64,000 nucleotides of DNA. Origin: a virus. Under the pieces are notes generated by a model. That model was not told where the DNA came from. It did no database searches and saw nothing but the letters and a program-made list of their open reading frames with translations. Both the position numbers and the translations under genes were made by a program. This document shows, piece after piece, positions 1 to 64,000 of the stretch; positions within the stretch are counted from its first letter, which is position 1; every line of letters begins with the position of its first letter. The DNA lies in the IMG/VR virus record IMGVR_UViG_3300028025_000091, positions 109,790 through 173,789 of that record. One strand, given 5' to 3'.

Positions 1-1575
1 AGACTTAATACAGATGGTACTAGAGATACAACATTTAATATAGGTACAGGATTTAATAATACTGCAACCTCAGCAACTGTACAACCAGATGGAAAAATAG
101 TTATTATGGGACTTTTTACTACATATAGTGGTTCCTCTTCAAACCGTATAATTCGCCTTAACCCTAGTGGTACTTTAGATACAACATTTAATATTGGAGC
201 TGGAATTGATACCGTAAGCAGCGCAGTTGGAGCTTCTAAGATTATTTCCACCCCAGATAACAAAGTTTATGCTACTACAGTAGGTATGGCTAGTTATAGT
301 GGTTCATCTATTGGTAATCTTGTTAAAATTAATTCAAGTGGTTCTATAGATACCACATTTGGTACTACTTCTTCATTTTCTTTTAATAGTACTGGAAGGG
401 GATTTTATGCTGCATCTAGCCCTGGTGGATACACATTGATTCTTAGTGGTTCAAGCGTAATAGTAGGAGGACAATTCTTAACATATAAAAATACAGCATT
501 TCTGTATGGTGGCATGATAGATACAACAGGTGCCATTTCTTCTTCATTTAACATAGGGGCAGGATTTAGTACTACAGTTCGAACATGGGTTACTCAATCT
601 GATGGTAAAATTTTAGCAGCCGGAGCATTTACCACATATAGTGGTTCCTCAACTAATACAACACGAATTATTCGTTTAAATAGAAATGGTACCCGAGATA
701 CTTCATTTGTAATAGGAACTGGATTCAACAGTACTGTAACAGATCTTAGAATACAATCTGATGGAAAAATATTAGCAATAGGACAATTCACAACATATAG
801 TGGATCCTCAACTAGTGGAATAGTTCGTTTAAACATAAGCGGTACTCGTGATACTACATTTAATGTAGGAACAGGTTTTACATTAGCACCAGATGCTAGA
901 CATTGTAAAATTCAATCAGATGGAAAAGTTGTAGTAGTAGGTAACTTTACTACATATAGTGGCTCTACACAACAATATATTACTCGAATTAATACTGATG
1001 GTACTAGAGATACAACCTTTAATATAGGCACAGGATTTAATAACACTGCAGAAGCAGTGATTCTTCAACCTGATGGAAAATTAATTGTAGGAGGACAATT
1101 TACAACATATAGCGGATCAAGTCAAAACCGTATAACCCGAATAAATACAGATGGTACTCTTGATACTACATTCAATTCAGGAACAGGATTTGGTGGACCG
1201 ACATATGCTTTAGCACTCCAATCTGATGGAAAAATAATATGTACCCATCAAAATCAAACATATAGTGGTTCTACAACTAGATATATAACACGGATTAACC
1301 CTAGTGGTACTTTTGATAATACATTTAACGCGGATGCAAATTCTTCTTTATCCTCTACATCAAATACCCAAAATAGTTTAGTAATTGCTAATGATGGCTC
1401 AATATATTGGGGAAATGCTTTTACTACTTTTAGTGGATCTTTTATACCAAACCGTATAGTAAGATTAAATACTAATGGATCAGTAGATGAAACATTTAAC
1501 CAAGCATTCCCTAATTTTGTTAACAATACAGGAAAAGGAGCAGATAGTACAGTAAACGCAGTATTATTAATATAA
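1..1575 (+). CDS. Beta-propeller repeat protein (delta-60/DUF5122 type), 5' partial
   Basis: The frame is open from the first base, so the true start lies upstream and this is the C-terminal part of a longer protein. It is built from about ten repeats of roughly 40-45 residues with the pattern QSDGKIL.GG.FTTYSG, a linker, then IxRLNxDGTxDTTFN.GTGF. This is the delta-60/DUF5122 repeat, which forms beta-propellers in secreted and surface proteins. A virion surface or host-adhesion role is inferred from the repeats and from similar large structural proteins at 11.3-20.5 kb. Repeats are also similar at DNA level, for example recurrent 'acatatagtgg', so unequal recombination could change repeat number. 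No signal or membrane segment is visible in the part present. Confidence 0.85.
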   Translation, partial: RLNTDGTRDTTFNIGTGFNNTATSATVQPDGKIVIMGLFTTYSGSSSNRIIRLNPSGTLDTTFNIGAGIDTVSSAVGASKIISTPDNKVYATTVGMASYSGSSIGNLVKINSSGSIDTTFGTTSSFSFNSTGRGFYAASSPGGYTLILSGSSVIVGGQFLTYKNTAFLYGGMIDTTGAISSSFNIGAGFSTTVRTWVTQSDGKILAAGAFTTYSGSSTNTTRIIRLNRNGTRDTSFVIGTGFNSTVTDLRIQSDGKILAIGQFTTYSGSSTSGIVRLNISGTRDTTFNVGTGFTLAPDARHCKIQSDGKVVVVGNFTTYSGSTQQYITRINTDGTRDTTFNIGTGFNNTAEAVILQPDGKLIVGGQFTTYSGSSQNRITRINTDGTLDTTFNSGTGFGGPTYALALQSDGKIICTHQNQTYSGSTTRYITRINPSGTFDNTFNADANSSLSSTSNTQNSLVIANDGSIYWGNAFTTFSGSFIPNRIVRLNTNGSVDETFNQAFPNFVNNTGKGADSTVNAVLLI

Positions 1576-1593
1576 ATTTAAAAAATAAAAACT

Positions 1594-1830
1594 ATGACAC
1601 TTAAAGAATTTTTACAAGACAAAACATTAACAGCTGTTGAACTAATCGACTATGATTACAACCAAGTTATCAACGTTTATGTTGATGGAGCAGGCTATGG
1701 CTTAGCTATAGATACATCCAATATCCCTGCCGGAACCCCATTAACATATACTACAGAATTTACATTAGAAGGAGATGTTTTATCTGTAAGTGATTTCTCT
1801 ATCAATACAAATGATATAGATATGCTTTAA
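1594..1830 (+). CDS. Small hypothetical protein, 78 aa
   Basis: ATG start 18 nt after the propeller gene, behind an A-rich leader. The protein is acidic and beta-rich with alternating hydrophobic stretches and no cysteine or membrane segment. I do not recognise a family. Its place as last gene of the structural block suggests a small virion or chaperone-type partner of the propeller protein, which is inference only. Confidence 0.7.
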   Translation: MTLKEFLQDKTLTAVELIDYDYNQVINVYVDGAGYGLAIDTSNIPAGTPLTYTTEFTLEGDVLSVSDFSINTNDIDML

Positions 1831-1835
1831 AAAAA

Positions 1836-1865
1836 TTAGGCCCCCCAAAGGGACCTTCGTACATT
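1836..1865 (+). promoter_or_regulatory. Class I promoter (TTAG-N20-TACATT) with degenerate hairpin
   Basis: TTAG at 1836-1839 and TACATT at 1860-1865 are separated by exactly 20 nt, as in the other class I sites. The spacer holds an imperfect hairpin (AGG.CCC/GGG.CCT) that is a decayed relative of the terminator at 20529; without a T-run it is unlikely to terminate well. Confidence 0.6.
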
Positions 1866-1882
1866 TAATGAAAATAAAGGTT

Positions 1883-2467
1883 ATGTACGCATTTATTAAA
1901 GAAGGAAGTATTCGTCACAGTAGAGAAACGGTTATGGAGCATATCAAAAAACTTCAACCACTCAACTACAACCGATTCATGTGGTGGAGAACACATACTG
2001 ATAAAGTTACTCCACTAGGAAAACGTGCTTTACTCAAAGACCGTATCCTAAATGGTGATTTCAATCCATCTTCCTATTTTTGGCAAGCACAATTAGCACT
2101 TTATGTTGCTAAAGACAAACTTGACTTGAGAATCCACGATACTCGTTATCAACTTGATCTTGCTGGTGTTGATTTTATGCGTCACAAAAAATTAATGGAA
2201 GACTTTGAGAAGGAAGAAAAAAACCGTATGTTTGCTTTGTATGAAGCGTTTACTTCCGAATACAACATTACCAAAGAAGAATTAGAGGAGGCATTCCTCA
2301 AATCCCATGGCACCATTTTAGATTTCTATTACTATGCCGAGGAATTTTTGTACAAAACACCATCTTCCAACCGTAAAGACATGCGTGGACGACCTAAAAA
2401 AGTAAGAACTGAATCCGTACCTAGAGTTTTACAAAAAAAACGAGGTAGACCAAAAAAGAATAAATGA
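1883..2467 (+). CDS. Hypothetical basic protein with C-terminal GRPKK motifs
   Basis: I prefer the ATG at 1883 (MYAFIKEG) because it has the leader 'aataaaggttATG' typical of this genome; an in-frame ATG at 1868 lies only 2 nt after the predicted -7 box. About 194 aa. The C-terminus carries two AT-hook-like elements, RGRPKK near the end and another at the last residues, suggesting minor-groove DNA binding. The body is helical and charged with no family I recognise. Stop overlaps the next ATG (ATGA). Confidence 0.75.
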   Translation: MYAFIKEGSIRHSRETVMEHIKKLQPLNYNRFMWWRTHTDKVTPLGKRALLKDRILNGDFNPSSYFWQAQLALYVAKDKLDLRIHDTRYQLDLAGVDFMRHKKLMEDFEKEEKNRMFALYEAFTSEYNITKEELEEAFLKSHGTILDFYYYAEEFLYKTPSSNRKDMRGRPKKVRTESVPRVLQKKRGRPKKNK

Positions 2468-2868
2468 AAACAGGAGTTATAGCAGGAAATTTTGACGTAA
2501 TCCATCCAGGATACATTTATATGTTTGATGAATGTAAACAAAATTGTGATCACCTTGTAGTATACCTACATAAAGATCCATCAATTGAACGTCCCGAAAA
2601 ACTAAAACCGATTTTATCGGTTGAGGAACGTCGTAAAATTCTATTTGCTTTAGATATCCCTACAGTTATAGCTTACGATACTGAAAAGGAGTTGTATTGG
2701 ATGCTTCATGATGGGAATTTTGATGTTCGATTTTTAGGAGATGATTACATTGGAAAACCATTCACGGGTGATGATTTAGATATACCCATCCATTATCTTA
2801 GTAGAGATCATGGTTGGTCAACAACAAAATATAAACAATTAATAGCAAATAGTTTAAATGAAAAATAA
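2464..2868 (+). CDS. Cytidylyltransferase-like nucleotidyltransferase
   Basis: The N-terminus GNFDVIHPGY (residues 8-17) matches the GxFDxxHxGH signature of the HIGH-superfamily nucleotidyltransferases such as glycerol-3-phosphate cytidylyltransferase (TagD) and RfaE/HldE, with Tyr in place of the final His. The C-terminal SRDHGWSTTKYK corresponds to the family's R..G.STT.I motif that closes over the nucleotide. At 134 aa it has normal TagD length. It would activate a phosphorylated polyol or sugar as a CDP/ADP derivative, which could feed the glycan island at 37-50 kb. Substrate cannot be read from sequence. Confidence 0.8.
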   Translation: MKTGVIAGNFDVIHPGYIYMFDECKQNCDHLVVYLHKDPSIERPEKLKPILSVEERRKILFALDIPTVIAYDTEKELYWMLHDGNFDVRFLGDDYIGKPFTGDDLDIPIHYLSRDHGWSTTKYKQLIANSLNEK

Positions 2869-3085
2869 CCAATACCCACAACCAAATGAGATTTGGCAAC
2901 ACTACAAAGGTGGAAAATACCAAATTGTAGCAATGTGTAATCACACAAATACAGATGAAGTACTTGTAATATATAAATCAATGTCATTTGGAGGTTTCCA
3001 TGCTCGTCCGTATAGTGAATGGCATGAACAAGTTGGAGAAACAGGAGCCGCAGGATATCCAATTTATCGTTTTGAAAAATTATGA
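2858..3085 (+). CDS. DUF1653 family protein
   Basis: 75 aa. The order PNEIWQHYKGGKYQIVA, then HTNTDEVLVIYKS, then RPYSEWHE and a terminal YRFEKL is the DUF1653 pattern (YxHYKGxxYxV...hSET.E.lVvY...RP..mF.e...RF). The function of the family is unknown; it is a small beta-barrel protein common in bacteria and phages. Overlaps the neighbours at both ends, so it is translationally coupled to the cytidylyltransferase-like gene and thyA. Confidence 0.8.
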   Translation: MKNNQYPQPNEIWQHYKGGKYQIVAMCNHTNTDEVLVIYKSMSFGGFHARPYSEWHEQVGETGAAGYPIYRFEKL

Positions 3086-4182
3086 ATATAGAACATGATT
3101 ACCTTAGACTCCTAAAGGATATCCTAGACAATGGAGTACAAAAACAAGATAGAACTGGAACAGGTACTATCTCAGTATTTGGAAGACAGATTAGACATAA
3201 GATGTCTGAGGGATTTCCTTTGATTACAACTAAGAAAATGCCATTTCGTCTTATAGCAACTGAATTGTTATGGTTCTTACGTGGTGATTCTGATATTAGA
3301 TTTTTATGGGAAAATAATTGTACAATCTGGGATGGTGATTGGTATAAGAAGTATAAAACTACTTGTTCTGAACCATACACATTAGAAGAGGTTAAACAGA
3401 AAGTAAAAGATGGTAACCATTCTTTTCACGATTCAATGTTTGATATGGGTCCTGTTTATGGTAGACAATGGAGAAGTTGGAGACGATATAGAAAATTACC
3501 AAAAGATGATTACACTACAGATTACAGAGAAAATGAACCAATAGATCAAATCCAAAATCTAATCAATGACCTTAAAACAAACCCAGATTCTAGACGATTG
3601 ATGGTTAATGCTTGGAATGTAGGTGAATTAGACCAAATGGTTCTTCCACCTTGTCATTATGGATTTCAAGTTTATACAAGAGAGTTGAGTTTCGCGGAGA
3701 GAGTTGTTTGGATAAAAAATAATTCATCAACCCAACAAATAACTCTACCACAATATATAGATGATAAATTTTCTTTGGATGAATTTTTTAAACCATATGG
3801 AGTTCCAACCAGAGCAATCTCCCTAATGTGGAATCAAAGATCAGTAGATACATTCTTAGGTTTACCATTCAACATTGCTTCATATGGTTTGTTATTAGAA
3901 ATTATTGCTAGAGAAGTCAATATGGTACCTGATGAATTGATTGGGAATTTAGGTGATGTACATTTATATTCAAATCATTTAAATCAAGCAAAAGAACAAA
4001 TTACGAGAGAGCCATTTAAATTACCTGAACTTCAGTGTTTAGATGAATATCATTACTTAATGGATGAAGAATTGGTTGATCCAATTCCACTCGATAAGAA
4101 AATACAACAATTTAGACCCGACTTTTTTATAATGAACAATTACGAATCCCACCCACATATTAAAGCACCTTTATCAAATTAA
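3082..4182 (+). CDS. thyA: Thymidylate synthase
   Basis: Converts dUMP and methylene-tetrahydrofolate to dTMP and dihydrofolate in the cytoplasm. DRTGTGT at residues 23-29 holds the phosphate-binding Arg24; LPPCHYGFQ places the catalytic Cys at 191; RSVDTFLGLPFNIASYG and GDVHLYSNH are the dUMP-contacting motifs. At 366 aa it is about 100 residues longer than E. coli ThyA, with one insertion near residues 90-150 (as in long Lactobacillus-type enzymes) and another at about 200-240 (ELSFAERVVW...). Phage thymidylate synthases support nucleotide supply during replication. Start overlaps the DUF1653 stop (ATGA). Confidence 0.95.
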   Translation: MNIEHDYLRLLKDILDNGVQKQDRTGTGTISVFGRQIRHKMSEGFPLITTKKMPFRLIATELLWFLRGDSDIRFLWENNCTIWDGDWYKKYKTTCSEPYTLEEVKQKVKDGNHSFHDSMFDMGPVYGRQWRSWRRYRKLPKDDYTTDYRENEPIDQIQNLINDLKTNPDSRRLMVNAWNVGELDQMVLPPCHYGFQVYTRELSFAERVVWIKNNSSTQQITLPQYIDDKFSLDEFFKPYGVPTRAISLMWNQRSVDTFLGLPFNIASYGLLLEIIAREVNMVPDELIGNLGDVHLYSNHLNQAKEQITREPFKLPELQCLDEYHYLMDEELVDPIPLDKKIQQFRPDFFIMNNYESHPHIKAPLSN

Positions 4183-4186
4183 AATT

Positions 4187-4426
4187 ATGAAAAAATTAGT
4201 ATTAATATTAGCAGTATTAGGATTAACAAGTTGTGTTAATCAAATGGACCGTCTAAAAGACGCTCAAAAAAAGTATCCAAAATGTATTGTACAACCAACA
4301 ACAAGTTTACTAGCCAGAGATGGATATGAAATTATGGTAGAAGATACCATCACTAATCAAATTTATGTATTGAGTTACTACTCATTTAGTACAACAAAAA
4401 TTTCAAGTATCCGAAACATCAAGTAA
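4187..4426 (+). CDS. Small lipoprotein
   Basis: 79 aa with a classic type II signal: Lys-Lys at the N-terminus, a hydrophobic core, then the lipobox LTSC with Cys16 as the lipidated residue. The mature part is short and polar. Phage lipoproteins often act in superinfection exclusion or in lysis (spanin-like), but nothing in the sequence decides between these. TAATG overlap with the following thioesterase gene indicates coupling. Confidence 0.75.
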   Translation: MKKLVLILAVLGLTSCVNQMDRLKDAQKKYPKCIVQPTTSLLARDGYEIMVEDTITNQIYVLSYYSFSTTKISSIRNIK

Positions 4427-4842
4427 TGGAACTACTAAACACACACCCAATTAAAAAATCCGATTTAGGTTTCCATGGAAATCTATTTGGTGGCAAATTA
4501 CTATCATGGATAGATGCTTCAGCTGCAGGTTATGCAATGCAACTTTGTGATACCCCGAGAATGGTAACAGTATCGATTGATCAATGCAACTTTGAGAAAC
4601 CAGCCAAGGAATCCCAACTATTAAAAATTTATGGATATCCAAAACGTGTAGGAAACAGCTCAATGACTCTTTATATGGAAGCAAGAGCCCATAATGTTTA
4701 TACAGGCAAACAGGATATTGTATTGAAAACAAACACTACATTTGTTCAGATTGATGAAGGTGGAAATTCAATCCCACTTGGTGAAAAAGCTAAAAAGAGA
4801 ATTAATGGGATGCTTGGAGAAAACTTGGTTTTTGAAAAATAA
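4426..4842 (+). CDS. Acyl-CoA thioesterase, hotdog fold (YciA/BFIT-like)
   Basis: 138 aa. HGNLFGGKLLSWIDASAAGYA is the hotdog thioesterase signature, with the Asp of the 'WIDASA' helix as general base. The following beta strands (MVTVSIDQCNF, SQLLKIYGYPKRVGNSSMTLYMEARA) fit the single-domain acyl-CoA hydrolase family, which cleaves acyl-CoA to free acid and CoA. Such genes are uncommon in phages. It could alter host lipid metabolism or provide acyl groups near the lipoprotein gene it overlaps; both are inference. Confidence 0.85.
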   Translation: MELLNTHPIKKSDLGFHGNLFGGKLLSWIDASAAGYAMQLCDTPRMVTVSIDQCNFEKPAKESQLLKIYGYPKRVGNSSMTLYMEARAHNVYTGKQDIVLKTNTTFVQIDEGGNSIPLGEKAKKRINGMLGENLVFEK

Positions 4843-4853
4843 TTTTGTATATT
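4824..4853 (+). promoter_or_regulatory. Class I promoter (CTTG-N20-TATATT)
   Basis: CTTG at 4824-4827 and TATATT at 4848-4853, spacer exactly 20 nt, inside the end of the thioesterase gene. Leader then reads to ATG 4875. Confidence 0.6.
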
Positions 4854-4874
4854 CCGGGTATAAAAATAAGAGTT

Positions 4875-5111
4875 ATGATATTTAGAAAAAAAACAAAAGC
4901 CAAATTTAAATTATTCCTACGAAATTTAGGAATGCTTTGTAAAGGACCAACTGGATCCTCAAAACGAATTAGAATCTCCAAAACAGTTTACCCAGACAAT
5001 ACAGTTGTTGAACATGGTTATATTACAGAAGTACCTCAAAACAAAGATTCATTTGCTTCCGAGTTGCATGTTTACAATGAAATTAAAAAATCCGTAAAGA
5101 AAAATAAATAA
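4875..5111 (+). CDS. Hypothetical basic protein, 78 aa
   Basis: I chose ATG 4875, preceded by 'aaaataagagtt', over the upstream TTG that overlaps the promoter -7 box. Lysine and arginine rich throughout, especially at both ends, with no membrane segment. Family not recognised. It is the first gene of the short unit running to the transglycosylase and DpdA-like genes. Confidence 0.65.
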   Translation: MIFRKKTKAKFKLFLRNLGMLCKGPTGSSKRIRISKTVYPDNTVVEHGYITEVPQNKDSFASELHVYNEIKKSVKKNK

Positions 5112-5131
5112 ATCCCCTAAAAATAAAAGTT

Positions 5132-5455
5132 ATGAAAATCGAGAGAGAAAAAGTTATGAATTTGTTAAAGCCGGCTATGAACCTTATTATTGTAGCAGCT
5201 GTTGGAACAGCTATGTTCCGTTTAGGAATTGCTTATCAATCACATGAAAGCAAAGAAAATATCAAAGTAGATAACCCATATGCACACGCATTTTCCCCTG
5301 AGGAAATTTCAATCGCAGTTAACGAATCAAACGAGTTGATCATGATTGAACGTTCAACTGGAAAATACATTGTATATTCAGATCAAATTGGCCAAACCAT
5401 CTTTGGAATGTATGCCAATCGTATTCACCAAGAGGTAACTAATGTTAGTAAATAG
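5132..5455 (+). CDS. Single-pass membrane protein, 107 aa
   Basis: ATG behind 'aaataaaagtt'. A hydrophobic segment at about residues 13-31 follows basic residues, giving an N-in signal anchor; the remaining 75 residues would be periplasmic. Its end overlaps the lytic transglycosylase start by 14 nt. The pairing suggests a spanin, holin-like or anchoring role in lysis, but there is no specific motif. Confidence 0.7.
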   Translation: MKIEREKVMNLLKPAMNLIIVAAVGTAMFRLGIAYQSHESKENIKVDNPYAHAFSPEEISIAVNESNELIMIERSTGKYIVYSDQIGQTIFGMYANRIHQEVTNVSK

Positions 5456-5963
5456 TATCAAAATCGGTATTGTAGCGGGGGCAGTTATTGCCACCGCTCT
5501 TACTGTTACTGAACCGGAAGTTCAAGCAACTCAAGACGTGCGCATTCCGGACAGTATCGATCAAAGTTCACCCCCATGTCTGCAGATGTATGAGTACATT
5601 AAAGCATACGCTGATACGTTTGATATTCCATTAAATTATGCATTTGGAATAGCATATTGTGAAACAAGATATGAAGGTCCATTTCAGTGGAAATATAACC
5701 CTGCCCAAACCTCCCCTACAGGTGCTGAAGGACCAATGCAAATTTTGCTTTCAACAGCACGTTACTTAAACAAAGATAAAGTTTCACGTGAACGTTTACG
5801 TACTGACATTGGGTATAACGTGAAAACTTCAATGGGTTATTTAAGACGTTTATACAATCGTTACAAAAGTTGGCCAATTGTGTTTGGATACTACAATACA
5901 GGTTACCCTAGAGTAAATGATTATGCAAGAAAAGTTGTAAATTTTAAAATGAATTGGATATGA
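5442..5963 (+). CDS. Lytic transglycosylase (SLT/lysozyme-like fold) with signal anchor
   Basis: 173 aa. An N-terminal hydrophobic segment (residues 6-22) should export or anchor the protein. The catalytic domain shows YCETRYEG (Glu53-Arg type ES/ETRY box with the catalytic Glu around residue 71), GPMQILLSTA (the G.MQ motif) and GYYNTGYPRV (the YN.G motif), in the order expected for SLT-family lytic transglycosylases. It would cleave the MurNAc-GlcNAc bond of peptidoglycan, either as the phage endolysin released by a signal-anchor mechanism or during entry. Its neighbour upstream is a membrane protein, consistent with a lysis pair. Confidence 0.85.
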   Translation: MLVNSIKIGIVAGAVIATALTVTEPEVQATQDVRIPDSIDQSSPPCLQMYEYIKAYADTFDIPLNYAFGIAYCETRYEGPFQWKYNPAQTSPTGAEGPMQILLSTARYLNKDKVSRERLRTDIGYNVKTSMGYLRRLYNRYKSWPIVFGYYNTGYPRVNDYARKVVNFKMNWI

Positions 5964-6208
5964 AAGAAGTAGTTTGTATAAACGATAAAAACCTACCTGA
6001 AGGTGCAGCAGTAGTAAAGGGTAGAGAATATAATGTAGTAGAAGAATTTATAAACAACTATGACCAGCGAGTTTATATCATTGAAGGTATTGTAAATGAA
6101 GGTACTACTAAAATGGGATTACGTTGGGTTGGATATGATGCATCTCGATTTGCAATCCCCGAAACATTAATGGAAGAAACTTACGAACACGCATACGCAG
6201 AAGCTTAA
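5960..6208 (+). CDS. Hypothetical acidic protein, 82 aa
   Basis: ATG 5960 overlaps the transglycosylase stop (ATGA). The pattern VVCIND.NLPEGA.VVKGREYNVVEE resembles small beta-barrel phage proteins that read 'V.G..Y.V'. Function unknown. Confidence 0.7.
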   Translation: MKEVVCINDKNLPEGAAVVKGREYNVVEEFINNYDQRVYIIEGIVNEGTTKMGLRWVGYDASRFAIPETLMEETYEHAYAEA

Positions 6209-6209
6209 T

Positions 6210-7007
6210 ATGAAAAAAGTAAAAATTAGTCACGAGGTACCATTTTGCCTCTTAGAACAAAGTAGAAAATTTAACGACTACGATTATTGTTTACCCCACT
6301 TGATGGACGAAAATGAAGAATATCGCAACTTCTTCTACGAATCAAAGAAAATGGGTCGATATATTGTAATGGACAATTCACTCCATGAACTAGGTGAAGC
6401 ATACAATACAGAACGTTTAATGCACTGGATTGGAGAAATCAAACCAAATGAATTCATAGTTCCAGATGTATGGGAGAACTATGCTGAGTCAGTTAGAAAT
6501 GCAAAACAATGGGCTCAAGTAGAATTACCAGACGGAGTAACTAAAGTAGCAGTAGTACAAGCAAAATCAATGTATGAAGCAGGATTATGTGTTCAAGCAT
6601 ATCGTGATTTTGGATACAAGAAAATTGCATTTTCATATGGTGCAGAATACTACCACAGTGAAATGTGTCCACATCCAAACAAAGATTTAGGTAAAGCAAT
6701 TGGTCGTTACATGGTTTTATCAACTTTCCAAAACAATAAAACACTTTTGCCAAACGATAGAGTACATTTGCTTGGAACCGCATCCCCAATTGAATTTGGA
6801 ATGTATAAAAATATGCCATTTATTGAATCAATTGATACTTCAAATCCAATTATGGCAGCAATTGGTGAAATGCCTTATACAAAAATGGGGTTATATCAAA
6901 AACCACTTGCAAACATGAACAAATACCAAGATATAAGCATTGATTTTGTAAACGAAGATCTTATAGAATACAATGTTGAAATGTTTCGTACAATAAATGG
7001 ACTCTAA
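6210..7007 (+). CDS. dpdA: TGT-fold transglycosylase, DpdA-like (7-deazaguanine insertion)
   Basis: 265 aa. The sequence follows the TIM-barrel layout of tRNA/DNA-guanine transglycosylases: YIVMDNSLHELG with Asp55 where the TGT family has its substrate Asp, IVPDVWEN (Asp86), a GYKKIAFSYG strand, VHLLGTASP, and ESIDTSNP with Asp209 in the position of the nucleophilic Asp of the FDCxxPT motif. Phage DpdA enzymes exchange guanine in DNA for preQ0 or its derivatives. The immediate downstream queC, queD and queE and distal folE provide the base, which is strong context. It could instead act on tRNA. The gene end forms the stem of a hairpin that overlaps the next promoter. Confidence 0.68.
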   Translation: MKKVKISHEVPFCLLEQSRKFNDYDYCLPHLMDENEEYRNFFYESKKMGRYIVMDNSLHELGEAYNTERLMHWIGEIKPNEFIVPDVWENYAESVRNAKQWAQVELPDGVTKVAVVQAKSMYEAGLCVQAYRDFGYKKIAFSYGAEYYHSEMCPHPNKDLGKAIGRYMVLSTFQNNKTLLPNDRVHLLGTASPIEFGMYKNMPFIESIDTSNPIMAAIGEMPYTKMGLYQKPLANMNKYQDISIDFVNEDLIEYNVEMFRTINGL

Positions 7008-7029
7008 TTTGGAGTCCATATTTTATTTT
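6999..7029 (+). terminator. Probable intrinsic terminator
   Basis: Perfect 6-bp stem GGACTC/GAGTCC with a 7-nt loop, spanning the dpdA-like stop codon, followed by 'atattttatttta'. The T-run is interrupted, so termination may be partial. It overlaps the class I promoter. Confidence 0.5.
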
Positions 7030-7037
7030 AGTATATT
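7008..7037 (+). promoter_or_regulatory. Class I promoter (TTTG-N20-TATATT)
   Basis: TTTG 7008-7011 and TATATT 7032-7037, 20-nt spacer. Drives the 7055 gene and probably queC/queD. Confidence 0.65.
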
Positions 7038-7054
7038 TATACAAACAATAAGTT

Positions 7055-7312
7055 ATGGAATATTTAAGTTTATATGATTACCTAAAAAGACCCGCAGGTG
7101 GTGAATTAGGTAGAGAAGTAGCACAAGCAGCTAGTAAAGCAGGTGTTAAATTAGAAACTCGAGAGGTTTCAACCCCAAATTATACAGGAATAGTATATTT
7201 GTATCCTAATGATTTCTTAGATTTTTATTTTAGAGAACCTGATTCAAATCTAATGGATGAATTACCTGGAGAATTAAATTATAATATTGGAGACGACGAT
7301 TTACCATTTTAA
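7055..7312 (+). CDS. Hypothetical acidic protein, 85 aa
   Basis: ATG behind 'acaataagtt', the usual promoter-proximal leader. Contains a Tyr-rich N-terminus (YLSLYDYLKRPAG) and an acidic tail GDDDLPF. A tail of acidic residues ending in an aromatic (DDDLPF) is reminiscent of phage single-strand-binding proteins, but the body lacks a recognisable OB-fold pattern, so I leave it unnamed. Confidence 0.65.
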   Translation: MEYLSLYDYLKRPAGGELGREVAQAASKAGVKLETREVSTPNYTGIVYLYPNDFLDFYFREPDSNLMDELPGELNYNIGDDDLPF

Positions 7313-7321
7313 TAAAAAAAT

Positions 7322-8170
7322 ATGAAACACGTAGTAGTATCCTTATCTGGAGGGATGGATTCCTCCACATTGTTACTTCGTTGCTTGAAAGAGTACGATA
7401 CCGTAACAGCAATTTCATTTGACTATGGTCAAAAACATCGAGTTGAGCTTGAACGTGCTCAATCGTTGGTAGATTATATTAATCATATTAATTCTGCCTA
7501 TTCATCAATTCGTTATCGTCAAATCCAATTAAATGGATTAGTTGATCTTTTAGATTCAGCTCTGGTAACAGGTGGAGATGATGTACCTGAAGGACATTAT
7601 GCTGAAGAAAACATGAAAGCAACAGTTGTTCCAAATAGAAACAAAATATTTGCTTCAATCGTACAAGCAGTTGCACTTTCAGTAGCAAATAAAACAGGAG
7701 AAAATTGTGATATTGCAATGGGAATCCATGCAGGTGATCATGCAATTTACCCTGATTGCCGACAAGAATTTAGAGATGCAGACGACCATGCTTTTAGAAT
7801 GGGGAATTGGGATGCAGAGCGAGTAGGTTACTTTACACCATACCTTGAAGGTGATAAATTTACCATCTTACAAGATGGAGAAGTATTATGTGGTGAATTA
7901 GGTTTAGACTTTAATGAAGTATATAAACGTACAAACACTTCATACAAACCAATTTTCCTTAATTTAGCATTTGTAAATAATGAAGATGAAATAGTTGATT
8001 GTTCAGATTGGTTCTCTGATTATAAATCAGCAAGTTCCGTGGAGCGAGTAGAGGCCTTTATTAAATTAGGAAGACCTGATCCCGCAGGATATGCAGATGA
8101 AGAAGGTCCTGTAAGTTGGGAACATGTAGTAACAGAAGTAACAAAAGTACTAGAAAACCATGAAGGATAG
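7322..8170 (+). CDS. queC: QueC-like 7-cyano-7-deazaguanine synthase, zinc cysteines missing
   Basis: 282 aa. SGGMDSST at residues 9-16 is the ATP-pyrophosphatase P-loop; FDYGQKHRVELE (33-44), VPNRNKIFASI and MGIHAGDHAIYPDCR are QueC signatures for carboxy-deazaguanine binding. QueC turns 7-carboxy-7-deazaguanine into preQ0 through an amide, using ATP. The usual C-terminal zinc site (T.(S)CY...CG.C..C..R) is replaced: TNTSY at 205-209 and KSASSVERVEAF at 235-246 have Ser or other residues at all four cysteine positions. The C-terminus is also about 35 residues longer. It may be structurally stabilised without zinc or may yield the amide intermediate; this is inference. Confidence 0.85.
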   Translation: MKHVVVSLSGGMDSSTLLLRCLKEYDTVTAISFDYGQKHRVELERAQSLVDYINHINSAYSSIRYRQIQLNGLVDLLDSALVTGGDDVPEGHYAEENMKATVVPNRNKIFASIVQAVALSVANKTGENCDIAMGIHAGDHAIYPDCRQEFRDADDHAFRMGNWDAERVGYFTPYLEGDKFTILQDGEVLCGELGLDFNEVYKRTNTSYKPIFLNLAFVNNEDEIVDCSDWFSDYKSASSVERVEAFIKLGRPDPAGYADEEGPVSWEHVVTEVTKVLENHEG

Positions 8171-8204
8171 TTGTATTATAGACTGGGAATTATACCAAAA
8201 AGTT

Positions 8205-8339
8205 ATGGCAAAGAAAAGAACAATTAAAGTATGTACCGGGATTGGATTGAATATGTTTTTTCCCGAATACATTACTATCGAATTAACCGATATAGATACA
8301 GAAATTAAAACACCTAAAAAAACAAAGAAAAATGGGTAG
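8205..8339 (+). CDS. Hypothetical basic peptide, 44 aa
   Basis: ATG 8205 behind 'accaaaaagtt', ends at TAG 8337-8339 and overlaps the queD start. Lys-rich ends flank a hydrophobic centre with a CTGIGLNMFFPEY stretch. Too short for the usual gene finders, but the leader and the overlap support it. Confidence 0.6.
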   Translation: MAKKRTIKVCTGIGLNMFFPEYITIELTDIDTEIKTPKKTKKNG

Positions 8340-8817
8340 ATATATTAGCACAAAATTATTTGAAAATTATTCCGTTGCACTTAGACAATGGAGAGCATCT
8401 CACTCACATTGTGAATTGTTACATGGTTATGCTTTGAAATTCAAAGTATGGTTTGCTTCAAACGAACCGCTAGAGGAAAACCAATTAGATGACATGAACT
8501 GGATCGTTGATTACGGTGGGTTCAAAGATGCACCTAAAGGTAATGGTTTGAAATCTTGGATGAATTATATGTGGGATCACACATTGTTGATCGAGAAGGA
8601 CGATCCATACTTAGACTTTTTCGAATCGGCAGCAATGGAAGGTTTATGCGCACTTCGAGTAATGGACAAAATGGGCGCAGAATCATGTGCTAAATTAGTG
8701 TTTGATCATTTTAACGACGTTTTAGCCAAAACAGACGCCGGAAGATGCAAAGTAATTAAAGTAGAATGTTTCGAAAACGACAATAACTCTAGTATTTATG
8801 AAGAAACGGAAGCCTAA
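8332..8817 (+). CDS. queD: QueD-like 6-carboxy-tetrahydropterin synthase
   Basis: 161 aa. RASHSHCELLHGYALKF at residues 21-37 matches the QueD/PTPS metal and catalytic region, with catalytic-type Cys27 and His31; the second His of the usual HGH is Tyr33. MNWIVDYGGFKD and WDHTLLIEKDDP match the D(F/Y)G.LK and LDH..L segments, the latter carrying the catalytic Asp-His. It would convert dihydroneopterin triphosphate to carboxy-tetrahydropterin, the step between FolE (21121) and QueE (10277). The HGY variant is, as I recall, frequent among phage homologues, so activity is plausible. Confidence 0.85.
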   Translation: MGRYISTKLFENYSVALRQWRASHSHCELLHGYALKFKVWFASNEPLEENQLDDMNWIVDYGGFKDAPKGNGLKSWMNYMWDHTLLIEKDDPYLDFFESAAMEGLCALRVMDKMGAESCAKLVFDHFNDVLAKTDAGRCKVIKVECFENDNNSSIYEETEA

Positions 8818-8929
8818 ACAACTTAAACCTGTTCCTCCAATTACAATAGGACCATTTAGTCCTAGAGTAGCAAAAATTCTTACAGATGCTGATAAAGAAT
8901 ATCAAAAAAATAGAAAAGATGAACAATAG
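8798..8929 (+). CDS. Hypothetical basic peptide, 43 aa
   Basis: ATG 8798 inside the queD 3' end in another frame, stop TAG at 8927-8929. Begins MKKRKPKQLKPVPP and contains a central GPFSPRVAKILTDADKEY segment. The coding is clean downstream of queD, which supports a real small gene. No function recognised. Confidence 0.55.
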   Translation: MKKRKPKQLKPVPPITIGPFSPRVAKILTDADKEYQKNRKDEQ

Positions 8930-8981
8930 CTATTACACAACAACCACCACTTTTGGTGACATTAAATTCACTTATATATTT
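8919..8981 (+). CDS. Possible 20-aa peptide
   Basis: ATG 8919 overlaps the stop of the previous small gene (ATGAACAATAG) and runs to TAA 8979-8981. Only the ATG overlap supports it; it may be non-coding leader of the endonuclease unit. Confidence 0.25.
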
Positions 8982-8996
8982 TAACAAAATAGCGAC

Positions 8997-9040
8997 TTTG
9001 GTGCGTTTTTACCATATGTATAATCATGGAACGCACCAAA
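8997..9040 (+). promoter_or_regulatory. Inverted repeat enclosing ATGTATAAT and the GIY-YIG start codon
   Basis: TTTGGTGCGTT (8997-9007) and AACGCACCAAA (9030-9040) are perfect 11-bp inverted repeats; inside them CCAT/ATGG pair as well, leaving ATGTATAATC as the loop. The start ATG (9026) lies in the 3' arm, so a transcript covering the whole element would hide it, while one starting from the TATAAT in the loop would not. Confidence 0.75.
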
Positions 9041-9607
9041 ATTTACTATCTACATTACGGAAATAATGTACCAATTTATGTAGGAAAATCTAATAGAATC
9101 CAAGGTAGAATATCTAATCATAGAAAAAATTTCGGAAAAGATATTATAGCTGAAGTGTTAGATGATGTACCTTTACATGAATGGAAGTTTTGGGAGTGTT
9201 TTTGGATAGAACAATTTAAACAATGGGGGTATGTTCTTTCAAACAAAAACAATGGTGGTGGAGGAGCTACTAAACAAAATTTTTCCCCTATTAGAAGTCA
9301 AAAAATAAGTAAAGCTAGACTAGGTAAACCTATGCCCCATAAAGGAAAAAAATTCACAGAAGAGCATAAAGAGAAAATTAAATCTACTCGAGGTTTTCTC
9401 CAATCCCGCCCAAATACTTGGACAAATCAACCAGTTCTTCAATATAATTTAGATGGAACTTTTATAAGGGAATTTGGTTCCCAATTAGAAGCTTCGTATT
9501 TTTTACAGGTAAAAGGAGATGGAGTTGGAGCCTGTTGTAGAGGTAAACAAAAATCTGCTTATGGTTACATATGGAAATTTAAAAATATAAAACAACAAGA
9601 ACAATGA
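9026..9607 (+). CDS. GIY-YIG homing endonuclease with NUMOD domains
   Basis: 193 aa. The nuclease core begins IYYLHYGN...PIYVGKS (GIY/YIG-equivalent strands, residues 5-21), then RIQGRISNHRK with the catalytic Arg and a WECFWIEQF helix with the metal-binding Glu. NGGGG follows, then NUMOD3-like SKARLGKPMPHKGKKFTEEHKEKI and a NUMOD1-like C-terminus (VLQYNLDGTFIREF...YGYIWKF). Such free-standing enzymes cut DNA at sites lacking them and spread by repair. It sits between queD and queE, splitting the deazaguanine genes, and its last residues KQQEQ come from the cassette junction repeat. Confidence 0.9.
   Translation: MERTKIYYLHYGNNVPIYVGKSNRIQGRISNHRKNFGKDIIAEVLDDVPLHEWKFWECFWIEQFKQWGYVLSNKNNGGGGATKQNFSPIRSQKISKARLGKPMPHKGKKFTEEHKEKIKSTRGFLQSRPNTWTNQPVLQYNLDGTFIREFGSQLEASYFLQVKGDGVGACCRGKQKSAYGYIWKFKNIKQQEQ
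9591..9606 (+). repeat. Cassette junction repeat AACAACAAGAACAATG
   Basis: 16-nt junction element; read as ..KQQEQ* in the upstream gene and giving the start codon of the downstream gene through the ATGA overlap. Further copies end at 10046, 32170, 32370 (variant AATAATG), 32711 (shortened), 33426, 33786, 62467, 62869, 63108, 63308, 63520, 63759 and 63959; a shortened copy ends at 9822. Confidence 0.85.
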
Positions 9608-9807
9608 AGACAAAATTTTTACAAAGTGTAGAGAGATACACAAACACGAAAGGAAAAACAGGTTACAAAGCTATTTATAGCAATGGAATTGATTTTCAAA
9701 CATTATTCTTCCCAATTAGAAATGGAGTAGATGTTATTAATATTCCTTCAATTATTAACTCAGTTCAAACAATAGATGATTTAGAAGCTATTGGAGCAGA
9801 ACTTTAA
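9604..9807 (+). CDS. Cassette protein, 67 aa
   Basis: Starts at the junction repeat ATG. Basic N-terminus, then YKAIYSNGIDFQTLFFPIRNGVD beta pattern and an acidic end. Unrecognised; the arrangement between junction repeats marks it as one of the small exchangeable cassette genes. Confidence 0.7.
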   Translation: MKTKFLQSVERYTNTKGKTGYKAIYSNGIDFQTLFFPIRNGVDVINIPSIINSVQTIDDLEAIGAEL

Positions 9808-9819
9808 AAAACAAGAACA

Positions 9820-10047
9820 ATGAAAGAGAAACAATTAACAGCAGTAGAACAAGCAGCAGTTGCTTTAAGATTATGGTCAAATGCTTGGAGGGAATTTGAT
9901 AAGACAGGTAAAAATAAACCTGAATCATTTGAAAAAGTAATTGAACCGTTTATTAAAATGGAGAAGGAGTCACTCCAGGAATCCTATGTTAATGGATATG
10001 CAAAAACCAAAAAGATGCTTATACAATTTAAACAACAAGAACAATGA
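9820..10047 (+). CDS. Cassette protein, 75 aa, paralogue of the 63306 gene
   Basis: Contains AVEQAA...SNAW.EFDKTGKNKP..(F)E.VIEPFI.MEKESLQESYVNGYAKTKKM, shared with the gene at 63306-63509. The last 77 nt before the junction are identical at DNA level with that copy, while the first part has diverged. It ends in KQQEQ from the junction repeat. Small helical proteins of this kind are common in Bacteroidetes phages; role unknown. Confidence 0.8.
   Translation: MKEKQLTAVEQAAVALRLWSNAWREFDKTGKNKPESFEKVIEPFIKMEKESLQESYVNGYAKTKKMLIQFKQQEQ
9956..10032 (+). repeat. 77-bp identical repeat, copy A
   Basis: Identical to 63430-63506 by eye. It covers the 3' end of the cassette gene up to the junction repeat, indicating recent copying or gene conversion anchored at the junction. 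Confidence 0.85.
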
Positions 10048-10292
10048 AAGAAATCCTTTATTTCTCAGCCAGCTGGTGTATGCCTTGTAAACGCTTCAAA
10101 CCAGTTATGGAACAGGTAGGACAAAGTATACCTGTACGATTTGTAAATGTAGATGAAGACCCTCAATTGTCTTCCCAATACAATATCAGAAGCGTACCTA
10201 CATTGGTATTTTTAAAAGACGGACAAGAAGCAGACAAATCAATCGGAGTTTTAACGGAATCACAAGTAAAAGAAAAATGGAATCTACTTTAG
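10044..10292 (+). CDS. Thioredoxin/glutaredoxin-like protein
   Basis: 82 aa, a short thioredoxin fold. SASWCMPCKRFKP has the CxxC redox centre (WCMPC, residues 11-15), VRFVNVDEDPQLSSQYNIRSVPTLVFLKDG has the cis-Pro (SVPT) loop. It would reduce disulfides, for example in ribonucleotide reductase or virion proteins. Start is at a cassette junction; the end overlaps queE by 16 nt, so the two are coupled. A role as electron donor to QueE is possible but unsupported. Confidence 0.9.
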   Translation: MKEILYFSASWCMPCKRFKPVMEQVGQSIPVRFVNVDEDPQLSSQYNIRSVPTLVFLKDGQEADKSIGVLTESQVKEKWNLL

Positions 10293-11059
10293 GAAGAATA
10301 GAAGATTATAACAAAACGTTACCTATTATAGAATTGTATCGTTGCGTTCAAAGCGAGGGATCTCGTTTTGGACGCCCAACGATTGCAGTTCGCACAACAG
10401 GTTGTACTCACCGTTGCTACTTTGGTGAAGGGGGTTGGTGTGATTCTTGGTACACAAGCATCCACCCCGAGAAAGGAACATTCAACTTTAACGATATTAT
10501 TCGTATTTATGATGAAAACCCACATATCAAAGAAATGATGCTAACGGGTGGTTCACCTACTATGCATCCTAAATTGGTTAATGAATTAACACATTTTGCA
10601 CATGAAAGAGGTATTCTCATTACTATTGAAACCGAAGGTTCTCATTTCCTCGCTACTGACTATCCTATATCTCTTATTAGTCTCAGTCCTAAGTTTAGCA
10701 ATAGTGTTCCCGTTGTGGGTGTTGCCACGCCGAATGGTTCTATTACGGATGAGAAGATGGTTACCCAACATAACAAACATCGATTAAAATTAGATACAAT
10801 CAAACAAACACTGGAATACCACTCAGATTATCACTATAAACCAGTTTGGGATGGTACAGAAGAAAATCTAAATGAAATTGAAACATTCCGCTTAGCATTA
10901 GATATCCCTAAAGACAAAACCTATATCATGCCCGCTGGCGATACAAGAGAAGAATTAATTAAAATGTATCCACTTGTATTTGATATGTGTGCTGAAAAAG
11001 GATACAACATGACAGGAAGAGATCATATTATTGCATTTGACACTAAAAGAGGAGTATAA
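10277..11059 (+). CDS. queE: QueE, 7-carboxy-7-deazaguanine synthase (radical SAM)
   Basis: 260 aa. ELYRCVQSEGSRFGRPTIAVRTTGC matches the QueE N-terminus (S.QGEG...G.P..F.R..GC). The cluster cysteines are spaced C-x3-C-x7-C (CTHRCYFGEGGWC), a modified version of CxxxCxxC seen in part of the family. MLTGGSPTMHP is the GGEP-like SAM-binding motif. The enzyme rearranges carboxy-tetrahydropterin to carboxy-deazaguanine, feeding QueC. It follows thioredoxin with a 16-nt overlap and is separated from queC/queD by the endonuclease and cassettes. Confidence 0.88.
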   Translation: MESTLGRIEDYNKTLPIIELYRCVQSEGSRFGRPTIAVRTTGCTHRCYFGEGGWCDSWYTSIHPEKGTFNFNDIIRIYDENPHIKEMMLTGGSPTMHPKLVNELTHFAHERGILITIETEGSHFLATDYPISLISLSPKFSNSVPVVGVATPNGSITDEKMVTQHNKHRLKLDTIKQTLEYHSDYHYKPVWDGTEENLNEIETFRLALDIPKDKTYIMPAGDTREELIKMYPLVFDMCAEKGYNMTGRDHIIAFDTKRGV

Positions 11060-11256
11060 TGAAAAGAGAAACACCAATGAAAAGACCAAAACGTAAAGAA
11101 AAACACCTCCATATGGTTACTTGGGATGGTACACGTTATGAATCAATTAACATGCCTGATTATTTAGCAGATGACTATGTTAGAGAGTTTGATTTAGTAC
11201 ATACCCCAAAAACTATTGAATTAAAGGAATGGATTAATAAAAAAACCAGGAAGTAG
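11059..11256 (+). CDS. Hypothetical basic protein, 65 aa
   Basis: TAATG overlap with queE. The N-terminal 20 residues are highly basic (KRPKRKEKH) and the rest is a mixed charged alpha segment. Possibly nucleic-acid binding; no family recognised. Confidence 0.65.
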   Translation: MKRETPMKRPKRKEKHLHMVTWDGTRYESINMPDYLADDYVREFDLVHTPKTIELKEWINKKTRK

Positions 11257-11280
11257 ATAATTATCCGTTAGGTATCTGAT

Positions 11281-11290
11281 ATGTATAATA
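11281..11290 (+). promoter_or_regulatory. ATGTATAATA, candidate late promoter element
   Basis: Same ATGTATAAT core as in the loops before both GIY-YIG genes, 8 nt before the start of the structural block. No clear -33 box at the class I spacing. Confidence 0.4.
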
Positions 11291-11297
11291 AAAACAG

Positions 11298-12269
11298 ATG
11301 CCTACATATCCTTTTTTAACCCGAGCGTATGGACCTAATGCAAAAGGATCTACACTAACATGGGAAGATTTAGATAATAGTTTATTATTCCTCTCAGAAT
11401 CTATCAATGAACTTAATTTTGAACCATTATCAGGTTCAAATTATCTTTTTGTAGAAGCAAATAGTACACCAACTCAAAATGGTTTATCACTATCTGCTTC
11501 TTACGCTCAAGCAAAAGCTAGTTCCCCATCAGCTACAAATAGAATTTCTATTTTAGTTAGTCCTGGTGAATATACTTTTGCCTCTACTTTTACTTTAAAT
11601 ACTCAATATATTGATGTAGTATCTCTTACAGGTGAATGTGATGTATTAGTAACTGGTAGTGGTACTATTCAAATCGGTGCAAACGATGTTTATGTAAGAG
11701 GTATTGATGTTGATGTTAAAAACTTTACTATAACAGCAAGTTTACCTTTACTTAAAGTAAAAAATTGTAAAGGTGGAGATTTCAGTTTTGGAGGCTATCC
11801 AGACCCAACAACAGGAGGTACTCCTTCTCCTGGATACACTGTTGTAGGAACATTTATAGACTGTGAAGGTGGGAATATTAGCTTTGCCGGTAATGGATCA
11901 GCATATGGTACTTTTATAAATTGTACTGCAGGTAGTGGTTCATTTGGTAATTATTGTGATGGTACATTTATAGATTGTATTGCTGGTGATTCTAGTTTCG
12001 CTACTCTTGGAGATATTGAAGGAGGAACTTTAGAAAATTGTGTTGGTGGGGCAGATAGTTTTGCCTCTGTTGGAAATATATCTGAATCTATTCTTAGAAA
12101 CTGTACAGGTGGACAAAATAGTTTTGCTTTCAACACCAATATTTCCGGAATATTACAAGATTGCAGATTAACAAATGGAAGTTTTTCCTCAACTGGTACA
12201 AATATTGCCCCTGGAGGTCAATTAATTACATGCATTAACTCAGATAACACTCCTATAACATACCCATAA
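11298..12269 (+). CDS. Virion protein with parallel beta-helix and Cys ladder
   Basis: 323 aa. After about 65 residues resembling a phage neck/tail attachment segment (TRAYGPNAKGSTLTWEDLDNSL) comes a pectate-lyase-like solenoid. From about residue 155 the sequence repeats every 20-25 residues as F(I/L)(D/N)C.(G)G..SF, placing a cysteine at the same turn of successive rungs. This is typical of parallel beta-helix tail or fibre proteins that bind or cut polysaccharide. No catalytic pattern is evident. First gene of the 9-kb structural block, which uses similar Ser/Thr/Gly-rich composition throughout. Confidence 0.75.
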   Translation: MPTYPFLTRAYGPNAKGSTLTWEDLDNSLLFLSESINELNFEPLSGSNYLFVEANSTPTQNGLSLSASYAQAKASSPSATNRISILVSPGEYTFASTFTLNTQYIDVVSLTGECDVLVTGSGTIQIGANDVYVRGIDVDVKNFTITASLPLLKVKNCKGGDFSFGGYPDPTTGGTPSPGYTVVGTFIDCEGGNISFAGNGSAYGTFINCTAGSGSFGNYCDGTFIDCIAGDSSFATLGDIEGGTLENCVGGADSFASVGNISESILRNCTGGQNSFAFNTNISGILQDCRLTNGSFSSTGTNIAPGGQLITCINSDNTPITYP

Positions 12270-12282
12270 TTTAAATAAGAAT

Positions 12283-15200
12283 ATGACAACTTATTCATTT
12301 ATACAATACGATGTTTTAAACAATTTGATGTCCTTTAAAGGAACACCAACCCCAGGTTTAAAGACACTTATTAAAAACAATAATTCTAATATTTCTTCTA
12401 TTAGAGATATTTTACAAAATGACCAATATGCAGGCGATACTGTAGTCCCAACAGCAGCATCTTCAGCAATAATTAGTTTTTTAGGGGCTACTCCTGAAAT
12501 TAATTTAGCTAATTCAAAAACAATTATTTTAACTATTGAAATCATTGATGATACATCAATAGGAAATACAGTTATAGTTTCTAAAAACTTAGACGGAACT
12601 AAAACAGTTGTTACTAAAGGAGGATTATCATTAGCTATTGAAAACATCAAACCATCTAAAAAATGGGATACGATGGGCAAATGTGATAACTGTCTTAAAT
12701 TTGCATTTAGTTCATCAAACGCATATAATTTTACAGGAAATTTAGGAGGTGCATGGAACGGTACATTTAAAAATGGACAAAAAGTTTATGAATTTTATAT
12801 ACCAAACTATTCATCTCCTGTAGGATTTGGATCTACTGAATTATATAGAATATATTGGAAACCTAACATCACATATTCGGGTATTAATTACAATGGTACT
12901 CCATTTACTATTACTAATAAACATAAGTGGATAGCTACTCCTGCATCTACAATGGATGTACTTAATGATAATACATTTTTCCACGTTTTAGATAATTTTG
13001 ATGCTCCTTGTCCGTATGCTTTAGCTCCTTCATGGTATAATTTCTTTGGAAAGGAAGGATTTTTCCTATTAAATTCTGTTCCACAAACAACTCAAACAAA
13101 ACCTTGCCCTAATTTTATCCCAACCCCAGGAACAGTAAATTGGGGATACAATTGTGGAACAAATGGTTGTGTATCCTCCCCTTCAGGATCAATAGGTGAA
13201 TTTGCTACTCTAGCGGCATGTCAAGTAAGTTGTAGTTTACCTACTCCTCCAGCAAGTAGCAGCAATGGATATAACTGTATTGATGGAGATTGTGTTGAAA
13301 GTCAAATTTCAGGAACATTTCAATATACTACTTTAGCTCAATGTGAAGCAAGTTGTAGTGCTCCTTCCCCTGTAACAAGTAGCTGGTATGCTTGTACTCA
13401 AAATGGATGTGTTCAAGTACCATCTGGTTCAGCAGGAGCATTCGTAACTCAAGCAGAATGTGAATCTATTTGTAATATCCCAGTAGGTGGAACTCCAACA
13501 ACATGTAGTTGTGATCCTGATTTAAGTCCTGTTATAAACCCAAGTTTTTTCTTAGGATCAACAGGATGGACATTTTCACCATCTGCTTTCACCCCAGGAA
13601 TTGGTAGTTGGGATTTTTCACAAGGATATGCTCAAGCTGAGACTGGTGTTACTATGAGTGCACAAAATACTTCAAGTGTATCTTTAACTCAAGCTAACTT
13701 GTTTACACTTTCATGTTCATATGACGTATGTTTCCAAGCATGGACTGGAAATCCTACAAATAATGCCTTAATTACTATTGATACAGGAAATTATACTACT
13801 AATTTACCTCAAGGAACTAGTCCTTTAACAACTGTACCAACAGCATATTCATTTACTATAAACAATATTGAAACTAATGATCTAACTTTATTCTTTGGAT
13901 TAGATATTACTGGCTCAAGTGCAAGAATAAATGTAGATAATGTTTGTGTAACTTTAATTGGATGTCCTCCACCTCCACCACCACCATCTGAAGGTACAGG
14001 ATCAGTAATTCCACCTGAAGATTGTTACATTACTGGATCTATATATTCTTATGTATCTGCTTCTTATGATTGTTTATGCCCTGAAGGATATGTATCTGAT
14101 GGAAGTGGAAGTTGTATTAATAATACCCCAACAATTGTACTTGCTAATTCAGGTCTTTATACTCCATCAAGTATATCCCAATCAAATATAGGTTGGCCTC
14201 AAGGTAATGGTAATATAATACCTGGTTTTTCAATTAACCAACCAAGTACATTATATGCAATTGACCCAACTAATGTTGCAGGATATATCCCGGCAATGGT
14301 TGGTATGGCTCAACCTATATTATTTTACAGTTGGAGTTTTAATGGTGCTGGTTACTCATCAACAAATAACACATCTTCATTTTCTGGAAGTTCTTTAGTG
14401 TATAATACTCAATATACTTTTGATATATTAAAAAATAATTTCTGGTACCAACCAGATTTAGGTCAAAACTGGACTGCAAGATGGGTTGCTCAACTAGCAA
14501 GACAAACAACAATTGGAACACCAAGTAATGGGTTTCCTTCAAATGATAGATGGACAGGAATGGGTACTACTATAAGTGCATCCTCCGCAAAGACATATTA
14601 TATCGGGATTATAGGTCAAGGAGCCATGAAAATTAAATTGGATGGTAACACAATACTTTGCACATCCCCTTCAGTAACAAATACTCCTTTATACAACCAA
14701 GCTACTTATCCAGCATATGCCCAAAACGGCTATGCAAGATACCCAAATTATCCTTATGGTCTTTATAATTGGGGGGTATTACCATCACCACTATTTGGTT
14801 TTAATAATACTCTTACTAGTTCGATCTCAAGTTCTTATTTTGACTTTTATTTTCAAAATGCTGGTCCTGAATATGCTTTTGTTGATCCACCAAACACATT
14901 TGCAGGAAATGGTAAATTCCTTTCAGCATATAATTTATACCTTTACCCAGTAACTATGTCTGCGGGATGTCATCAAATTAATATTGAAGCTAATCCTGAT
15001 AATTTTAAATATTGTATATCTTATCAAGGTTTCTTAGGTGGAATTATTTTAGATAATACAGCAGAACAATTAGTTAGTGCTAGTAATTATAACGATTTAA
15101 ATATTGTTTGGGATTCAACATATTTAGACCCAATTACTTCTTCATTTCTAGGATATAGTAATAATAATGCAATTACTGAAAGTTATTACCTTTACACATA

Positions 15201-16419
15201 TGATGTAACCACAATCCCTCCAACATCATCATATATTTCCTGGTGCCCTTCAGGATCAACTGCTATTAGTGGAAGTCCATGTAATGGATGTTTAAAATCT
15301 GGAAGTATAAATAGTACAATAGCATGTGGTAATTGTTTAGAATGTACTCATGGTTTATTATATAACGGATATGTAGTAGATAAAGGTAGTGCTCCTCTAC
15401 AAGGACGTGGTCCTGGTGGAATTGTCAATACTGGATCAGCTAATGCTACCACTTGGGTTATACCAACCGAATCAGATTGGAATAACTTAGTAACTTTCTT
15501 AAACAATAATACAGCACCTGTTGATGTAACTATAACAGGTAGTTTAGGAACAATTGCTGGTGGTAAATTAAAAGATTACACTAGAGATTTAGAAGCTACT
15601 TGTTGGGAAAATCCAAATATTGGAGCCCAAACAAATACAGGTTCAAGTGGATGGACAGGAACAGCAGGTGGAAGACGTAAAGACGACGGTACATTTGAAG
15701 GTCTTGGATTTGAAGGATTATGGTGGAGTGCTAACTCGTTATCAACCCCACCAATTCAAAATGGAGCATTAATGGCCGCTCGCCGTTTAGAACACTATTC
15801 AGCTGATGTTTATAGAGATATTTTCCCTAAAAGCTATGGTTGTTCAATCCGTTTAGTTAGACCTGCTACAACCGGTGAAACAAATGGAATGTTTATCCCG
15901 GATGCATATGTTGGTAAAAACGGAACCATGTATGATGGTATTGTAATTAATGATCAAGTTTGGATTGATAAAAACTTATCTGAAACATTATATAATAATG
16001 GTACTGCGATTACAATTACTACCCCAAATGGTCTTTGGAGTTCAACCCCAGCAGTAGCAACAGCAACATCATGTTATTACGATAATAATGCTACTAATGC
16101 TAACATTTTAAATGGAAATATAAACCCTGTAACTCAAGAATGTTATATCTTCCCAACATATTACATATATGAAAAATGTGATGGGTCTGAATTTTTAGTA
16201 CAACCTGTTTCAGGTAGCACTACTACTGTAGGAAAAGTATTAAAAGATTCAAATTCAGATTGCTGGTCATTCTTTGAATCATCTGAAGGAATCCCAACAT
16301 ACCCTCACACATATTCCACAACTAATTATTTCTCAGGAAGTAATGTGATATACAATAATTGTAATGAATGTGAAGCGATTCATACCATTTACATGAAATT
16401 TGGAACTAAAAACTGTTAA
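12283..16419 (+). CDS. Giant modular adhesin-like virion protein (Cys repeats, EGF-like, FISUMP domain)
   Basis: 1378 aa. About residues 285-405 hold three 40-aa cysteine repeats (Y.C..(N/D)G.CV...SG..G.(F/Y).T.A.CE..C). A jelly-roll-like carbohydrate-binding stretch at about 420-560 ends at a Pro7 run, followed by an EGF-like YDCLCPEGYVSDGSGSC. Residues about 1020-1190 match the Fibrobacter major paralogous (FISUMP) domain: GGIVNTGSANATTWVIPTESDWNNLV, AGGKLKDY, GFEGLWWSAN and YGCSIRLVRP. The mosaic implies a receptor-binding or surface-decorating virion protein. No signal peptide, as expected for a phage structural protein. Its Cys content suggests extracellular stability. Confidence 0.78.
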   Translation: MTTYSFIQYDVLNNLMSFKGTPTPGLKTLIKNNNSNISSIRDILQNDQYAGDTVVPTAASSAIISFLGATPEINLANSKTIILTIEIIDDTSIGNTVIVSKNLDGTKTVVTKGGLSLAIENIKPSKKWDTMGKCDNCLKFAFSSSNAYNFTGNLGGAWNGTFKNGQKVYEFYIPNYSSPVGFGSTELYRIYWKPNITYSGINYNGTPFTITNKHKWIATPASTMDVLNDNTFFHVLDNFDAPCPYALAPSWYNFFGKEGFFLLNSVPQTTQTKPCPNFIPTPGTVNWGYNCGTNGCVSSPSGSIGEFATLAACQVSCSLPTPPASSSNGYNCIDGDCVESQISGTFQYTTLAQCEASCSAPSPVTSSWYACTQNGCVQVPSGSAGAFVTQAECESICNIPVGGTPTTCSCDPDLSPVINPSFFLGSTGWTFSPSAFTPGIGSWDFSQGYAQAETGVTMSAQNTSSVSLTQANLFTLSCSYDVCFQAWTGNPTNNALITIDTGNYTTNLPQGTSPLTTVPTAYSFTINNIETNDLTLFFGLDITGSSARINVDNVCVTLIGCPPPPPPPSEGTGSVIPPEDCYITGSIYSYVSASYDCLCPEGYVSDGSGSCINNTPTIVLANSGLYTPSSISQSNIGWPQGNGNIIPGFSINQPSTLYAIDPTNVAGYIPAMVGMAQPILFYSWSFNGAGYSSTNNTSSFSGSSLVYNTQYTFDILKNNFWYQPDLGQNWTARWVAQLARQTTIGTPSNGFPSNDRWTGMGTTISASSAKTYYIGIIGQGAMKIKLDGNTILCTSPSVTNTPLYNQATYPAYAQNGYARYPNYPYGLYNWGVLPSPLFGFNNTLTSSISSSYFDFYFQNAGPEYAFVDPPNTFAGNGKFLSAYNLYLYPVTMSAGCHQINIEANPDNFKYCISYQGFLGGIILDNTAEQLVSASNYNDLNIVWDSTYLDPITSSFLGYSNNNAITESYYLYTYDVTTIPPTSSYISWCPSGSTAISGSPCNGCLKSGSINSTIACGNCLECTHGLLYNGYVVDKGSAPLQGRGPGGIVNTGSANATTWVIPTESDWNNLVTFLNNNTAPVDVTITGSLGTIAGGKLKDYTRDLEATCWENPNIGAQTNTGSSGWTGTAGGRRKDDGTFEGLGFEGLWWSANSLSTPPIQNGALMAARRLEHYSADVYRDIFPKSYGCSIRLVRPATTGETNGMFIPDAYVGKNGTMYDGIVINDQVWIDKNLSETLYNNGTAITITTPNGLWSSTPAVATATSCYYDNNATNANILNGNINPVTQECYIFPTYYIYEKCDGSEFLVQPVSGSTTTVGKVLKDSNSDCWSFFESSEGIPTYPHTYSTTNYFSGSNVIYNNCNECEAIHTIYMKFGTKNC

Positions 16420-16437
16420 TATATAAAAAAATAAAAA

Positions 16438-18000
16438 ATGGCATTCAATTATAATACTAATATCAAAAACATTTTATTATCAATGTCCCTTAGCCCGTAT
16501 TTACCTACGGGCTCAAGTGTAGGATATGGTTTTAAAATGGCCTATAGTGGATCTAGAACAGGATCCCTTTCAGGGTCTATAACAATATATGATACTGGTT
16601 TAGTATCTACAGGAACCGCTTCATTACAAGTTTTTGTTCCCACATCTTCCTATTTAGATACAGGACTTATTTCCCAATCAATAGCTGCACTAGTAACTCA
16701 GTATACTAATTTCCCTACAGGTACTGCAGATGAAACTATTTCTACTCAAATTATTTATTCTCCTGGAGAAATTACACCTTTAGCTTGTAGCTCAACGTGT
16801 TATCAAGGAGAAACTTATCCATGGGTATGGGATACTCCAACATTAAACCCCCCAGAAATATATACTAGCTTAGTAAATAGACAAACTGTACGACCACTAA
16901 AAGGTGGTGTTTCAATTACATCAACTTCCCATTCAACACCATTTACAAATGGTACTGTTGGAACAATGGGTCTTATATGTCAAGATTCGGCATCTGGTGC
17001 TATAGTTGGTTTAACAAATAATCACGTAGTAATTAGAGATGCTTTTTATACTAGTCAAAGAACCTATACAAACCCACAAAACGAATATAACTTAAACGAT
17101 TCAAGTACTACAGTTCAAGGGGATTATGTATATCAAACAGGTGACTCCCAACCAGTAAATCCTGGAGGAGCAAATGAAATAGGTAGAGTATTAAGATATG
17201 TCCCTATTTACACCTCAGCTTCAATTGCAGCTAATCCTTCTTTAGTAAATAACGTAGATGCTGCTATATTTTCTTTATATTGTACTTCTAGTACAGGACA
17301 AACAATTATAAATTTTTCTCAAGTAGGAGGTGAACAAGTAGGATTAACTTATGGATCTACAATTCCATTTGCATCAACTGTTGAAATTGACCAATTGATG
17401 AACTCAAACTATGAACTTTTCAGTTCAGGTAGAACTACAGGACCTAAAGGTTCTCCTAGCACATTATGTCCTTTAAGAATACTTGGTTATAAATCATTCC
17501 CTATAAAATATCCACTTCAAGGAGTTCAAACATTATCTTATTTTACAGATGTAATTGCGTTTGTTAAACCTAACAATAGTGCTTCTTATAACCCTGGTAC
17601 AAGTAATTCAATTGTTGATATTTGCCCTTGGCCAGTATGGGGTGGAGATTCAGGATCTACATTAATAGCTAATATTGGTGGTGTTTGGAAAGTTGTTGGT
17701 TTAGTATTTGCAGGAGATGGTCTTGCTTATAATCCTCAAACTGGTTCTCCAAGTGCTCTTTTACCAAATGGGACATTAGTACCATATCAAATAGCATCTT
17801 CAGTAGGATACGCTTGCCGTATAGATCAAGTAGCAGCTCAATTAGGAATTAAAGCATGGACTGGGAGTGCAGCACCCGTGGTAGATCATAGTACAATCAC
17901 ATACAAAACAATATCAGGAAGTAATAGTACTAAAACTTTAGTTTGTAGTGGTTCAACTTATTGGCAAGTTGGTCTTACAGAAAAACATAACATTTGTTAA
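16438..18000 (+). CDS. Virion-associated protein with trypsin-like serine protease domain
   Basis: 520 aa. Residues about 150-450 form a chymotrypsin-fold protease: GLTNNHVV gives His196, NNVDAAIFS gives Asp274, and WGGDSGSTL gives Ser405, followed by the GVWKVVGLVFAG strand typical after the catalytic Ser. All three residues are in order with usual spacing. The N-terminal 110 residues are Ser/Thr/Gly-rich like the neighbouring virion proteins. Likely roles are self-cleavage or processing of the large adhesins beside it, or attack on host surface protein. Lies 18 nt after the giant adhesin gene. Confidence 0.8.
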   Translation: MAFNYNTNIKNILLSMSLSPYLPTGSSVGYGFKMAYSGSRTGSLSGSITIYDTGLVSTGTASLQVFVPTSSYLDTGLISQSIAALVTQYTNFPTGTADETISTQIIYSPGEITPLACSSTCYQGETYPWVWDTPTLNPPEIYTSLVNRQTVRPLKGGVSITSTSHSTPFTNGTVGTMGLICQDSASGAIVGLTNNHVVIRDAFYTSQRTYTNPQNEYNLNDSSTTVQGDYVYQTGDSQPVNPGGANEIGRVLRYVPIYTSASIAANPSLVNNVDAAIFSLYCTSSTGQTIINFSQVGGEQVGLTYGSTIPFASTVEIDQLMNSNYELFSSGRTTGPKGSPSTLCPLRILGYKSFPIKYPLQGVQTLSYFTDVIAFVKPNNSASYNPGTSNSIVDICPWPVWGGDSGSTLIANIGGVWKVVGLVFAGDGLAYNPQTGSPSALLPNGTLVPYQIASSVGYACRIDQVAAQLGIKAWTGSAAPVVDHSTITYKTISGSNSTKTLVCSGSTYWQVGLTEKHNIC

Positions 18001-18038
18001 TGTAAAAATAAAAATAATATTTATAATAAAACTCAAAC

Positions 18039-20507
18039 ATGGATTACGCAATTTGCTTAGATCAATTCTCAACTAACTTTGATGTTAATAATTTATCATC
18101 TAACGGTTTTAGTATTTACACAAACCTTGATAATTATACAACCCCAATAGCGCAAAATATCCCCTACCAGGATTTATTTGCACCTCCAATTGGAAACTGT
18201 CCTTTAGTAGTAACTCTACCTCAAGGGGCAACTCAATTAGTAGTAATTGATGCTTGTACAACTTTACCTACAAACATTGCTTCCATTTTTACCAACGGAT
18301 CAAGTACCGCTAACAACTTGATCACTCAATGTTGTTATGCTATAATCAATGTTCCTACTCAATCTATTTCATGGTGTGATACGGCAGATTTAAGTTTTGA
18401 TGTATTTAGTGCAAGTTTTGTAGGGCAAATTATAGCAGGAAACTTAAACAGCTCAATTGGATCTGTAACAGATTATACAATCGGTTGGTACAAAGATGGA
18501 GATTATTCATCCCCCGAATTTGTTTCGGGATACGGCAATGCATTTGTTCCTTACCAACTAACTCATCCATTAGCAGCAAATACAGCACCATATGTTACAG
18601 CAGGTGATTGGGAAGGTATTATTCACGATATAGCAATCAATGGAATTACTTATAGCAGTGTAAGTGGTTCTGCTAATGGAACTCCAATCCCTTTTATAAG
18701 CTGCTTTGGTACAATTGTAGTAGCTCCTCTTACTTGTAATAATGGAACATTTCCATTACCATATACCCACCAAAAATCATTTACCGCCGCAGGAAATGGA
18801 GCCCCACCACCAATAATTGGTGCTACTTATGTACTTTCTGATACTACAAATTATTTTGCATATAGATTTGATGGATATAATGTTTGGGATGAACTCGAAA
18901 TTAAATTTATTTCAGGTGATCCAAATAATACTGGAAATCCTTCTTTATATTCTCAACCTATTTACTTAGAAAAAGTCCAAATTGGTTTAGATGTTACAAA
19001 CCCTAATACTATTTCCCTTCCCCAAATTACTAATAATAATTATCCAAAAAAAATAAAATATAGTTACTATAAAAGAATATTTACCCTTACTAATATTTCT
19101 AGAAGTGCTAATCCTTCTCTTCCTGATTCTTTAGAAATAAAAATATCACCAAACTCAACAAATAATCAAACCAATTGGAAACTTCAGATGCAATGTCTAG
19201 ATACTTTTGATTGTGATGAATGTTTAGATCAAGCACCACCCCCAATTTCTTATGTTGAATTGAATAAAGATTGTTGTAATACTATAATTCCTACAATAAA
19301 GATAAGTTCTTCTTGTGATTCTGGGTTTGATATATGGGATTCAAAACTCCTCACTTACGCCCCATCAACAGTTAGTCAGGGATACACAATGGGGGGTAGT
19401 TATTTAGCATCTACTTTTACCCCTACCCCCATAGAAATACCCCTTTCCTTCTACCCTCTTCAAGTCATCGCATCCACTTCATGTTACTCAACTGGAATAA
19501 ATCCTTCAAATCCATGTAGTCCTGCTACTCCTAACTCAATAATAAGTTACCATAAATCAGTAACAACTGTTAATGGACAGCTTCAAGGGATAATTTCCAT
19601 GTCTTTTAATAATCAGACGGATTATCAATTTTATAAAGATAAATTAATTGATGCAAAAAATTCATTAAATAATGGATTAAGTGTTGCTAATTTTAATTTT
19701 AATCCAACCCAACCTCAATATTACAGCATGTTTAGGATATGGCTTCCAAAAACCACCGCTCCCTGTGGAGATGGGGTTATATATGAAGATTATTGGTTTC
19801 ATCCTTCTACTAATATAACATATGTTGAGAATCCATCAAATAATTATTGGTCTATTACAATACCAATGCCTACAATAATAAATGGACTTCCTCCAAGTAT
19901 TTGTTCTTCTTGTGATGATTACTCTTCTGGTAATACAACTATTATAAATGCTAGTTCTTTAGGAAGCCCTGATTTAGATGTAACTAATAATTATGGAAGT
20001 AAACTCCAAACCCCAGTTGGATACCTACTTGTTAACTCTTACCCAGGAGGATATCAACCAAATGATATGATGTGGGATGTTGTAAATTCTAGACAAATGC
20101 CCTATTATTCATGGAATACTCTTCCATTTATTTCATCTGTTTCATCTCCAACAGGATGGGTTAATTTACCTACATTAAATGCCAATCCATGTCCCTCTTT
20201 AGTATCTTCAAATATGCCATATTCTACTAATGGATATCCCACTCTTACCCATGTAGGATTTTCAAATTATGGATATGATATACATTATTTTCTTAAATTC
20301 CCTAATTTAACGGCTAGTGTAGATTGGTTCCAAATATATACAGGCGTTACCTCTTCTAATGGCGGGCATGTTGGTCCTCTGTATACACCATCCCCCCAAT
20401 ATATGATTTATGAATATAGTGCTTCAATAGGTACAGTTTATTCATCTTCATATTTTATAAATGGTGCCCCAACATTAAATATTGAAACAACTTTTCCAAA
20501 TTGTTAA
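18039..20507 (+). CDS. Large virion/adhesin-like protein, 822 aa
   Basis: Ser/Thr/Asn/Tyr-rich, low in charge, with scattered cysteine pairs (CDECLDQ, CCNTI, CSSCDDYSSG) and predicted beta structure throughout, matching the composition of the previous three proteins. No catalytic motif or repeat domain that I can name. It ends 21 nt before the strongest terminator of the region and so is the last gene of the structural block. Confidence 0.7.
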   Translation: MDYAICLDQFSTNFDVNNLSSNGFSIYTNLDNYTTPIAQNIPYQDLFAPPIGNCPLVVTLPQGATQLVVIDACTTLPTNIASIFTNGSSTANNLITQCCYAIINVPTQSISWCDTADLSFDVFSASFVGQIIAGNLNSSIGSVTDYTIGWYKDGDYSSPEFVSGYGNAFVPYQLTHPLAANTAPYVTAGDWEGIIHDIAINGITYSSVSGSANGTPIPFISCFGTIVVAPLTCNNGTFPLPYTHQKSFTAAGNGAPPPIIGATYVLSDTTNYFAYRFDGYNVWDELEIKFISGDPNNTGNPSLYSQPIYLEKVQIGLDVTNPNTISLPQITNNNYPKKIKYSYYKRIFTLTNISRSANPSLPDSLEIKISPNSTNNQTNWKLQMQCLDTFDCDECLDQAPPPISYVELNKDCCNTIIPTIKISSSCDSGFDIWDSKLLTYAPSTVSQGYTMGGSYLASTFTPTPIEIPLSFYPLQVIASTSCYSTGINPSNPCSPATPNSIISYHKSVTTVNGQLQGIISMSFNNQTDYQFYKDKLIDAKNSLNNGLSVANFNFNPTQPQYYSMFRIWLPKTTAPCGDGVIYEDYWFHPSTNITYVENPSNNYWSITIPMPTIINGLPPSICSSCDDYSSGNTTIINASSLGSPDLDVTNNYGSKLQTPVGYLLVNSYPGGYQPNDMMWDVVNSRQMPYYSWNTLPFISSVSSPTGWVNLPTLNANPCPSLVSSNMPYSTNGYPTLTHVGFSNYGYDIHYFLKFPNLTASVDWFQIYTGVTSSNGGHVGPLYTPSPQYMIYEYSASIGTVYSSSYFINGAPTLNIETTFPNC

Positions 20508-20526
20508 ATATAAAATAATAAAAAAA

Positions 20527-20556
20527 TTAGGCCCCTCAAAGGGGCCTTTTTATATT
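20527..20556 (+). promoter_or_regulatory. Class I promoter (TTAG-N20-TATATT)
   Basis: TTAG 20527-20530 and TATATT 20551-20556 with a 20-nt spacer that is itself the terminator hairpin. Drives hpt; leader 'aaaaataagttat'. Confidence 0.65.
20529..20552 (+). terminator. Intrinsic terminator of the structural block
   Basis: Perfect 7-bp stem AGGCCCC/GGGGCCT, 5-nt loop, then a T-run. The whole hairpin sits in the spacer of the next class I promoter. Confidence 0.85.
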
Positions 20557-20575
20557 TCCCGTAAAAATAAGTTAT

Positions 20576-21070
20576 ATGATTCTTTTCACCTCCAAACAAA
20601 TCCAAGACAAAGTAACAGAAATAGCCCATGCTATTGACTTCAAACATACAGTAGACGATGATGTAGTAATGATTTGTCTATTAAATGGTGGATTTATGTT
20701 CTTTAGTGATTTAGTAAAAAACATGTCAACGGATATTGAATGTGACTTTATGAGAGTAAAATCATATAATGGTCAAGAACAAGGTTTAATCCATATTACA
20801 AAAGACATTGAGACAAATATTGAAGGAAAAACAGTATATGTAGTAGATGACTTTTATGATACTGGAAATACTTTAGATATTGTTGTAGAACATTTATCTA
20901 CCCACAACCCAAAATCAATTGAAATGATTACTCTATTGACTAGAGATATTTCCCCACTCCCAGAATATCCTTTACACTATGGTTTTATGATCCAAGATCA
21001 ATGGGTAGTAGGTTATGGGATGGATAACAATAAAAAAGAGCGCAATTTAGATTACATTTATGTACTTTAA
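20576..21070 (+). CDS. hpt: Hypoxanthine phosphoribosyltransferase-like protein
   Basis: 164 aa. VYVVDDFYDTGNTL (about residues 91-104) is the PRPP-binding loop of type I phosphoribosyltransferases; WVVGYGMDNNKKERNLDYIYVL is the C-terminal signature of Hpt, with Val-Gly-Tyr-Gly-Met-Asp. It would form IMP or GMP from the free base and PRPP for nucleotide salvage. It has its own promoter and precedes folE, so purine salvage and GTP use for deazaguanine synthesis are neighbours. Confidence 0.9.
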   Translation: MILFTSKQIQDKVTEIAHAIDFKHTVDDDVVMICLLNGGFMFFSDLVKNMSTDIECDFMRVKSYNGQEQGLIHITKDIETNIEGKTVYVVDDFYDTGNTLDIVVEHLSTHNPKSIEMITLLTRDISPLPEYPLHYGFMIQDQWVVGYGMDNNKKERNLDYIYVL

Positions 21071-21100
21071 TTTGGATACCCAAAATATCCTTCATACATT
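21071..21100 (+). promoter_or_regulatory. Class I promoter (TTTGGATACC..TACATT)
   Basis: TTTG 21071-21074, then GATACC, and TACATT 21095-21100; 20-nt spacer. Drives folE. Shares the extended TTTGGATACC with 60352 and the GGATACC with 25489. Confidence 0.7.
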
Positions 21101-21120
21101 CATACAAAATAATAAGTTAT

Positions 21121-21819
21121 ATGTCAGAAAACAAACGTAAAAAACAGCACACAGATCTAGAATGTGTACAAATTGGTTTTGCAAATGGGGTTGCACCCGG
21201 TTTCCCACTTACAGAACCAGAAAAATGGAAAATGGTAGATGAAGCAGAAGAAGCTTATGGTAAGTTCTTAACTGCATTAGGTGTAGATTGGGAAAACGAC
21301 CCAAACTCATCTGATACACCTCGCCGTGTAGCCAAAGCCTATGTATTTGATTTATTTGCAGGTAGATATAATGCAATGTCAGATATTACTTCATTTCCAT
21401 CAGACGGTTACGATGGTATTGTAATCGAAAGAAACATTCCAGTTACTTCAATGTGTTCACACCACCACCAAACAATTGGAGGAGTAGTTCATATTGGTTA
21501 TGTAGTTGGAAACGAAGGACGAGTAATTGGTCTATCCAAATTGAACCGTATTGTAGAATTATTCGGTCGTAGAGGTGCTATCCAAGAACAATTAACTTCA
21601 GCAATCCACAATGCAGTAAATAAAATTTGTGAGAAAAACAGAGGTGTAATTGTAACTGTAGTAGCAACCCACAACTGTGTATCTTGTAGAGGTGTTAAAC
21701 ACCAAGGTGCTTCAATGGTAACTACAAAAGCATCAGGTGTATTCTTGGAAAACGATAACCAAGCACGTAAAGAATTCTTCGATTCAATCAAAATTAATAA
21801 CGGAGGACACCAGATATGA
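21121..21819 (+). CDS. folE: GTP cyclohydrolase I
   Basis: 232 aa. Converts GTP to dihydroneopterin triphosphate, the entry to 7-deazaguanine (and folate) synthesis. SMCSHHHQTIGGVVHIGYV has the zinc Cys and His residues and NCVSCRGVKHQGASMVT the second zinc Cys with catalytic surroundings; LSKLNRIVELFGRR and the QEQLT helix are also typical. With queD, queE, queC and the dpdA-like gene it completes a GTP-to-DNA-base route. Overlaps the next gene by 4 nt. Confidence 0.95.
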   Translation: MSENKRKKQHTDLECVQIGFANGVAPGFPLTEPEKWKMVDEAEEAYGKFLTALGVDWENDPNSSDTPRRVAKAYVFDLFAGRYNAMSDITSFPSDGYDGIVIERNIPVTSMCSHHHQTIGGVVHIGYVVGNEGRVIGLSKLNRIVELFGRRGAIQEQLTSAIHNAVNKICEKNRGVIVTVVATHNCVSCRGVKHQGASMVTTKASGVFLENDNQARKEFFDSIKINNGGHQI

Positions 21820-22436
21820 CCAAATTAGAAACAACCCAATCTAAATTAATAGAATTGCTACTTGATCAAGTCATTAGTCTTTCTATGATGTCCAAAATCG
21901 AACTTGGAAATGATGTGCTAGAAGAGCTTAACACGCTAAACAGAGAAATTTCCCAAATAAGAGAAAGCTATGTTCCATTTGTGTCAGAAGTTGAGGAATT
22001 TAATGCAGTTATGGGAAAACCCAATAATTATAACCCGGTCATTCCCGAGGAGAAGGAGTGGATGTTTGTGTATAATTTCATTTTGGAAGAACTCGAGGAA
22101 TATAAACATGCGTGTGAAACAGGCAATATTGTTGAAGTGCTTGATGCTCTATGTGACATTACCTACGTCTCGCTTGGTAACGGCGCTATGTTACATGGTC
22201 TTAAGGATAAAGTATGGCCTGCGTATCAAGAAGTACAAGCATCGAATCTTAGTAAAGCTTGTATTAGTGAAGAAGAGGCACAAGAAACCGTTAGAGTACG
22301 TTCCACAGAGCAAGAGGAACCATGTCACTATGAACAGGTTGGTAAATATTATATCGTCTATAGAACACGCGATCGCAAAGTCATGAAGAACATTAATTAC
22401 TTCAGACCTGATCTTACCCAATTTTTAAACAAATAG
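21816..22436 (+). CDS. MazG-like all-alpha NTP pyrophosphohydrolase
   Basis: 206 aa. ILEELEEYKHACETGNIVEVLDALCDITYVSLGNGAMLHGL (residues about 88-130) has the ExxE...ExxD metal-binding pattern of all-alpha NTP pyrophosphatases (MazG, PRA-PH-like). The C-terminal 60 residues are extra and unassigned. Such enzymes remove non-canonical nucleotides or lower ppGpp-type signals. Position next to folE and polymerase fits nucleotide-pool control. Confidence 0.78.
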   Translation: MTKLETTQSKLIELLLDQVISLSMMSKIELGNDVLEELNTLNREISQIRESYVPFVSEVEEFNAVMGKPNNYNPVIPEEKEWMFVYNFILEELEEYKHACETGNIVEVLDALCDITYVSLGNGAMLHGLKDKVWPAYQEVQASNLSKACISEEEAQETVRVRSTEQEEPCHYEQVGKYYIVYRTRDRKVMKNINYFRPDLTQFLNK

Positions 22437-22438
22437 TT

Positions 22439-22747
22439 ATGAGAGAACCATTAGAAATTATTACTGAAATTAGAGGTTTTATATCGAGTCAAAACCCTAT
22501 GAGATTTCCACATCAAGAAACAATTTTAATAAATCTACTTAATGAGTTGGAAGTAACATTATCTCCTATTGAAGAAGTAGGAGTTGAAGAACCAATTGTA
22601 GAGGTTGTTGAAGAACCAACAGAAGAATTTAATGAAGATATTAGTGAATCTCTTTCAAACATTTTATCTCTTTTAGAAAATGGAGCCACTGAAGAACCAA
22701 TTGTAGAGGTGGTTGCACCTAAAAAAACAACAACTAGAAAAAAATAA
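22439..22747 (+). CDS. Glu-rich hypothetical protein, 102 aa
   Basis: ATG behind 'aaatagtt'. Two copies of EEPIVEVV (about residues 50 and 85) flank a helical segment, and the end is basic (KKTTTRKK). The acidic linker with basic tail suggests a flexible protein tethering other replication proteins, which is speculative. Directly upstream of the polymerase gene. Confidence 0.65.
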   Translation: MREPLEIITEIRGFISSQNPMRFPHQETILINLLNELEVTLSPIEEVGVEEPIVEVVEEPTEEFNEDISESLSNILSLLENGATEEPIVEVVAPKKTTTRKK

Positions 22748-22762
22748 TTTAAAATAAAAGTT

Positions 22763-25492
22763 ATGTACCAATCTGTTTTTTATAACAGGTTACCAGGAGA
22801 AGATCAGTACCATTACTATCTGAGGGACGATAAAAAAGGAATACACAAATTCCAATATTGGCCTACCCTATATAAGCTCGATGAAGATGGAGAATTCGAG
22901 ACCCTATTCGGTGATCGATGTTCTCCATTTCAGGGCAAATATGATAGAAAAGATCCTACAATTTATGAAAAGGATATTGATCGTGAACTAGTAATCTTAA
23001 GAGATCTGTATTACAAGACAGATGAAATGCCCTCATACCACAACACAGTTTATCTGGATATTGAGATTGAAATTCTAGGAGCACTTACACCACAAACCAT
23101 TAGAGAAGCAAACGCTGAGGTTACAGCTATTGCTTTAATCGATGTTTCCACTAAGGAAAAAATATGTTTTATCTTAGATAAAGCAGGTGCAATTGAAGAC
23201 TTAAATCAAGATGGTAAAGTAATTGTATCTTGTCCTGATGAAAATACTTTGTTACGTAAGTTTTTATTAAAGTGGGAACAAATGGACCCTACAATTGTTG
23301 CAGGATATAACAGTGATTTCTTCGATATTCCCTATTTGTACTATAGAATACAAAAACGCTTAGGAGATGAAGTATATCGTTTATCCCCTATAGGTAAAAT
23401 TACAGAAACATTATCCCAACCAAATGACCCAATCAGAATTGGCTTAGTTAACAGTTTGGACTATATGTTGCTGTTAAAAAAATATATCGCCAAAGAAGAA
23501 CCATCGTATAAGTTAGGTGATATTGGACTTAAATATGCTAAGCTAGGTAAGATTGAATACAATGGTAGTTTAGATACTTTATTTAGAGAAGATCCAATCA
23601 AGTTTATAGACTATAACATTCGAGATGTTGAAATCATTGAGGTGTTAGAGGAAAAATTAAAGTTCATTGAATTGACCATTTTGATTTCCCATTTATGTCA
23701 TACACCATATGAATCAATCTACTACAATACAGCATTGAATGAGGGAGCGATTTTAACGTATCTAAAACGCAAGAATATAATTGCACCCAATAAACCGACT
23801 ACAACAAATCCATCCATTAGAGAGCTTGAACTCGGTGATCACGTTATACATCAACGAGGTACTCCAACAATTGAAGGTACTGTATATAGCTTTGAGAAAG
23901 ACAATATTGTTGTAAAAACAATGTCTGGAAAATATATGAACCGTTACCCTAAAACAATCCGTAAAAAAGATAGTTATGCAGGTGGTTATTTGCTTGACCC
24001 TATCCCTGGACTATACTCAGATGTAAGTGACCTTGACTTTACCTCACTATACCCTTCAATTATCAAATCTTTGAATTTGGGTGTTGAAACATTGGTAGGT
24101 AGAATTATTACAAAGAACAACTACGAACAGTACAATTCACTTGAGCAGTTAAAGAAACTTGACCCCGAAGAAAAACTACACATACAAAAGCTAGTCAAAT
24201 CTACTTATGCTTTAAAAGATGCTACAATAGCAGCCGGTGCCTTAATCCGCCTAATCGAAGACAATAATTGGACCATTTCAGCCAGTGGAGCGTTCTATAG
24301 AACAGATCAAAAGAGTATTGCTTGTGAGGTACTAGAGGATTGGTTTGATAAGCGAGAGCACTATAGAGCGCTTAAGAAAACAGCAGGTAAATCAGAAGAT
24401 TGGGTAAACTACAAGCTATATGACTTGTACCAAATGGCATTCAAAATCCTCCAAAACGCATTATACGGTACGTATGCAATTAATTCATGGCGTTTTACCG
24501 ATGGATTCAAAATATGTTCTGCTGCCATTACAAATAGTGGACAACGTTTAACTAAAGAATCTATTGCATTTGTAAACGACTACATTTCAGAACAATTAGA
24601 TATTGACCCTAGAACATTTGTAATCGCCTCTGATACCGATTCACTTTATATGGAGTTAACTGACTTATTAAAGCACAGAAATCCAGATTTGGAATACGAT
24701 AACCGTGAAGAGAAAATTAAACGATTGCTTGTTTTAACCGAGGAACTACAACAGGTAGCAAACGATAATCTGAACAATATATCGCAGGATCTGTTCAATA
24801 TGACCGAAGCACACCACTTTGTGTTAAAACAAGAGGTAATCGCTGAAAAAGCGTATTGGTCTGGAAAACGCCGTTACGCAATGTATATTGTAAATAAAGA
24901 AGGTGTTGAAATCGAGGAACTAGAGATGAAAGGATTAGACATTATGAAATCCAATTTCCCACCTCTATTTAGAAATTTTGGAGAAAACCTGATCAAAAAT
25001 ATCCTATTTGGTAAACCAAAAACCGAAATAGATAAAGACGTAATGGAATTCAAACAAATGGTAGGTGAAATCGAATGGATCAAGCTATTGAAACCAACTG
25101 GATTGAAGAAAATGGGTGAATATATTGAGCGTAGACCTATGGCAGGCGAATTATTTACCAAACTGAAATTGAAATGTCCGGTAAACACTAAAGCAGCCAT
25201 TAGATACAACGATTTCTTGAGATACAAGAAACTCAATGTCAAATACCCTGAATTTACAATTGGAGACAAAATGTATATAGCCAATTTGAAACCAAATCCA
25301 TACCAGATTGATGCTATAGGATACAACGGTTACAATGACCCAGATGACATTACTGAATTGATCAATAAGTACATTGATAGAGATGGTTTATTTGATAGTG
25401 TAATGCGAAACAAATTAGAAACAGTGTACAATGATATCGGTTGGGATTTCAATTTGAACCCATTTAAAGCAAAGTTCTTTACATTTAACTAG
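22763..25492 (+). CDS. Family B DNA polymerase (T4 gp43-like)
   Basis: 909 aa, close to T4 gp43 (898 aa). The 3'-5' exonuclease has YLDIEIE (Asp99, Glu101), a GYNSDFFDIPYL ExoII motif and the YNIRDVEIIE ExoIII motif. Polymerase motif A is DLDFTSLYPSI (around residue 430), motif B KILQNALYGTYA, and motif C SDTDSLY (around 623). All catalytic acidic residues are present, so both activities are expected. It replicates phage DNA with the clamp encoded directly downstream and the clamp loader at 31046 and 34399. Confidence 0.95.
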   Translation: MYQSVFYNRLPGEDQYHYYLRDDKKGIHKFQYWPTLYKLDEDGEFETLFGDRCSPFQGKYDRKDPTIYEKDIDRELVILRDLYYKTDEMPSYHNTVYLDIEIEILGALTPQTIREANAEVTAIALIDVSTKEKICFILDKAGAIEDLNQDGKVIVSCPDENTLLRKFLLKWEQMDPTIVAGYNSDFFDIPYLYYRIQKRLGDEVYRLSPIGKITETLSQPNDPIRIGLVNSLDYMLLLKKYIAKEEPSYKLGDIGLKYAKLGKIEYNGSLDTLFREDPIKFIDYNIRDVEIIEVLEEKLKFIELTILISHLCHTPYESIYYNTALNEGAILTYLKRKNIIAPNKPTTTNPSIRELELGDHVIHQRGTPTIEGTVYSFEKDNIVVKTMSGKYMNRYPKTIRKKDSYAGGYLLDPIPGLYSDVSDLDFTSLYPSIIKSLNLGVETLVGRIITKNNYEQYNSLEQLKKLDPEEKLHIQKLVKSTYALKDATIAAGALIRLIEDNNWTISASGAFYRTDQKSIACEVLEDWFDKREHYRALKKTAGKSEDWVNYKLYDLYQMAFKILQNALYGTYAINSWRFTDGFKICSAAITNSGQRLTKESIAFVNDYISEQLDIDPRTFVIASDTDSLYMELTDLLKHRNPDLEYDNREEKIKRLLVLTEELQQVANDNLNNISQDLFNMTEAHHFVLKQEVIAEKAYWSGKRRYAMYIVNKEGVEIEELEMKGLDIMKSNFPPLFRNFGENLIKNILFGKPKTEIDKDVMEFKQMVGEIEWIKLLKPTGLKKMGEYIERRPMAGELFTKLKLKCPVNTKAAIRYNDFLRYKKLNVKYPEFTIGDKMYIANLKPNPYQIDAIGYNGYNDPDDITELINKYIDRDGLFDSVMRNKLETVYNDIGWDFNLNPFKAKFFTFN

Positions 25493-25518
25493 GATACCTA
25501 AAAAATATTTCATACATT
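25489..25518 (+). promoter_or_regulatory. Class I promoter (CTAGGATACC..TACATT)
   Basis: CTAG 25489-25492, GATACC, and TACATT 25513-25518; 20-nt spacer. It starts at the polymerase stop codon. Only 6 nt separate the -7 box from ATG 25525, so the clamp mRNA may be almost leaderless. Confidence 0.6.
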
Positions 25519-25524
25519 CATAAT

Positions 25525-26259
25525 ATGGTAAATAAATTAGTACTTCAGTCAGTTATAAACAAATACTACTTGGGCGAAAACGAGTCCGTCAAGTGGAAAA
25601 TTAAAGACAAAACCCTTACAATTGACTTTATGTCAATTTCAAAAGAGGTAATAGGTAAAATCACTCACAACAATATTGATATTGAGGATAGTGAGTTAGC
25701 CATTTTCGATACCAAAAAACTATTGAACCTATTAGGTATTACTCAAGGTGACTTAATGTTTGAGTTAGAGAAAGGCAGATCAGTCTATACCAAAATGAAA
25801 TTTGCTGATGCCTCATTTAACTTAACTTATGCACTAGCTGATCCTTTACTAATTGGTAAAGTAGGTGCTGTAAGTGAACCGGAATGGGATGCTATACTTC
25901 CACTTGAAAAAGAAAATGTCGACAATCTAGTTAAAGCAAAATCTGCTTTAGCAGGAGTTGGTTTATTAACAGTATCTGTTGATAAAGATTTGAACGATGA
26001 TGATATGTGTGTATTCACATTTGGAGATGAGCAAGGTCACAACAACAAGATCACTTACCAAATGTATGGCCTAATCAAACAACAAAAATGTGAAATCCCA
26101 TTCAATTCAGATATATTCAAAAACATATTTCAAGCAAACAAAGACCTTGAACGTGGTACCTTATATTTGAGCTACCAAGGTTTAATGAAACTTGAATTCA
26201 AATCCGAAGACACTACCAGCGAATACTATATGGTTCGTAAAGAAGAAAGTGCCTTCTAG
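25525..26259 (+). CDS. DNA polymerase sliding clamp (T4 gp45-like)
   Basis: 244 aa, near the length of T4 gp45 (228 aa). Features typical of phage clamps are the short N-terminal helix, the FDTKKLLNLLGI segment, an internal AKSALAGVGLLTVSVD strand and a C-terminal YLSYQGLMKLEF strand followed by a disordered acidic tail. There is no sharp motif, so the call leans on length, pattern and position between polymerase and other replication genes. It would be a trimeric ring holding the polymerase on DNA and, in T4, also activating late transcription. Confidence 0.75.
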   Translation: MVNKLVLQSVINKYYLGENESVKWKIKDKTLTIDFMSISKEVIGKITHNNIDIEDSELAIFDTKKLLNLLGITQGDLMFELEKGRSVYTKMKFADASFNLTYALADPLLIGKVGAVSEPEWDAILPLEKENVDNLVKAKSALAGVGLLTVSVDKDLNDDDMCVFTFGDEQGHNNKITYQMYGLIKQQKCEIPFNSDIFKNIFQANKDLERGTLYLSYQGLMKLEFKSEDTTSEYYMVRKEESAF

Positions 26260-26273
26260 TATGTATAACAGAA

Positions 26274-26303
26274 TTAGGAAATTCAAATAAGTTTTTGTAT
26301 ATT
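26274..26303 (+). promoter_or_regulatory. Class I promoter (TTAG-N20-TATATT)
   Basis: TTAG 26274-26277 and TATATT 26298-26303, 20-nt spacer. Drives the 26328 gene and the groES/groEL pair. Confidence 0.62.
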
Positions 26304-26327
26304 ACAGTTATAAATTTAAATTTAGTT

Positions 26328-26684
26328 ATGGAAGAAACCAAAAGACGCGGTCGTCCCGCTAGAGACGAGAATGACACACAATCAAATTTATGTACAATTA
26401 AAGATCCATCAATGGAGCCTTTTTATATTGTCAAAGATTCATCCAATTTTACCGTTGTAGAAAGATCAACATCCACAAGAGGATTTGCTGGTAAAGAAGC
26501 AACCGGTAAAGAAACAGAGAAAGTAATAGGTTATTACTCTTCATTCAAAAATGCGCTGAACCGCGTAGCCAAAGAAAAATTTTATGAAAACCAAGCCGAA
26601 TACGATACCATTCAAGATTATATCGGTACTTGGAATACAGTCAAAGAAGGAATGGAAACAATGTTAAACAAAGTAGAGTTATGA
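26328..26684 (+). CDS. Hypothetical protein with N-terminal RRGRP motif
   Basis: 118 aa. ATG 26328 (after 'aaatttagtt') is preferred to an upstream TTG in the -7 box. RRGRPARDEND at residues 6-16 is an AT-hook-like core. The rest has an FTVVERSTSTRGFAGKE...VIGYYSSFKNALNRVA pattern, recalling small phage proteins of unknown role. Stop overlaps groES ATG, so it is coupled to chaperonin expression. Confidence 0.72.
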   Translation: MEETKRRGRPARDENDTQSNLCTIKDPSMEPFYIVKDSSNFTVVERSTSTRGFAGKEATGKETEKVIGYYSSFKNALNRVAKEKFYENQAEYDTIQDYIGTWNTVKEGMETMLNKVEL

Positions 26685-26986
26685 GTAAATTAGAAGCATT
26701 ATTTGATGCGGTAATCGTTAAGCCGCTTGAATTAGAAGAAACCCAATTTGGTTCAATCTTCATTCCAGATGCAGGAAAAGACAGAAACGAACAAGGAGAA
26801 GTAGTAGCAGTAGGCCCAGGATCAGAGTACGGAGGTATTGGATTTATTCCAACCCAAGTAAAAGTAGGAGATATTGTAATTTTGCCTACAATGGGATTCT
26901 CAAGATTGCAATTCCAAGGAGATGAATACTATATCGGAAAAGAAAGAGAAATTTTAGCTAAAGTAAATAAAAAAGAAAATGAGTAA
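26681..26986 (+). CDS. groES: Co-chaperonin GroES
   Basis: 101 aa. DAVIVKPLELEETQFGSIFIPDAGKDRNEQGEVVAVGPG is the GroES N-terminal barrel with a mobile-loop equivalent, and VKVGDIVILPTMGFSRLQFQGDEYYIGKEREILAKV the C-terminal half. It caps GroEL and may adapt the folding chamber to phage proteins, like T4 gp31. I chose the ATG at 26681 (after 'gtagagtt'), which overlaps the previous stop. Overlaps groEL by 8 nt. Confidence 0.92.
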   Translation: MSKLEALFDAVIVKPLELEETQFGSIFIPDAGKDRNEQGEVVAVGPGSEYGGIGFIPTQVKVGDIVILPTMGFSRLQFQGDEYYIGKEREILAKVNKKENE

Positions 26987-28616
26987 GAGAATTGAATTTG
27001 GAGCAGAAGCTCGAAAAAAGTTAGTTAAAGGTATTGACACTATTGCAGATGCAGTAGTAGCAACTTTAGGTCCAAACGGACGCAATGTTGTATACATTGA
27101 AAATGGAGTAGTTGTTTCAACAAAAGATGGTGTATCTGTAGCAAAACAGATTGTTTCATTGGAAGATCCAATTGAGGATTTAGGTGCTCAAATGGTAAAA
27201 CAAGCAGCTATCAAAACAGCTGACCATGCTGGAGATGGTACAACAACATCTACTTTGTTGGCACGCGAGTTAGTTAAAGGCGGTTTAACTAAATTAAACG
27301 AAGGAGCAAATGCAGTTGAGATCAAACGTGGGATTGATGCAGGTGTAAAAGAAGTATTAGCTACACTTAAATCAAATTCAGAAAAAATTTCATCTGAAGA
27401 ACAGTTAGAACAAATTGCTACCATTTCAGCAAACAATGATCCTGAAGTAGGTAAATTGATCTCTCGTGCTATGGAAAAAGTAGGACGTGAAGGTGTAGTT
27501 TACATTGAAGAGTCTAAAACAGACGAAACATATTTGGAAGTTGTAGAAGGTATTCAATTTGAACGTGGTTACAAATCTCCATATTTTGTTACTAACAATA
27601 GTACAATGACAGCAGTTCTAAACGATTGTTATATCTTGTTAGCAGACCACCGTTTCAACCCAGTTAAAGAATTGGTTCACATTTTGGAAGGTGTAGCTCA
27701 AAGCGGAAAATCATTATTGATCATCGCAGAAGATATCGATGGTGAAGCATTAGCAGCACTTATTGTAAACAAAATGCGTGGTACACTTAAAGTAGCTGCA
27801 GTTAAAGCACCTGACTTTGGTGAGCGTCGTAAATTGATCCTTGAAGATATTGCTATCTTAACTGGTGGTAAAGTATTTGACAAGGAAAAAGGAATGAAAT
27901 TGGATAAATTTGATTTCGCTTGGTTAGGTAAAGCTCAAACAGTAACAGTTACTAAAGAAAAAACTACAATCGTAGATGGTGGTGGTGAAGAAGAAGCAAT
28001 TACTTCAAGAGCAGAAGAACTTACAGCACAAATCGAAAAAGCTGCTACACCATTTGAAGCAGAAAAATTACAAGAACGTTTATCTAAATTTGTAGGTGGT
28101 GTTGCTTTGGTTCACGTAGGTGGAAGTACTGAAACCGAAATGAAAGAGAAAAAAGATCGTGTAGACGATGCTTTACACGCTACACAATGTGCCCTAGAAG
28201 ATGGTATTGTACCAGGTGGAGGCTCAGCTCTATTATATGCACGTGAAGGTATCACTTATTCAAAATCTGAATCAGATGATTTCAAATACGGTAAAAAATT
28301 AGTTTACAGAGCATGTGGTAAACCGTTTGAAACAATTTTACACAATGCAGGTTACGATGAGCGTGATATGTACCCAATCAACATGCAAATTGGTAAAGCC
28401 AAAGGTGTATGGAGCGGTTACAACATCAAAACCGAAACTATCGTTGACATGAAAGAAGCAGGTATTATCGATCCACATAAAGTGACTAAAAATGCACTTA
28501 TGAACGCAGCTTCAATTGCCGGAACAATCCTATTAACAGAATGTACAATCGTTGATACTCCAGAAGATAAAAAAGAAGGTGGATTTGATCCTTCTATGAT
28601 GGCTGGAATGATGTAA
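26979..28616 (+). CDS. groEL: Chaperonin GroEL
   Basis: 545 aa, full length. VVATLGPNGRNVVYIENG, the ATPase loop GDGTTTSTLLAREL, TISANNDPEVGKLI, DGEALAALIVNKMRGTLKVAAVKAPDFGERRK and VPGGGSALLYA are GroEL signatures, and the tail GGFDPSMMAGMM resembles the GGM tail. Phage-encoded chaperonins usually help fold the major capsid or other large proteins. It is paired with groES, and both follow the replisome genes rather than structural genes here. Confidence 0.96.
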   Translation: MSKRIEFGAEARKKLVKGIDTIADAVVATLGPNGRNVVYIENGVVVSTKDGVSVAKQIVSLEDPIEDLGAQMVKQAAIKTADHAGDGTTTSTLLARELVKGGLTKLNEGANAVEIKRGIDAGVKEVLATLKSNSEKISSEEQLEQIATISANNDPEVGKLISRAMEKVGREGVVYIEESKTDETYLEVVEGIQFERGYKSPYFVTNNSTMTAVLNDCYILLADHRFNPVKELVHILEGVAQSGKSLLIIAEDIDGEALAALIVNKMRGTLKVAAVKAPDFGERRKLILEDIAILTGGKVFDKEKGMKLDKFDFAWLGKAQTVTVTKEKTTIVDGGGEEEAITSRAEELTAQIEKAATPFEAEKLQERLSKFVGGVALVHVGGSTETEMKEKKDRVDDALHATQCALEDGIVPGGGSALLYAREGITYSKSESDDFKYGKKLVYRACGKPFETILHNAGYDERDMYPINMQIGKAKGVWSGYNIKTETIVDMKEAGIIDPHKVTKNALMNAASIAGTILLTECTIVDTPEDKKEGGFDPSMMAGMM

Positions 28617-28617
28617 T

Positions 28618-28866
28618 ATGGAACAAGTAGAATACAATGAATTAATCGCTGAACGAGTACCACCTGGAGACAAGTGGTTACTCGTTGGCGATTCTACTAA
28701 AACAATATACAATTCACTTACAGAAGTTTTAGAGGCATGGTTTGAAAAAAACCAAGAGAAAGCGGAGTTCCGTTTAGCTCCTTTGGATAGTAAAGTATAT
28801 GTTATTCGAACTGAAAGTAAAACACCTGAACCACCTAAGCGATACAACATTTACGGGGATTATTAA
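28618..28866 (+). CDS. Hypothetical protein, 82 aa
   Basis: Starts 1 nt after the groEL stop (taatATG). Contains GDKWLLVGDSTKTIYNSLTEVLEAWFEKN, a short alpha/beta pattern, and a Pro-rich end. Likely co-transcribed with groES/groEL; function unknown. Confidence 0.7.
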   Translation: MEQVEYNELIAERVPPGDKWLLVGDSTKTIYNSLTEVLEAWFEKNQEKAEFRLAPLDSKVYVIRTESKTPEPPKRYNIYGDY

Positions 28867-28867
28867 T

Positions 28868-28876
28868 ATGTATAAT
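28868..28876 (+). promoter_or_regulatory. ATGTATAAT element before the 28878 gene
   Basis: Exact copy of the nonamer found in the loops before both GIY-YIG genes; ATG follows after one base. Candidate late promoter, or coincidence in AT-rich DNA. Confidence 0.35.
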
Positions 28877-28877
28877 T

Positions 28878-30302
28878 ATGAAATTAACAGATATACTACA
28901 CGAAATTGGAGAAGCATCATCCACTCCATATAACTACAAGTATTCTGGGGATCTTTATGAGGCATATTTTACTACAGATAAAGGTACTCCGTATAAAGTT
29001 AACTTTGGTATTGATGAGTATGATGAAATGGAAATTTCTTTTGGTACTGTAGATGAAAGGGATAATATAAATTATGAAATTGATACCAATGAAGGGAATC
29101 CATTTCGAGTTATGAGTACTATTATGAAAATAATAAATCAAGCAGTTACTCAATTTAAACCTTCAATAATTTCTTTTGGAGCTACTAAGTCAGATCCTCG
29201 AAGAATGAACATGTATAGAAAATATGTAATTAATAATATAAAAGGATATTCTATTGCCCATGATAAAGATTCATTTTTGACTCTTCAACGTGATACTTTA
29301 AAGGAGAAATTGAAAAAAACATTTAAAATTACAGAAAAAGGAATGAAATTAACAGATATATTACGCGAAATTGAAGGTGATGAAGATGGGATGAAACAAA
29401 TGAAGGTCAATTACGACCTTGCTGTTCAACCAACGGATTTAAACGCGGCACTTGATGCTATGAATAATACCGCTAATTACGGTATTTACGCGCAGAATAT
29501 GCGTGATCCTAAAGCTATTGTAAAAGCATTCGGACCTTCAATTCCTGCACAAAAAGCAGGAGCTGCTTGGAAAGATTGGGATTCTCGTTCAGACGATGAA
29601 AAAGCGTTCAAGTTAATTGACATAAAAAATAGAGTACCTGAAGCATGGGCTGCAACTGAAAAAGAAGCAGAAGCAGGCTTTGAAAAATGGCAAGCAGAAG
29701 GAAATGATGGCAGTTTAAACGACTATTTATTTACACTCCCAGGTAAATCACTTCCAAAAAGTTTTGTTGGTACATACGGAAAAAATTACTACCCAATGAA
29801 AACCCCAGACAATTTGAAAAAATATGGTGGTAAATTGGAACAAGACATTCACTATGTAGTAAAAGATGGTAAAATCATCTTCCCATCAACACTTGAAAAC
29901 CCATACAAAACAAAACCATACTTGTCCAAAGTATTGAAAACAATCATGGACAATGCAGGAGTTGAATTCCAATTGGTAGATGTTGAACAAGATGGAGGTG
30001 AAGCACCAAAAACAGTAGAAAAACCAAAAGCAGAAACAGTACCACCATTGTCTGTAACAGCTGATAGTTTAGATAAAATAGACAAAATTCGTAAAGCATT
30101 CCAAAAAGAAATTGGAGACGTTCCAACAGCAAAATACGAAACAGAAGCAGTTGAAACAGAAGCTGGAAGACAATACAAACTAGTAGTAACCGGTATTTCA
30201 GCTGATCAACGTAAAAAACTTTTAGTAAGAAAATCTACGTTGAAAGAGGAAATGGATTTTGATTATGGAATGTATAGAATGAAAAAATTAGCAGGATTAT
30301 AA
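28878..30302 (+). CDS. Probable virion/internal protein, fusion of two modules
   Basis: 474 aa. Residues 1-12 (MKLTDILHEIGE) are repeated at 156-167 (MKLTDILREIEG), and the 30-nt stretches coding them differ at only three positions (28878 and 29343). The first module ends in an alpha/beta domain with ITNEGNPFRVMSTIMKIIN...RRMNMYRKY, a type seen in many phage hypotheticals. The second module is longer, has low-complexity VEKPKAETVPPLS and ends RMKKLAGL. The repeated head fits a capsid-targeting tag with (I/L)xE cleavage sites. An internal start at 29343 could give a second product. Confidence 0.7.
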   Translation: MKLTDILHEIGEASSTPYNYKYSGDLYEAYFTTDKGTPYKVNFGIDEYDEMEISFGTVDERDNINYEIDTNEGNPFRVMSTIMKIINQAVTQFKPSIISFGATKSDPRRMNMYRKYVINNIKGYSIAHDKDSFLTLQRDTLKEKLKKTFKITEKGMKLTDILREIEGDEDGMKQMKVNYDLAVQPTDLNAALDAMNNTANYGIYAQNMRDPKAIVKAFGPSIPAQKAGAAWKDWDSRSDDEKAFKLIDIKNRVPEAWAATEKEAEAGFEKWQAEGNDGSLNDYLFTLPGKSLPKSFVGTYGKNYYPMKTPDNLKKYGGKLEQDIHYVVKDGKIIFPSTLENPYKTKPYLSKVLKTIMDNAGVEFQLVDVEQDGGEAPKTVEKPKAETVPPLSVTADSLDKIDKIRKAFQKEIGDVPTAKYETEAVETEAGRQYKLVVTGISADQRKKLLVRKSTLKEEMDFDYGMYRMKKLAGL

Positions 30303-30652
30303 TGGATAATTTCGATTTAAAAAAATATTTAGCTGAAAACAAGCTAAATGAAGCTGTTGGGTATGTACTCTATAATACAGCAGGACAAATGATCTCTCAA
30401 GTTGGTTTATTTACCCAAGAACTTGCAGACGAGTTAGAAACAGAAGGCAGAGGAAATTTATCTCGTTTCTTTGACACCCCAGAAGAAAAAGCAGAATTGA
30501 TTAAAATTTCAGAAGCATATCCTGCTTATCTAGCTAAAGTAAAAGCAATGATGGATGAATTGATGAATGATCCAATGTATCAAGTTGCAGTAGGTGATGC
30601 TGGAAGAGACAATGCATTAGAAAAAGCTTATTATAGAGCAAAAAATATTTAA
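30302..30652 (+). CDS. Hypothetical helical protein with tag-like N-terminus
   Basis: 116 aa, TAATG overlap with the previous gene. Begins MDNFDLKKYLAENKLNEA, an amphipathic helix ending LNE, similar in style to the heads of 28878, 30654, 35113 and 38623. The remainder is alpha-helical and ends KNI as does its downstream neighbour. Possibly an internal head protein. Confidence 0.68.
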   Translation: MDNFDLKKYLAENKLNEAVGYVLYNTAGQMISQVGLFTQELADELETEGRGNLSRFFDTPEEKAELIKISEAYPAYLAKVKAMMDELMNDPMYQVAVGDAGRDNALEKAYYRAKNI

Positions 30653-30653
30653 T

Positions 30654-31001
30654 ATGAAAAAGGAACAACTTAGACAACTCATCAAAGAGGAAATTAAGAA
30701 CATCCTTCAAGAATCTATAAATATGAATGATGTGTATTTCATTTTGAAAACATATAAATTTAACCCCGAAATTATTGATGGTAATAGAATTACAGGAATC
30801 AAAGCTATTGATTTTGGAACGTACGATGAAAAAACAGGTGAAGATGCAGGGCGTCTAAGGATTGACTCAAATGGCACAATGTATGGTCATGATCTATGGG
30901 GAACGGATATAAAAAAGGCTGAAGAAATTTTAGATGCTATTGATCATTATAGAAGAGATCAAAGAGATTTAGAAAATTCCAAAAGATCAAAAAATATTTA
31001 A
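30654..31001 (+). CDS. Hypothetical protein with tag-like N-terminus
   Basis: 115 aa. MKKEQLRQLIKEEIKNILQES is a strongly amphipathic helix ending ILQE; the rest is an alpha/beta domain (AIDFGTYDEKTGEDAGRLRID). Followed by a terminator, so 28878-31001 may be one transcription unit of tagged proteins. Confidence 0.68.
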   Translation: MKKEQLRQLIKEEIKNILQESINMNDVYFILKTYKFNPEIIDGNRITGIKAIDFGTYDEKTGEDAGRLRIDSNGTMYGHDLWGTDIKKAEEILDAIDHYRRDQRDLENSKRSKNI

Positions 31002-31008
31002 ATGAAGA

Positions 31009-31032
31009 GCTTGCCTAGTGCAAGCCTTTTTT
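31009..31032 (+). terminator. Intrinsic terminator
   Basis: GCTTGC/GCAAGC 6-bp stem, 5-nt loop, then CTTTTTT. Overlaps the class I promoter of the clamp-loader gene. Confidence 0.85.
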
Positions 31033-31039
31033 GTATAAT
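31010..31039 (+). promoter_or_regulatory. Class I promoter (CTTG-N20-TATAAT)
   Basis: CTTG 31010-31013 and TATAAT 31034-31039, 20-nt spacer formed by the terminator. ATG follows 6 nt later. Confidence 0.6.
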
Positions 31040-31045
31040 ACGGTT

Positions 31046-31954
31046 ATGAAAGAAAATACGTTATATGTAGAACGTTTTCGTCCTACCGAACTGCAATATT
31101 ATGTTGGTAACGAAAACATTAAAGAGACAATCCAAAAATACCTAGACCAAGGTGATATCCAAAACTTCATCTTCTATGGTCCTGCAGGTACAGGTAAAAC
31201 TACCCTAGCAAAAATTATCGTTAAAAATCTAGACTGCGATTATCTTTATATAAACGCATCTGATGAAAATGGAATCGATACTATTCGAGAGAAAGTAAAA
31301 GGATTCGCTAGTGCTGCATCTTGGAAAGGTATTAAAGTAGTAATTCTAGATGAAGCAGATTTCATTACAATCCAGGGACAAGCCGCTTTACGAAATGTAA
31401 TTGAAACATTCTCCCGCTCAACTCGATTTATCTTAACCTGTAACTTTGTAGAGCGAATTATTGACCCACTCCAATCACGTTGCCAGGTACTTAAAATTGT
31501 ACCACCAACAAAAATGGATGTGTACAATCATTTAGTTTGGATATTGGAGGATCAATTATCTATTGAATACTATCCCGATGGTTTAAAAGCACTCATATTA
31601 AAATACTATCCTGATATGCGTAAGATGTTAAACGTTTTACAAATGTCTGTAAAAGATGGTATTGTTGAATTTGACGAAACCGTTTTGACCTCAAACAACT
31701 ATGTCAAAGATGTATTGAAAGAGCTAGCAGGTAAGAAAAATTGGATTGCCATTAGACAGATTATAGCAGATTCAAACGTTAAGGATTTTGAAGAACTATA
31801 TCGCACCCTATTCGAATACGCTCCCAAATACGCCCCAGGCAAGGAAGGATCAATCACAATCATATTAAACGAGCATTTGTATCAAGCAAATTTCCGAATT
31901 GATAAAGAAATTAATGTAATGTCTGCAATTGCAAAAATTATAGAAGTGATATGA
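31046..31954 (+). CDS. Clamp loader ATPase subunit (T4 gp44-like)
   Basis: 302 aa. ERFRPTELQYYVGNENIKETI is the AAA+ clamp-loader N-terminus; FYGPAGTGKTTLAK the Walker A, ILDEADFI the Walker B, and RFILTCNFVERIIDPLQSRCQVLKI the sensor 1 and SRC box with arginine finger. It opens and loads the clamp at primer ends. ATG 31046 (after 'acggtt') is preferred to the TTG within the promoter. The small subunit appears to be 34399. Confidence 0.93.
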   Translation: MKENTLYVERFRPTELQYYVGNENIKETIQKYLDQGDIQNFIFYGPAGTGKTTLAKIIVKNLDCDYLYINASDENGIDTIREKVKGFASAASWKGIKVVILDEADFITIQGQAALRNVIETFSRSTRFILTCNFVERIIDPLQSRCQVLKIVPPTKMDVYNHLVWILEDQLSIEYYPDGLKALILKYYPDMRKMLNVLQMSVKDGIVEFDETVLTSNNYVKDVLKELAGKKNWIAIRQIIADSNVKDFEELYRTLFEYAPKYAPGKEGSITIILNEHLYQANFRIDKEINVMSAIAKIIEVI

Positions 31955-32154
31955 AACACCTATTAAGATATACTCTTTCGTGGATATCTCAAAATTTGGC
32001 TGTACCTTTCTGGACAATCGGACATATCCACTTGATGACAACAATATATGCTGACATATATGAAATCATAATGTCGCTTGGATTAAACCTAATTGTAGCA
32101 GCTGGATTTATAGCTGACTTTATAGATTATAGAAAAGAAAAAACAAATAAATAA
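31951..32154 (+). CDS. Small membrane protein, 67 aa
   Basis: ATGA overlap with the clamp loader stop. Two hydrophobic stretches (about residues 12-30 and 38-56) separated by polar residues predict a hairpin membrane protein with a basic C-terminus. Function unknown. Confidence 0.65.
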   Translation: MKHLLRYTLSWISQNLAVPFWTIGHIHLMTTIYADIYEIIMSLGLNLIVAAGFIADFIDYRKEKTNK

Positions 32155-32167
32155 AACAACAAGAACA

Positions 32168-32347
32168 ATGAATAAAATAGAAAGAGCAATCTATGATGTA
32201 AAACTACACATAGCAAATAAACAAAGTCAATTTGAAATCTTAAAAGCACAACTTGTTACATTGGAAGCTGTGTTAAAAACTATGGAATTAATACGGGAAG
32301 ATGATTCAATACCACACGAAGTATATAAATCAGAAGCAGATTTATAA
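32168..32347 (+). CDS. Cassette protein, 59 aa, coiled-coil
   Basis: Starts at a junction repeat (32155-32170). Heptad-like helix IERAIYDVKLHIANKQSQFEILKAQL...LEAVLKTMELI. One of the small cassette genes of this array; just under common ORF length limits. Confidence 0.68.
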   Translation: MNKIERAIYDVKLHIANKQSQFEILKAQLVTLEAVLKTMELIREDDSIPHEVYKSEADL

Positions 32348-32367
32348 ACTATTAAACAACAAGAATA

Positions 32368-32712
32368 ATGAATAAAGAATTTGTGCCTTATGAGTTGGCT
32401 TTAAAACTCAAACAACTTGGCTTTGATGAGCCTTGTATTGCAACACATGGATATTTAGAATTATACATAAATACTGATGATGGACATCTTAAAGCACCAC
32501 TATTCCAACAAGTATTTAGATGGTTTAGGGATGTGCATGGACATAATGGAATTGTTGAGGGTTGCAAAAAGCATGGTTTTGAATGGTGTATATTTCCTGA
32601 TATGGAACATTACATAAAACCACCAAATAATTTTAACACCTACGAAGAAGCAGAACTTGCTTGTCTTGAGAAGCTAATTGAGATTGTAGAAACTAAAAAA
32701 CAAGAACAATGA
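32368..32712 (+). CDS. Conserved Bacteroidetes-phage cassette protein, 114 aa
   Basis: FVPYELALKLKQLGFDEPCIA...LFQQVFRWFRDVHG...YEEAELACLEKLIEIVE is a pattern I recall as widespread in Bacteroidetes phages and prophages, of unknown function. It begins at a variant junction (AAGAATAATG) and ends KKQEQ from a shortened junction. Confidence 0.82.
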   Translation: MNKEFVPYELALKLKQLGFDEPCIATHGYLELYINTDDGHLKAPLFQQVFRWFRDVHGHNGIVEGCKKHGFEWCIFPDMEHYIKPPNNFNTYEEAELACLEKLIEIVETKKQEQ

Positions 32713-32894
32713 AAACAGCAGTAGAATTTTATAGAGAAGAATTAAATGCTTTGGTTAGCTTTAAAGAATCCAAATATAAAACGGAACAAGAAATTTTTGA
32801 ACAAGCCAAAGAAATGGAGAATAAATTTATTGAAGACTATAAGATATATAAAAAGTATTGGGAAATAACAGCTAAATTATCAATTAAAAAATAA
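32709..32894 (+). CDS. Cassette protein, 61 aa
   Basis: ATGA overlap at a junction repeat. Contains EQEIFEQAKEMENKFIEDYKIYKKYW, the 'EQAKEMEK' type helix shared by many small cassette proteins of Bacteroidetes phages. Function unknown. Confidence 0.75.
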   Translation: MKTAVEFYREELNALVSFKESKYKTEQEIFEQAKEMENKFIEDYKIYKKYWEITAKLSIKK

Positions 32895-32905
32895 AACAAA
32901 ATAAA

Positions 32906-33427
32906 ATGGAAACAAGAAAAAGCAAAGTAACAATTAAGGATGCAGTACATAATGATTATTACTGCCCCATCCCATTAGATGTATTTCCTAATTATATGGG
33001 AATAAATTTAGTAAGTGTTGACTCAGTAGAATGGGTCAAACAAGAAGACGGACAGTTAGTCACATTAACAGTGAACTTTATTCCAAACAATGACGGAACA
33101 ATTGAAGAAATTGCTGAAGAATTTTATTCTGAACAATCAAAAGCTTACGAAGATGCAACAGAACCTATGTTTGATAATTCAAGATATTTAGTTGCAGGTT
33201 TTATTGATGGAGCTAAATGGCAACAAGAACAAGCCAAACAAATGGAGAAAGAGCATCGAGAAACCCATAAGTACACTGAATTTGATATAATTAATGCATT
33301 TGAATATGGGTGGAATCAATATGGGTGGAATAAACAACAATATGGTATAATGGATGAAGATAAGATACATCGAATACAAAAAAGGCTTATACAATCCCTC
33401 AATGAAACTAAACAACAAGAACAATGA
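32906..33427 (+). CDS. Cassette protein, 173 aa
   Basis: ATG 32906 behind 'aacaaaataaa'. Mixed alpha/beta with a conserved-looking AGFIDGAKWQQEQAKQMEKEH helix; repeats YGWNQYGWNK in the C-terminal third. Ends ETKQQEQ from the junction repeat. Function unknown. Confidence 0.75.
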   Translation: METRKSKVTIKDAVHNDYYCPIPLDVFPNYMGINLVSVDSVEWVKQEDGQLVTLTVNFIPNNDGTIEEIAEEFYSEQSKAYEDATEPMFDNSRYLVAGFIDGAKWQQEQAKQMEKEHRETHKYTEFDIINAFEYGWNQYGWNKQQYGIMDEDKIHRIQKRLIQSLNETKQQEQ

Positions 33428-33771
33428 AAACAACAGTAGAATACAAATACCCAGTAGGTGATTTTTTAAGCGGATTTTCTGAGGATAAAAATAATCCATG
33501 TGACTATGAATTAGAATGCCAAAGAATGGTAATTAGAGGTGTAGAATATTTTGACCAACACCCAGAACTATTTGATTTAATAACAACTACAAATGTGAAG
33601 ACTTCTGATGATGTTATGAAACCTATGATTGAGTATATGTGTTTAAATGAGGAAAACCCAGAAGAATCAGAAGGTCAAACAGGTGCAATGGTAGCACATA
33701 CAGTTAAAGTAGCTTATCATGCTAAAAAAATGGGTTGGGAAACATATATTCAAAAGATAACAGAAAAATAA
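33424..33771 (+). CDS. Cassette protein, 115 aa
   Basis: Starts at a junction repeat and stops just before the next one. Acidic, helical (ECQRMVIRGVEYFDQHPELFDLI). Unrecognised. Confidence 0.72.
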   Translation: MKTTVEYKYPVGDFLSGFSEDKNNPCDYELECQRMVIRGVEYFDQHPELFDLITTTNVKTSDDVMKPMIEYMCLNEENPEESEGQTGAMVAHTVKVAYHAKKMGWETYIQKITEK

Positions 33772-33783
33772 ACAACAAGAACA

Positions 33784-34155
33784 ATGAGTAAAGGAACATT
33801 CAAGGTTATTCCAATAGAAATATATTGCACAGAACTAGTAGTATCAATTGGACAGACAGATGACGAAATCTTTGATGAGTGTAAGAAACGTTGGGAATGG
33901 GATAAATATGAAAGTGTAGTAATTTCATCAGTATCAAGCCAGAGCCTAGCCAATTTCTCCAGCAACTCAAAGATGTTTATGATCCGGTTTAAGGAAAAGG
34001 AACCTAAGGATGGATTGATTGCACATGAAGCATTCCATGCCGCCTTTAGGATACTTAATTCGATTGGACTCAATCCAAGCTATGAAACCGAAGAAGCCTA
34101 TGCTTACTTGTTAGATTACATCGTTAATAAAATAAAAGAAAAAACAAATAAATAA
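33784..34155 (+). CDS. HEXXH putative metallopeptidase-like protein
   Basis: 123 aa. AHEAFHAAFRIL carries HEXXH (His79-Glu-Ala-Phe-His by approximate count) and a downstream EEAYAYLLDYI supplies a candidate third ligand Glu, the layout of small zincin proteins that recur in Bacteroidetes phages. Starts at a junction repeat. Possible roles include a toxin, a host-protein protease or a non-catalytic binder; not decided by sequence. Confidence 0.7.
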   Translation: MSKGTFKVIPIEIYCTELVVSIGQTDDEIFDECKKRWEWDKYESVVISSVSSQSLANFSSNSKMFMIRFKEKEPKDGLIAHEAFHAAFRILNSIGLNPSYETEEAYAYLLDYIVNKIKEKTNK

Positions 34156-34160
34156 CACAT

Positions 34161-34406
34161 ATGAACCAACAACCAAAAATGAACATTGACTTCAAAAACA
34201 CTACATCAGTAGAAGGTTTTGATGGAGGTAAATTATTCGGACAAGCAGTATTGATCCGTAAAATCTCAAAATTCTTAGTAGGAGCAGATGAAGATGCTTT
34301 AATTCCAATCCCAGTATTTTATTGCTTGGAATCGAAAAAAATCCTAGTAGATTCACTCCCACCAGAATTGAGAGAAGAATATAAAGATATTACTTTAGAT
34401 GTCTAA
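34161..34406 (+). CDS. Hypothetical protein, 81 aa
   Basis: Beta-rich with GKLFGQAVLIRKISKFLVG and FYCLESKKILVDSLPPELREEY. It directly precedes the gp62-like gene with an 8-nt overlap, suggesting a replication-linked role. Family not recognised. Confidence 0.7.
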   Translation: MNQQPKMNIDFKNTTSVEGFDGGKLFGQAVLIRKISKFLVGADEDALIPIPVFYCLESKKILVDSLPPELREEYKDITLDV

Positions 34407-34830
34407 GAAACAGATAAAAGATATTTGGGGGTGGTTGAATGAAATCACCCTTTATAAAACACCTGTAGAAAACATTTCCGAGGAATCATGGGATAAATGG
34501 AACTCTTACATGATACATCGATATGTATCTATGAATATAAATTATGTTGAGCTAGCTAATTATGTTCAAACTCTGCCTTACGAGAACAAGCAACAAACAT
34601 ATATAATTTATAGAGAGATGATTCCAAAAACTAAAGTATTCTTGAAGTACATCAAGTCAAGAAACAAAAAACAGCCTGCAACGTTAGTAGAGTACGTAGC
34701 AAAACATTTTGAATGCAGCCTAGGTGAAGCTGAAGAGTATATTGATATTTTAAGAGAAGCAGGCACACGAAGTGTCCTCTATAGAATGGGAATTGAAGAT
34801 AAAGAAATAGAAAAGTTATTAAAAAAATGA
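34399..34830 (+). CDS. Clamp loader small subunit-like protein (T4 gp62-like)
   Basis: 143 aa. DIWGWLNEITLYKTPVENISEESWDKWNSYMIHRYVSMNINY resembles the N-terminal part of phage clamp-loader small subunits ('WLN.IT..K....F.pFMINR.LSM...Y'). T4 gp62 is longer (187 aa), so the call is moderate. Context with gp44-like 31046, clamp and polymerase supports it. Confidence 0.58.
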   Translation: MSKKQIKDIWGWLNEITLYKTPVENISEESWDKWNSYMIHRYVSMNINYVELANYVQTLPYENKQQTYIIYREMIPKTKVFLKYIKSRNKKQPATLVEYVAKHFECSLGEAEEYIDILREAGTRSVLYRMGIEDKEIEKLLKK

Positions 34831-35090
34831 CAGACAATACAGACGTTGGAAGACATAGAGTAGAATCGTTTTATACAAGAACTGTTAAAAAAACAGATTC
34901 GGTTGTAGATTCAATCATCGATAAATTTATTGAGAGAGCAACAGTAGGTAAAGCCAAATACGGAACAGACCTAGACCGCAATGACCTATCTTTAGAAGAC
35001 TGGCTAGAACATAGTATCCAAGAAAAAATGGATGATATTTTGTATATGCAAAAGACCCTAAAAGTAGTGCGCGAAACAAAAAACTCATAA
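34827..35090 (+). CDS. Conserved phage protein, 87 aa
   Basis: Pattern FIERATVGKAKYGTDLDRNDLSLEDWLEHSIQEKMDDILYMQKTL recalls a conserved phage protein family with 'KYG..L.R.DL...dWl.Hl.EE.mD...Y', sometimes grouped with MazG-like hydrolases. The acidic residues are compatible with metal binding, but this is uncertain. Confidence 0.72.
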   Translation: MTDNTDVGRHRVESFYTRTVKKTDSVVDSIIDKFIERATVGKAKYGTDLDRNDLSLEDWLEHSIQEKMDDILYMQKTLKVVRETKNS

Positions 35091-35112
35091 TATTTATTAT
35101 AAAATACATAAA

Positions 35113-35625
35113 ATGGATAAAGAAACCTTACGTATGCAAATGTTGGCTGGTGTAATCACAGAAAGTGAATATGTAGCTATTATCAATAAAGAAATCGAAG
35201 AAGAAGATAAATCATCTTTAAATGAATCTATGATCGGAGGGATTGTAGGAGTTGGAGCAATTAACCAAATCCCACCTCGTGAAAAAACAGATTATGAATT
35301 AGCATTTGAACACTTTTTAGGTGAGCGTTACCAAATCAAACCAAACCGAGAAAGAGACGACATCAAAGACATCAACGAGGAAGATAAAGTTGAAGAAGGT
35401 AAAGAAGGAAAAATGTATTTTCATGTATTAGAAGATGGTGGGTATGGTGAAATAGGATGGAAAGGTGTTTATAACACTGAAGAAGAAGCTCAAAATAGAG
35501 CTGATTCATTATCTGATATGTTCTCTGATTCATCATTTTATGTTGAAGCTTCAGATAGTGAAGATGAGCCATATAATGTTACTATGGAAGAAGGTAAAGA
35601 AGTTGAAGAACCATACAACTACTAA
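35113..35625 (+). CDS. Hypothetical acidic protein with RMQMLAGV tag-like head
   Basis: 170 aa. N-terminus MDKETLRMQMLAGVITESEY carries the RMQxLAG motif and ITE, shared in style with 38623 and the end of 28878. Highly acidic middle and a YFHVLEDGGYGEIGWKGVYNTEEEAQNRAD domain. Could be an internal head protein delivered with DNA; inference from the tag only. Confidence 0.7.
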   Translation: MDKETLRMQMLAGVITESEYVAIINKEIEEEDKSSLNESMIGGIVGVGAINQIPPREKTDYELAFEHFLGERYQIKPNRERDDIKDINEEDKVEEGKEGKMYFHVLEDGGYGEIGWKGVYNTEEEAQNRADSLSDMFSDSSFYVEASDSEDEPYNVTMEEGKEVEEPYNY

Positions 35626-35626
35626 T

Positions 35627-35863
35627 ATGAACCCAAAAGACACAATTATAGTAGATGTTCCTCTATTCATTCGCTTGCTAGAATATGCTCGTGAAGATGC
35701 TAAAACAGATATGGACCTACATAACGTAGCAGAAAATATTATCGACTTAAGCGAAGAAGGACAAGTTCTATCAATGGATGACTACAATGCAATTGTAGGA
35801 ACTACCGAAGAAGAAATTGCTGAGATTCGAATGATGCAAGTTAGAGCAGGAATCATTAAATAA
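35627..35863 (+). CDS. Conserved phage protein, 78 aa
   Basis: ATG 35627 (taatATG). DVPLFIRLLEYAREDAKTDMDLHNVAENIIDLSEEG is a pattern I recall from T4-like marine phages, function unknown. The C-terminus RMMQVRAGIIK looks like the RMQxLAGI motif. A strong terminator follows. Confidence 0.8.
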   Translation: MNPKDTIIVDVPLFIRLLEYAREDAKTDMDLHNVAENIIDLSEEGQVLSMDDYNAIVGTTEEEIAEIRMMQVRAGIIK

Positions 35864-35872
35864 TATTTAGGA

Positions 35873-35931
35873 CCGTTACACAAACTGTAACGGCGAAACC
35901 CCCAACGTCGCTATCGTGGGGGTTTCTTTTT
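35873..35931 (+). terminator. Strong double-hairpin terminator
   Basis: First hairpin CCGTTACA/TGTAACGG (35873-35893), second GAAACCCCC/GGGGGTTTC (35895-35926) followed by TTTTT. The strongest terminator in the window; ends the replication and cassette unit. Confidence 0.92.
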
Positions 35932-35932
35932 C

Positions 35933-35962
35933 CTTGGATAAGCAAAAAATTTTTTGTACATT
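35933..35962 (+). promoter_or_regulatory. Class I promoter (CTTG-N20-TACATT)
   Basis: CTTG 35933-35936 and TACATT 35957-35962, 20-nt spacer, directly after the double terminator. Confidence 0.65.
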
Positions 35963-35968
35963 TAGGTA

Positions 35969-36904
35969 ATGAAAAAGAAGTTACCTGCTTTACTAAAAGA
36001 AATTAAGAGCAAACAATTGCCTCAAATAGATTATGCAACCCAAAAATCGGTTTCATATTCCCAAATGTCCATGTTCAATGAGTGTCCTAAAAAATGGTCA
36101 CTCCAATACAAAGAAGGACATAAACAATTCACTTCATCTATTCATACTGTTTTTGGAACGGCACTTCACGAAGTACTTCAAGCATACTTGACTGTAATGT
36201 ATGAAAAAAGCGGAGCCGAAGCAGACCGTTTAAACATGTATGAAATGTTTGAAGATGCTTTACGTGAAGAATATAAAAAACAATACAAAGCAAACAACAA
36301 CCTACACTTTTCAGCTCCAGACGAGCTTAGGGAATTTTTTGAGGATGGGATCGCTATTATAAGGGAATTTGCTAAAGACAAAAGTAAATATTTTTCTAAA
36401 CGCGGTTGGCATTTAGTGGGATGTGAGCTACCTTTGGTTCTGACCCCATCTTCAAAATTACCTAACGTTATGTTTCAAGGTTTTCTTGATTTAGTAATGT
36501 ATCATGAACCAACCAACAGAATTAAGATCATAGATATCAAAACAAGTAGACAAGGTTGGAGCAAAAAAGAAAAATCGGACGAAAACAAACAATTCCAACT
36601 TATCCTATACAAAAAATACTTTGCTGAAACATATAACATCCCAGTAGAGAATATAGAGATTGAGTTTATGATTGTAAAACGTAAGATATTTGAAAGCGAA
36701 AACTTTGTAATCAAACGCGTACAATTATACAAACCTGCATCAGGTAAAGTAAAATTAAACAAAGTATCAAAATCTATTGAAGCCTTTGTAGAACAAGCAT
36801 TTGATCAAAACGGATACAAAGATGTTGAACATCAACCAACACCTCATAAAAATTGTAATTGGTGTCCATTTCATAAAACCCATTTATGTTCTGCGACTTT
36901 TTAA
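35969..36904 (+). CDS. PD-(D/E)XK nuclease, Cas4/RecB-like, with Cys cluster
   Basis: 311 aa. YSQMSMFNECPKKWSLQY is the N-terminal motif with the first cluster Cys; FGTALHEVLQAYL carries the His of motif I; GFLDLVMYHEPTNRIKIIDIKTS has Asp and the D.K catalytic pair; QFQLILYKKYF is the QxxxY motif; and CNWCPFHKTHLC gives three further cysteines, so an iron-sulphur cluster is likely. Such nucleases process DNA ends in recombination and replication. Begins 6 nt after its -7 box. Confidence 0.88.
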   Translation: MKKKLPALLKEIKSKQLPQIDYATQKSVSYSQMSMFNECPKKWSLQYKEGHKQFTSSIHTVFGTALHEVLQAYLTVMYEKSGAEADRLNMYEMFEDALREEYKKQYKANNNLHFSAPDELREFFEDGIAIIREFAKDKSKYFSKRGWHLVGCELPLVLTPSSKLPNVMFQGFLDLVMYHEPTNRIKIIDIKTSRQGWSKKEKSDENKQFQLILYKKYFAETYNIPVENIEIEFMIVKRKIFESENFVIKRVQLYKPASGKVKLNKVSKSIEAFVEQAFDQNGYKDVEHQPTPHKNCNWCPFHKTHLCSATF

Positions 36905-36948
36905 GATCTCTTATATATGTATATTATATAAATAAATAAAAATATACC

Positions 36949-37146
36949 ATGAGTGAAAAAAACCAACAATTAACATCTGTCAAATTAGACAAAGATCTAT
37001 TTGAACAGTTTAAAGTTGAATGTATCAAAAGAAAATTCAGCTTTCAAAAACTATCCGAACGAGCAGTTCACCTTTATTTAACGGATGACAGCTTTAGAAA
37101 ACAAGTTCATAACCACAGTGATTTAAGTTTGGAAACCGAAGATTAA
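36949..37146 (+). CDS. Ribbon-helix-helix-like small protein, 65 aa
   Basis: QLTSVKLDKDLFEQFKVECIKRKFSFQKLSERAVHLYLTD fits a short strand followed by two helices, the pattern of RHH DNA-binding domains and of plasmid/phage repressors. It lies just before the glycan island and is a candidate regulator of it; inference. Confidence 0.68.
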   Translation: MSEKNQQLTSVKLDKDLFEQFKVECIKRKFSFQKLSERAVHLYLTDDSFRKQVHNHSDLSLETED

Positions 37147-37157
37147 TTTCTTACATT
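37128..37157 (+). promoter_or_regulatory. Class I promoter (TTTG-N20-TACATT)
   Basis: TTTG 37128-37131 and TACATT 37152-37157, 20-nt spacer. Only class I site I see ahead of the 13-kb glycan island. Confidence 0.65.
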
Positions 37158-37179
37158 TATTAAAAATTAAAATAGTTAT

Positions 37180-38619
37180 ATGAATTCAAGTTTTAAACAT
37201 TTGCCGCAAAACGAGCGGAAAAAAATCTTACTAATTTGTGATGATATTCGAGTACACTCAGGTGTAGCTACAATCGCACGTGAATTAGTTCTCAACACAG
37301 CTCAACATTTTAATTGGGTAAACATTGCAGGAGCCATAAACCACCCAGAAAAAGGTAAACGTTTTGATCTATCAACAGATACAAACACAAATACAGGTTT
37401 AACAGATGCATCTGTATTTTTATACCCTGTAGATGGATATGGTGACGCTGATTTTATCAGACATATGATTAAAATGGAAAAACCAGATGCAATCATGTTG
37501 ATTACCGATCCAAGGTATTTTGAATGGTTGTTTATGATTGAGAATGAAGTTAGAAAAACAACTCCAATTATTTACTTGAACATTTGGGATGATTACCCAG
37601 CTCCATTATACAATAAAGCATTTTATGAGTCATGTGATGCATTATTAGCAATCTCAAAACAAACAAAATTGATCAATGAATTAGTTTTGGATGAAAAACG
37701 AGGTAAAAAAGTTGTTGAATATGTTCCCCATGGTTTGAATCATGAAATTTATTATCCAATTGAAAAAGATGATGAATTAAAAGAATTAGAGCAATTCAAA
37801 TCTGTTGTATTTGGTGGTAAAGAAAAAGATTTTGTTGTATTTTTCAATTCAAGAAATATCCGACGTAAACAAATCCCGGATACAATGCTTGCCTTTAGAA
37901 TTTTCTTAGATACTTTACCTAAAGAAAAAGCAGAAAAATGTGCCATGATTATGCACACAGAAATTATTTCAGACCATGGAACTGATTTAGAAGCAGTACG
38001 TAAAGTATTATTCCCTGATTATCCTGAAGCAATTTATTTCTCCCAAAACAAATTAGACAATAAACAATTAAACCAATTGTACAACATTGCCGATGCCCAA
38101 ATCTTATTAACATCAAACGAAGGTTGGGGTCTATCATTAACAGAAGCAATTTTGGCTGGAACAGTTATTATTGGTAACGTAACAGGTGGTATGCAAGATC
38201 AAATGGGATTTGAAGATGAATATGGAAATTGGTACACACCATCACCAGATATCCCTTCAAACCATACAGGACGCTATAAAAACCATGGTGCCTGGGCATT
38301 TCCCGTTTACCCAACTAATCGATCACTTCAAGGTTCTCCTAAAACACCTTATATTTGGGATGATAGATGCAATGCTGAAGATGCAGCTGTACAAATTGGA
38401 AACGTTTATGCTTTAGATAGAACAATGAGAAAAGATCTTGGTAAAACAGGACGTCATTGGGCAATAAATGAATCAGGATTCACTGCTGAAGCTATGGGAG
38501 AAAGAACAATTAACGCGATAGATCAATTATTTAATACGTGGACTCCACGAGAAAAATATGAGTTAATCAACGTTAATGACGTTAAAGAAGACACAATCGA
38601 TCACAAATTTGTATATTAA
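37180..38619 (+). CDS. GT4-type glycosyltransferase
   Basis: 479 aa, GT-B fold. DDIRVHSGVATIARELVLN is the N-terminal acceptor-side signature; VEYVPHGLNHEIYYP and the DAQILLTSNEGWGLSLTEAILAGTVIIG segment with the E-x7-E motif are the C-terminal nucleotide-sugar site. Transfers a sugar from NDP-sugar. Leader 'aaaatagttat' before ATG; first gene of the glycan island. Confidence 0.9.
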   Translation: MNSSFKHLPQNERKKILLICDDIRVHSGVATIARELVLNTAQHFNWVNIAGAINHPEKGKRFDLSTDTNTNTGLTDASVFLYPVDGYGDADFIRHMIKMEKPDAIMLITDPRYFEWLFMIENEVRKTTPIIYLNIWDDYPAPLYNKAFYESCDALLAISKQTKLINELVLDEKRGKKVVEYVPHGLNHEIYYPIEKDDELKELEQFKSVVFGGKEKDFVVFFNSRNIRRKQIPDTMLAFRIFLDTLPKEKAEKCAMIMHTEIISDHGTDLEAVRKVLFPDYPEAIYFSQNKLDNKQLNQLYNIADAQILLTSNEGWGLSLTEAILAGTVIIGNVTGGMQDQMGFEDEYGNWYTPSPDIPSNHTGRYKNHGAWAFPVYPTNRSLQGSPKTPYIWDDRCNAEDAAVQIGNVYALDRTMRKDLGKTGRHWAINESGFTAEAMGERTINAIDQLFNTWTPREKYELINVNDVKEDTIDHKFVY

Positions 38620-38622
38620 AAT

Positions 38623-39186
38623 ATGGAAAGTCAAGAATTTAAACGAATGCAAGAATTAGCCGGTATAATTGTTGAAGAAAAACAAACATATGATTTTGGT
38701 TGTGCCATGTTGTATTTCGATTTCCCACAAATGAATAAAATTCATGATGCAATTGATCCTAAAGATGTTTATACTCAAGAAGGAGACAGGTCATTTGGGT
38801 TTGAAGATGAACCACATTGTACTTTACTTTATGGTTTACATGATGGAGTATCAACTGATGATGTTAGAAGTGTATTAGATAAATATACTTACTCAACTTT
38901 AAAAGCACATAATGCTTCATTATTTGAAAATCCTGAATATGATGTTTTAAAATTTGATATTGAAGGAGATAATTTACATGAAACTAATAAATCCCTTCAA
39001 CAATACCCCTTCACATCAAACTTCCCAGACTATCATCCCCACATGACAGTCGCCTACTTAAAACCAGGTACTGGGGGAAAATATGTAAAAATGCTTAAAG
39101 GGCAAGAATTTGATTTACTTCCTCAATATGCAGTATATTCAAAACCCGAGGGAGATCAAGATAAAATTAACATAAATATAGATTAA
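38623..39186 (+). CDS. 2H phosphoesterase (LigT/Acb1-like) with RMQELAG head
   Basis: 187 aa. Two HxTx motifs, EPHCTLLYGLHDG (about residue 65) and YHPHMTVAYLKPG (about residue 140), define the 2H phosphoesterase fold shared by RNA ligases of the LigT type and by phage anti-CBASS protein Acb1 (T4 57B), which cuts cyclic oligonucleotide signals. The N-terminal MESQEFKRMQELAGIIVEEK is an extra segment that matches other tag-like heads here. Counter-defence is inferred; RNA 2',3'-cyclic phosphate processing is the alternative. Confidence 0.82.
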   Translation: MESQEFKRMQELAGIIVEEKQTYDFGCAMLYFDFPQMNKIHDAIDPKDVYTQEGDRSFGFEDEPHCTLLYGLHDGVSTDDVRSVLDKYTYSTLKAHNASLFENPEYDVLKFDIEGDNLHETNKSLQQYPFTSNFPDYHPHMTVAYLKPGTGGKYVKMLKGQEFDLLPQYAVYSKPEGDQDKININID

Positions 39187-39195
39187 AAAACAACC

Positions 39196-39681
39196 ATGAA
39201 AACAAAAATCATTTCAGCATTTCCAGGCACAGGAAAAAGTGTTTATCATCAAAAACATAAAGAAACTACATTAGATAGTGATTCATCTAACTTCAGTTGG
39301 ATAATTGATGAAAATGGAAACAAATCAAGAAATCCAGAGTTTCCAAAAAACTATATTGAGCATATAAAGGAAAATATAGGTAAGTATGAATTTATATTTG
39401 TTTCATCACATAAAGAAGTTCGTGATGCTCTTTTAAATGAATGTATTTTCTTTTACTTAGTTTACCCCGATGATAGAAGAAAAGATGAATTTATTGAACG
39501 ATATAAAAACAGAGGCAATGATGAAAATTTCATAAAACTTGTTTCAGACAATTGGGATAATTGGATGAAAGAATTATGGTTTCTTCCCGATGGTTGTCAA
39601 CATATTAATATGGTTTTACCTAATCTTGAAGATGAGTTAGATCATTTAGAAAGAGTTGAATATAGGGAAGTTTTAAATTAA
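39196..39681 (+). CDS. P-loop nucleotide kinase-like protein
   Basis: 161 aa. IISAFPGTGKSVY is a Walker A at residues 5-17; DSDSSNFSW, NYIEHIKENIGKYEFIFVSSHKEVRDAL and LVYPDDRRKDEFIERYKNRG complete a pattern I recall from conserved phage/bacterial kinase-like proteins. Probably phosphorylates a small substrate such as a nucleoside monophosphate. Sits between two glycosyltransferases. Confidence 0.8.
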   Translation: MKTKIISAFPGTGKSVYHQKHKETTLDSDSSNFSWIIDENGNKSRNPEFPKNYIEHIKENIGKYEFIFVSSHKEVRDALLNECIFFYLVYPDDRRKDEFIERYKNRGNDENFIKLVSDNWDNWMKELWFLPDGCQHINMVLPNLEDELDHLERVEYREVLN

Positions 39682-39711
39682 ATTATATATTAAAAACAAA
39701 AATAAAGTTAT

Positions 39712-41004
39712 ATGAGCAAACCAACATTTGTAATCAGTTGCCCTATTGATACCTATTCAGGATATGGAGCACGTTCTCGCGATATCGTTAAAGCGATTAT
39801 TGAAATGGATAAATATGACGTTAAGATCTTAGGTCAACGATGGGGAAGTACTCCATTTGGATTTATTGAAGCTAACCCTGAATGGGAATTTTTAATTAAA
39901 CATATTTTACAATCCCCCCAATTACCATCACAACCTGAAATTTGGATGCAAATTACAGTTCCAAATGAATTTCAACCAATTGGAAAATATAATATTGGAT
40001 GTACAGCTGGAATTGAAACAACAATAGCCCCAGCAGAATGGGTTGAAGGTTGTAATCGAATGAATTTGATTTTAGGTTCATCTGAGCACACTATCAAAGT
40101 ACTTAAAGAGAGTAAATTTGAAAAACGCGACCAACAAACAAACCAAACAGTAGGAACTATTGAGTGGAAAACTGATAGTGAAGTAATATTTGAAGGTGCT
40201 AACACAGATATTTACAAACCAGTAAAATCAACATTTGATTTATCTAATGTAAAAGAAGAATTTGCTTATTTGTTTGTAGGTCACTGGATGCAAGGTCAAT
40301 TAGGTGAAGATAGAAAAAATGTAGGTTTACTAGTAAAAGCGTTTTATGAAACGTTTAAAAATAAATCAAAGAAACCTGCACTTATCATGAAAACTTCAAC
40401 TGTAGGTTCTTCTTATATGGATAGAGATGAGTTAATTAAACGTATCCAAATGATTAAAGATACTGTTAAATCAAATAACCTTCCAAATATCTATTTGTTA
40501 CATGGTGAGTTTACTGATGTAGAAATGAATGAGATTTATAATCATTCCAAAGTTAAAGCAATGGTTAATTTAACTAAAGGAGAAGGATTTGGTCGACCAT
40601 TACTTGAATTTTCACTTACTAATAAACCTATTATTACTACAAATTGGAGTGGCCATACAGATTACCTAAATTCAGAATTTGTTACACTTTTACCAGGTAA
40701 TTTAACCAAAGTCCACCCATCAGCAGCAAATAATATGCTAATGGCTGAAGCAGAATGGTTTAGTGTTGATTTTGGACAAACAGGTGGTTATTTAAGAGAC
40801 ATATTTGAAAACTATAAAAATTACACTGATAAAGCAAAACGTCAAGGTTTCCAAAGTAGAACAAAATTCTCATTTGAAGCAATGAAAAATAAGCTAGGTG
40901 AAGTTTTTACAAATAAAATCCCTGAATTTCCAAAACAAGGTCAAATTCAATTACCTCAATTGAAAAAAATTGAATTACCAAAACTTAAAAAAGTAGAACA
41001 ATAA
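39712..41004 (+). CDS. GT4-type glycosyltransferase
   Basis: 430 aa. CPIDTYSGYGARSRDIVKAI at the N-terminus and the C-terminal segment KAMVNLTKGEGFGRPLLEFSLTNKPIITTNWSGHTDYL, with the family's E-x7-E pattern, mark a GT-B enzyme. Its tail has repeated LPQLKKIELPKLKK, a short coiled linker. Close in style to the 37180 product; the two may act in series. Confidence 0.88.
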   Translation: MSKPTFVISCPIDTYSGYGARSRDIVKAIIEMDKYDVKILGQRWGSTPFGFIEANPEWEFLIKHILQSPQLPSQPEIWMQITVPNEFQPIGKYNIGCTAGIETTIAPAEWVEGCNRMNLILGSSEHTIKVLKESKFEKRDQQTNQTVGTIEWKTDSEVIFEGANTDIYKPVKSTFDLSNVKEEFAYLFVGHWMQGQLGEDRKNVGLLVKAFYETFKNKSKKPALIMKTSTVGSSYMDRDELIKRIQMIKDTVKSNNLPNIYLLHGEFTDVEMNEIYNHSKVKAMVNLTKGEGFGRPLLEFSLTNKPIITTNWSGHTDYLNSEFVTLLPGNLTKVHPSAANNMLMAEAEWFSVDFGQTGGYLRDIFENYKNYTDKAKRQGFQSRTKFSFEAMKNKLGEVFTNKIPEFPKQGQIQLPQLKKIELPKLKKVEQ

Positions 41005-41468
41005 TGCAACACGAAGAAATAATTAATTGCCCTAAATCAGGAGGTGACTTGTGCTATAAAGTACAAGTTGCCCCTGAAATTTACAACTACATGAGTATAT
41101 CTTGTGGATTCTGGACGAATTCATTTATGAAAGAAGGTCATGAATTCTATATGCAACAAATGGAAACATTACCTGAGTTGTATAAAGATTTAGCTTGGAC
41201 TGATCCGGAAACAGGATTGATTTGGTTACCAAATACAATTAATGTAGAGGATAAAGGTATGGTATTTGCCAATGGCACAAACATCTCCAATTGGAAATGG
41301 GCTGCTGTTAGAGCAATTGAAATCCCTAAAAAAGACCAGAAAAAACACCCAATACCAGGTAAACCAGGACAATTCATGAAATATAGAATGGACATGAAGA
41401 ATTTAAAATCGTTTGAAGAGCGTGATTATATGGATGCTCTTTCGTATATTGGAATATTACCTGAATAA
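41004..41468 (+). CDS. Conserved T4-like phage protein, 154 aa
   Basis: INCPKSGGDLCYKVQVAPEIYNYMSISCGFWTNSFMKEG and LPELYKDLAWTDPETGLIWLPNTINVEDKGMVFA match a conserved protein I recall from marine T4-like phages, of unknown role. The spaced cysteines suggest metal binding. Overlaps the glycosyltransferase stop (TAATG). Confidence 0.82.
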   Translation: MQHEEIINCPKSGGDLCYKVQVAPEIYNYMSISCGFWTNSFMKEGHEFYMQQMETLPELYKDLAWTDPETGLIWLPNTINVEDKGMVFANGTNISNWKWAAVRAIEIPKKDQKKHPIPGKPGQFMKYRMDMKNLKSFEERDYMDALSYIGILPE

Positions 41469-41473
41469 GATAT

Positions 41474-42097
41474 ATGAAAATAAGTTATGCAATCACAGTC
41501 TGTAATGAATTCTTAGAAATTCAACGTTTAGTGCATTTTTTGCTTCAACACAAACGTATGCAAGACAATATTGTGATCCTATATGATGAAGCAAATGGTG
41601 ACCCCGAAATCGAGGCCTTCCTCCGCTCACATTCCCAAAATGAGGAATTTGTGTGGCACAAAGGAAAATTCGAAAGACATTTCGCAGACTGGAAAAACAA
41701 ATTATCCAGTCTGTGTAATGGCGATTACATTTTCCAAATTGATGCTGATGAATACCCATCAGAGGATTTGATCCAAAACCTACCTGAAATTCTAGAACTT
41801 AACCCTGAAATGGATATTTTTCTAGTACCACGAGTAAATACAGTTGAAGGTTTAACTCCCGAACATATCGCAAAATGGGGATGGAATGTAACAGATACTG
41901 GATGGGTTAATTGGCCTGATTTTCAATGGAGGATTTGGAGAAATGTACCTGAAATTAAATGGGTAAACAAAGTACATGAGCGTTTAGACGGATTCAAAAC
42001 ATACACTATGCTCCCAGATGCAGAATACTTTGCTCTATACCACCCAAAAACAATAGATAAACAAGAAAAACAAAACAGTTACTATGACACACTCTAG
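41474..42097 (+). CDS. GT2-like glycosyltransferase
   Basis: 207 aa. MKISYAITVCNEFLEIQRLVHFL is a GT-A N-terminus; GDYIFQIDADEYPSEDL has the DxD metal/nucleotide motif; NWPDFQWRIWRN and KVHERLDG resemble family-2 enzymes acting on cell-surface glycans. Shorter than usual (single domain). Overlaps the next gene by 14 nt. Confidence 0.82.
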   Translation: MKISYAITVCNEFLEIQRLVHFLLQHKRMQDNIVILYDEANGDPEIEAFLRSHSQNEEFVWHKGKFERHFADWKNKLSSLCNGDYIFQIDADEYPSEDLIQNLPEILELNPEMDIFLVPRVNTVEGLTPEHIAKWGWNVTDTGWVNWPDFQWRIWRNVPEIKWVNKVHERLDGFKTYTMLPDAEYFALYHPKTIDKQEKQNSYYDTL

Positions 42098-42938
42098 CCC
42101 ACTGACATTTTGTATTTCAACATATAATAACCTTCCCTACCTTAAAATTGCAATTGATTCAGTTAGAAAGAATAGTTACTACAAAGATGCTCCATTTATA
42201 ATACATGCTGAAAATTGTACTGATGGAACTAATGAATGGTTATTTGAGAATCGAGATAAATATAATTTAATTTTACTTGTTGAACCTGAAAATATTAAAG
42301 TTCGGGGTATTGGAGGTGGAATGAATATTTGTGCTGATCATGTTGAAACAGAATACATAATGTTTTTACACTCTGATTTTTATGTAACTAAAGATTGGGA
42401 TAAAGTATTATTAGATATTCATGAAAAATACCCCAATGAAAAATTATGGGTCAATTCTCAACGAGTAGAACCTAATATGTTCAACAATCTATCCCAAAGA
42501 CCAGGTACCGCAATAGTTCCTAAAGAAATATTTGGAGCATATCACCACGATTTTGATTCTGATTATTTTGATAATTGGGCTGAAGATTTTATTAGAATAA
42601 ACAAAGGTATTGAAATTCCAAAAGGTGAAGGTGTATCTGGATTAATTAAAAAATCAGTATGGGATGAGGTAGGAGGAAACGATCCACGTTTTGCCCCAAC
42701 AAGTTGGGATGATATGGATTTATTTTTACGAATGCTTCAACATAATGTGAGATTTATTCTTTCTACATCTTCTTTAATATGGCATTTTGGAGCTAGAGGC
42801 AGCCACCGACTAGAAGAAAATAATGGACAATCTTCAGATCGCCAAAGAAAAGCAGAAACTGAAAATATTAAAAAATGGTTGGAAAAATGGGAAAAGATGC
42901 CTATATTTGATGAATACGGAATGATAAAAATTATATAA
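42084..42938 (+). CDS. GT2 family glycosyltransferase
   Basis: 284 aa. TFCISTYNNLPYLKIAIDSVRKN and AENCTDGTNEWL form the nucleotide half, EYIMFLHSDFYV the DxD-like motif, and TSWDDMDLFLRMLQ the acceptor-binding (ED/DD) motif, followed by WHFGARGSHR. Full GT-A domain. Confidence 0.87.
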   Translation: MTHSSPLTFCISTYNNLPYLKIAIDSVRKNSYYKDAPFIIHAENCTDGTNEWLFENRDKYNLILLVEPENIKVRGIGGGMNICADHVETEYIMFLHSDFYVTKDWDKVLLDIHEKYPNEKLWVNSQRVEPNMFNNLSQRPGTAIVPKEIFGAYHHDFDSDYFDNWAEDFIRINKGIEIPKGEGVSGLIKKSVWDEVGGNDPRFAPTSWDDMDLFLRMLQHNVRFILSTSSLIWHFGARGSHRLEENNGQSSDRQRKAETENIKKWLEKWEKMPIFDEYGMIKII

Positions 42939-43625
42939 ATGAAAAATATACCAATAGTAATTTTAAATCGAGATCGATTATATCCATTAATTGATCAAGT
43001 TAATGCTTTAAGACAAAAAGGTTATAATAATATTACAATTATAGATAATCAATCAACCTATCAACCCTTATTGGAATGGTACAAACAAGACGGGCTAGAT
43101 GTATTTTATAATAATATTACAGAAAATTCTTGCCATGCTTTTAGAGATTTAGTTTTAATGCAACATCCTAAATTTATAGAAATTGTATCTAACTGGTATG
43201 TGTTTAATGATAGTGATATTATCCCATTAGACACGGTTCCTAATAATTTTATTGATGATTTAATTGCTTATGCTATTAAATATAATAAAACTAAAGTTGG
43301 TATGTCAATTAAAATTGATGATTTAGATATGTCATATCCATTAAATGAATGGGTTTATAGTTATGAATCGTCTTATTGGACAAATGCAATTATCGATGGA
43401 GATGTTGAATTATATCCCCACCCAATTGATACAACATTTGCCGTACATGCCCCAAATGTATTACCAACATGGAGTAACAATACATTACGTGTTGGAGAAC
43501 CATATATTGTTAAACATGCCCCTTTTTATTATGATCCGGAATCTTTACCGGAAGATGAAAAATATTATTTAACTCATATGAATAAACAAAGTAGTAATTG
43601 GTCAAGTAAAGTAAAAATAAAATGA
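42939..43625 (+). CDS. GT-A-like glycosyltransferase
   Basis: 228 aa. MKNIPIVILNRDRLYPLIDQVNALRQKGYNNITIIDNQST is a GT-A start, and WYVFNDSDIIPLD provides a DSD motif. C-terminal half (YSYESSYWTNAIIDGD, HAPNVLPTW) is unassigned. Very AT-rich, like its neighbours, suggesting the island has distinct composition. Confidence 0.75.
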   Translation: MKNIPIVILNRDRLYPLIDQVNALRQKGYNNITIIDNQSTYQPLLEWYKQDGLDVFYNNITENSCHAFRDLVLMQHPKFIEIVSNWYVFNDSDIIPLDTVPNNFIDDLIAYAIKYNKTKVGMSIKIDDLDMSYPLNEWVYSYESSYWTNAIIDGDVELYPHPIDTTFAVHAPNVLPTWSNNTLRVGEPYIVKHAPFYYDPESLPEDEKYYLTHMNKQSSNWSSKVKIK

Positions 43626-44284
43626 TAAAAGTAAATAAAGCAGGTGTTAATTTTTTAGTTACACCATCAACCCCAAGTCTTGATAATTTTTGGCAAACTG
43701 TATATCAAGAATCTTGGGAAGGAGGTACATTTTACGATATATTACCTCATTTAAGTAAAGATAAAACTTTTATTGATATAGGTGCATGGCAAGGACCCAT
43801 ATCATTAGTAGCCCAACAGTTTTCAAAACAATGTTTATGTTTTGAACCAGACCCATATGCGTATAAATACCTAGTTAGTAATGTGGAATTGAATGGATTT
43901 CAAAACATAATCTGTGAAAATGCAGCTGTCTCTGCAGAACCTACATTAAATATAGGTGCTGATGAATTAGGAGGGGGTGTAACTAGTTTTACAAAATCAT
44001 CCAATAGTATTGAATGTAAAACTATATCAATCAAACAAATATTTGATAAATACCAATTAACATCAGATGACATTTCAGTTATTAAAATAGATATTGAAGG
44101 TTATGAATGTGAATTATTAAAAGATCCATTTTGGAAAACATTAAATGTAAATTTACACATTAGTTTACATAAATTATTTTTCCCAGACCCAGAAAAATAT
44201 TTTGATGATTTGCGAGAATTTTTTGGACCAAATTATCAATTTTCATATACTGATACACAAGAAATTTTTATAGGAAAAAAATGA
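43622..44284 (+). CDS. FkbM-family methyltransferase
   Basis: 220 aa. FIDIGAWQGPISLVAQQF is the SAM-binding motif I, CLCFEPDPYAY motif II, and ISVIKIDIEGYECELLKD the FkbM signature (KIDIEG.E). It probably O-methylates a sugar. Overlaps both neighbours. Confidence 0.9.
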   Translation: MIKVNKAGVNFLVTPSTPSLDNFWQTVYQESWEGGTFYDILPHLSKDKTFIDIGAWQGPISLVAQQFSKQCLCFEPDPYAYKYLVSNVELNGFQNIICENAAVSAEPTLNIGADELGGGVTSFTKSSNSIECKTISIKQIFDKYQLTSDDISVIKIDIEGYECELLKDPFWKTLNVNLHISLHKLFFPDPEKYFDDLREFFGPNYQFSYTDTQEIFIGKK

Positions 44285-44928
44285 AGACAGTAGCATTATT
44301 TGGAGCCACCGGTGGCTTAGGAAAACAATTATTACCATTATTGCAAACAAAATATAACGTAATAGGAATAAGTTCATCAGATATTGATGTTACTAGCTTT
44401 ACACAAGTTAATGAATTTTTTGAAACTAATGATATTGATGTTGTAATTAATTTGAGTGGTTATAATTTTGATACATTTACACATAAAATAAATAATGAAA
44501 CTTTAAATCAAATTGATAAACAAATTGATGTGAATATTAAAGGAACCATTAATGTAGTTTCAAATTGTTTAAGTAAAATGCGAGAACAACAATTTGGTAG
44601 AATCATTCTTGTTTCATCAGTGTTAGCAGATCATCCCGTTATTAGTACTAGCATATATGCTGGATGTAAGGGGTTTGTTGACAGTTTTACTAAAACAGTA
44701 GCTTTAGAAAATGCAAATAAAAATATTAATTGTAATAGTTTGCAATTAGGATATTTCGATGGAGGATTAACATATAAAATTCCAGAAAACTTTAGAGATA
44801 CCCTTAAAAATAATATACCAGCAAAACGTTGGGGTACAATTGCTGAATTATATAATACAATTGATTATTTAATTGAAACTGGTTATATTACGGGACAAAA
44901 TTTAAATATAAGTGGAGGAATTATATAA
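44281..44928 (+). CDS. Short-chain dehydrogenase/reductase
   Basis: 215 aa. ALFGATGGLGKQLLPLL is the Rossmann GxxxGxG region, VINLSG the NAG-like motif, ILVSSV with the catalytic Ser, and YAGCKGFVDSFTK the YxxxK pair; the end NLNISGG is typical. NAD(P)-dependent oxidation or reduction of a sugar intermediate is expected from context. Confidence 0.9.
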   Translation: MKTVALFGATGGLGKQLLPLLQTKYNVIGISSSDIDVTSFTQVNEFFETNDIDVVINLSGYNFDTFTHKINNETLNQIDKQIDVNIKGTINVVSNCLSKMREQQFGRIILVSSVLADHPVISTSIYAGCKGFVDSFTKTVALENANKNINCNSLQLGYFDGGLTYKIPENFRDTLKNNIPAKRWGTIAELYNTIDYLIETGYITGQNLNISGGII

Positions 44929-45779
44929 TGCAGGAATATAAAGACATATTTAACAATGTACATATCACCTCTAAAGAATTAAATATTGGTACCAATGTAA
45001 AATTTGGTAAAGATATTAATATTAAAGTTAGAGGTTGTTTAGAAATTGGTGATAATAGTATTATAGGTGATAGATTTACTGTTAATGCTGAAAATGTTAC
45101 TTTAGGAGAATATTTTTATAATGGTCCTACTGATAGTAGAGGTATGGTTATTGGGGGTGGAAGTTCAAATTTCCCATACGCAAATCTTCAAATAGGAACA
45201 GGAATGGTATGTCATACAGGTCATATCAATCTCGCAGCACCAGTAACAATAGGAAACGATGTAGGATTGTCTCACGATGTTGATTTAATTACTCACGGTT
45301 TTTGGTCTAATATCTTAAAAGGTTACCCAAGAGTATTTGAAGAAATTAAGATTGGAAACAATGTTATTGTAGGATGGAAAACAGTTATTATGAGTGGAGT
45401 TGAAATTTGTGATGATGTTGTCATTGGGTCACATTCAACTATAACAAAATCCTTAACAACACCAAAAGGAATATATGTGGGTTCACCCGCAAAACTAATC
45501 AAAACGATAACAGAACCATCCTTTGAAGAAAAGATTAATATGGTTGAAGGATTAATTAAAGATTTTAATGATTTAATGTCATATTATGATATCCCGGATT
45601 ATACCATATCATATGATTATCCTAAGTTATTTATTAATAAGTTAGAGATTGATTTACTTAACTTCTCATATAAAGGAGAACATGATATGATTACAGATGC
45701 GTTTAGAGATTTTGCTAGACGATATGGAATTAGAGTATATGCTCCACAAGGATATAAATTTAATCTAAACAGAAAATGA
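44928..45779 (+). CDS. Left-handed beta-helix (hexapeptide) acyltransferase-like protein
   Basis: 283 aa. Hexapeptide repeats ([LIV]GxxxxI) run from about residue 18 to 190, including IGNDVGLSHDVDLITHGFW with a candidate catalytic His, EIKIGNNVIVGWKTVIMSGVEI and VVIGSHSTITKSL...YVGSPAKLIKTI, the usual C-terminus of sugar O/N-acetyltransferases. The last 85 residues are an extension. Likely acylates an island sugar. Confidence 0.88.
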   Translation: MQEYKDIFNNVHITSKELNIGTNVKFGKDINIKVRGCLEIGDNSIIGDRFTVNAENVTLGEYFYNGPTDSRGMVIGGGSSNFPYANLQIGTGMVCHTGHINLAAPVTIGNDVGLSHDVDLITHGFWSNILKGYPRVFEEIKIGNNVIVGWKTVIMSGVEICDDVVIGSHSTITKSLTTPKGIYVGSPAKLIKTITEPSFEEKINMVEGLIKDFNDLMSYYDIPDYTISYDYPKLFINKLEIDLLNFSYKGEHDMITDAFRDFARRYGIRVYAPQGYKFNLNRK

Positions 45780-46408
45780 AATTTCTAAATTTTAATAGAG
45801 TACTTTGCCTAAGCCCTCATCCAGATGATACTGAATATAGTATTGCCGGAGTAGTACTAAAACATCAAGATACTCACTTTGATATTTTATGTTTAACTCA
45901 AGGAGGTGATTGTGATACCACAACAGGTACTGATCGCATACAAGAAGTAAAAAATTCCTGGAAATCAACCCCAGCATCTAATTATTCTTTACATTTTAGT
46001 GGTGTAAAATTCCTTAAAGAACTAGGAGTAGATGAATGGATAAACTATATTGAAACTAATTTCACAAAACAATTTAATTATGATTGTATAATGACTACTT
46101 CAGAATTCGATAGTCATTTTGAACATGTGTTAATATCATCATTTGCAGCACCCTTAGCTAGAATTAAACCATATAGTATTATTCAATATAAATCTCCATC
46201 AACTTTAGATAAATGGACTCCAAACTTATTTGTCTCCTTAAAAGATTTTTATTATATTAAGAAGGAAATGTTACTTGAATTTAAATCTCAATTACATCAT
46301 GGATATTTTGATGAATCTGTTTTAGATGGATTTCATACTAATTTCCAATGCATGAAAAAAGGACAAGGATTTGTAGAATCATATAAAATAATTACAGCAT
46401 ATGAATAA
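45776..46408 (+). CDS. PIG-L/LmbE family deacetylase
   Basis: 210 aa. LCLSPHPDDTEYSIAG is the PIG-L zinc motif (HPDDxE), with the third ligand probably in SHFEHV (about residue 120). Family members remove N-acetyl groups from sugars such as GlcNAc. Together with the acyltransferase it suggests N-acyl remodelling. Confidence 0.9.
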   Translation: MKFLNFNRVLCLSPHPDDTEYSIAGVVLKHQDTHFDILCLTQGGDCDTTTGTDRIQEVKNSWKSTPASNYSLHFSGVKFLKELGVDEWINYIETNFTKQFNYDCIMTTSEFDSHFEHVLISSFAAPLARIKPYSIIQYKSPSTLDKWTPNLFVSLKDFYYIKKEMLLEFKSQLHHGYFDESVLDGFHTNFQCMKKGQGFVESYKIITAYE

Positions 46409-47186
46409 ATTAGTATTATATTGCAAAAGCTATGATAAAGATGTACATAGAGCTAAGACCTTATTAGACAGTATTGTAAAATATAATACCGACAACATCC
46501 CATTTTACATTTCAGTCCCATCTTCTGATATAGAATTATTCAAACAAGAATTAGGTGAAAGTAATTATATTCTTTTAAAAGATGAAGATATTGATAGTTT
46601 AAATGAAGGGTGGAAAGGTCAACAAATAGTAAAAAGTCAATTTTGGAAATTGGGATTATGTGAGAACTATGTTTGTATAGATTCTGATTGTATCTTTATT
46701 AAAGATTTTACTGTATCTGATTTTATGTTTGATAATGATACTCCTTATACGGTATGTCATGAATATAAGTCATTTTTTGAATTTATGGAAAAGTATCCTT
46801 TAGGATTTGATCCATATGAATCATTTGCTAAAGAACGAAAACACATAATGGATTTATTTGGTAGAGAAGGAGCAATATATGATTTTGGTCCCGGACCTAC
46901 AATTTGGTCATCTAAAGTTTGGAAATCCTTAGAAGAAAACTATTTAATTCCAAATAAATTAAAATTTAGTGATTTAATTGAAGTAAATGGTTCTGAATTT
47001 ACTTGGTATGGAGAATGGTTATTGTATAGTCAAGTAATTAGATTAATGCCCAAAGGACCATTATTTAAAAATTATCACTATCCTCATCAATATGATTATG
47101 ATAAACATTGTGGGTATGATATAAAAAAAATTGCAAAATTATACTTAGGAATAGGTATGCAATCAATATATAAATTTAATATTTAA
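46401..47186 (+). CDS. Glycosyltransferase-like protein (DUF6492 type)
   Basis: 261 aa. LVLYCKSYDKDVHRAKTLLDSI, then YVCIDSDCIFIKDF with a DSD motif and GPGPTIWSSKVW, a layout I associate with DUF6492 glycosyltransferases. Sugar specificity unknown. Confidence 0.75.
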   Translation: MNKLVLYCKSYDKDVHRAKTLLDSIVKYNTDNIPFYISVPSSDIELFKQELGESNYILLKDEDIDSLNEGWKGQQIVKSQFWKLGLCENYVCIDSDCIFIKDFTVSDFMFDNDTPYTVCHEYKSFFEFMEKYPLGFDPYESFAKERKHIMDLFGREGAIYDFGPGPTIWSSKVWKSLEENYLIPNKLKFSDLIEVNGSEFTWYGEWLLYSQVIRLMPKGPLFKNYHYPHQYDYDKHCGYDIKKIAKLYLGIGMQSIYKFNI

Positions 47187-47191
47187 AAAAC

Positions 47192-47809
47192 ATGAAAAAA
47201 AGTTTAGAAGAAATTAGTAAACAATACCAATCTGATAAAGGATTAGTGTATCATAATTATTTAGAAATTTATGAAAAATATTTTTCTAAATACCGTGATA
47301 CATTAGAAAATTTTTTAGAGATTGGACTATGGAAAGGAGATAGTATTAGAATGTGGCGTGACTATTTTGACACAGGTAATTTAGTAGGAGCTGATATATT
47401 AGATTTATCTCATGTAATATTACCAAATACTCAAATACACATATGTGATCAATCTGATAGAGATCAATTAGGAAATTTAGTAAATAATTCATTTAATGAA
47501 TTTGATATCATTATAGATGATGGAGGTCATTGGCAACACCAACAACAAATCACATTAGGATTTATGTTCCCATTTCTCAAACCAGGAGGAGTATTTGTAA
47601 TTGAAGATCTTCACACAGCTAACCATCCAGAATATACACGCCCTGGTGATGTTGCAACATTAGAAATATTACATACTTGGAAAGATACAGGTAATTTAAT
47701 TAGTAATTGCATGTCAGAAAGCGAAATAAAATATTTAACAGATACAGTTGCTGAAATCCATATTGAACAAGCTACAGTATCAGATATAGCATTTATTATT
47801 AAGAAATGA
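47192..47809 (+). CDS. Class I SAM-dependent methyltransferase
   Basis: 205 aa. FLEIGLWKGDSIRMWRDYF is motif I, DIIIDDGGHWQHQQQITLGFMFPFLKPGGVFVIEDL matches macrocin O-methyltransferase/cephalosporin hydroxylase-like families. It is the second methyltransferase of the island and likely modifies a sugar hydroxyl. Confidence 0.85.
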   Translation: MKKSLEEISKQYQSDKGLVYHNYLEIYEKYFSKYRDTLENFLEIGLWKGDSIRMWRDYFDTGNLVGADILDLSHVILPNTQIHICDQSDRDQLGNLVNNSFNEFDIIIDDGGHWQHQQQITLGFMFPFLKPGGVFVIEDLHTANHPEYTRPGDVATLEILHTWKDTGNLISNCMSESEIKYLTDTVAEIHIEQATVSDIAFIIKK

Positions 47810-48651
47810 AAAGTTGCATAGTTTTTGCATGTACCATCATATCAGAACCTCGATTAATAGTATTGCATCGGTTTTTACAAACATTTCAACAACATTTTTC
47901 AGACAGTGACTTATTTATTGGAATTAATCCAAATAGTTTAGATGAAGTTGAAACTATTATAGATTCCTATGATCTAAATATTAAGTTTATACAACGATGT
48001 CCTGATGAATTGTATGCACATAGTGATGCATCTGCATATCAAATAGCTTTAAAGGGGTTAAAAGAATGGGGTGTTGAATATGAAAATTATTGGTTTATAC
48101 ATACTAAAAGTGGTGTAAATGAACATAGTAATTATTTACGAGAATGGTATATTGATAATTTTTTAGCAAACCGTATTCCTATTGAAAAATTTATAAATGA
48201 AAATCAAGATATAGGTTCATATGGTATGTTAGGATTAGCTTATGATGAAAATAAATCATATGGTGATACAGATGTTGAAATTGATATTTTTAAAAACGTT
48301 ATAACAGATGATTTACCTTTTACACATTCTCACTTTTTTTATATCCACTCATTATATGTAATTAATAAAAAACCTATACATAAATTTCTAAATTTAATAA
48401 CAGATAAATGGTTTAATACTAAGTTGGACCGTTATTATTTTGAAGGTGTTTTTCCATTTATAGTCTCCCGATCAGGATACTTTCCTTATATTGAAAATCA
48501 ATTTGATTGTTCTTATAATGATTTAACACCAAAAATCACTGAATGGATTGAAGTTAATAAATTAGAAAAGTATGAAAAATACAATAATATATTTAAAACA
48601 AATTTTACATTTAATCAATTAAATCCCCCATATGTTAATAGCAACTCTTAA
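47806..48651 (+). CDS. Putative glycan-synthesis protein (RgpF-like region)
   Basis: 281 aa. YENYWFIHTKSG (about residue 97-108) is like the HTKxS segment of RgpF-type rhamnan glycosyltransferases; other parts are unassigned. Assigned to glycan synthesis from this motif and context only. Confidence 0.62.
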   Translation: MKSCIVFACTIISEPRLIVLHRFLQTFQQHFSDSDLFIGINPNSLDEVETIIDSYDLNIKFIQRCPDELYAHSDASAYQIALKGLKEWGVEYENYWFIHTKSGVNEHSNYLREWYIDNFLANRIPIEKFINENQDIGSYGMLGLAYDENKSYGDTDVEIDIFKNVITDDLPFTHSHFFYIHSLYVINKKPIHKFLNLITDKWFNTKLDRYYFEGVFPFIVSRSGYFPYIENQFDCSYNDLTPKITEWIEVNKLEKYEKYNNIFKTNFTFNQLNPPYVNSNS

Positions 48652-49354
48652 CCATAATCTCCCCCAGTGGACTGATAATTTGGTAAATCAATTAAAACGA
48701 GACCCATTATTTTCTGAATGTGAATTGATGGTAGTAGATAATGGTTCAAAAGAATCTTTAGCTCAATCAACAACTCACCAACTAGAAGAAAATATATTTT
48801 TTGGTGGTGGTTTTAATGTTGTATTAGATTATTTTCTTTCAACAGATCATGATTACTTATATTTTTTAAATAATGATCTAGTATTTCATGGTCCATCATT
48901 TTTAACTACTTCATTACGTGAAGCAAAAGAATCAGATGCCGCTGTTTATTCCCCAACAGTTGTAAACGCTTCAATGGAACAATGCCATTGGAAACAAATG
49001 TGGAATTGGGGTCAAGGATTACGTAAAGTAAAATGGATTGATTTCCAATCCCCTCTACTTAGACGAGATATCCTAGAAAAAATCCAATATTTCCCAGATG
49101 AATTAATTTATGGATGGGGTTTAGATTTTTACGCAGGATGTATTTCAGAACAAGAAGGATTAAATACTATTGTATCTGATACAAATACTATAACACATAT
49201 GAATTCTTTAACATTTAAAGAAAATAAAATTAATATTGGAGTAAGTGAATTCTGTCAAAGAGCAGATCAAAATATGAGCCAATATTTTTGGAAATCGGAA
49301 TTCAATTCATTATATTTAGACTTAAGAAAATACGGAGAAAACTATACAATATGA
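48632..49354 (+). CDS. GT2-like glycosyltransferase
   Basis: 240 aa. MLIATLNHNLPQWTDNLVNQL and LMVVDNGSKESL form the N-terminal GT-A half; YLYFLNNDLVFHG has the NND version of DxD; IYGWGLDFYAGCI the acceptor region. Overlaps neighbours at both ends. Confidence 0.83.
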   Translation: MLIATLNHNLPQWTDNLVNQLKRDPLFSECELMVVDNGSKESLAQSTTHQLEENIFFGGGFNVVLDYFLSTDHDYLYFLNNDLVFHGPSFLTTSLREAKESDAAVYSPTVVNASMEQCHWKQMWNWGQGLRKVKWIDFQSPLLRRDILEKIQYFPDELIYGWGLDFYAGCISEQEGLNTIVSDTNTITHMNSLTFKENKINIGVSEFCQRADQNMSQYFWKSEFNSLYLDLRKYGENYTI

Positions 49355-50496
49355 TATCATTTATTATTCCAAGTTATAATAACTTAAAACACCTAAAAAA
49401 CGTTTACGCAAGTATTCAAAAACATGCTCCACAAGCTGAAGTTATCTTATTAGATGATGGTTCAACAGATGGAACACAAGATTGGATTCAACAACAAGAT
49501 TGTATCAAATATAGAAGTGAAGAACGAGTTGGTCATACTATATTATATGACAAAGGTATTGAAATGGCTACAAATGAAATAGTAGGTATTTTACATGCTG
49601 ATATGATTTTAGGTCCTAACTACATTGAAAACTTAATTAAACATTTAGAACCAGGTAAAGTAGTATGTGCAACCCGAATCGAACCACCTTTACATCCAGA
49701 AGGTAAAGAAAAAATCATCCGAGATTTTGGAATGGATTTTGATACACTGGATATAGAAGCATTTGAACAATTTGTTTTAGAATCCCAAACAGAATTCCAA
49801 GACCAAACCACTAAAGGGATGTTTGCACCTTGGATCCTTTATAAATCAGATTTTCAAGCAATAGGCGGACACGATCCATTATTTGCTCCATTCCCATATG
49901 AAGATTCAGATATTTTTCAACGTTGGATTTTAGCTGGATATGAATTAATTCAATCACGAGATGCGTTTGTTTACCATTTAACTTGTAGAGGGCATAGATG
50001 GAATGAACAAATAGGTAAAGATGATGATTACTATAAAATAGTATCAGAACGAGCAGGAAAAAATTATTTACGTAAATGGGGAAGTTGGATCAAAAATGAT
50101 GAATACCAATATCCTATCATTTTACCAAAATATAATATTGCTTTTGTAGTAAAAAACTGTAGTGGGAATATATTAGAAGCTTTAGAAACTTGGTGTGACC
50201 GTATTTATATTGAAAATCAAGATACAGTTGATACTTATATTGGTAAAGAACAACCTAATACCAAGTTTGATTTAACCAAACGAGTATTTACTTTAACTAA
50301 TAATACCCCAGAATGGGAAAATGATATAGTAATTGAATTTGATGCTACCCAACTTACTCCACAAAATTTCCAATTATTGACTCAAATGCCTATCATCATT
50401 AAAGATAGTGGTGAAATTGGTGAATTTGAATTAGATATTTTTAAAGTAGTAATTAGTCATTTAGAAGAATATCAAAATAATTTAATCAAATTATGA
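49351..50496 (+). CDS. GT2 family glycosyltransferase with C-terminal extension
   Basis: 381 aa; ATG 49351 overlaps the previous stop (ATGA) and gives the canonical GT2 start MISFIIPSYNNLKHLKNVY. ILLDDGSTDGTQDWI and VGILHADMILGPNY are the donor and DxD motifs, and PYEDSDIFQRWILAGY the ED motif. The last 130 residues are a separate unknown domain. Last glycosyltransferase of the island. Confidence 0.88.
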   Translation: MISFIIPSYNNLKHLKNVYASIQKHAPQAEVILLDDGSTDGTQDWIQQQDCIKYRSEERVGHTILYDKGIEMATNEIVGILHADMILGPNYIENLIKHLEPGKVVCATRIEPPLHPEGKEKIIRDFGMDFDTLDIEAFEQFVLESQTEFQDQTTKGMFAPWILYKSDFQAIGGHDPLFAPFPYEDSDIFQRWILAGYELIQSRDAFVYHLTCRGHRWNEQIGKDDDYYKIVSERAGKNYLRKWGSWIKNDEYQYPIILPKYNIAFVVKNCSGNILEALETWCDRIYIENQDTVDTYIGKEQPNTKFDLTKRVFTLTNNTPEWENDIVIEFDATQLTPQNFQLLTQMPIIIKDSGEIGEFELDIFKVVISHLEEYQNNLIKL

Positions 50497-50669
50497 AACC
50501 ATACATCTATTATAGCAAACTTGATTCTAAAAAAGAACCACAAGGTAAATTTAGCGCTATTGATTTAGAGGATGCAATTGAAATTGCAGCACATATTAAG
50601 CAGATGTCTATAGAGGATTTTTTAACAGTATTTACAATCGAGGAATGGAAGAAAAATTCAAAAAAATAA
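50493..50669 (+). CDS. Hypothetical protein, 58 aa
   Basis: ATGA overlap with the glycosyltransferase stop; TAA at 50667-50669, overlapping the next gene by 25 nt. Helical and charged (AIDLEDAIEIAAHIKQMSIEDFL). Short but supported by overlaps on both sides. Confidence 0.65.
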   Translation: MKPYIYYSKLDSKKEPQGKFSAIDLEDAIEIAAHIKQMSIEDFLTVFTIEEWKKNSKK

Positions 50670-51022
50670 GTGAAATATTGGGCTCCAAGGTAATAGTAGA
50701 AGAAAACCCCAAATCAGCCAAAAAGAAAGATGAACGGTTTTTTATGACATTAGTAGAGCAATTATGTCAGATGGAAGCAGCCACCGCTTTATTATCATCT
50801 GTAGGTGTCTCAATAGATAACCATGAAAACCCAATATTCAAATCACTTGAAATGTTAATGAACGAACATTATGGTGAAATGAAAACAGCAATTATCCTAT
50901 GGTGGGTATTTGATAGTTTAACCCCAGATGGAGATGTTTATCCGTTAGTTGATGAGGAAGGAAAATCACACATAATTAAAACACCCACTCAACTATACAA
51001 ATTTATAAAAAAATATGACTGA
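50645..51022 (+). CDS. Hypothetical protein, 125 aa
   Basis: FFMTLVEQLCQMEAATALLSSVGVSIDNHENPIFKSLEMLMNEHYGEMKTAIILWWVFD is largely helical; no family recognised with certainty. Overlaps the zinc-finger gene downstream by 8 nt. Confidence 0.72.
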   Translation: MEEKFKKISEILGSKVIVEENPKSAKKKDERFFMTLVEQLCQMEAATALLSSVGVSIDNHENPIFKSLEMLMNEHYGEMKTAIILWWVFDSLTPDGDVYPLVDEEGKSHIIKTPTQLYKFIKKYD

Positions 51023-51332
51023 AGAAAGAAAATGTATCAAATGTAAAGAGGCAATCAACCCATTACGTTTGAAAGCACTACCAACAGCAAAAACCTGTGT
51101 TGAATGTTCAACTACAGGAGCAAAACGAGGAGTACCAATGATGTATGGTGAAAAAGACCACACGTGGACAGACATGGTAATCATGGAACCTGAAGAGTTT
51201 GATCGATTTGAAAAACTAAACAAACAAAAATCATCATTTGATGTGTTAGATAAAACAGAATTGAATACCGATGGTGATGACGATATGGATGTTTGGGACA
51301 ATACATTACTAGACGGATTAGAGGATTTGTAA
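51015..51332 (+). CDS. DksA/TraR-type zinc-finger protein
   Basis: 105 aa. CIKCKEAINPLRLKALPTAKTCVEC is a DksA/TraR C4 zinc finger (CxxC...I...RL.A.P....CxxC). The C-terminal 40 residues are acidic. DksA-like proteins modulate RNA polymerase; a phage version could adjust host transcription. Confidence 0.82.
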   Translation: MTEERKCIKCKEAINPLRLKALPTAKTCVECSTTGAKRGVPMMYGEKDHTWTDMVIMEPEEFDRFEKLNKQKSSFDVLDKTELNTDGDDDMDVWDNTLLDGLEDL

Positions 51333-51986
51333 ATGGCACACCCAAAACCCATATCAAAAGAGGACTGTCTACGAGCAATGAAACAAACCCGCTCAATTAA
51401 AGCGGCTGCTCGTTACTTAAACTGTTCATATCAACATTTGAAACCGTTTATGAAAGCCTACAAGGATGATGAAACTGGTATATCATTGTTTGATATGCAT
51501 AAAAATCAAAGTGGTAAGGGTATCCCAAAATTTATGAGCAATGCCCCATTTGGTAGAAAGCATCCCGCAATTGAGGATGTTGTCAATGGAAATGCAGACG
51601 CCTCATCATTCACCCCAGATAAACTAAAGTTTAAAATGGTTGAGGCCGGTTACATGATTGAACAATGTTACTGGTGCAGTTATGATGAACGAAGGGAATC
51701 GGATGGTAAATCCCCATTGATCATGTTCTTTAAAGACGGCAACAAACACAACTATCGTGATGGAAACTGTCAATTATCATGCTATAACTGCTATTTTCTG
51801 CGCTTAGGAAACGTGTTTACTGAGCGTGACATGGAGTCATTGGAAGGTCATCAAACCGTTTATAAAACGACTGAAATGGTTGATTTCCAAATGGATGAAT
51901 ATCAAAAACGCAAGTTACAAGAACTTGGTTTATGGGAGACAAAAGTAGAAGACGACCCATACTCTTTAGTTTCAAGAAAAAAGTAA
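51333..51986 (+). CDS. HTH plus HNH-like zinc protein
   Basis: 217 aa. SIKAAARYLNCSYQHLKPFMK (about 20-40) is a helix-turn-helix. CYWCSYDERRESDGKSPLIMFFKDGNKHNYRDGNCQLSCYNCYFL (about 110-155) has the two CxxC pairs and central acidic/His residues of an HNH-type zinc fold, close to conserved phage 'HNH' proteins. It may be a nuclease or a DNA-binding regulator. Adjacent to a GIY-YIG gene. Confidence 0.7.
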   Translation: MAHPKPISKEDCLRAMKQTRSIKAAARYLNCSYQHLKPFMKAYKDDETGISLFDMHKNQSGKGIPKFMSNAPFGRKHPAIEDVVNGNADASSFTPDKLKFKMVEAGYMIEQCYWCSYDERRESDGKSPLIMFFKDGNKHNYRDGNCQLSCYNCYFLRLGNVFTERDMESLEGHQTVYKTTEMVDFQMDEYQKRKLQELGLWETKVEDDPYSLVSRKK

Positions 51987-52021
51987 TATTTATCATCGAG
52001 ATTTGCTGCGAAAAGGTTGGA

Positions 52022-52051
52022 TTTTGTCATATGTATAATAAAATGACAAAA
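52022..52051 (+). promoter_or_regulatory. Inverted repeat enclosing ATGTATAATAAA at the second GIY-YIG start
   Basis: TTTTGTCAT (52022-52030) and ATGACAAAA (52043-52051) are perfect 9-bp arms; loop ATGTATAATAAA. The 3' arm begins with the start ATG. Same design as 8997-9040 with different arms and conserved loop. Confidence 0.75.
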
Positions 52052-52732
52052 ATATATTTAGTTGAAAACTGTTTTGGGGATTCTAATAAAGTTTATATAG
52101 GAAAAACTATTTCTTCTAGAAAAAAAGAACATGTAAAAACATATGGAGAAAAAATTATTTATACTTTTATAGATGAAATTGATAGTTTTGATAAAAAACT
52201 ATGGAAACCCCTAGAAACATATTGGATAGAACAATTTAGACAGTGGGGATTTGAAGTGGTAAATAAAAATGCTGGGGGAGGTGGTGTGGAATTCATGTCT
52301 TTTGAATCTAAACTGAAAATGAAAAAACCAAAACCAAATGGATTTGGAGATACCACTTCCAAGAGACTTTTGGGAACCAAACAAACCCCAGAAACCATAG
52401 AAAAGAGAAGGGTTCAGTTAATAGGTAAAAAAAGAACCCCGGAACAAAAACAAACACTCCGGGAATCCTTTAAGGGAAGAATTTTTAGTGAAGAAAGAAA
52501 TAAAAAAATTGGCGATGCACAAAGAGGTATCCCTCAACCAAAATCACCTGAACTTATAGCTAAACTAAAAAAACCCATATGTCAATACGATAAACAAGGT
52601 AATTTTATTCAAGAATGGGAGAGTGCTACGGATGCTGCTTTAAAATATGGCTCAACAACAACTATCCAAAATGCCTTGAAAGAAAGAAGATGTAAGACAG
52701 CTTATGGTTTTATTTGGAAATATAAAAATTAA
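52043..52732 (+). CDS. GIY-YIG homing endonuclease with NUMOD domains
   Basis: 229 aa. IYLVENCFGDSNKVYIGKT contains the two GIY-YIG strands, RKKEHVKTYG the catalytic Arg region, and LETYWIEQFRQWGFEVVNKNAGGGG the Glu helix and Gly turn, very like the 9026 enzyme. Several NUMOD3-type repeats (KRLLGTKQTPETIEKRR, LIGKKRTPEQKQTLRE) precede a NUMOD1-like end (ICQYDKQGNFIQEW...YGFIWKYKN). I place the start at 52043; ATG 52031 in the loop is in frame and is the alternative. Confidence 0.9.
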   Translation: MTKIYLVENCFGDSNKVYIGKTISSRKKEHVKTYGEKIIYTFIDEIDSFDKKLWKPLETYWIEQFRQWGFEVVNKNAGGGGVEFMSFESKLKMKKPKPNGFGDTTSKRLLGTKQTPETIEKRRVQLIGKKRTPEQKQTLRESFKGRIFSEERNKKIGDAQRGIPQPKSPELIAKLKKPICQYDKQGNFIQEWESATDAALKYGSTTTIQNALKERRCKTAYGFIWKYKN

Positions 52733-52764
52733 TTATTACATTCATATCAATATTTATAAGTGAA

Positions 52765-52920
52765 ATGAAGCAAAAAAAACATTCTAGATTAGTCAAAGAC
52801 TACGATAAGCAGAAGGAGAAACACCTAGAGCGTTTGGCTACTAAAATGCTAGAGAACGACGAAAAGCTTAGTAAATTAAAGGGAAAGAACATAAATACAA
52901 ACTTTTTAGATTTATTTTGA
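52765..52920 (+). CDS. Basic coiled-coil peptide, 51 aa
   Basis: MKQKKHSRLVKDYDKQKEKHLERLATKMLENDEKLSKLKGK is one charged helix; stop TGA at 52918-52920, 1 nt before the next ATG. Unrecognised. Confidence 0.65.
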   Translation: MKQKKHSRLVKDYDKQKEKHLERLATKMLENDEKLSKLKGKNINTNFLDLF

Positions 52921-52921
52921 T

Positions 52922-53227
52922 ATGGCAACAGAGATTAGTGTATTTGATAGCGATGAATTTGAAGAGTTAGTTGCACAACGTGATTTGAGAATATCTAAAG
53001 CGTTAGTAGAAACAATTTTAAAAAATTTAAAAGGCAGAAAACGCCACCTACATGCACTATCAGTATTGATAGAGCAAGACCAAACTATTTACGACATAAC
53101 AATTGACAGACAAGAATTTGTTCACACATTGGAACAAAACCTACCAATTTATGAAAAACATGAGTTGTATGAGGGGTGTCAAGAAATAGTAAATGCAATC
53201 AAGTTTTTAAAAGAAAAACAAAAATAA
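52922..53227 (+). CDS. Hypothetical helical protein, 101 aa
   Basis: Helical repeats with ALVETILKNLKGRKRHLHALSVLIEQDQTIYDITIDRQEF. Resembles small phage helical proteins, without an assignable family. Ends just before a class I promoter. Confidence 0.7.
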   Translation: MATEISVFDSDEFEELVAQRDLRISKALVETILKNLKGRKRHLHALSVLIEQDQTIYDITIDRQEFVHTLEQNLPIYEKHELYEGCQEIVNAIKFLKEKQK

Positions 53228-53257
53228 TTTGGTTACCTGATCTTTTGTTCGTATATT
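53228..53257 (+). promoter_or_regulatory. Class I promoter (TTTGGTTACC..TATATT)
   Basis: TTTG 53228-53231 and TATATT 53252-53257, 20-nt spacer; extended TTTGGTTACC and TTCG before the -7 box. Leader 'caaataaaaggttATG'. Confidence 0.7.
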
Positions 53258-53274
53258 CAAGCAAATAAAAGGTT

Positions 53275-53727
53275 ATGAGTTTAAAGGAATTAAAAATAGT
53301 TTATGAAGATGGTACAAAGTATACAAAAATTGTTCATAACAGTAATGCTAGTATTAAACCTAGACGTGACCGAATTAGACACTGCGAGTGTGGACCTTTC
53401 AAATACAAAGTAGAAAAACACGCTTATCTATGTGTCTCGATTGTTAAATTTGGGAACAAATACATGATCATGCCCGCAGGTGTTCCATGCATCCCAGAAA
53501 CAACATTGAATGATATTGAAGTAATAGACAATAAGAAACCAAAAGTAGTAGTTGAAAAACCACAAAGGCAACAATGGATGTTTGAATCATCAAGTGGTGA
53601 TGGTTTTTATCAAGTAACTGAAAATATGGGCAAGCTAAAATGCAATTGTCCTGGAACATGGAGAGCAAAAGACAGACGTTGTAAACATATAAAAGAAGTA
53701 GAACAAGAACTAAATAAAACAAAATGA
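53275..53727 (+). CDS. SWIM zinc-finger protein
   Basis: 150 aa. KLKCNCPGTWRAKDRRCKHIKEV near the C-terminus is a SWIM motif (CxC...CxH). The N-terminal CECGPFKYK pair may bind another metal. SWIM domains mediate DNA or protein binding. First gene of the unit entering the RNA block. Confidence 0.78.
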   Translation: MSLKELKIVYEDGTKYTKIVHNSNASIKPRRDRIRHCECGPFKYKVEKHAYLCVSIVKFGNKYMIMPAGVPCIPETTLNDIEVIDNKKPKVVVEKPQRQQWMFESSSGDGFYQVTENMGKLKCNCPGTWRAKDRRCKHIKEVEQELNKTK

Positions 53728-53819
53728 GCAAATCAAGCGCAAAGCAAAAAGTAGAACAGTTAAAGGATTGGTTAAGTTGGATTACATTCCAAGCAAAAAA
53801 GACCAACAAACGTAAATAA
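53724..53819 (+). CDS. Basic peptide, 31 aa
   Basis: ATGA overlap with the SWIM gene; ends TAA 53817-53819. Sequence is a basic helix with DWLSWITFQ in the middle. The overlap supports it but length is marginal. Confidence 0.5.
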   Translation: MSKSSAKQKVEQLKDWLSWITFQAKKTNKRK

Positions 53820-54006
53820 AAAAACGCTGATGTTCTGATTAGGCATCGAAGAGCAGTACCGGTAGCTCCGAGCAGGTTAAGCGTGCCCTGCATCATTAAA
53901 ACACATAAACTCAAGTACCCATACCGCAAACGTAGGGTTAAATAAGATACAATTTCGTGCTATCCATTGTGTAGGGGCGGGAAGTAGAATGCTTGAGAGT
54001 GTGGTT
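53820..54006 (+). other. GC-rich non-coding stretch, possible structured RNA
   Basis: No ORF. Clearly more GC-rich than the surrounding 30-35% GC genes. Contains nested pairings: ACGCT/AGCGT closing 53823-53883, GATG/CATC and GAGC/GCTC inside it, and GCAGG/CCTGC just after. No tRNA T-loop is present here. Either an RNA gene or decayed tRNA array. Confidence 0.4.
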
Positions 54007-54091
54007 AGTCAGGTGGTGTAATTGGTAACACGGTCCTAATTTAATATGGTGCATACCAGGGCTAGTACAGGTTCGAATCCTGTCCTGACTA
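54007..54091 (+). tRNA. tRNA-like element with abnormal anticodon region
   Basis: 85 nt. Acceptor AGTCAGG/CCTGACT, D-arm GTGT-AATTGGTA-ACAC and T-arm ACAGG-TTCGAAT-CCTGT are perfect. The anticodon stem can only be GTCCT/AGGGC with a 20-nt loop that contains a small hairpin GGT-GCAT-ACC, and no normal 7-nt loop with U33 results from removing 13 nt. No anticodon assigned. Could be a tRNA with an insertion, a pseudo-tRNA or a tRNA mimic. Confidence 0.6.
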
Positions 54092-54096
54092 CAATT

Positions 54097-54170
54097 GGTC
54101 TTTTAGCTCAGTAGGTTAGAGCAACTGACTCATAATCAGTAGGTGCTAGGTTCGAGCCCTAGAAGGACCA
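54097..54170 (+). tRNA. tRNA-Met (CAU anticodon)
   Basis: 74 nt. Acceptor GGTCTTT/AAGGACC (one G-T), D-arm AGCTCAGTAGGTTAGAGC, anticodon stem ACTGA/TCAGT with loop CTCATAA, T-arm CTAGG-TTCGAGC-CCTAG, discriminator A. CAU could also be lysidine-modified tRNA-Ile2. CCA is not encoded in full. Confidence 0.93.
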
Positions 54171-54342
54171 CGAACAGTACCTACCACGCTACCCATTAGA
54201 ACAGCGCCCCAGGGTAGGTCTTTTCGTTATTGGGAAGTTGGGAAGATTTATAGGTGTAAACGCGTTACCTCTATAAACACCCATATAACCACTAACACCC
54301 CCAGATAAGACTATTTGATCAATAGAAACTGCCTGGGTTTAT
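54171..54342 (+). other. Non-coding spacer with a second hairpin
   Basis: Besides the hairpin just given, TTATAGGT...ACCTCTATAA (about 54249-54277) forms a bulged 9-bp stem around a near-palindrome GTAAACGCGTTAC. No ORF or tRNA is visible in this spacer. Confidence 0.4.
54178..54230 (+). terminator. Hairpin after tRNA-Met, possible terminator or processing site
   Basis: ACCTACC (54180-54186) pairs with GGTAGGT (54213-54219), followed by CTTTTCG. Loop of about 26 nt, so a weak terminator at best. Confidence 0.4.
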
Positions 54343-54415
54343 TGTCCTATGGTGTAATTGGCAACACGTCTGGTTTTGGTCCAGAAGAGTCGAGGTTCGA
54401 GCCCTTGTGGGACAA
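54343..54415 (+). tRNA. tRNA-Gln (UUG anticodon)
   Basis: 73 nt. Acceptor TGTCCTA/TGGGACA, D-arm GTGT-AATTGGCA-ACAC, anticodon stem TCTGG/CCAGA with loop TTTTGGT (anticodon TTG, reading CAA), T-arm CGAGG-TTCGAGC-CCTTG, discriminator A. CAA is the Gln codon used throughout, including each junction repeat. Confidence 0.94.
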
Positions 54416-54436
54416 CTAATTTTAAAAAATAGTTAT

Positions 54437-54607
54437 ATGTTGCTTATTACAGGATTTCTTTGCCTAGCAATGGCAGGGATGATGATTTTAGTTGGTCATT
54501 TGATAAACCGAATAAATCGTTTAGAATACTTAATTGAGGATATGAATCATGATTTGAACATGATCGCTCACACTAAAAAGAATGAAAAACAAATTTTAAA
54601 AGGGTAG
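54437..54607 (+). CDS. Membrane-anchored coiled-coil peptide, 56 aa
   Basis: ATG 54437 after 'aaaatagttat' is preferred; an upstream GTG-type start would lie inside tRNA-Gln. A transmembrane helix at residues 2-24 is followed by a coiled coil NRINRLEYLIEDMNHDL. Stop at the stem of the next terminator. Confidence 0.7.
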   Translation: MLLITGFLCLAMAGMMILVGHLINRINRLEYLIEDMNHDLNMIAHTKKNEKQILKG

Positions 54608-54626
54608 GCTTTCGCCTACCTTTTTT
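54603..54626 (+). terminator. Intrinsic terminator
   Basis: GGTAGGC-TTTC-GCCTACC, perfect 7-bp stem and tetraloop, then TTTTTT. It carries a TATATT at 54628 that makes a GTAG-N20-TATATT promoter for 54651. Confidence 0.92.
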
Positions 54627-54633
54627 GTATATT
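54604..54633 (+). promoter_or_regulatory. Weak class I-like promoter (GTAG-N20-TATATT)
   Basis: TATATT 54628-54633 with GTAG 20 nt upstream (54604-54607); spacer is the terminator. -33 box is poor. Confidence 0.45.
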
Positions 54634-54650
54634 TATCTAAAACAAGGAAT

Positions 54651-54734
54651 ATGAAAAAAGATGAAGTTCAAACTCTTGTTATAGTGTTAAGCATATTTGT
54701 CACAATTGGTCTCTTAACATTATTACTTAGTTAA
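54651..54734 (+). CDS. Single-pass membrane peptide, 27 aa
   Basis: MKKDEVQ followed by a 19-residue hydrophobic helix ending LLS. Has its own promoter and leader, and stops 11 nt before the next gene. Very short membrane peptides of this kind occur in phages as host modulators; unrecognised. Confidence 0.6.
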   Translation: MKKDEVQTLVIVLSIFVTIGLLTLLLS

Positions 54735-54745
54735 ATCAAAACCAA

Positions 54746-55456
54746 ATGAAGGTTACATTAATTTCAGACACTCATACAAAACACAACCAACTCAATGGTG
54801 ACTTACCAGGAGGTGATTTGTTAATTCATGCTGGTGACTTCATGAACTCAGGTTATTATAAAACAGAAGCTATTGAATTTTTCAATTGGTTCAAAGCGAT
54901 TGATAACTATACTGATAAGATATTCATTGCAGGAAACCATGATCGTATAATGCAAGATGAACCTGAATGGGCTAAAAGTTATTTAACTGATTATAAAACA
55001 ATTGATTATTTACAAGACGAACAAGTTACATTATACTTTGATGGGATGAACGGAGATCATCCGGAAGATAATGTTCGCATCTATGGTTCACCTTGGCAAC
55101 CGGAATTTCATAATTGGGCATTCAACTTACCTCGCAATGGTGAGGAAATGAAAGCAAAATGGGATGCTATTCCAACCAACACAGATATCTTAATCACACA
55201 TGGTCCTCCATTTGGTTACCAAGATATACCAGGTGGGCATAGTATACGAGTTGGATGTGAAATGTTACGTTATCGAGTAGATGAAATTAAACCAAAAATT
55301 CATGTATTTGGACATATTCATGGTGGTTATGGTCACTATTACAATGGGCATACACATTTCTTTAATGCCGCCATATTAAATGAGCGATACAATTATTCAC
55401 ATTTACCATTCACGTTTGAATGGGATCCAATAACAAATGAAATAACTTGGTTATGA
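54746..55456 (+). CDS. Calcineurin-like metallophosphoesterase
   Basis: 236 aa. LISDTHTKH, LLIHAGDFMN, FIAGNHDRI, ILITHGPPFGY and HVFGHIHGGYG are the five metal-binding motifs in order (D-x-H, GD, GNHD, H, GHxH). Closest in layout to MPPED-type single-domain enzymes. Substrate may be a nucleotide or phosphoprotein; a role against nucleotide-based defence signals is possible. Confidence 0.92.
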   Translation: MKVTLISDTHTKHNQLNGDLPGGDLLIHAGDFMNSGYYKTEAIEFFNWFKAIDNYTDKIFIAGNHDRIMQDEPEWAKSYLTDYKTIDYLQDEQVTLYFDGMNGDHPEDNVRIYGSPWQPEFHNWAFNLPRNGEEMKAKWDAIPTNTDILITHGPPFGYQDIPGGHSIRVGCEMLRYRVDEIKPKIHVFGHIHGGYGHYYNGHTHFFNAAILNERYNYSHLPFTFEWDPITNEITWL

Positions 55457-55698
55457 AACAAACAGTAATGCTTCGGGTTCTAGACAAAGACCCATACAAA
55501 AAAGTAGTTGAAATTGACTTTAAATCATTTCAATTCAAATACCGATTAGGTAAAGAAGTAATAGGCACAATGGATGGAATCAGAGTAGCAATGTGTGTAG
55601 AGGATTATGATGCTGCTTTAAAAGAACAACGTGAACATGCACTCACCGAAATGGTAAGATTAGATCAAGAATTAGGTTTATATAATATAGAAGAATAA
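55453..55698 (+). CDS. Hypothetical protein, 81 aa
   Basis: ATG 55453 overlaps the phosphoesterase stop. Beta strands then a helix (MCVEDYDAALKEQREHALTEMVRLDQELG). Unrecognised. Confidence 0.7.
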   Translation: MKQTVMLRVLDKDPYKKVVEIDFKSFQFKYRLGKEVIGTMDGIRVAMCVEDYDAALKEQREHALTEMVRLDQELGLYNIEE

Positions 55699-56063
55699 TG
55701 ATAGGAGGAACACAACCAAAAGTATCACTCACACAAGATGTAAACGATGTTTTACACATGAGTCCAGAACTAACAGAAGCACTTGGTTTAACAGAAAGTG
55801 AATTTAACTGGAGATTAGTTAGAGAAGGAGATGGTTTAAACAAAAAATCCAAAGCAATAATTTGGTTAGAATGGAATGAAGATGGTACATTTAATTCAAA
55901 ACATGATAAACCAGCAATTGGTCGTTCATTACTTATGTCTCCATTCAACCATTTTTATACTTGGCAAACAACAACTATTAAAGAAATCCTTGACTCCACA
56001 GAAGATCTTTCGTATATTAAATTCAAAACAAGGAATAGTATTTACGAATTATTTAAGTTATGA
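55698..56063 (+). CDS. Hypothetical protein, 121 aa
   Basis: TAATG overlap. Mixed alpha/beta with SLTQDVNDVLHMSPELTEALGLTESEFNWRLVREGDGL and a YTWQTTTIKEIL region; no family recognised. Ends overlapping the next gene by 4 nt. Confidence 0.7.
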   Translation: MIGGTQPKVSLTQDVNDVLHMSPELTEALGLTESEFNWRLVREGDGLNKKSKAIIWLEWNEDGTFNSKHDKPAIGRSLLMSPFNHFYTWQTTTIKEILDSTEDLSYIKFKTRNSIYELFKL

Positions 56064-56359
56064 AAAAACAAAATTATTACTACATTTTACACATTTTAGC
56101 AGGTATTACAATTGGATATTTATTGTTTTCATGCAAAGCCAATAAAGCAAGTTGCGATGCGTATTCTAGATTTTATCAATTTCGCATTGAAGGAAAAGTA
56201 ATACATGAAGGTGATACATGTGATGCAATAGCATATACAAATGAGTACCTAACAACAGACGATAGTGTATTTTATTTCAATTCAAACAACCGAATTCAAA
56301 CCATTTTACCCCCATACACAATCTATGAATGTACACGAGAGCAAAGGACGTCCAACTGA
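56060..56359 (+). CDS. Putative lipoprotein/membrane protein, 99 aa
   Basis: Hydrophobic segment at residues 8-24 ends LLFSC, a possible lipobox, with Cys25 lipidated. The rest is polar with CDA.Y repeats at about 32 and 53 (CDAYSR, CDAIAY). Confidence 0.65.
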   Translation: MKKQNYYYILHILAGITIGYLLFSCKANKASCDAYSRFYQFRIEGKVIHEGDTCDAIAYTNEYLTTDDSVFYFNSNNRIQTILPPYTIYECTREQRTSN

Positions 56360-56558
56360 GAAAAAATTACCAGTAGTAGTTGTTTACAAAAAACCTACAG
56401 GTAAAAAACACTATATGTTGATTACAGAACATGAAATAGATGTTATTTTGAACCCATCTAAACGTAAACCATTCATCCCAGACAATTATGAAATAGTTGA
56501 TTTAGGTGTAGGTGAATCGTTTATTAAAACATTTAAAAAACAATACGACATCAAATGA
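56325..56558 (+). CDS. Hypothetical protein, 77 aa
   Basis: Starts inside the previous gene (ATG 56325, MNVHESKGRP). Basic, with KLPVVVVYKKPTGKKHYMLITEHEIDVIL forming an alpha/beta stretch. A longer start at 56265 has no leader and is less likely. Confidence 0.68.
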   Translation: MNVHESKGRPTEKKLPVVVVYKKPTGKKHYMLITEHEIDVILNPSKRKPFIPDNYEIVDLGVGESFIKTFKKQYDIK

Positions 56559-56788
56559 TGAAAATCGACCAAGAAGAATTTAATCGCAAAACACAACATA
56601 TCCTCGACACGGTTGTAAAACCACAGGTTGAGAAATATGAAAAAGCCAAAGCAGATGGGGAACTCATTCCAAAACCAAGACAAATAGGAGCCGCTGGATT
56701 TTTATATGATGAGTACTTTTTAGACCGTTTATTTAAAGCAGTCATGGTACCAAGAGAATATTTAGGTAAAAAAGAAGAAGAACAATGA
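56555..56788 (+). CDS. Hypothetical protein, 77 aa
   Basis: Two tandem ATGs; charged helical protein ending KKEEEQ, whose 3' DNA (AAGAAGAACAATG) approximates the cassette junction. ATGA overlap with the next gene. Confidence 0.7.
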   Translation: MMKIDQEEFNRKTQHILDTVVKPQVEKYEKAKADGELIPKPRQIGAAGFLYDEYFLDRLFKAVMVPREYLGKKEEEQ

Positions 56789-57018
56789 GTTTCTATAGAC
56801 ACAACGACAAACTATACATTATCAAAAGACAAATCCGAATAGCAGATTTCACAGATAAAGAAGGTAAAGTCGATTTAGACTTGGTTAAGGAAGGAAGAGA
56901 TAGTATATTTAAAGTAGATCACGTATTACGAAATGAAACACATTTTTTATTTGCTGAAACGATTCCGGATGTGGAATTTGAAATGGTGGAAGAAACACAT
57001 AGCGGACACAGTGCCTGA
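56785..57018 (+). CDS. Hypothetical protein, 77 aa
   Basis: Beta-rich with FYRHNDKLYIIKRQIRIADFTD and a VEFEMVEETH end. Unrecognised; coupled to the previous gene. Confidence 0.7.
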   Translation: MSFYRHNDKLYIIKRQIRIADFTDKEGKVDLDLVKEGRDSIFKVDHVLRNETHFLFAETIPDVEFEMVEETHSGHSA

Positions 57019-57039
57019 ACATTTAAATGATATATTTTA

Positions 57040-57357
57040 ATGAAAACTAAACTATTAAAAAAACTACGTAAACGATTTTCTTGGAAATGTGTGCAGAAAG
57101 ATTGCGGAGGGATAATGATGGACCGGTGGGTTTTGCTTAATAATGATCAACATATTATTACAACGTATGCTAGTACCGAACGATTATTATATAGCATGTT
57201 AGACTACAATGCAGAATACGGCTTTGCTTATTGGAACAAGCTTCTACACACTCATGTAAACAAAATGATGCGACGAGAGTTTGACCGACATGGTAATAAC
57301 CCAATGGGCAGACAAGCTCCACCACCTCCACCATTTAATAGAAGGGCAATTATATGA
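57040..57357 (+). CDS. Hypothetical basic protein, 105 aa
   Basis: Basic N-terminus (KLLKKLRKRFSWKC) and a Pro-rich end (APPPPPPFNRR). Middle is YWNKLLHTHVNKMMRREF helix. It overlaps the next gene by 4 nt. Unrecognised. Confidence 0.7.
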   Translation: MKTKLLKKLRKRFSWKCVQKDCGGIMMDRWVLLNNDQHIITTYASTERLLYSMLDYNAEYGFAYWNKLLHTHVNKMMRREFDRHGNNPMGRQAPPPPPFNRRAII

Positions 57358-57902
57358 AACAGTTACTAGAAAAAATTCAATTATGGTGGAAATTTGAGGG
57401 TAGATACTACCACAGAGATTTCGTCACAGGTGTCAAAAACCTATGGAACTGGTTTCCAACTATTTGGAAAGACCGAGATTGGGATCAAACATTCATATAT
57501 GAAATATTAATCCATAAATTGGAAAAACAAGCCAAATATATTGGAGAAAGAGATTGGCATACTGAAGCAAAACGTGATGCTGAAAAAATGTTATTATGTG
57601 CTCGTTTGGCTCGTATTCAACAAGAGGATTTATATTCCCATGAATATTTTGATTATCTAGATCAGGATTTTGAATTTATTCCAACTGATGAGACCGAAGA
57701 ATGGTTTGAAATGGAATCAACCGTTACCCGAGATGATTTAGTTGATTATTTATACAAATATAGACATCAACATAAATTGATTGATAAAACAGATAAAGAC
57801 AATCATCACATTGCAATAGAAATCGCCCGAAACAACCAAGAACGTTCTCGTAAATTGTTATTTAAGATAATGGAAGAGAATATCGAACGTTGGTGGGACT
57901 AA
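57354..57902 (+). CDS. Conserved phage hypothetical protein, 182 aa
   Basis: WWKFEGRYYHRDFVTGVKNLWNWFPTIWKDRDWDQTFIYEIL is an aromatic-rich pattern I recall in several large phages without known function. All-alpha in appearance, with a C-terminal NQERSRKLLFKIMEENIERWW helix. Confidence 0.8.
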   Translation: MKQLLEKIQLWWKFEGRYYHRDFVTGVKNLWNWFPTIWKDRDWDQTFIYEILIHKLEKQAKYIGERDWHTEAKRDAEKMLLCARLARIQQEDLYSHEYFDYLDQDFEFIPTDETEEWFEMESTVTRDDLVDYLYKYRHQHKLIDKTDKDNHHIAIEIARNNQERSRKLLFKIMEENIERWWD

Positions 57903-57916
57903 AACAAAACAAACAT

Positions 57917-58174
57917 ATGATAACACCACAATCAATTAGAAAAGGAATCATCATCAAGTTCGATGGTGTAGTAGTAGACAAAAAAACAGTCATTGAAGCT
58001 AGTGAAGGGTGGAATCCAAACCACGAAATATTGTTCAAAAAACTACTCAAACAAGGAGGAAATTTCTACATCAAAGGAGTATTAGTTGAAGTCATCCCTG
58101 AAGAAAAAACATTTAATTCCAGAGGAGACAAAGATGGAGGCATCCAACAAATAGATGCATTTGCTCGTTTTTAA
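57917..58174 (+). CDS. Hypothetical protein, 85 aa
   Basis: ATG 57917 (cat-ATG) is preferred to a TTG at 57890 inside the previous gene. Small beta-barrel-like pattern: SIRKGIIIKFDGVVVDKKTV and IKGVLVEVIPEE. Confidence 0.68.
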   Translation: MITPQSIRKGIIIKFDGVVVDKKTVIEASEGWNPNHEILFKKLLKQGGNFYIKGVLVEVIPEEKTFNSRGDKDGGIQQIDAFARF

Positions 58175-58177
58175 AAA

Positions 58178-58207
58178 TTTGGCTATTTAAAATATCTTTC
58201 GTATATT
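58178..58207 (+). promoter_or_regulatory. Class I promoter (TTTG-N20-TATATT)
   Basis: TTTG 58178-58181 and TATATT 58202-58207, 20-nt spacer, TTCG before the -7 box. Confidence 0.7.
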
Positions 58208-58223
58208 CCTTGAAAATAAGGAA

Positions 58224-58433
58224 ATGAAAGCAGTTTTAGATAAAAAGAATAGACCCAAACCTGACCCAACATTCATAGTTTTGAATGAATTGGCTCAGGT
58301 TTTCTGTGGCTTACGAGGTGGTTATCCTGAATTTAGTGATGACTTTGATTCTGCTAAACCATTAATAAATGATGAACAAGTAAAAATGATTAAACAAGGG
58401 ACTACCTTTAAATTAGAAAAATATTTTCTGTGA
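58224..58433 (+). CDS. Hypothetical protein, 69 aa
   Basis: ATG behind 'aaaataagga'. Helical with LNELAQVFCGLRGGYPEFSDDFDSAKPL. Its stop TGA is the start of the next promoter's GGGAATA box. Confidence 0.68.
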   Translation: MKAVLDKKNRPKPDPTFIVLNELAQVFCGLRGGYPEFSDDFDSAKPLINDEQVKMIKQGTTFKLEKYFL

Positions 58434-58434
58434 G

Positions 58435-58467
58435 GGAATAAGAGATCAAAAGATTAATTCGTATATT
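58435..58467 (+). promoter_or_regulatory. Class II promoter (GGAATA, 27 nt, TATATT)
   Basis: GGAATA 58435-58440 and TATATT 58462-58467, start-to-start 27 nt, with TTCG before TATATT. Confidence 0.6.
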
Positions 58468-58488
58468 GATTATATAAAAAGAAAAATT

Positions 58489-58704
58489 ATGAGAAGAGAA
58501 GATTTTAAATACCCAATAAGAGTAATTACACGTCAAGAAGAAATTGAAGGTGGTAATGCATTAATGTCTTTAATAGGAATGTTATTAGCCATCCCTATAG
58601 TAATAATTGATACTATTTTATATAAAATCTTTGGTCATAAAGGTTCTAATATAGCTTGGGTAGTATTGATTTTAGGAAGTTTAGGTTATTTATTTATTTT
58701 CTAA
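58489..58704 (+). CDS. Small membrane protein, 71 aa
   Basis: Two hydrophobic helices (about 23-43 and 54-71) with a basic loop between them. N-terminal 20 residues are cytoplasmic and charged. Unrecognised. Confidence 0.7.
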   Translation: MRREDFKYPIRVITRQEEIEGGNALMSLIGMLLAIPIVIIDTILYKIFGHKGSNIAWVVLILGSLGYLFIF

Positions 58705-58708
58705 TGAG

Positions 58709-58741
58709 GGAATAAGAGATTAAAAAAGAAATTCGTATATT
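58709..58741 (+). promoter_or_regulatory. Class II promoter (GGAATA, 27 nt, TATATT)
   Basis: GGAATA 58709-58714 and TATATT 58736-58741, 27 nt apart. Drives the RadA-like ATPase. Confidence 0.62.
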
Positions 58742-58767
58742 AATTGTATAAAAAGAAAAGAAAAGTT

Positions 58768-59586
58768 ATGAACATTACACAAAGACAAACAACCGGAAAA
58801 CGAGGACGCCCATCAAAAGTAAATAATTTGATGCCTGTCCCATCAATCATTGATTTTTCCCAAATCACAAAATTGAATAAATTAGATATTGATAAGCGAA
58901 TGCTTGAATCAATGTCAACAGGAGTACCTGCTCTAGACACATTGTTTTCACATGAAAGTGGAGTGCCATGTGCAACAAATATCATGGCAGTTGGTGACCC
59001 AGGAGTAGGTAAAACAACAGTAATGCTTGATGTTTTAGCATCTGTTCAAAACAAAGGTCGCAAATGTCTATTCATTTCAGGTGAAATGGGTCGCAAACAA
59101 ATGTTCAAATACACAGAGCGATTCAAACAATTCGGAATTGTAGATACATTATTTACATCTGATTTTATGCAATACAATACAAAGGATGTAATTGAGCAAG
59201 CATTTAATATTGGCTATGATTTGGTTTTGATTGACTCGATTGCTGAAATCATTGAAGGTGCTCGTGACGATAACGGATGGGATCGTAAAACAGCTGAATC
59301 ATGGTTAGTTGAATCATGTGTTCGAAACAATAAAGGCGAGAACAAACAAAACAAATTCACATCATTCCTATTGATTCAGCAAGTAACTAAATCAGGTGAG
59401 TTTGTAGGTTCAAACAAATTGAAACACATGACCGATGGAATGCTTGAAATGCGACGTGACTCAGAACGTGATGGAGGTGGATGTTACATGATGTTTAACA
59501 AAAACAGAAATGGAAACGTAAACAAGAAATTGTCGTTTGAACTTTCAAACAATAAAATCGATTATGGAATTTTAGTAGATGCTTAA
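58768..59586 (+). CDS. RadA/RecA-like ATPase
   Basis: 272 aa; ATG 58768 after 'aaaagaaaagtt'. STGVPALDTLFS, AVGDPGVGKTTVMLDVLA (Walker A), CLFISGEMGRKQMFKYTERF, DLVLIDSIAEI (Walker B), SFLLIQQVTKSGEFVGSNKLKHMTDGMLEMRRD and FNKNRNGN match RadA/Sms order (GE..SG.., KNRFG-like). No zinc finger or Lon-like domain, so it is a RadA core alone. Probably promotes branch migration or recombination-dependent replication. An AT-hook-like RGRPSK precedes the ATPase domain. Confidence 0.88.
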   Translation: MNITQRQTTGKRGRPSKVNNLMPVPSIIDFSQITKLNKLDIDKRMLESMSTGVPALDTLFSHESGVPCATNIMAVGDPGVGKTTVMLDVLASVQNKGRKCLFISGEMGRKQMFKYTERFKQFGIVDTLFTSDFMQYNTKDVIEQAFNIGYDLVLIDSIAEIIEGARDDNGWDRKTAESWLVESCVRNNKGENKQNKFTSFLLIQQVTKSGEFVGSNKLKHMTDGMLEMRRDSERDGGGCYMMFNKNRNGNVNKKLSFELSNNKIDYGILVDA

Positions 59587-59591
59587 TTGAA

Positions 59592-59624
59592 GGAATAAAA
59601 GATATAAAGTTGAATTCGTATATT
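59592..59624 (+). promoter_or_regulatory. Class II promoter (GGAATA, 27 nt, TATATT)
   Basis: GGAATA 59592-59597 and TATATT 59619-59624, 27 nt apart, TTCG before TATATT. Confidence 0.62.
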
Positions 59625-59648
59625 GAGGTATAAATAAAGAAAAAAAAT

Positions 59649-59999
59649 ATGGCTAAAAAAGAGAAGAATATTATTGAAACAAAGTTCTTAAACATCAAAA
59701 ACAAGTTTAAAGCGGGGGGGTACGACATTGAAGAGATGGATCATTTAACATGTGATTTGATTGCTCATTTAGCACAATTGACAGACAATGGTTTCACAGA
59801 AGTAGAAGGTGTATCAATTGATCTCTACAAGGATAGAACATGGTGGTTAATTGAAAAACTAGGTCTATTACCTGAATACCGAGACGATGAAGAGGATGAA
59901 TTTGATGACTCAAGTGATGAAGAGGAAGAAGATGATTACTACAAAGACGATGCATTCGAATTCGAGGTAGAAATTGATGACAGTAAATTTTATAAGTAA
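59649..59999 (+). CDS. Hypothetical protein with long acidic tail, 116 aa
   Basis: Helical N-terminal 75 residues, then a highly acidic stretch (DDEEDEFDDSSDEEEEDDYY) resembling DNA-mimic or binding-competitor tails. Overlaps the next gene by 1 nt (TAATG). Confidence 0.72.
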   Translation: MAKKEKNIIETKFLNIKNKFKAGGYDIEEMDHLTCDLIAHLAQLTDNGFTEVEGVSIDLYKDRTWWLIEKLGLLPEYRDDEEDEFDDSSDEEEEDDYYKDDAFEFEVEIDDSKFYK

Positions 60000-60349
60000 T
60001 GGTAAATGTAGGAGCGTTATTGGTAGGAATGTTTTTTGGATTTTTGGCTCAAGTAGCAACATTCTTCCAATTGCAAGGCCCTATGAAGTATGAATGGTTT
60101 AAAAATCATTACTGGTTAACAGTACTAATGGGAATACCTATTTCAATGTTATTTATGTACTCAGTTAAAAATATGGTTATGGCATTTGACGGTCAAATGT
60201 GGCCGTCACGCTTAATTGGATTTTCAATTGGTGCAATAGTATTTAGTTTATTAAGTTGGACTATATTCAACGAACCATTAACAACAAAAACAATAGTTTG
60301 TTTAGTTTTGGCTGTTGCTATCCTATTAGTTCAGCTTTTTATGAAATAA
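59999..60349 (+). CDS. Polytopic membrane protein (small DMT-like), 116 aa
   Basis: Four hydrophobic helices with a conserved-looking FNEPLTTKTIVCLVLAVAILLVQLF end, like the last pair of helices in small multidrug/EamA-type transporters. Transport is not proven. Confidence 0.68.
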   Translation: MVNVGALLVGMFFGFLAQVATFFQLQGPMKYEWFKNHYWLTVLMGIPISMLFMYSVKNMVMAFDGQMWPSRLIGFSIGAIVFSLLSWTIFNEPLTTKTIVCLVLAVAILLVQLFMK

Positions 60350-60351
60350 AA

Positions 60352-60381
60352 TTTGGATACCTGAAAGATATTTCGTATATT
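60352..60381 (+). promoter_or_regulatory. Class I promoter (TTTGGATACC..TATATT)
   Basis: TTTG 60352-60355 and TATATT 60376-60381, 20-nt spacer, with GATACC and TTCG extensions. Strongest match of the class. Confidence 0.72.
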
Positions 60382-60429
60382 CCATCATAAATAAGGAAAT
60401 AAAGGTTTTAAAATAAAAAAAGAAAAGTT

Positions 60430-61239
60430 ATGTTAGATTTAAGCAAAGACAGTTTTTTGACATTAGATGAAGTTAAGCAACGCGCTAAGTCAATTTTTAC
60501 AGCAACAGCCGCTCCAACGGTTTCAGACAAGTTTACCCACATTCCAACATTCAAAGTAATTGAAGATATGGAGCAACTAGGTTGGGGTGTAGTTGATGCC
60601 AAAGAGGTAAAAGCTCGCAAAGAGGGAACAAAAGGATACCAAAAACACCTAGTTGTATTCCGCAATCCAGATGTAGTAATCAATGGAGCAGATGGCGATA
60701 CAGTATTTCCACAAATCCTATTGACAAATTCAAATGATGGTAAAAACGCGTTTACGTTTACCGCTGGATTGTTTCGAATGGTATGTGAGAATGGTTTGGT
60801 TATTTCAACTGAGCAGTTCAATGATGTGAAAATGCGCCACATGGGTTACACATTTGAGGAATTGCAAGTGCAAATCAAAGAGATGGTTGAGTTGTTACCA
60901 TTAACGGTTGAGTCAATGAATAAAATGAAACAAATTGAATTGAGCAAAGACCAAACAAAAGAATTAGCTAAAAAAGCATTAGCGACACGTTTCACAGAAG
61001 AACAAGTTGAGGCGTTCAACATCGATTTGGATAAATTATTAGAACCAACTCGTGATGAAGATAAAGGTACCGATTTATGGTCAGTATTCAATGTGATTCA
61101 AGAAAAAATCATTGATGGTGATTTCACATACATGATTGGAACAAGAGTTAGAAAAGCACGTAAAGTGAAGAATTTCAAACAAGACATGGAAATCAACCAA
61201 AAATTATTCGCAACGGCAGCCGAGTTTATGGCTGCCTAA
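60430..61239 (+). CDS. DUF932 phage/plasmid-like protein
   Basis: 269 aa; ATG after 'aaaagaaaagtt'. HLVVFRNPDVVINGADGDTVFPQILLTNSNDGKNAFTFTAGLFRMVCENGLVIS is the DUF932 core (R.p.v.gd....l.l.nshDG.....f.ag.fR.vC.NGl). Common on phages and plasmids; function unknown, possibly DNA-binding. Own promoter and long leader suggest high expression. Confidence 0.86.
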   Translation: MLDLSKDSFLTLDEVKQRAKSIFTATAAPTVSDKFTHIPTFKVIEDMEQLGWGVVDAKEVKARKEGTKGYQKHLVVFRNPDVVINGADGDTVFPQILLTNSNDGKNAFTFTAGLFRMVCENGLVISTEQFNDVKMRHMGYTFEELQVQIKEMVELLPLTVESMNKMKQIELSKDQTKELAKKALATRFTEEQVEAFNIDLDKLLEPTRDEDKGTDLWSVFNVIQEKIIDGDFTYMIGTRVRKARKVKNFKQDMEINQKLFATAAEFMAA

Positions 61240-61246
61240 GCCCCCA

Positions 61247-61367
61247 AGTCAGGTAATGCGTAATGTGAAAATGGTATCACACCCAAAAAACACCACGGTC
61301 CATAAGCTATTGGACGCGAGAAGTTATAAAGGTTGCATCGTTGCAGGTTCGAATCCTGTCCTGACTA
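61247..61367 (+). tRNA. Second tRNA-like element, expanded (121 nt)
   Basis: Acceptor AGTCAGG/CCTGACT is perfect; T-arm GCAGG-TTCGAAT-CCTGT; a D-arm-like TGTGA-AAATGGTA-TCACA; and a hairpin GTCCA/TGGAC with an 8-nt loop. The core is 47 nt longer than a tRNA. The last 27 nt (61344-61370) are identical with 54068-54094. Either a degenerate tRNA copy, a tRNA with an insertion or a tRNA-like RNA. Confidence 0.5.
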
Positions 61368-61393
61368 CAACTGCTTCATAACCAGTTTCTTTT

Positions 61394-61430
61394 CCTGCCG
61401 TGTGGATACGAACATGCGGCAGGTTTTTTT
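61394..61430 (+). terminator. Strong intrinsic terminator
   Basis: CCTGCCG/CGGCAGG stem with a 16-nt loop followed by TTTTTTT. Ends the DUF932/tRNA-like unit. Confidence 0.92.
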
Positions 61431-61437
61431 AAACAAA

Positions 61438-61470
61438 GGAATGGTTTTAGCAAAAGATATTTCGTATATT
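61438..61470 (+). promoter_or_regulatory. Class II promoter (GGAATG, 27 nt, TATATT)
   Basis: GGAATG 61438-61443 and TATATT 61465-61470, 27 nt apart, TTCG before TATATT. Confidence 0.6.
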
Positions 61471-61489
61471 GATTGTATAAAAAAAACAA

Positions 61490-61651
61490 ATGGAAGATTA
61501 TCAACAAAAAATCATTGCCCTCCAAGAGGAAATGATACAGATATTAACTAATGGTATTAAGGAACGTGATAAGTTCATTAAATTATTAGAACGACAGTTA
61601 GAACGAGCAGAAAAATTTATAATAACACAACATGAGCAACAACAAAAGTAA
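61490..61651 (+). CDS. Coiled-coil peptide, 53 aa
   Basis: ATG 61490, stop TAA 61649-61651, overlapping the next gene. Continuous helix MEDYQQKIIALQEEMIQILTNG...KLLERQLERAEKF with heptad spacing. Supported by its own promoter. Confidence 0.68.
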   Translation: MEDYQQKIIALQEEMIQILTNGIKERDKFIKLLERQLERAEKFIITQHEQQQK

Positions 61652-61832
61652 TTCATCAAGCGGTTTAGGATTAGGTATGATCCTATTCCTCATATTCATG
61701 GTATTGAAATTAACAGATAATATTGATTGGAGTTGGTGGTGGGTAACAGCCCCATTATGGATACCAATTTCATGCTTGATATTAATATTTGGTTTGGTAG
61801 CGATTTATACCTACATTAAATTGAAACAATGA
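61632..61832 (+). CDS. Small membrane protein, TM 'Fragile-X-F'-like
   Basis: 66 aa. GMILFLIFMVLKLTDNIDWSWWWVTAPLWIPI resembles the two-helix 'transmembrane Fragile-X-F' phage/bacterial family (LKL....DWSWWWV..PLW). Function of that family is unknown. Confidence 0.8.
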   Translation: MSNNKSNSSSGLGLGMILFLIFMVLKLTDNIDWSWWWVTAPLWIPISCLILIFGLVAIYTYIKLKQ

Positions 61833-62101
61833 GTTTAGAACTACCCGTAATAGAATCGTTTGGTAGAAACCGAATTACACCACGTTACAATCAAGGCCAT
61901 GACATGAAGAAAATGGTTGGACGTACATTACGATGTAATATGTTTCCAACGTTACGTGGTAGATTACTCTACACATACAAAGAGCGTTGCTACTTTGTAA
62001 TGGTAGAAAACGATGAATGGCCAAAGTACAATCAATGTGCAGGTCAAATAGAATGGTTAAATGAACATATGGTATTAACAATGCCATTTGAAAACGAATA
62101 A
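61829..62101 (+). CDS. Hypothetical protein, 90 aa
   Basis: ATGA overlap with the membrane protein. Beta-rich with RRNPTLRG-like basic patch (TLRCNMFPTLRGRLLYTYKERCYFVMVEND). Unrecognised. Confidence 0.7.
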   Translation: MSLELPVIESFGRNRITPRYNQGHDMKKMVGRTLRCNMFPTLRGRLLYTYKERCYFVMVENDEWPKYNQCAGQIEWLNEHMVLTMPFENE

Positions 62102-62102
62102 T

Positions 62103-62408
62103 ATGGAAAAAGTAATTAAAGACGGAAAAGTAGCAGTATTAGTCTCTTATGGTTGGGGTGCAGGATTCTATTCATGGGGTGCTCCAGTTGAAGCGATTTT
62201 TGATCCAACATTGGTTGATTTGATTGAAAAAAAACACATCCAAGATGCAATCCTATATGTACAAAACACATACCCTGATGCTTATGCAGGTGGTATTGAT
62301 GATTTATGTATTGTATGGGTACCTGAAGGAGCAAAGTTCATCATCAATGAATATGATGGAAGTGAATCACTCCAATTAATGGATAAAACAGATTGGTTAA
62401 CAGCTTAA
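62103..62408 (+). CDS. Conserved phage hypothetical protein, 101 aa
   Basis: ATG 62103 (taatATGGAAAAAG). VIKDGKVAVLVSYGWGAGFYSWGAPVEAIFDPTLVDLIE and IDDLCIVWVPEGAKFIINEYDGSE match a small protein seen in many large phages. Function unknown. Confidence 0.8.
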   Translation: MEKVIKDGKVAVLVSYGWGAGFYSWGAPVEAIFDPTLVDLIEKKHIQDAILYVQNTYPDAYAGGIDDLCIVWVPEGAKFIINEYDGSESLQLMDKTDWLTA

Positions 62409-62412
62409 CAAA

Positions 62413-62445
62413 GGAATAGTGATCGTCAAATAACTTTCGTATATT
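62413..62445 (+). promoter_or_regulatory. Class II promoter (GGAATA, 27 nt, TATATT)
   Basis: GGAATA 62413-62418 and TATATT 62440-62445, 27 nt apart. Drives the cassette array; the junction repeat at 62452-62467 forms its leader. Confidence 0.65.
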
Positions 62446-62464
62446 CCAATAAACAACAAGAACA

Positions 62465-62854
62465 ATGAAAACGTACAAACACAAACAAACAGGTATTATA
62501 GGTAAAACAAACGATCAAGATTATTTTTTACATATTGAAAGAGGCAATTCAGAAGTGATTGCATTGGAAACAATTTCAATGGTATTTGTTGAAAATTCAA
62601 ATGATTGGGAAGAATTAATTCCAACTGTTGTACCAACTGAACAATTACCAACGAAATGGTTTAAACACTTAGAGATTGAAACATGGATAGGTGAATCAAT
62701 AACAACAGAAGGTAAGAAAATTGAAGAGTTAAATGGAGGTCGTGGTAAATTAATTGTGTTGCATCAATGTGGTGAAAATAAACAAGAATTGATTTCACAA
62801 CTTGAAGTCATGATTAATGGACTACAAGACGAATTTGAATATTTTGCTAACTAA
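62465..62854 (+). CDS. Cassette protein, 129 aa
   Basis: First gene of the second array, starting at a junction repeat. YFLHIERGNSEVIALETISMVFVENSNDWEEL is a beta pattern familiar from Bacteroidetes phage hypotheticals; the C-terminal half has WIGESITTEGKKIEELNGG and ends with a helix. Confidence 0.78.
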   Translation: MKTYKHKQTGIIGKTNDQDYFLHIERGNSEVIALETISMVFVENSNDWEELIPTVVPTEQLPTKWFKHLEIETWIGESITTEGKKIEELNGGRGKLIVLHQCGENKQELISQLEVMINGLQDEFEYFAN

Positions 62855-62866
62855 ATAACAAGAACA

Positions 62867-63109
62867 ATGAAACAAGACAAAGAAATTGGGTATTACAACC
62901 TAACACCTAAAAAGGAAACACTTAAACAAGTTGCTGAAAAATTTGCGGAAGGTGTTGATGGTGTTATAGTTAAAACAAATTATGTATACACGGAGACTGA
63001 TTTAAGAAAGGCTTGTTCTTTAATATTCCTAGCGTTAGGAGATGGTGGTGATATAACAACAGATGAAGTTATTCAGTCTATTAATCAACTTAAACAACAA
63101 GAACAATGA
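62867..63109 (+). CDS. Cassette protein, 80 aa (copy 1)
   Basis: Between junction repeats; ends KQQEQ. Conserved-looking GVIVKTNYVYTETDLRKACSLIFLALGDGGDITTDEVIQ. Identical with 63518-63760. Confidence 0.8.
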   Translation: MKQDKEIGYYNLTPKKETLKQVAEKFAEGVDGVIVKTNYVYTETDLRKACSLIFLALGDGGDITTDEVIQSINQLKQQEQ

Positions 63110-63309
63110 AACTATTTAAAAGTAATTGGGGACAATGGACAGATATATCAACCTCGGGTTATATGGAATACAGATGTGTCCTTCAAGCTAGAAGACATAA
63201 AAACGGAAAACTACAATATCGATTAGAAAAAATTAATGAAGTTAAAACGTGTCAAAACCCAACACTTGAGCAATTAGAAAAAGTAACCTTTAAACAACAA
63301 GAACAATGA
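63106..63309 (+). CDS. Cassette protein, 67 aa (copy 1)
   Basis: Basic with SNWGQWTDISTSGYMEYRCVLQARRHKNG; ends FKQQEQ at a junction repeat. Identical with 63757-63960. Confidence 0.78.
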   Translation: MKLFKSNWGQWTDISTSGYMEYRCVLQARRHKNGKLQYRLEKINEVKTCQNPTLEQLEKVTFKQQEQ

Positions 63310-63509
63310 AGACAGTAGTAGAACAAGCAGCAGATGCAACCTTTATAACGTCAAATGCTTGGAATGAGTTTGACAAGACAGGTAAAAATAAACCAGTATC
63401 AATTGAAGAAGTAATTGAACCATTTATTCAAATGGAGAAGGAGTCACTCCAGGAATCCTATGTTAATGGATATGCAAAAACCAAAAAGATGCTTATACAA
63501 TTTAAATAA
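63306..63509 (+). CDS. Cassette protein, 67 aa, paralogue of the 9820 gene (copy 1)
   Basis: VEQAAD...SNAWNEFDKTGKNKPVSIEEVIEPFIQMEKESLQESYVNGYAKTKKM shares its C-terminal half exactly with the 9820 product. A TAA, not KQQEQ, ends it, because the junction differs by one base (aaaTaacaag). Next copy begins at 63957 and is cut by the window end. Confidence 0.8.
   Translation: MKTVVEQAADATFITSNAWNEFDKTGKNKPVSIEEVIEPFIQMEKESLQESYVNGYAKTKKMLIQFK
63430..63506 (+). repeat. 77-bp identical repeat, copy B
   Basis: Identical to 9956-10032; see that entry. The two copies are about 53.5 kb apart. Confidence 0.85.
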
Positions 63510-63517
63510 CAAGAACA

Positions 63518-63760
63518 ATGAAACAAGACAAAGAAATTGGGTATTACAACCTAACACCTAAAAAGGAAACACTTAAACAAGTTGCTGAAAAATTTGCGGA
63601 AGGTGTTGATGGTGTTATAGTTAAAACAAATTATGTATACACGGAGACTGATTTAAGAAAGGCTTGTTCTTTAATATTCCTAGCGTTAGGAGATGGTGGT
63701 GATATAACAACAGATGAAGTTATTCAGTCTATTAATCAACTTAAACAACAAGAACAATGA
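63518..63760 (+). CDS. Cassette protein, 80 aa (copy 2)
   Basis: Identical with 62867-63109. Starts at a junction repeat and ends KQQEQ. Confidence 0.78.
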   Translation: MKQDKEIGYYNLTPKKETLKQVAEKFAEGVDGVIVKTNYVYTETDLRKACSLIFLALGDGGDITTDEVIQSINQLKQQEQ

Positions 63761-63960
63761 AACTATTTAAAAGTAATTGGGGACAATGGACAGATATATC
63801 AACCTCGGGTTATATGGAATACAGATGTGTCCTTCAAGCTAGAAGACATAAAAACGGAAAACTACAATATCGATTAGAAAAAATTAATGAAGTTAAAACG
63901 TGTCAAAACCCAACACTTGAGCAATTAGAAAAAGTAACCTTTAAACAACAAGAACAATGA
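63757..63960 (+). CDS. Cassette protein, 67 aa (copy 2)
   Basis: Identical with 63106-63309. Confidence 0.77.
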   Translation: MKLFKSNWGQWTDISTSGYMEYRCVLQARRHKNGKLQYRLEKINEVKTCQNPTLEQLEKVTFKQQEQ

Positions 63961-64000
63961 AGACAGTAGTAGAACAAGCAGCAGATGCAACCTTTATAAC
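63957..64000 (+). CDS. Cassette protein (copy 2), 3' partial
   Basis: Begins MKTVVEQAADATFI, identical with the start of 63306; the rest lies beyond the window. Confidence 0.75.
   Translation, partial: MKTVVEQAADATFI

Follow-up and report, generated by a model that had tools for sequence, protein, structure and literature searches.

The window analysed here, a stretch of 64,000 nucleotides of viral DNA, corresponds to bases 109790-173789 of a 173.8-kb IMG/VR record. By comparison of the tail sheath, the nearest named relative is Flavobacterium phage immuto (~50% identity), in which T4-type gp20 and gp23 are present; the source phage is a Flavobacterium-type myovirus, distant from the T4 group. 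The Pfam family of the T4 sliding clamp was searched for and not found, and an Rfam search of the window returned tRNAs as the sole matches. The hairpins, motif copies and genes placed below by window coordinates all lie on the plus strand.

Gene 2 (52043..52732) encodes a GIY-YIG-type homing endonuclease of 229 amino acids. Its product matched the PHROG 314 homing endonuclease family (E 9.5e-15) and, under that model's cut-off, TIGR01453 (E 2.7e-8), and gene 2 aligns to gene 1 (E 1e-26). Gene 1 (9026..9607), a GIY-YIG homing endonuclease of 193 amino acids, matched Pfam PF01541 above its cut-off. A Pfam search of the gene-2 product gave no GIY-YIG match of its own, and the domain is assigned to it through the Pfam match of gene 1 together with the PHROG match and alignment of gene 2. 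Among named phages, the best homologues are in Bacteroides and Flavobacterium phages, at less than 60% identity, and the cellular genomes searched held no close homologues and two distant matches only.

The start of gene 2 lies in a hairpin, in which the 5' arm TTTTGTCAT (52022..52030) and the 3' arm ATGACAAAA (52043..52051) enclose a loop of 12 nt, ATGTATAATAAA (52031-52042). The 3' arm consists of the start codon and codons 2-3, exactly as in the original prediction of 9-bp arms with a 3' arm opening on the start codon: the ATG at 52043 begins the open reading frame (ORF). The loop and the two 3'-terminal bases of the 5' arm together make up a late-promoter-like motif, ATATGTATAATAAA (52029..52042), which scores 19.4 bits at gene 2. 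In a read-through mRNA, the translation initiation region falls within the stem; the computed unpaired value of the gene-2 AUG was 0.05 with the upstream sequence and 0.93 without it.

The motif stands within a start-codon hairpin at all three GIY-YIG genes of the phage and at one unrelated ORF. At gene 1 the hairpin (8997..9040; fold -17.7 kcal/mol, z -4.3) has outer arms TTTGGTGCGTT (8997-9007) and AACGCACCAAA (9030-9040) and inner arms CCAT (9012-9015) and ATGG (9026-9029), the latter enclosing ATGTATAATC, with the motif at 9014-9025. The third gene, at G000:88884 and outside the window, has arms GTTGTT/AACAAC flanking the shared loop core; here the stem covers the AUG only partly (0.36 unpaired) and is the weaker case. 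Between motif and ATG, genes 1-3 have no Shine-Dalgarno-like sequence. The unrelated ORF (11298..12269) encodes a repeat-containing protein of 323 amino acids that is not of the GIY-YIG type; it gave zero matches in Pfam, PHROG and NCBIfam and is not an endonuclease by these libraries. Its hairpin (11270..11303; fold z -3.6) has arms AGGTATCTG (11270-11278) and CAGATGCCT (11295-11303), with one G-U pair, enclosing ATATGTATAATAAAAA. The sole close relative of this ORF, at L318, has wholly different yet perfect 8-bp arms, GACATATG/CATATGTC.

The loop nonamer ATGTATAAT is, as had been noted, identical in the gene-1 and gene-2 elements. The accompanying claim that the arms share no sequence is largely right, except that their outer ends are alike (TTTTG.../...CAAAA), because both 3' arms encode a shared Thr-Lys. 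As to the further argument that two such cases make chance unlikely, the genome has more than two cases, and 9-bp hairpins are not rare: the window holds 8 perfect hairpins whose stems reach 9 bp or more, against 5-14 in shuffled sequence. Neither the fold energy at gene 2 (z = -1.5) nor a matched-arm test of gene 2 alone (p 0.07) was significant, and judging this hairpin by count or folding energy alone was dropped. Since 9-bp hairpins are common and the gene-2 fold is not exceptional, the case for the element rests on position and recurrence.

To characterize the loop we used the octamers enriched upstream of the 197 predicted genes, which fall into two main groups. One, AATATTTATAATAAAA, precedes about 29 genes besides the four hairpin genes, and the late-promoter-like motif (ATATKTATAATAAAA) was defined from 29 non-endonuclease genes. 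Its consensus in this phage is ATATTTATAATAAAA, which is not the T4-type late promoter TATAAATA; the nonamer of the hairpin loops corresponds to the core of the motif, apart from a single T to G substitution. Of the genes that the motif precedes, two encode tail sheath and one tail tube, and Flavobacterium phage immuto carries the motif ahead of its sheath and tube genes and of several tail genes. The original prediction had taken the conserved loop as part of an RNA design. This idea found no support, and we rejected the loop as an RNA motif: because the motif precedes about 29 genes that have no such hairpin, the loop is best read as a DNA signal, presumably the late promoter of the phage, used late. 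Genome-wide, the spacing from the motif to the ATG looks two-peaked, at about 22 and 12-14 nt.

The second octamer group, TTCGTATATT, is concentrated near both ends of the record. The corresponding motif, TTCGTATATTnnnnGTATAAAA, occurs for example at L003:823-8565 and at 53275-62465 of the window, and likely represents an early promoter class. The phage also encodes a sigma-factor-like ORF (G000:14862-15599, in L003), which matched Sigma70_r2 with E 1e-4, under the curated cut-off, and, weakly, a PHROG late sigma factor (E 0.04). A protein 45% identical to this ORF is encoded by phage immuto, where it is annotated as hypothetical.

We then compared the arms across relatives. The sample comprised 64 distinct motif-bearing loci, namely relatives of genes 1 and 2 plus the three endonuclease genes themselves; each upstream segment was compared both with the downstream segment of the same locus and with downstream segments from other loci, and each of 14 clusters was represented by one locus. 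Own arms beat swapped arms, with a stem score of 18.6 against 15.3 (z 3.9) and a duplex energy z of -4.0, and at endonuclease loci matched arms exceeded permuted ones with p 0.0005-0.001. In the control set of 29 other motif genes, the same comparison gave a z of about 0. Many endonuclease relatives have a stem that is weak or absent.

The covariation that the original prediction expected in the upstream regions of relatives is present, and matched arms win only at endonuclease genes. In a subfamily of gene-3 relatives (L277-L294), 95.8% of the cells of a 12-pair stem are paired, with two-sided changes in 7/12 pairs and a covariation score of 0.55, compared with 0.25 for shuffled and at most 0.21 for slid alignments. 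In the gene-1 family, the stem is 92.9% paired and covaries as well, with two-sided changes in 3/12 pairs; at one pair position U-A, A-U and C-G all occur. Since the 3' arm is coding in this family, it is the 5' side that follows the codon changes. The nearest relatives of gene 2 share about 60% identity with it and differ from it in their arms (for example, TTTCAT/ATGAAA in L009), a distance that puts the gene-2 arms beyond a test by close homologues. The view that compensated arms reveal a selected structure is supported for the gene-1 family and L277-L294, and for gene 2 it is suggested by the family pattern.

Two variants of the layout were seen among the relatives. In L047, L054, L063 and L307 the late motif serves as the 5' arm, pairing with the start-codon segment. 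Hairpins of the gene-3 family (L277, L279, L281, L284, L286-L288 and L292-L294) have covarying arms of 10-12 bp, followed by a T-run and then the ATG. With the late motif in the loop, hairpins of the L277-L294 type look terminator-like, the T-run suggesting termination.

We also examined loci fetched by the motif alone, which gave at least 249 distinct sites, at least 194 of them preceding an ORF of at least 60 amino acids. At least 11 of these ORFs were GIY-YIG, as matched by a profile built from the GIY-YIG relatives. Among the matches listed, stems were longer at GIY-YIG ORFs than at the others (14.9 versus 12.2, p 0.0016; 11 versus 177 ORFs), and the AUG in a long transcript was on average less often unpaired (0.19 versus 0.41, p 0.0016). 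In a short transcript without the upstream sequence, no difference was detected among the same matches (0.55 versus 0.58, p 0.78). The G variant of the motif preceded GIY-YIG ORFs in 10 of 69 cases and the T variant in 1 of 125 (Fisher p 1.6e-4; L322 and up, among the matches listed). Six ORFs matching an HNH-like profile were excluded from these statistics as circular, because the four that seeded the profile had been spotted among the strongest stems; the HNH label is itself weak, with sub-threshold Pfam HNH matches in one of four ORFs tested. Some HNH-like ORFs have the same layout around the late motif, as at L442:3588 (CTTTACCATA/TATGGTAAAG) and L493:1441 (TTCCATAATA/TATTATGGAA).

Comparison with empty sites shows that the hairpin belongs to the mobile gene. 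At these sites (L554-L557, L560, L561 and others) the upstream gene is kept and both endonuclease and hairpin are absent; in the six named, the upstream stop codon abuts the motif, which is followed by the downstream gene. The endonuclease is, therefore, missing at the matching site of close relatives, as is characteristic of a mobile homing endonuclease gene. In our phage, copies of the motif flank the endonuclease on both sides: ATATTTAT of the native motif lies to the left of the insertion (51986..51993), and ATATTTAT recurs to its right (52750..52757), before the downstream gene (ATG 52765). The gene-2 hairpin sits within the insertion and is lacking from the empty sites, indicating that it travels with the gene.

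These results are, in our view, probably best explained by the hairpin acting as an expression gate on mobile endonuclease genes, with the loop as a late promoter, a read-through mRNA that cannot be translated, and translation of the mRNA from the gene's own promoter. An mRNA derived from upstream would hold both arms, fold and bury the start codon, preventing translation. Transcription from the loop promoter would begin no further upstream than the 3' end of the loop, yielding an mRNA that has no 5' arm, does not fold and is translated. The gene's own late promoter would then be the sole source of the endonuclease, irrespective of the transcript that had received the insertion. Computed support comes from the hairpin, the association of the motif with structural genes, arm covariation, endonuclease specificity and co-mobility; we infer the identity of the promoter, its late use, its start site and the block of translation by the hairpin. 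The gate is not purely early-versus-late, because transcripts from the left motif copy (51986) would carry the whole hairpin, so that the gate would oppose any upstream transcript, late ones included.

The position of the motif fits a promoter whose transcript, from its predicted start site, drops the 5' arm. However, at genes 1 and 2 the TATAAT segment stops only 1-3 nt short of the ATG, and with the motif so near, the mRNA from this promoter would have almost no leader or, given sigma-70-like spacing, might lose the AUG. The near-leaderless mRNA predicted for these two genes is the weakest point of the mechanism. In F. johnsoniae, leaders exceed 10 nt in 87% of predicted transcripts (PMC6847099). 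Bacteroidota are without Shine-Dalgarno sequences, and mRNA structure tunes initiation (PMC6847099).

The inverted repeat might instead be a DNA operator, to which the endonuclease or another protein binds to repress the overlapping promoter, like I-TevI, which binds an operator overlapping its own late promoter (PMC2988022). That the motif itself forms one arm in L054, L047 and L307 would suit such a site. A binding site, however, would keep its sequence, whereas the arms change completely between related genes yet stay complementary, and they are largely unrelated among different genes of one phage; we consider an operator improbable. We likewise doubt that the hairpin serves chiefly as an intrinsic terminator or insulator against read-through, with the promoter in its loop restarting transcription. 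The arms of L277-L294, which span 10-12 bp, are in part G+C-rich and lead into a T-run and then the ATG, speak for termination, but in genes 1 and 2, ORF 11298 and the gene-1 family the stem includes the start codon and has no T-run behind it. Termination may be true of the L277-L294 subfamily only.

It is very unlikely that AT-rich flanks and recurrent N-terminal codons (ATG ACA AAA) simply yield accidental arms around a genuine promoter. The shuffled-rate frequency of 9-bp hairpins and the weakness of gene 2 taken alone are what chance would predict, but chance is exceeded by the within-sequence permutation, by the control of other motif genes and by the two-sided changes in relatives.

The design, read as an expression gate, is not unique and matches a strategy known from T4-group phages. 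In T4, I-TevI, I-TevII, I-TevIII and the free-standing SegB have a hairpin over the translation start only on the upstream-initiated mRNA, and a late promoter is sited so that the late mRNA, without the 5' side, escapes (PMC2988022); this gating logic has been demonstrated for I-TevI and mobE (PMC2988022, PMC3014915). As in our phage, these are homing endonuclease genes, mostly GIY-YIG, and their logic of hairpin and late promoter is the one proposed here. The T4 hairpins, however, sequester the Shine-Dalgarno site, whereas in our phage the stem holds the start codon, an arrangement in keeping with hosts that do without Shine-Dalgarno sequences; the promoter-like motif also differs, being ATATKTATAATAAA filling the loop here and TATAAATA in T4. 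In Aeromonas phage Aeh1, RNA structure was shown experimentally to reduce translation initiation of the free-standing endonuclease gene mobE (PMC3014915), a single gene of the HNH family with a sequestered ribosome-binding site, in contrast to the recurrent element with covarying arms described here. Inhibitory structures are also found at the translation start of T4 genes e, soc and 49 (PMC3014915), non-endonuclease late genes that follow the same logic and are comparable to ORF 11298; their sequences are unrelated, and here the start codon is in the stem and the late motif in the loop.

Taken together, the observations can tentatively be read, at less than even confidence, as a portable promoter-in-hairpin module that, across Bacteroidota phages, is common to GIY-YIG and HNH-like endonuclease genes as well as to some other late genes. 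Such a module would prefer ATATGTATAATAAA, have its arms rebuilt to the first codons of each new gene and give near-leaderless mRNAs in hosts without Shine-Dalgarno initiation, and in one lineage would have turned into a terminator whose loop contains a promoter.

The expression gate suggests that hiding the endonuclease start from read-through mRNA, a device known from a few T4-group genes, recurs in distantly related phages infecting hosts that make no use of Shine-Dalgarno sequences, and the covarying arms are comparative evidence for selection on endonuclease start-site hairpins. The promoter-in-hairpin layout provides a signature for finding such genes and a candidate late promoter for Flavobacterium-type T4-like phages. 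It also offers a testable case of a mobile gene that would insulate itself from the transcript into which it inserts.
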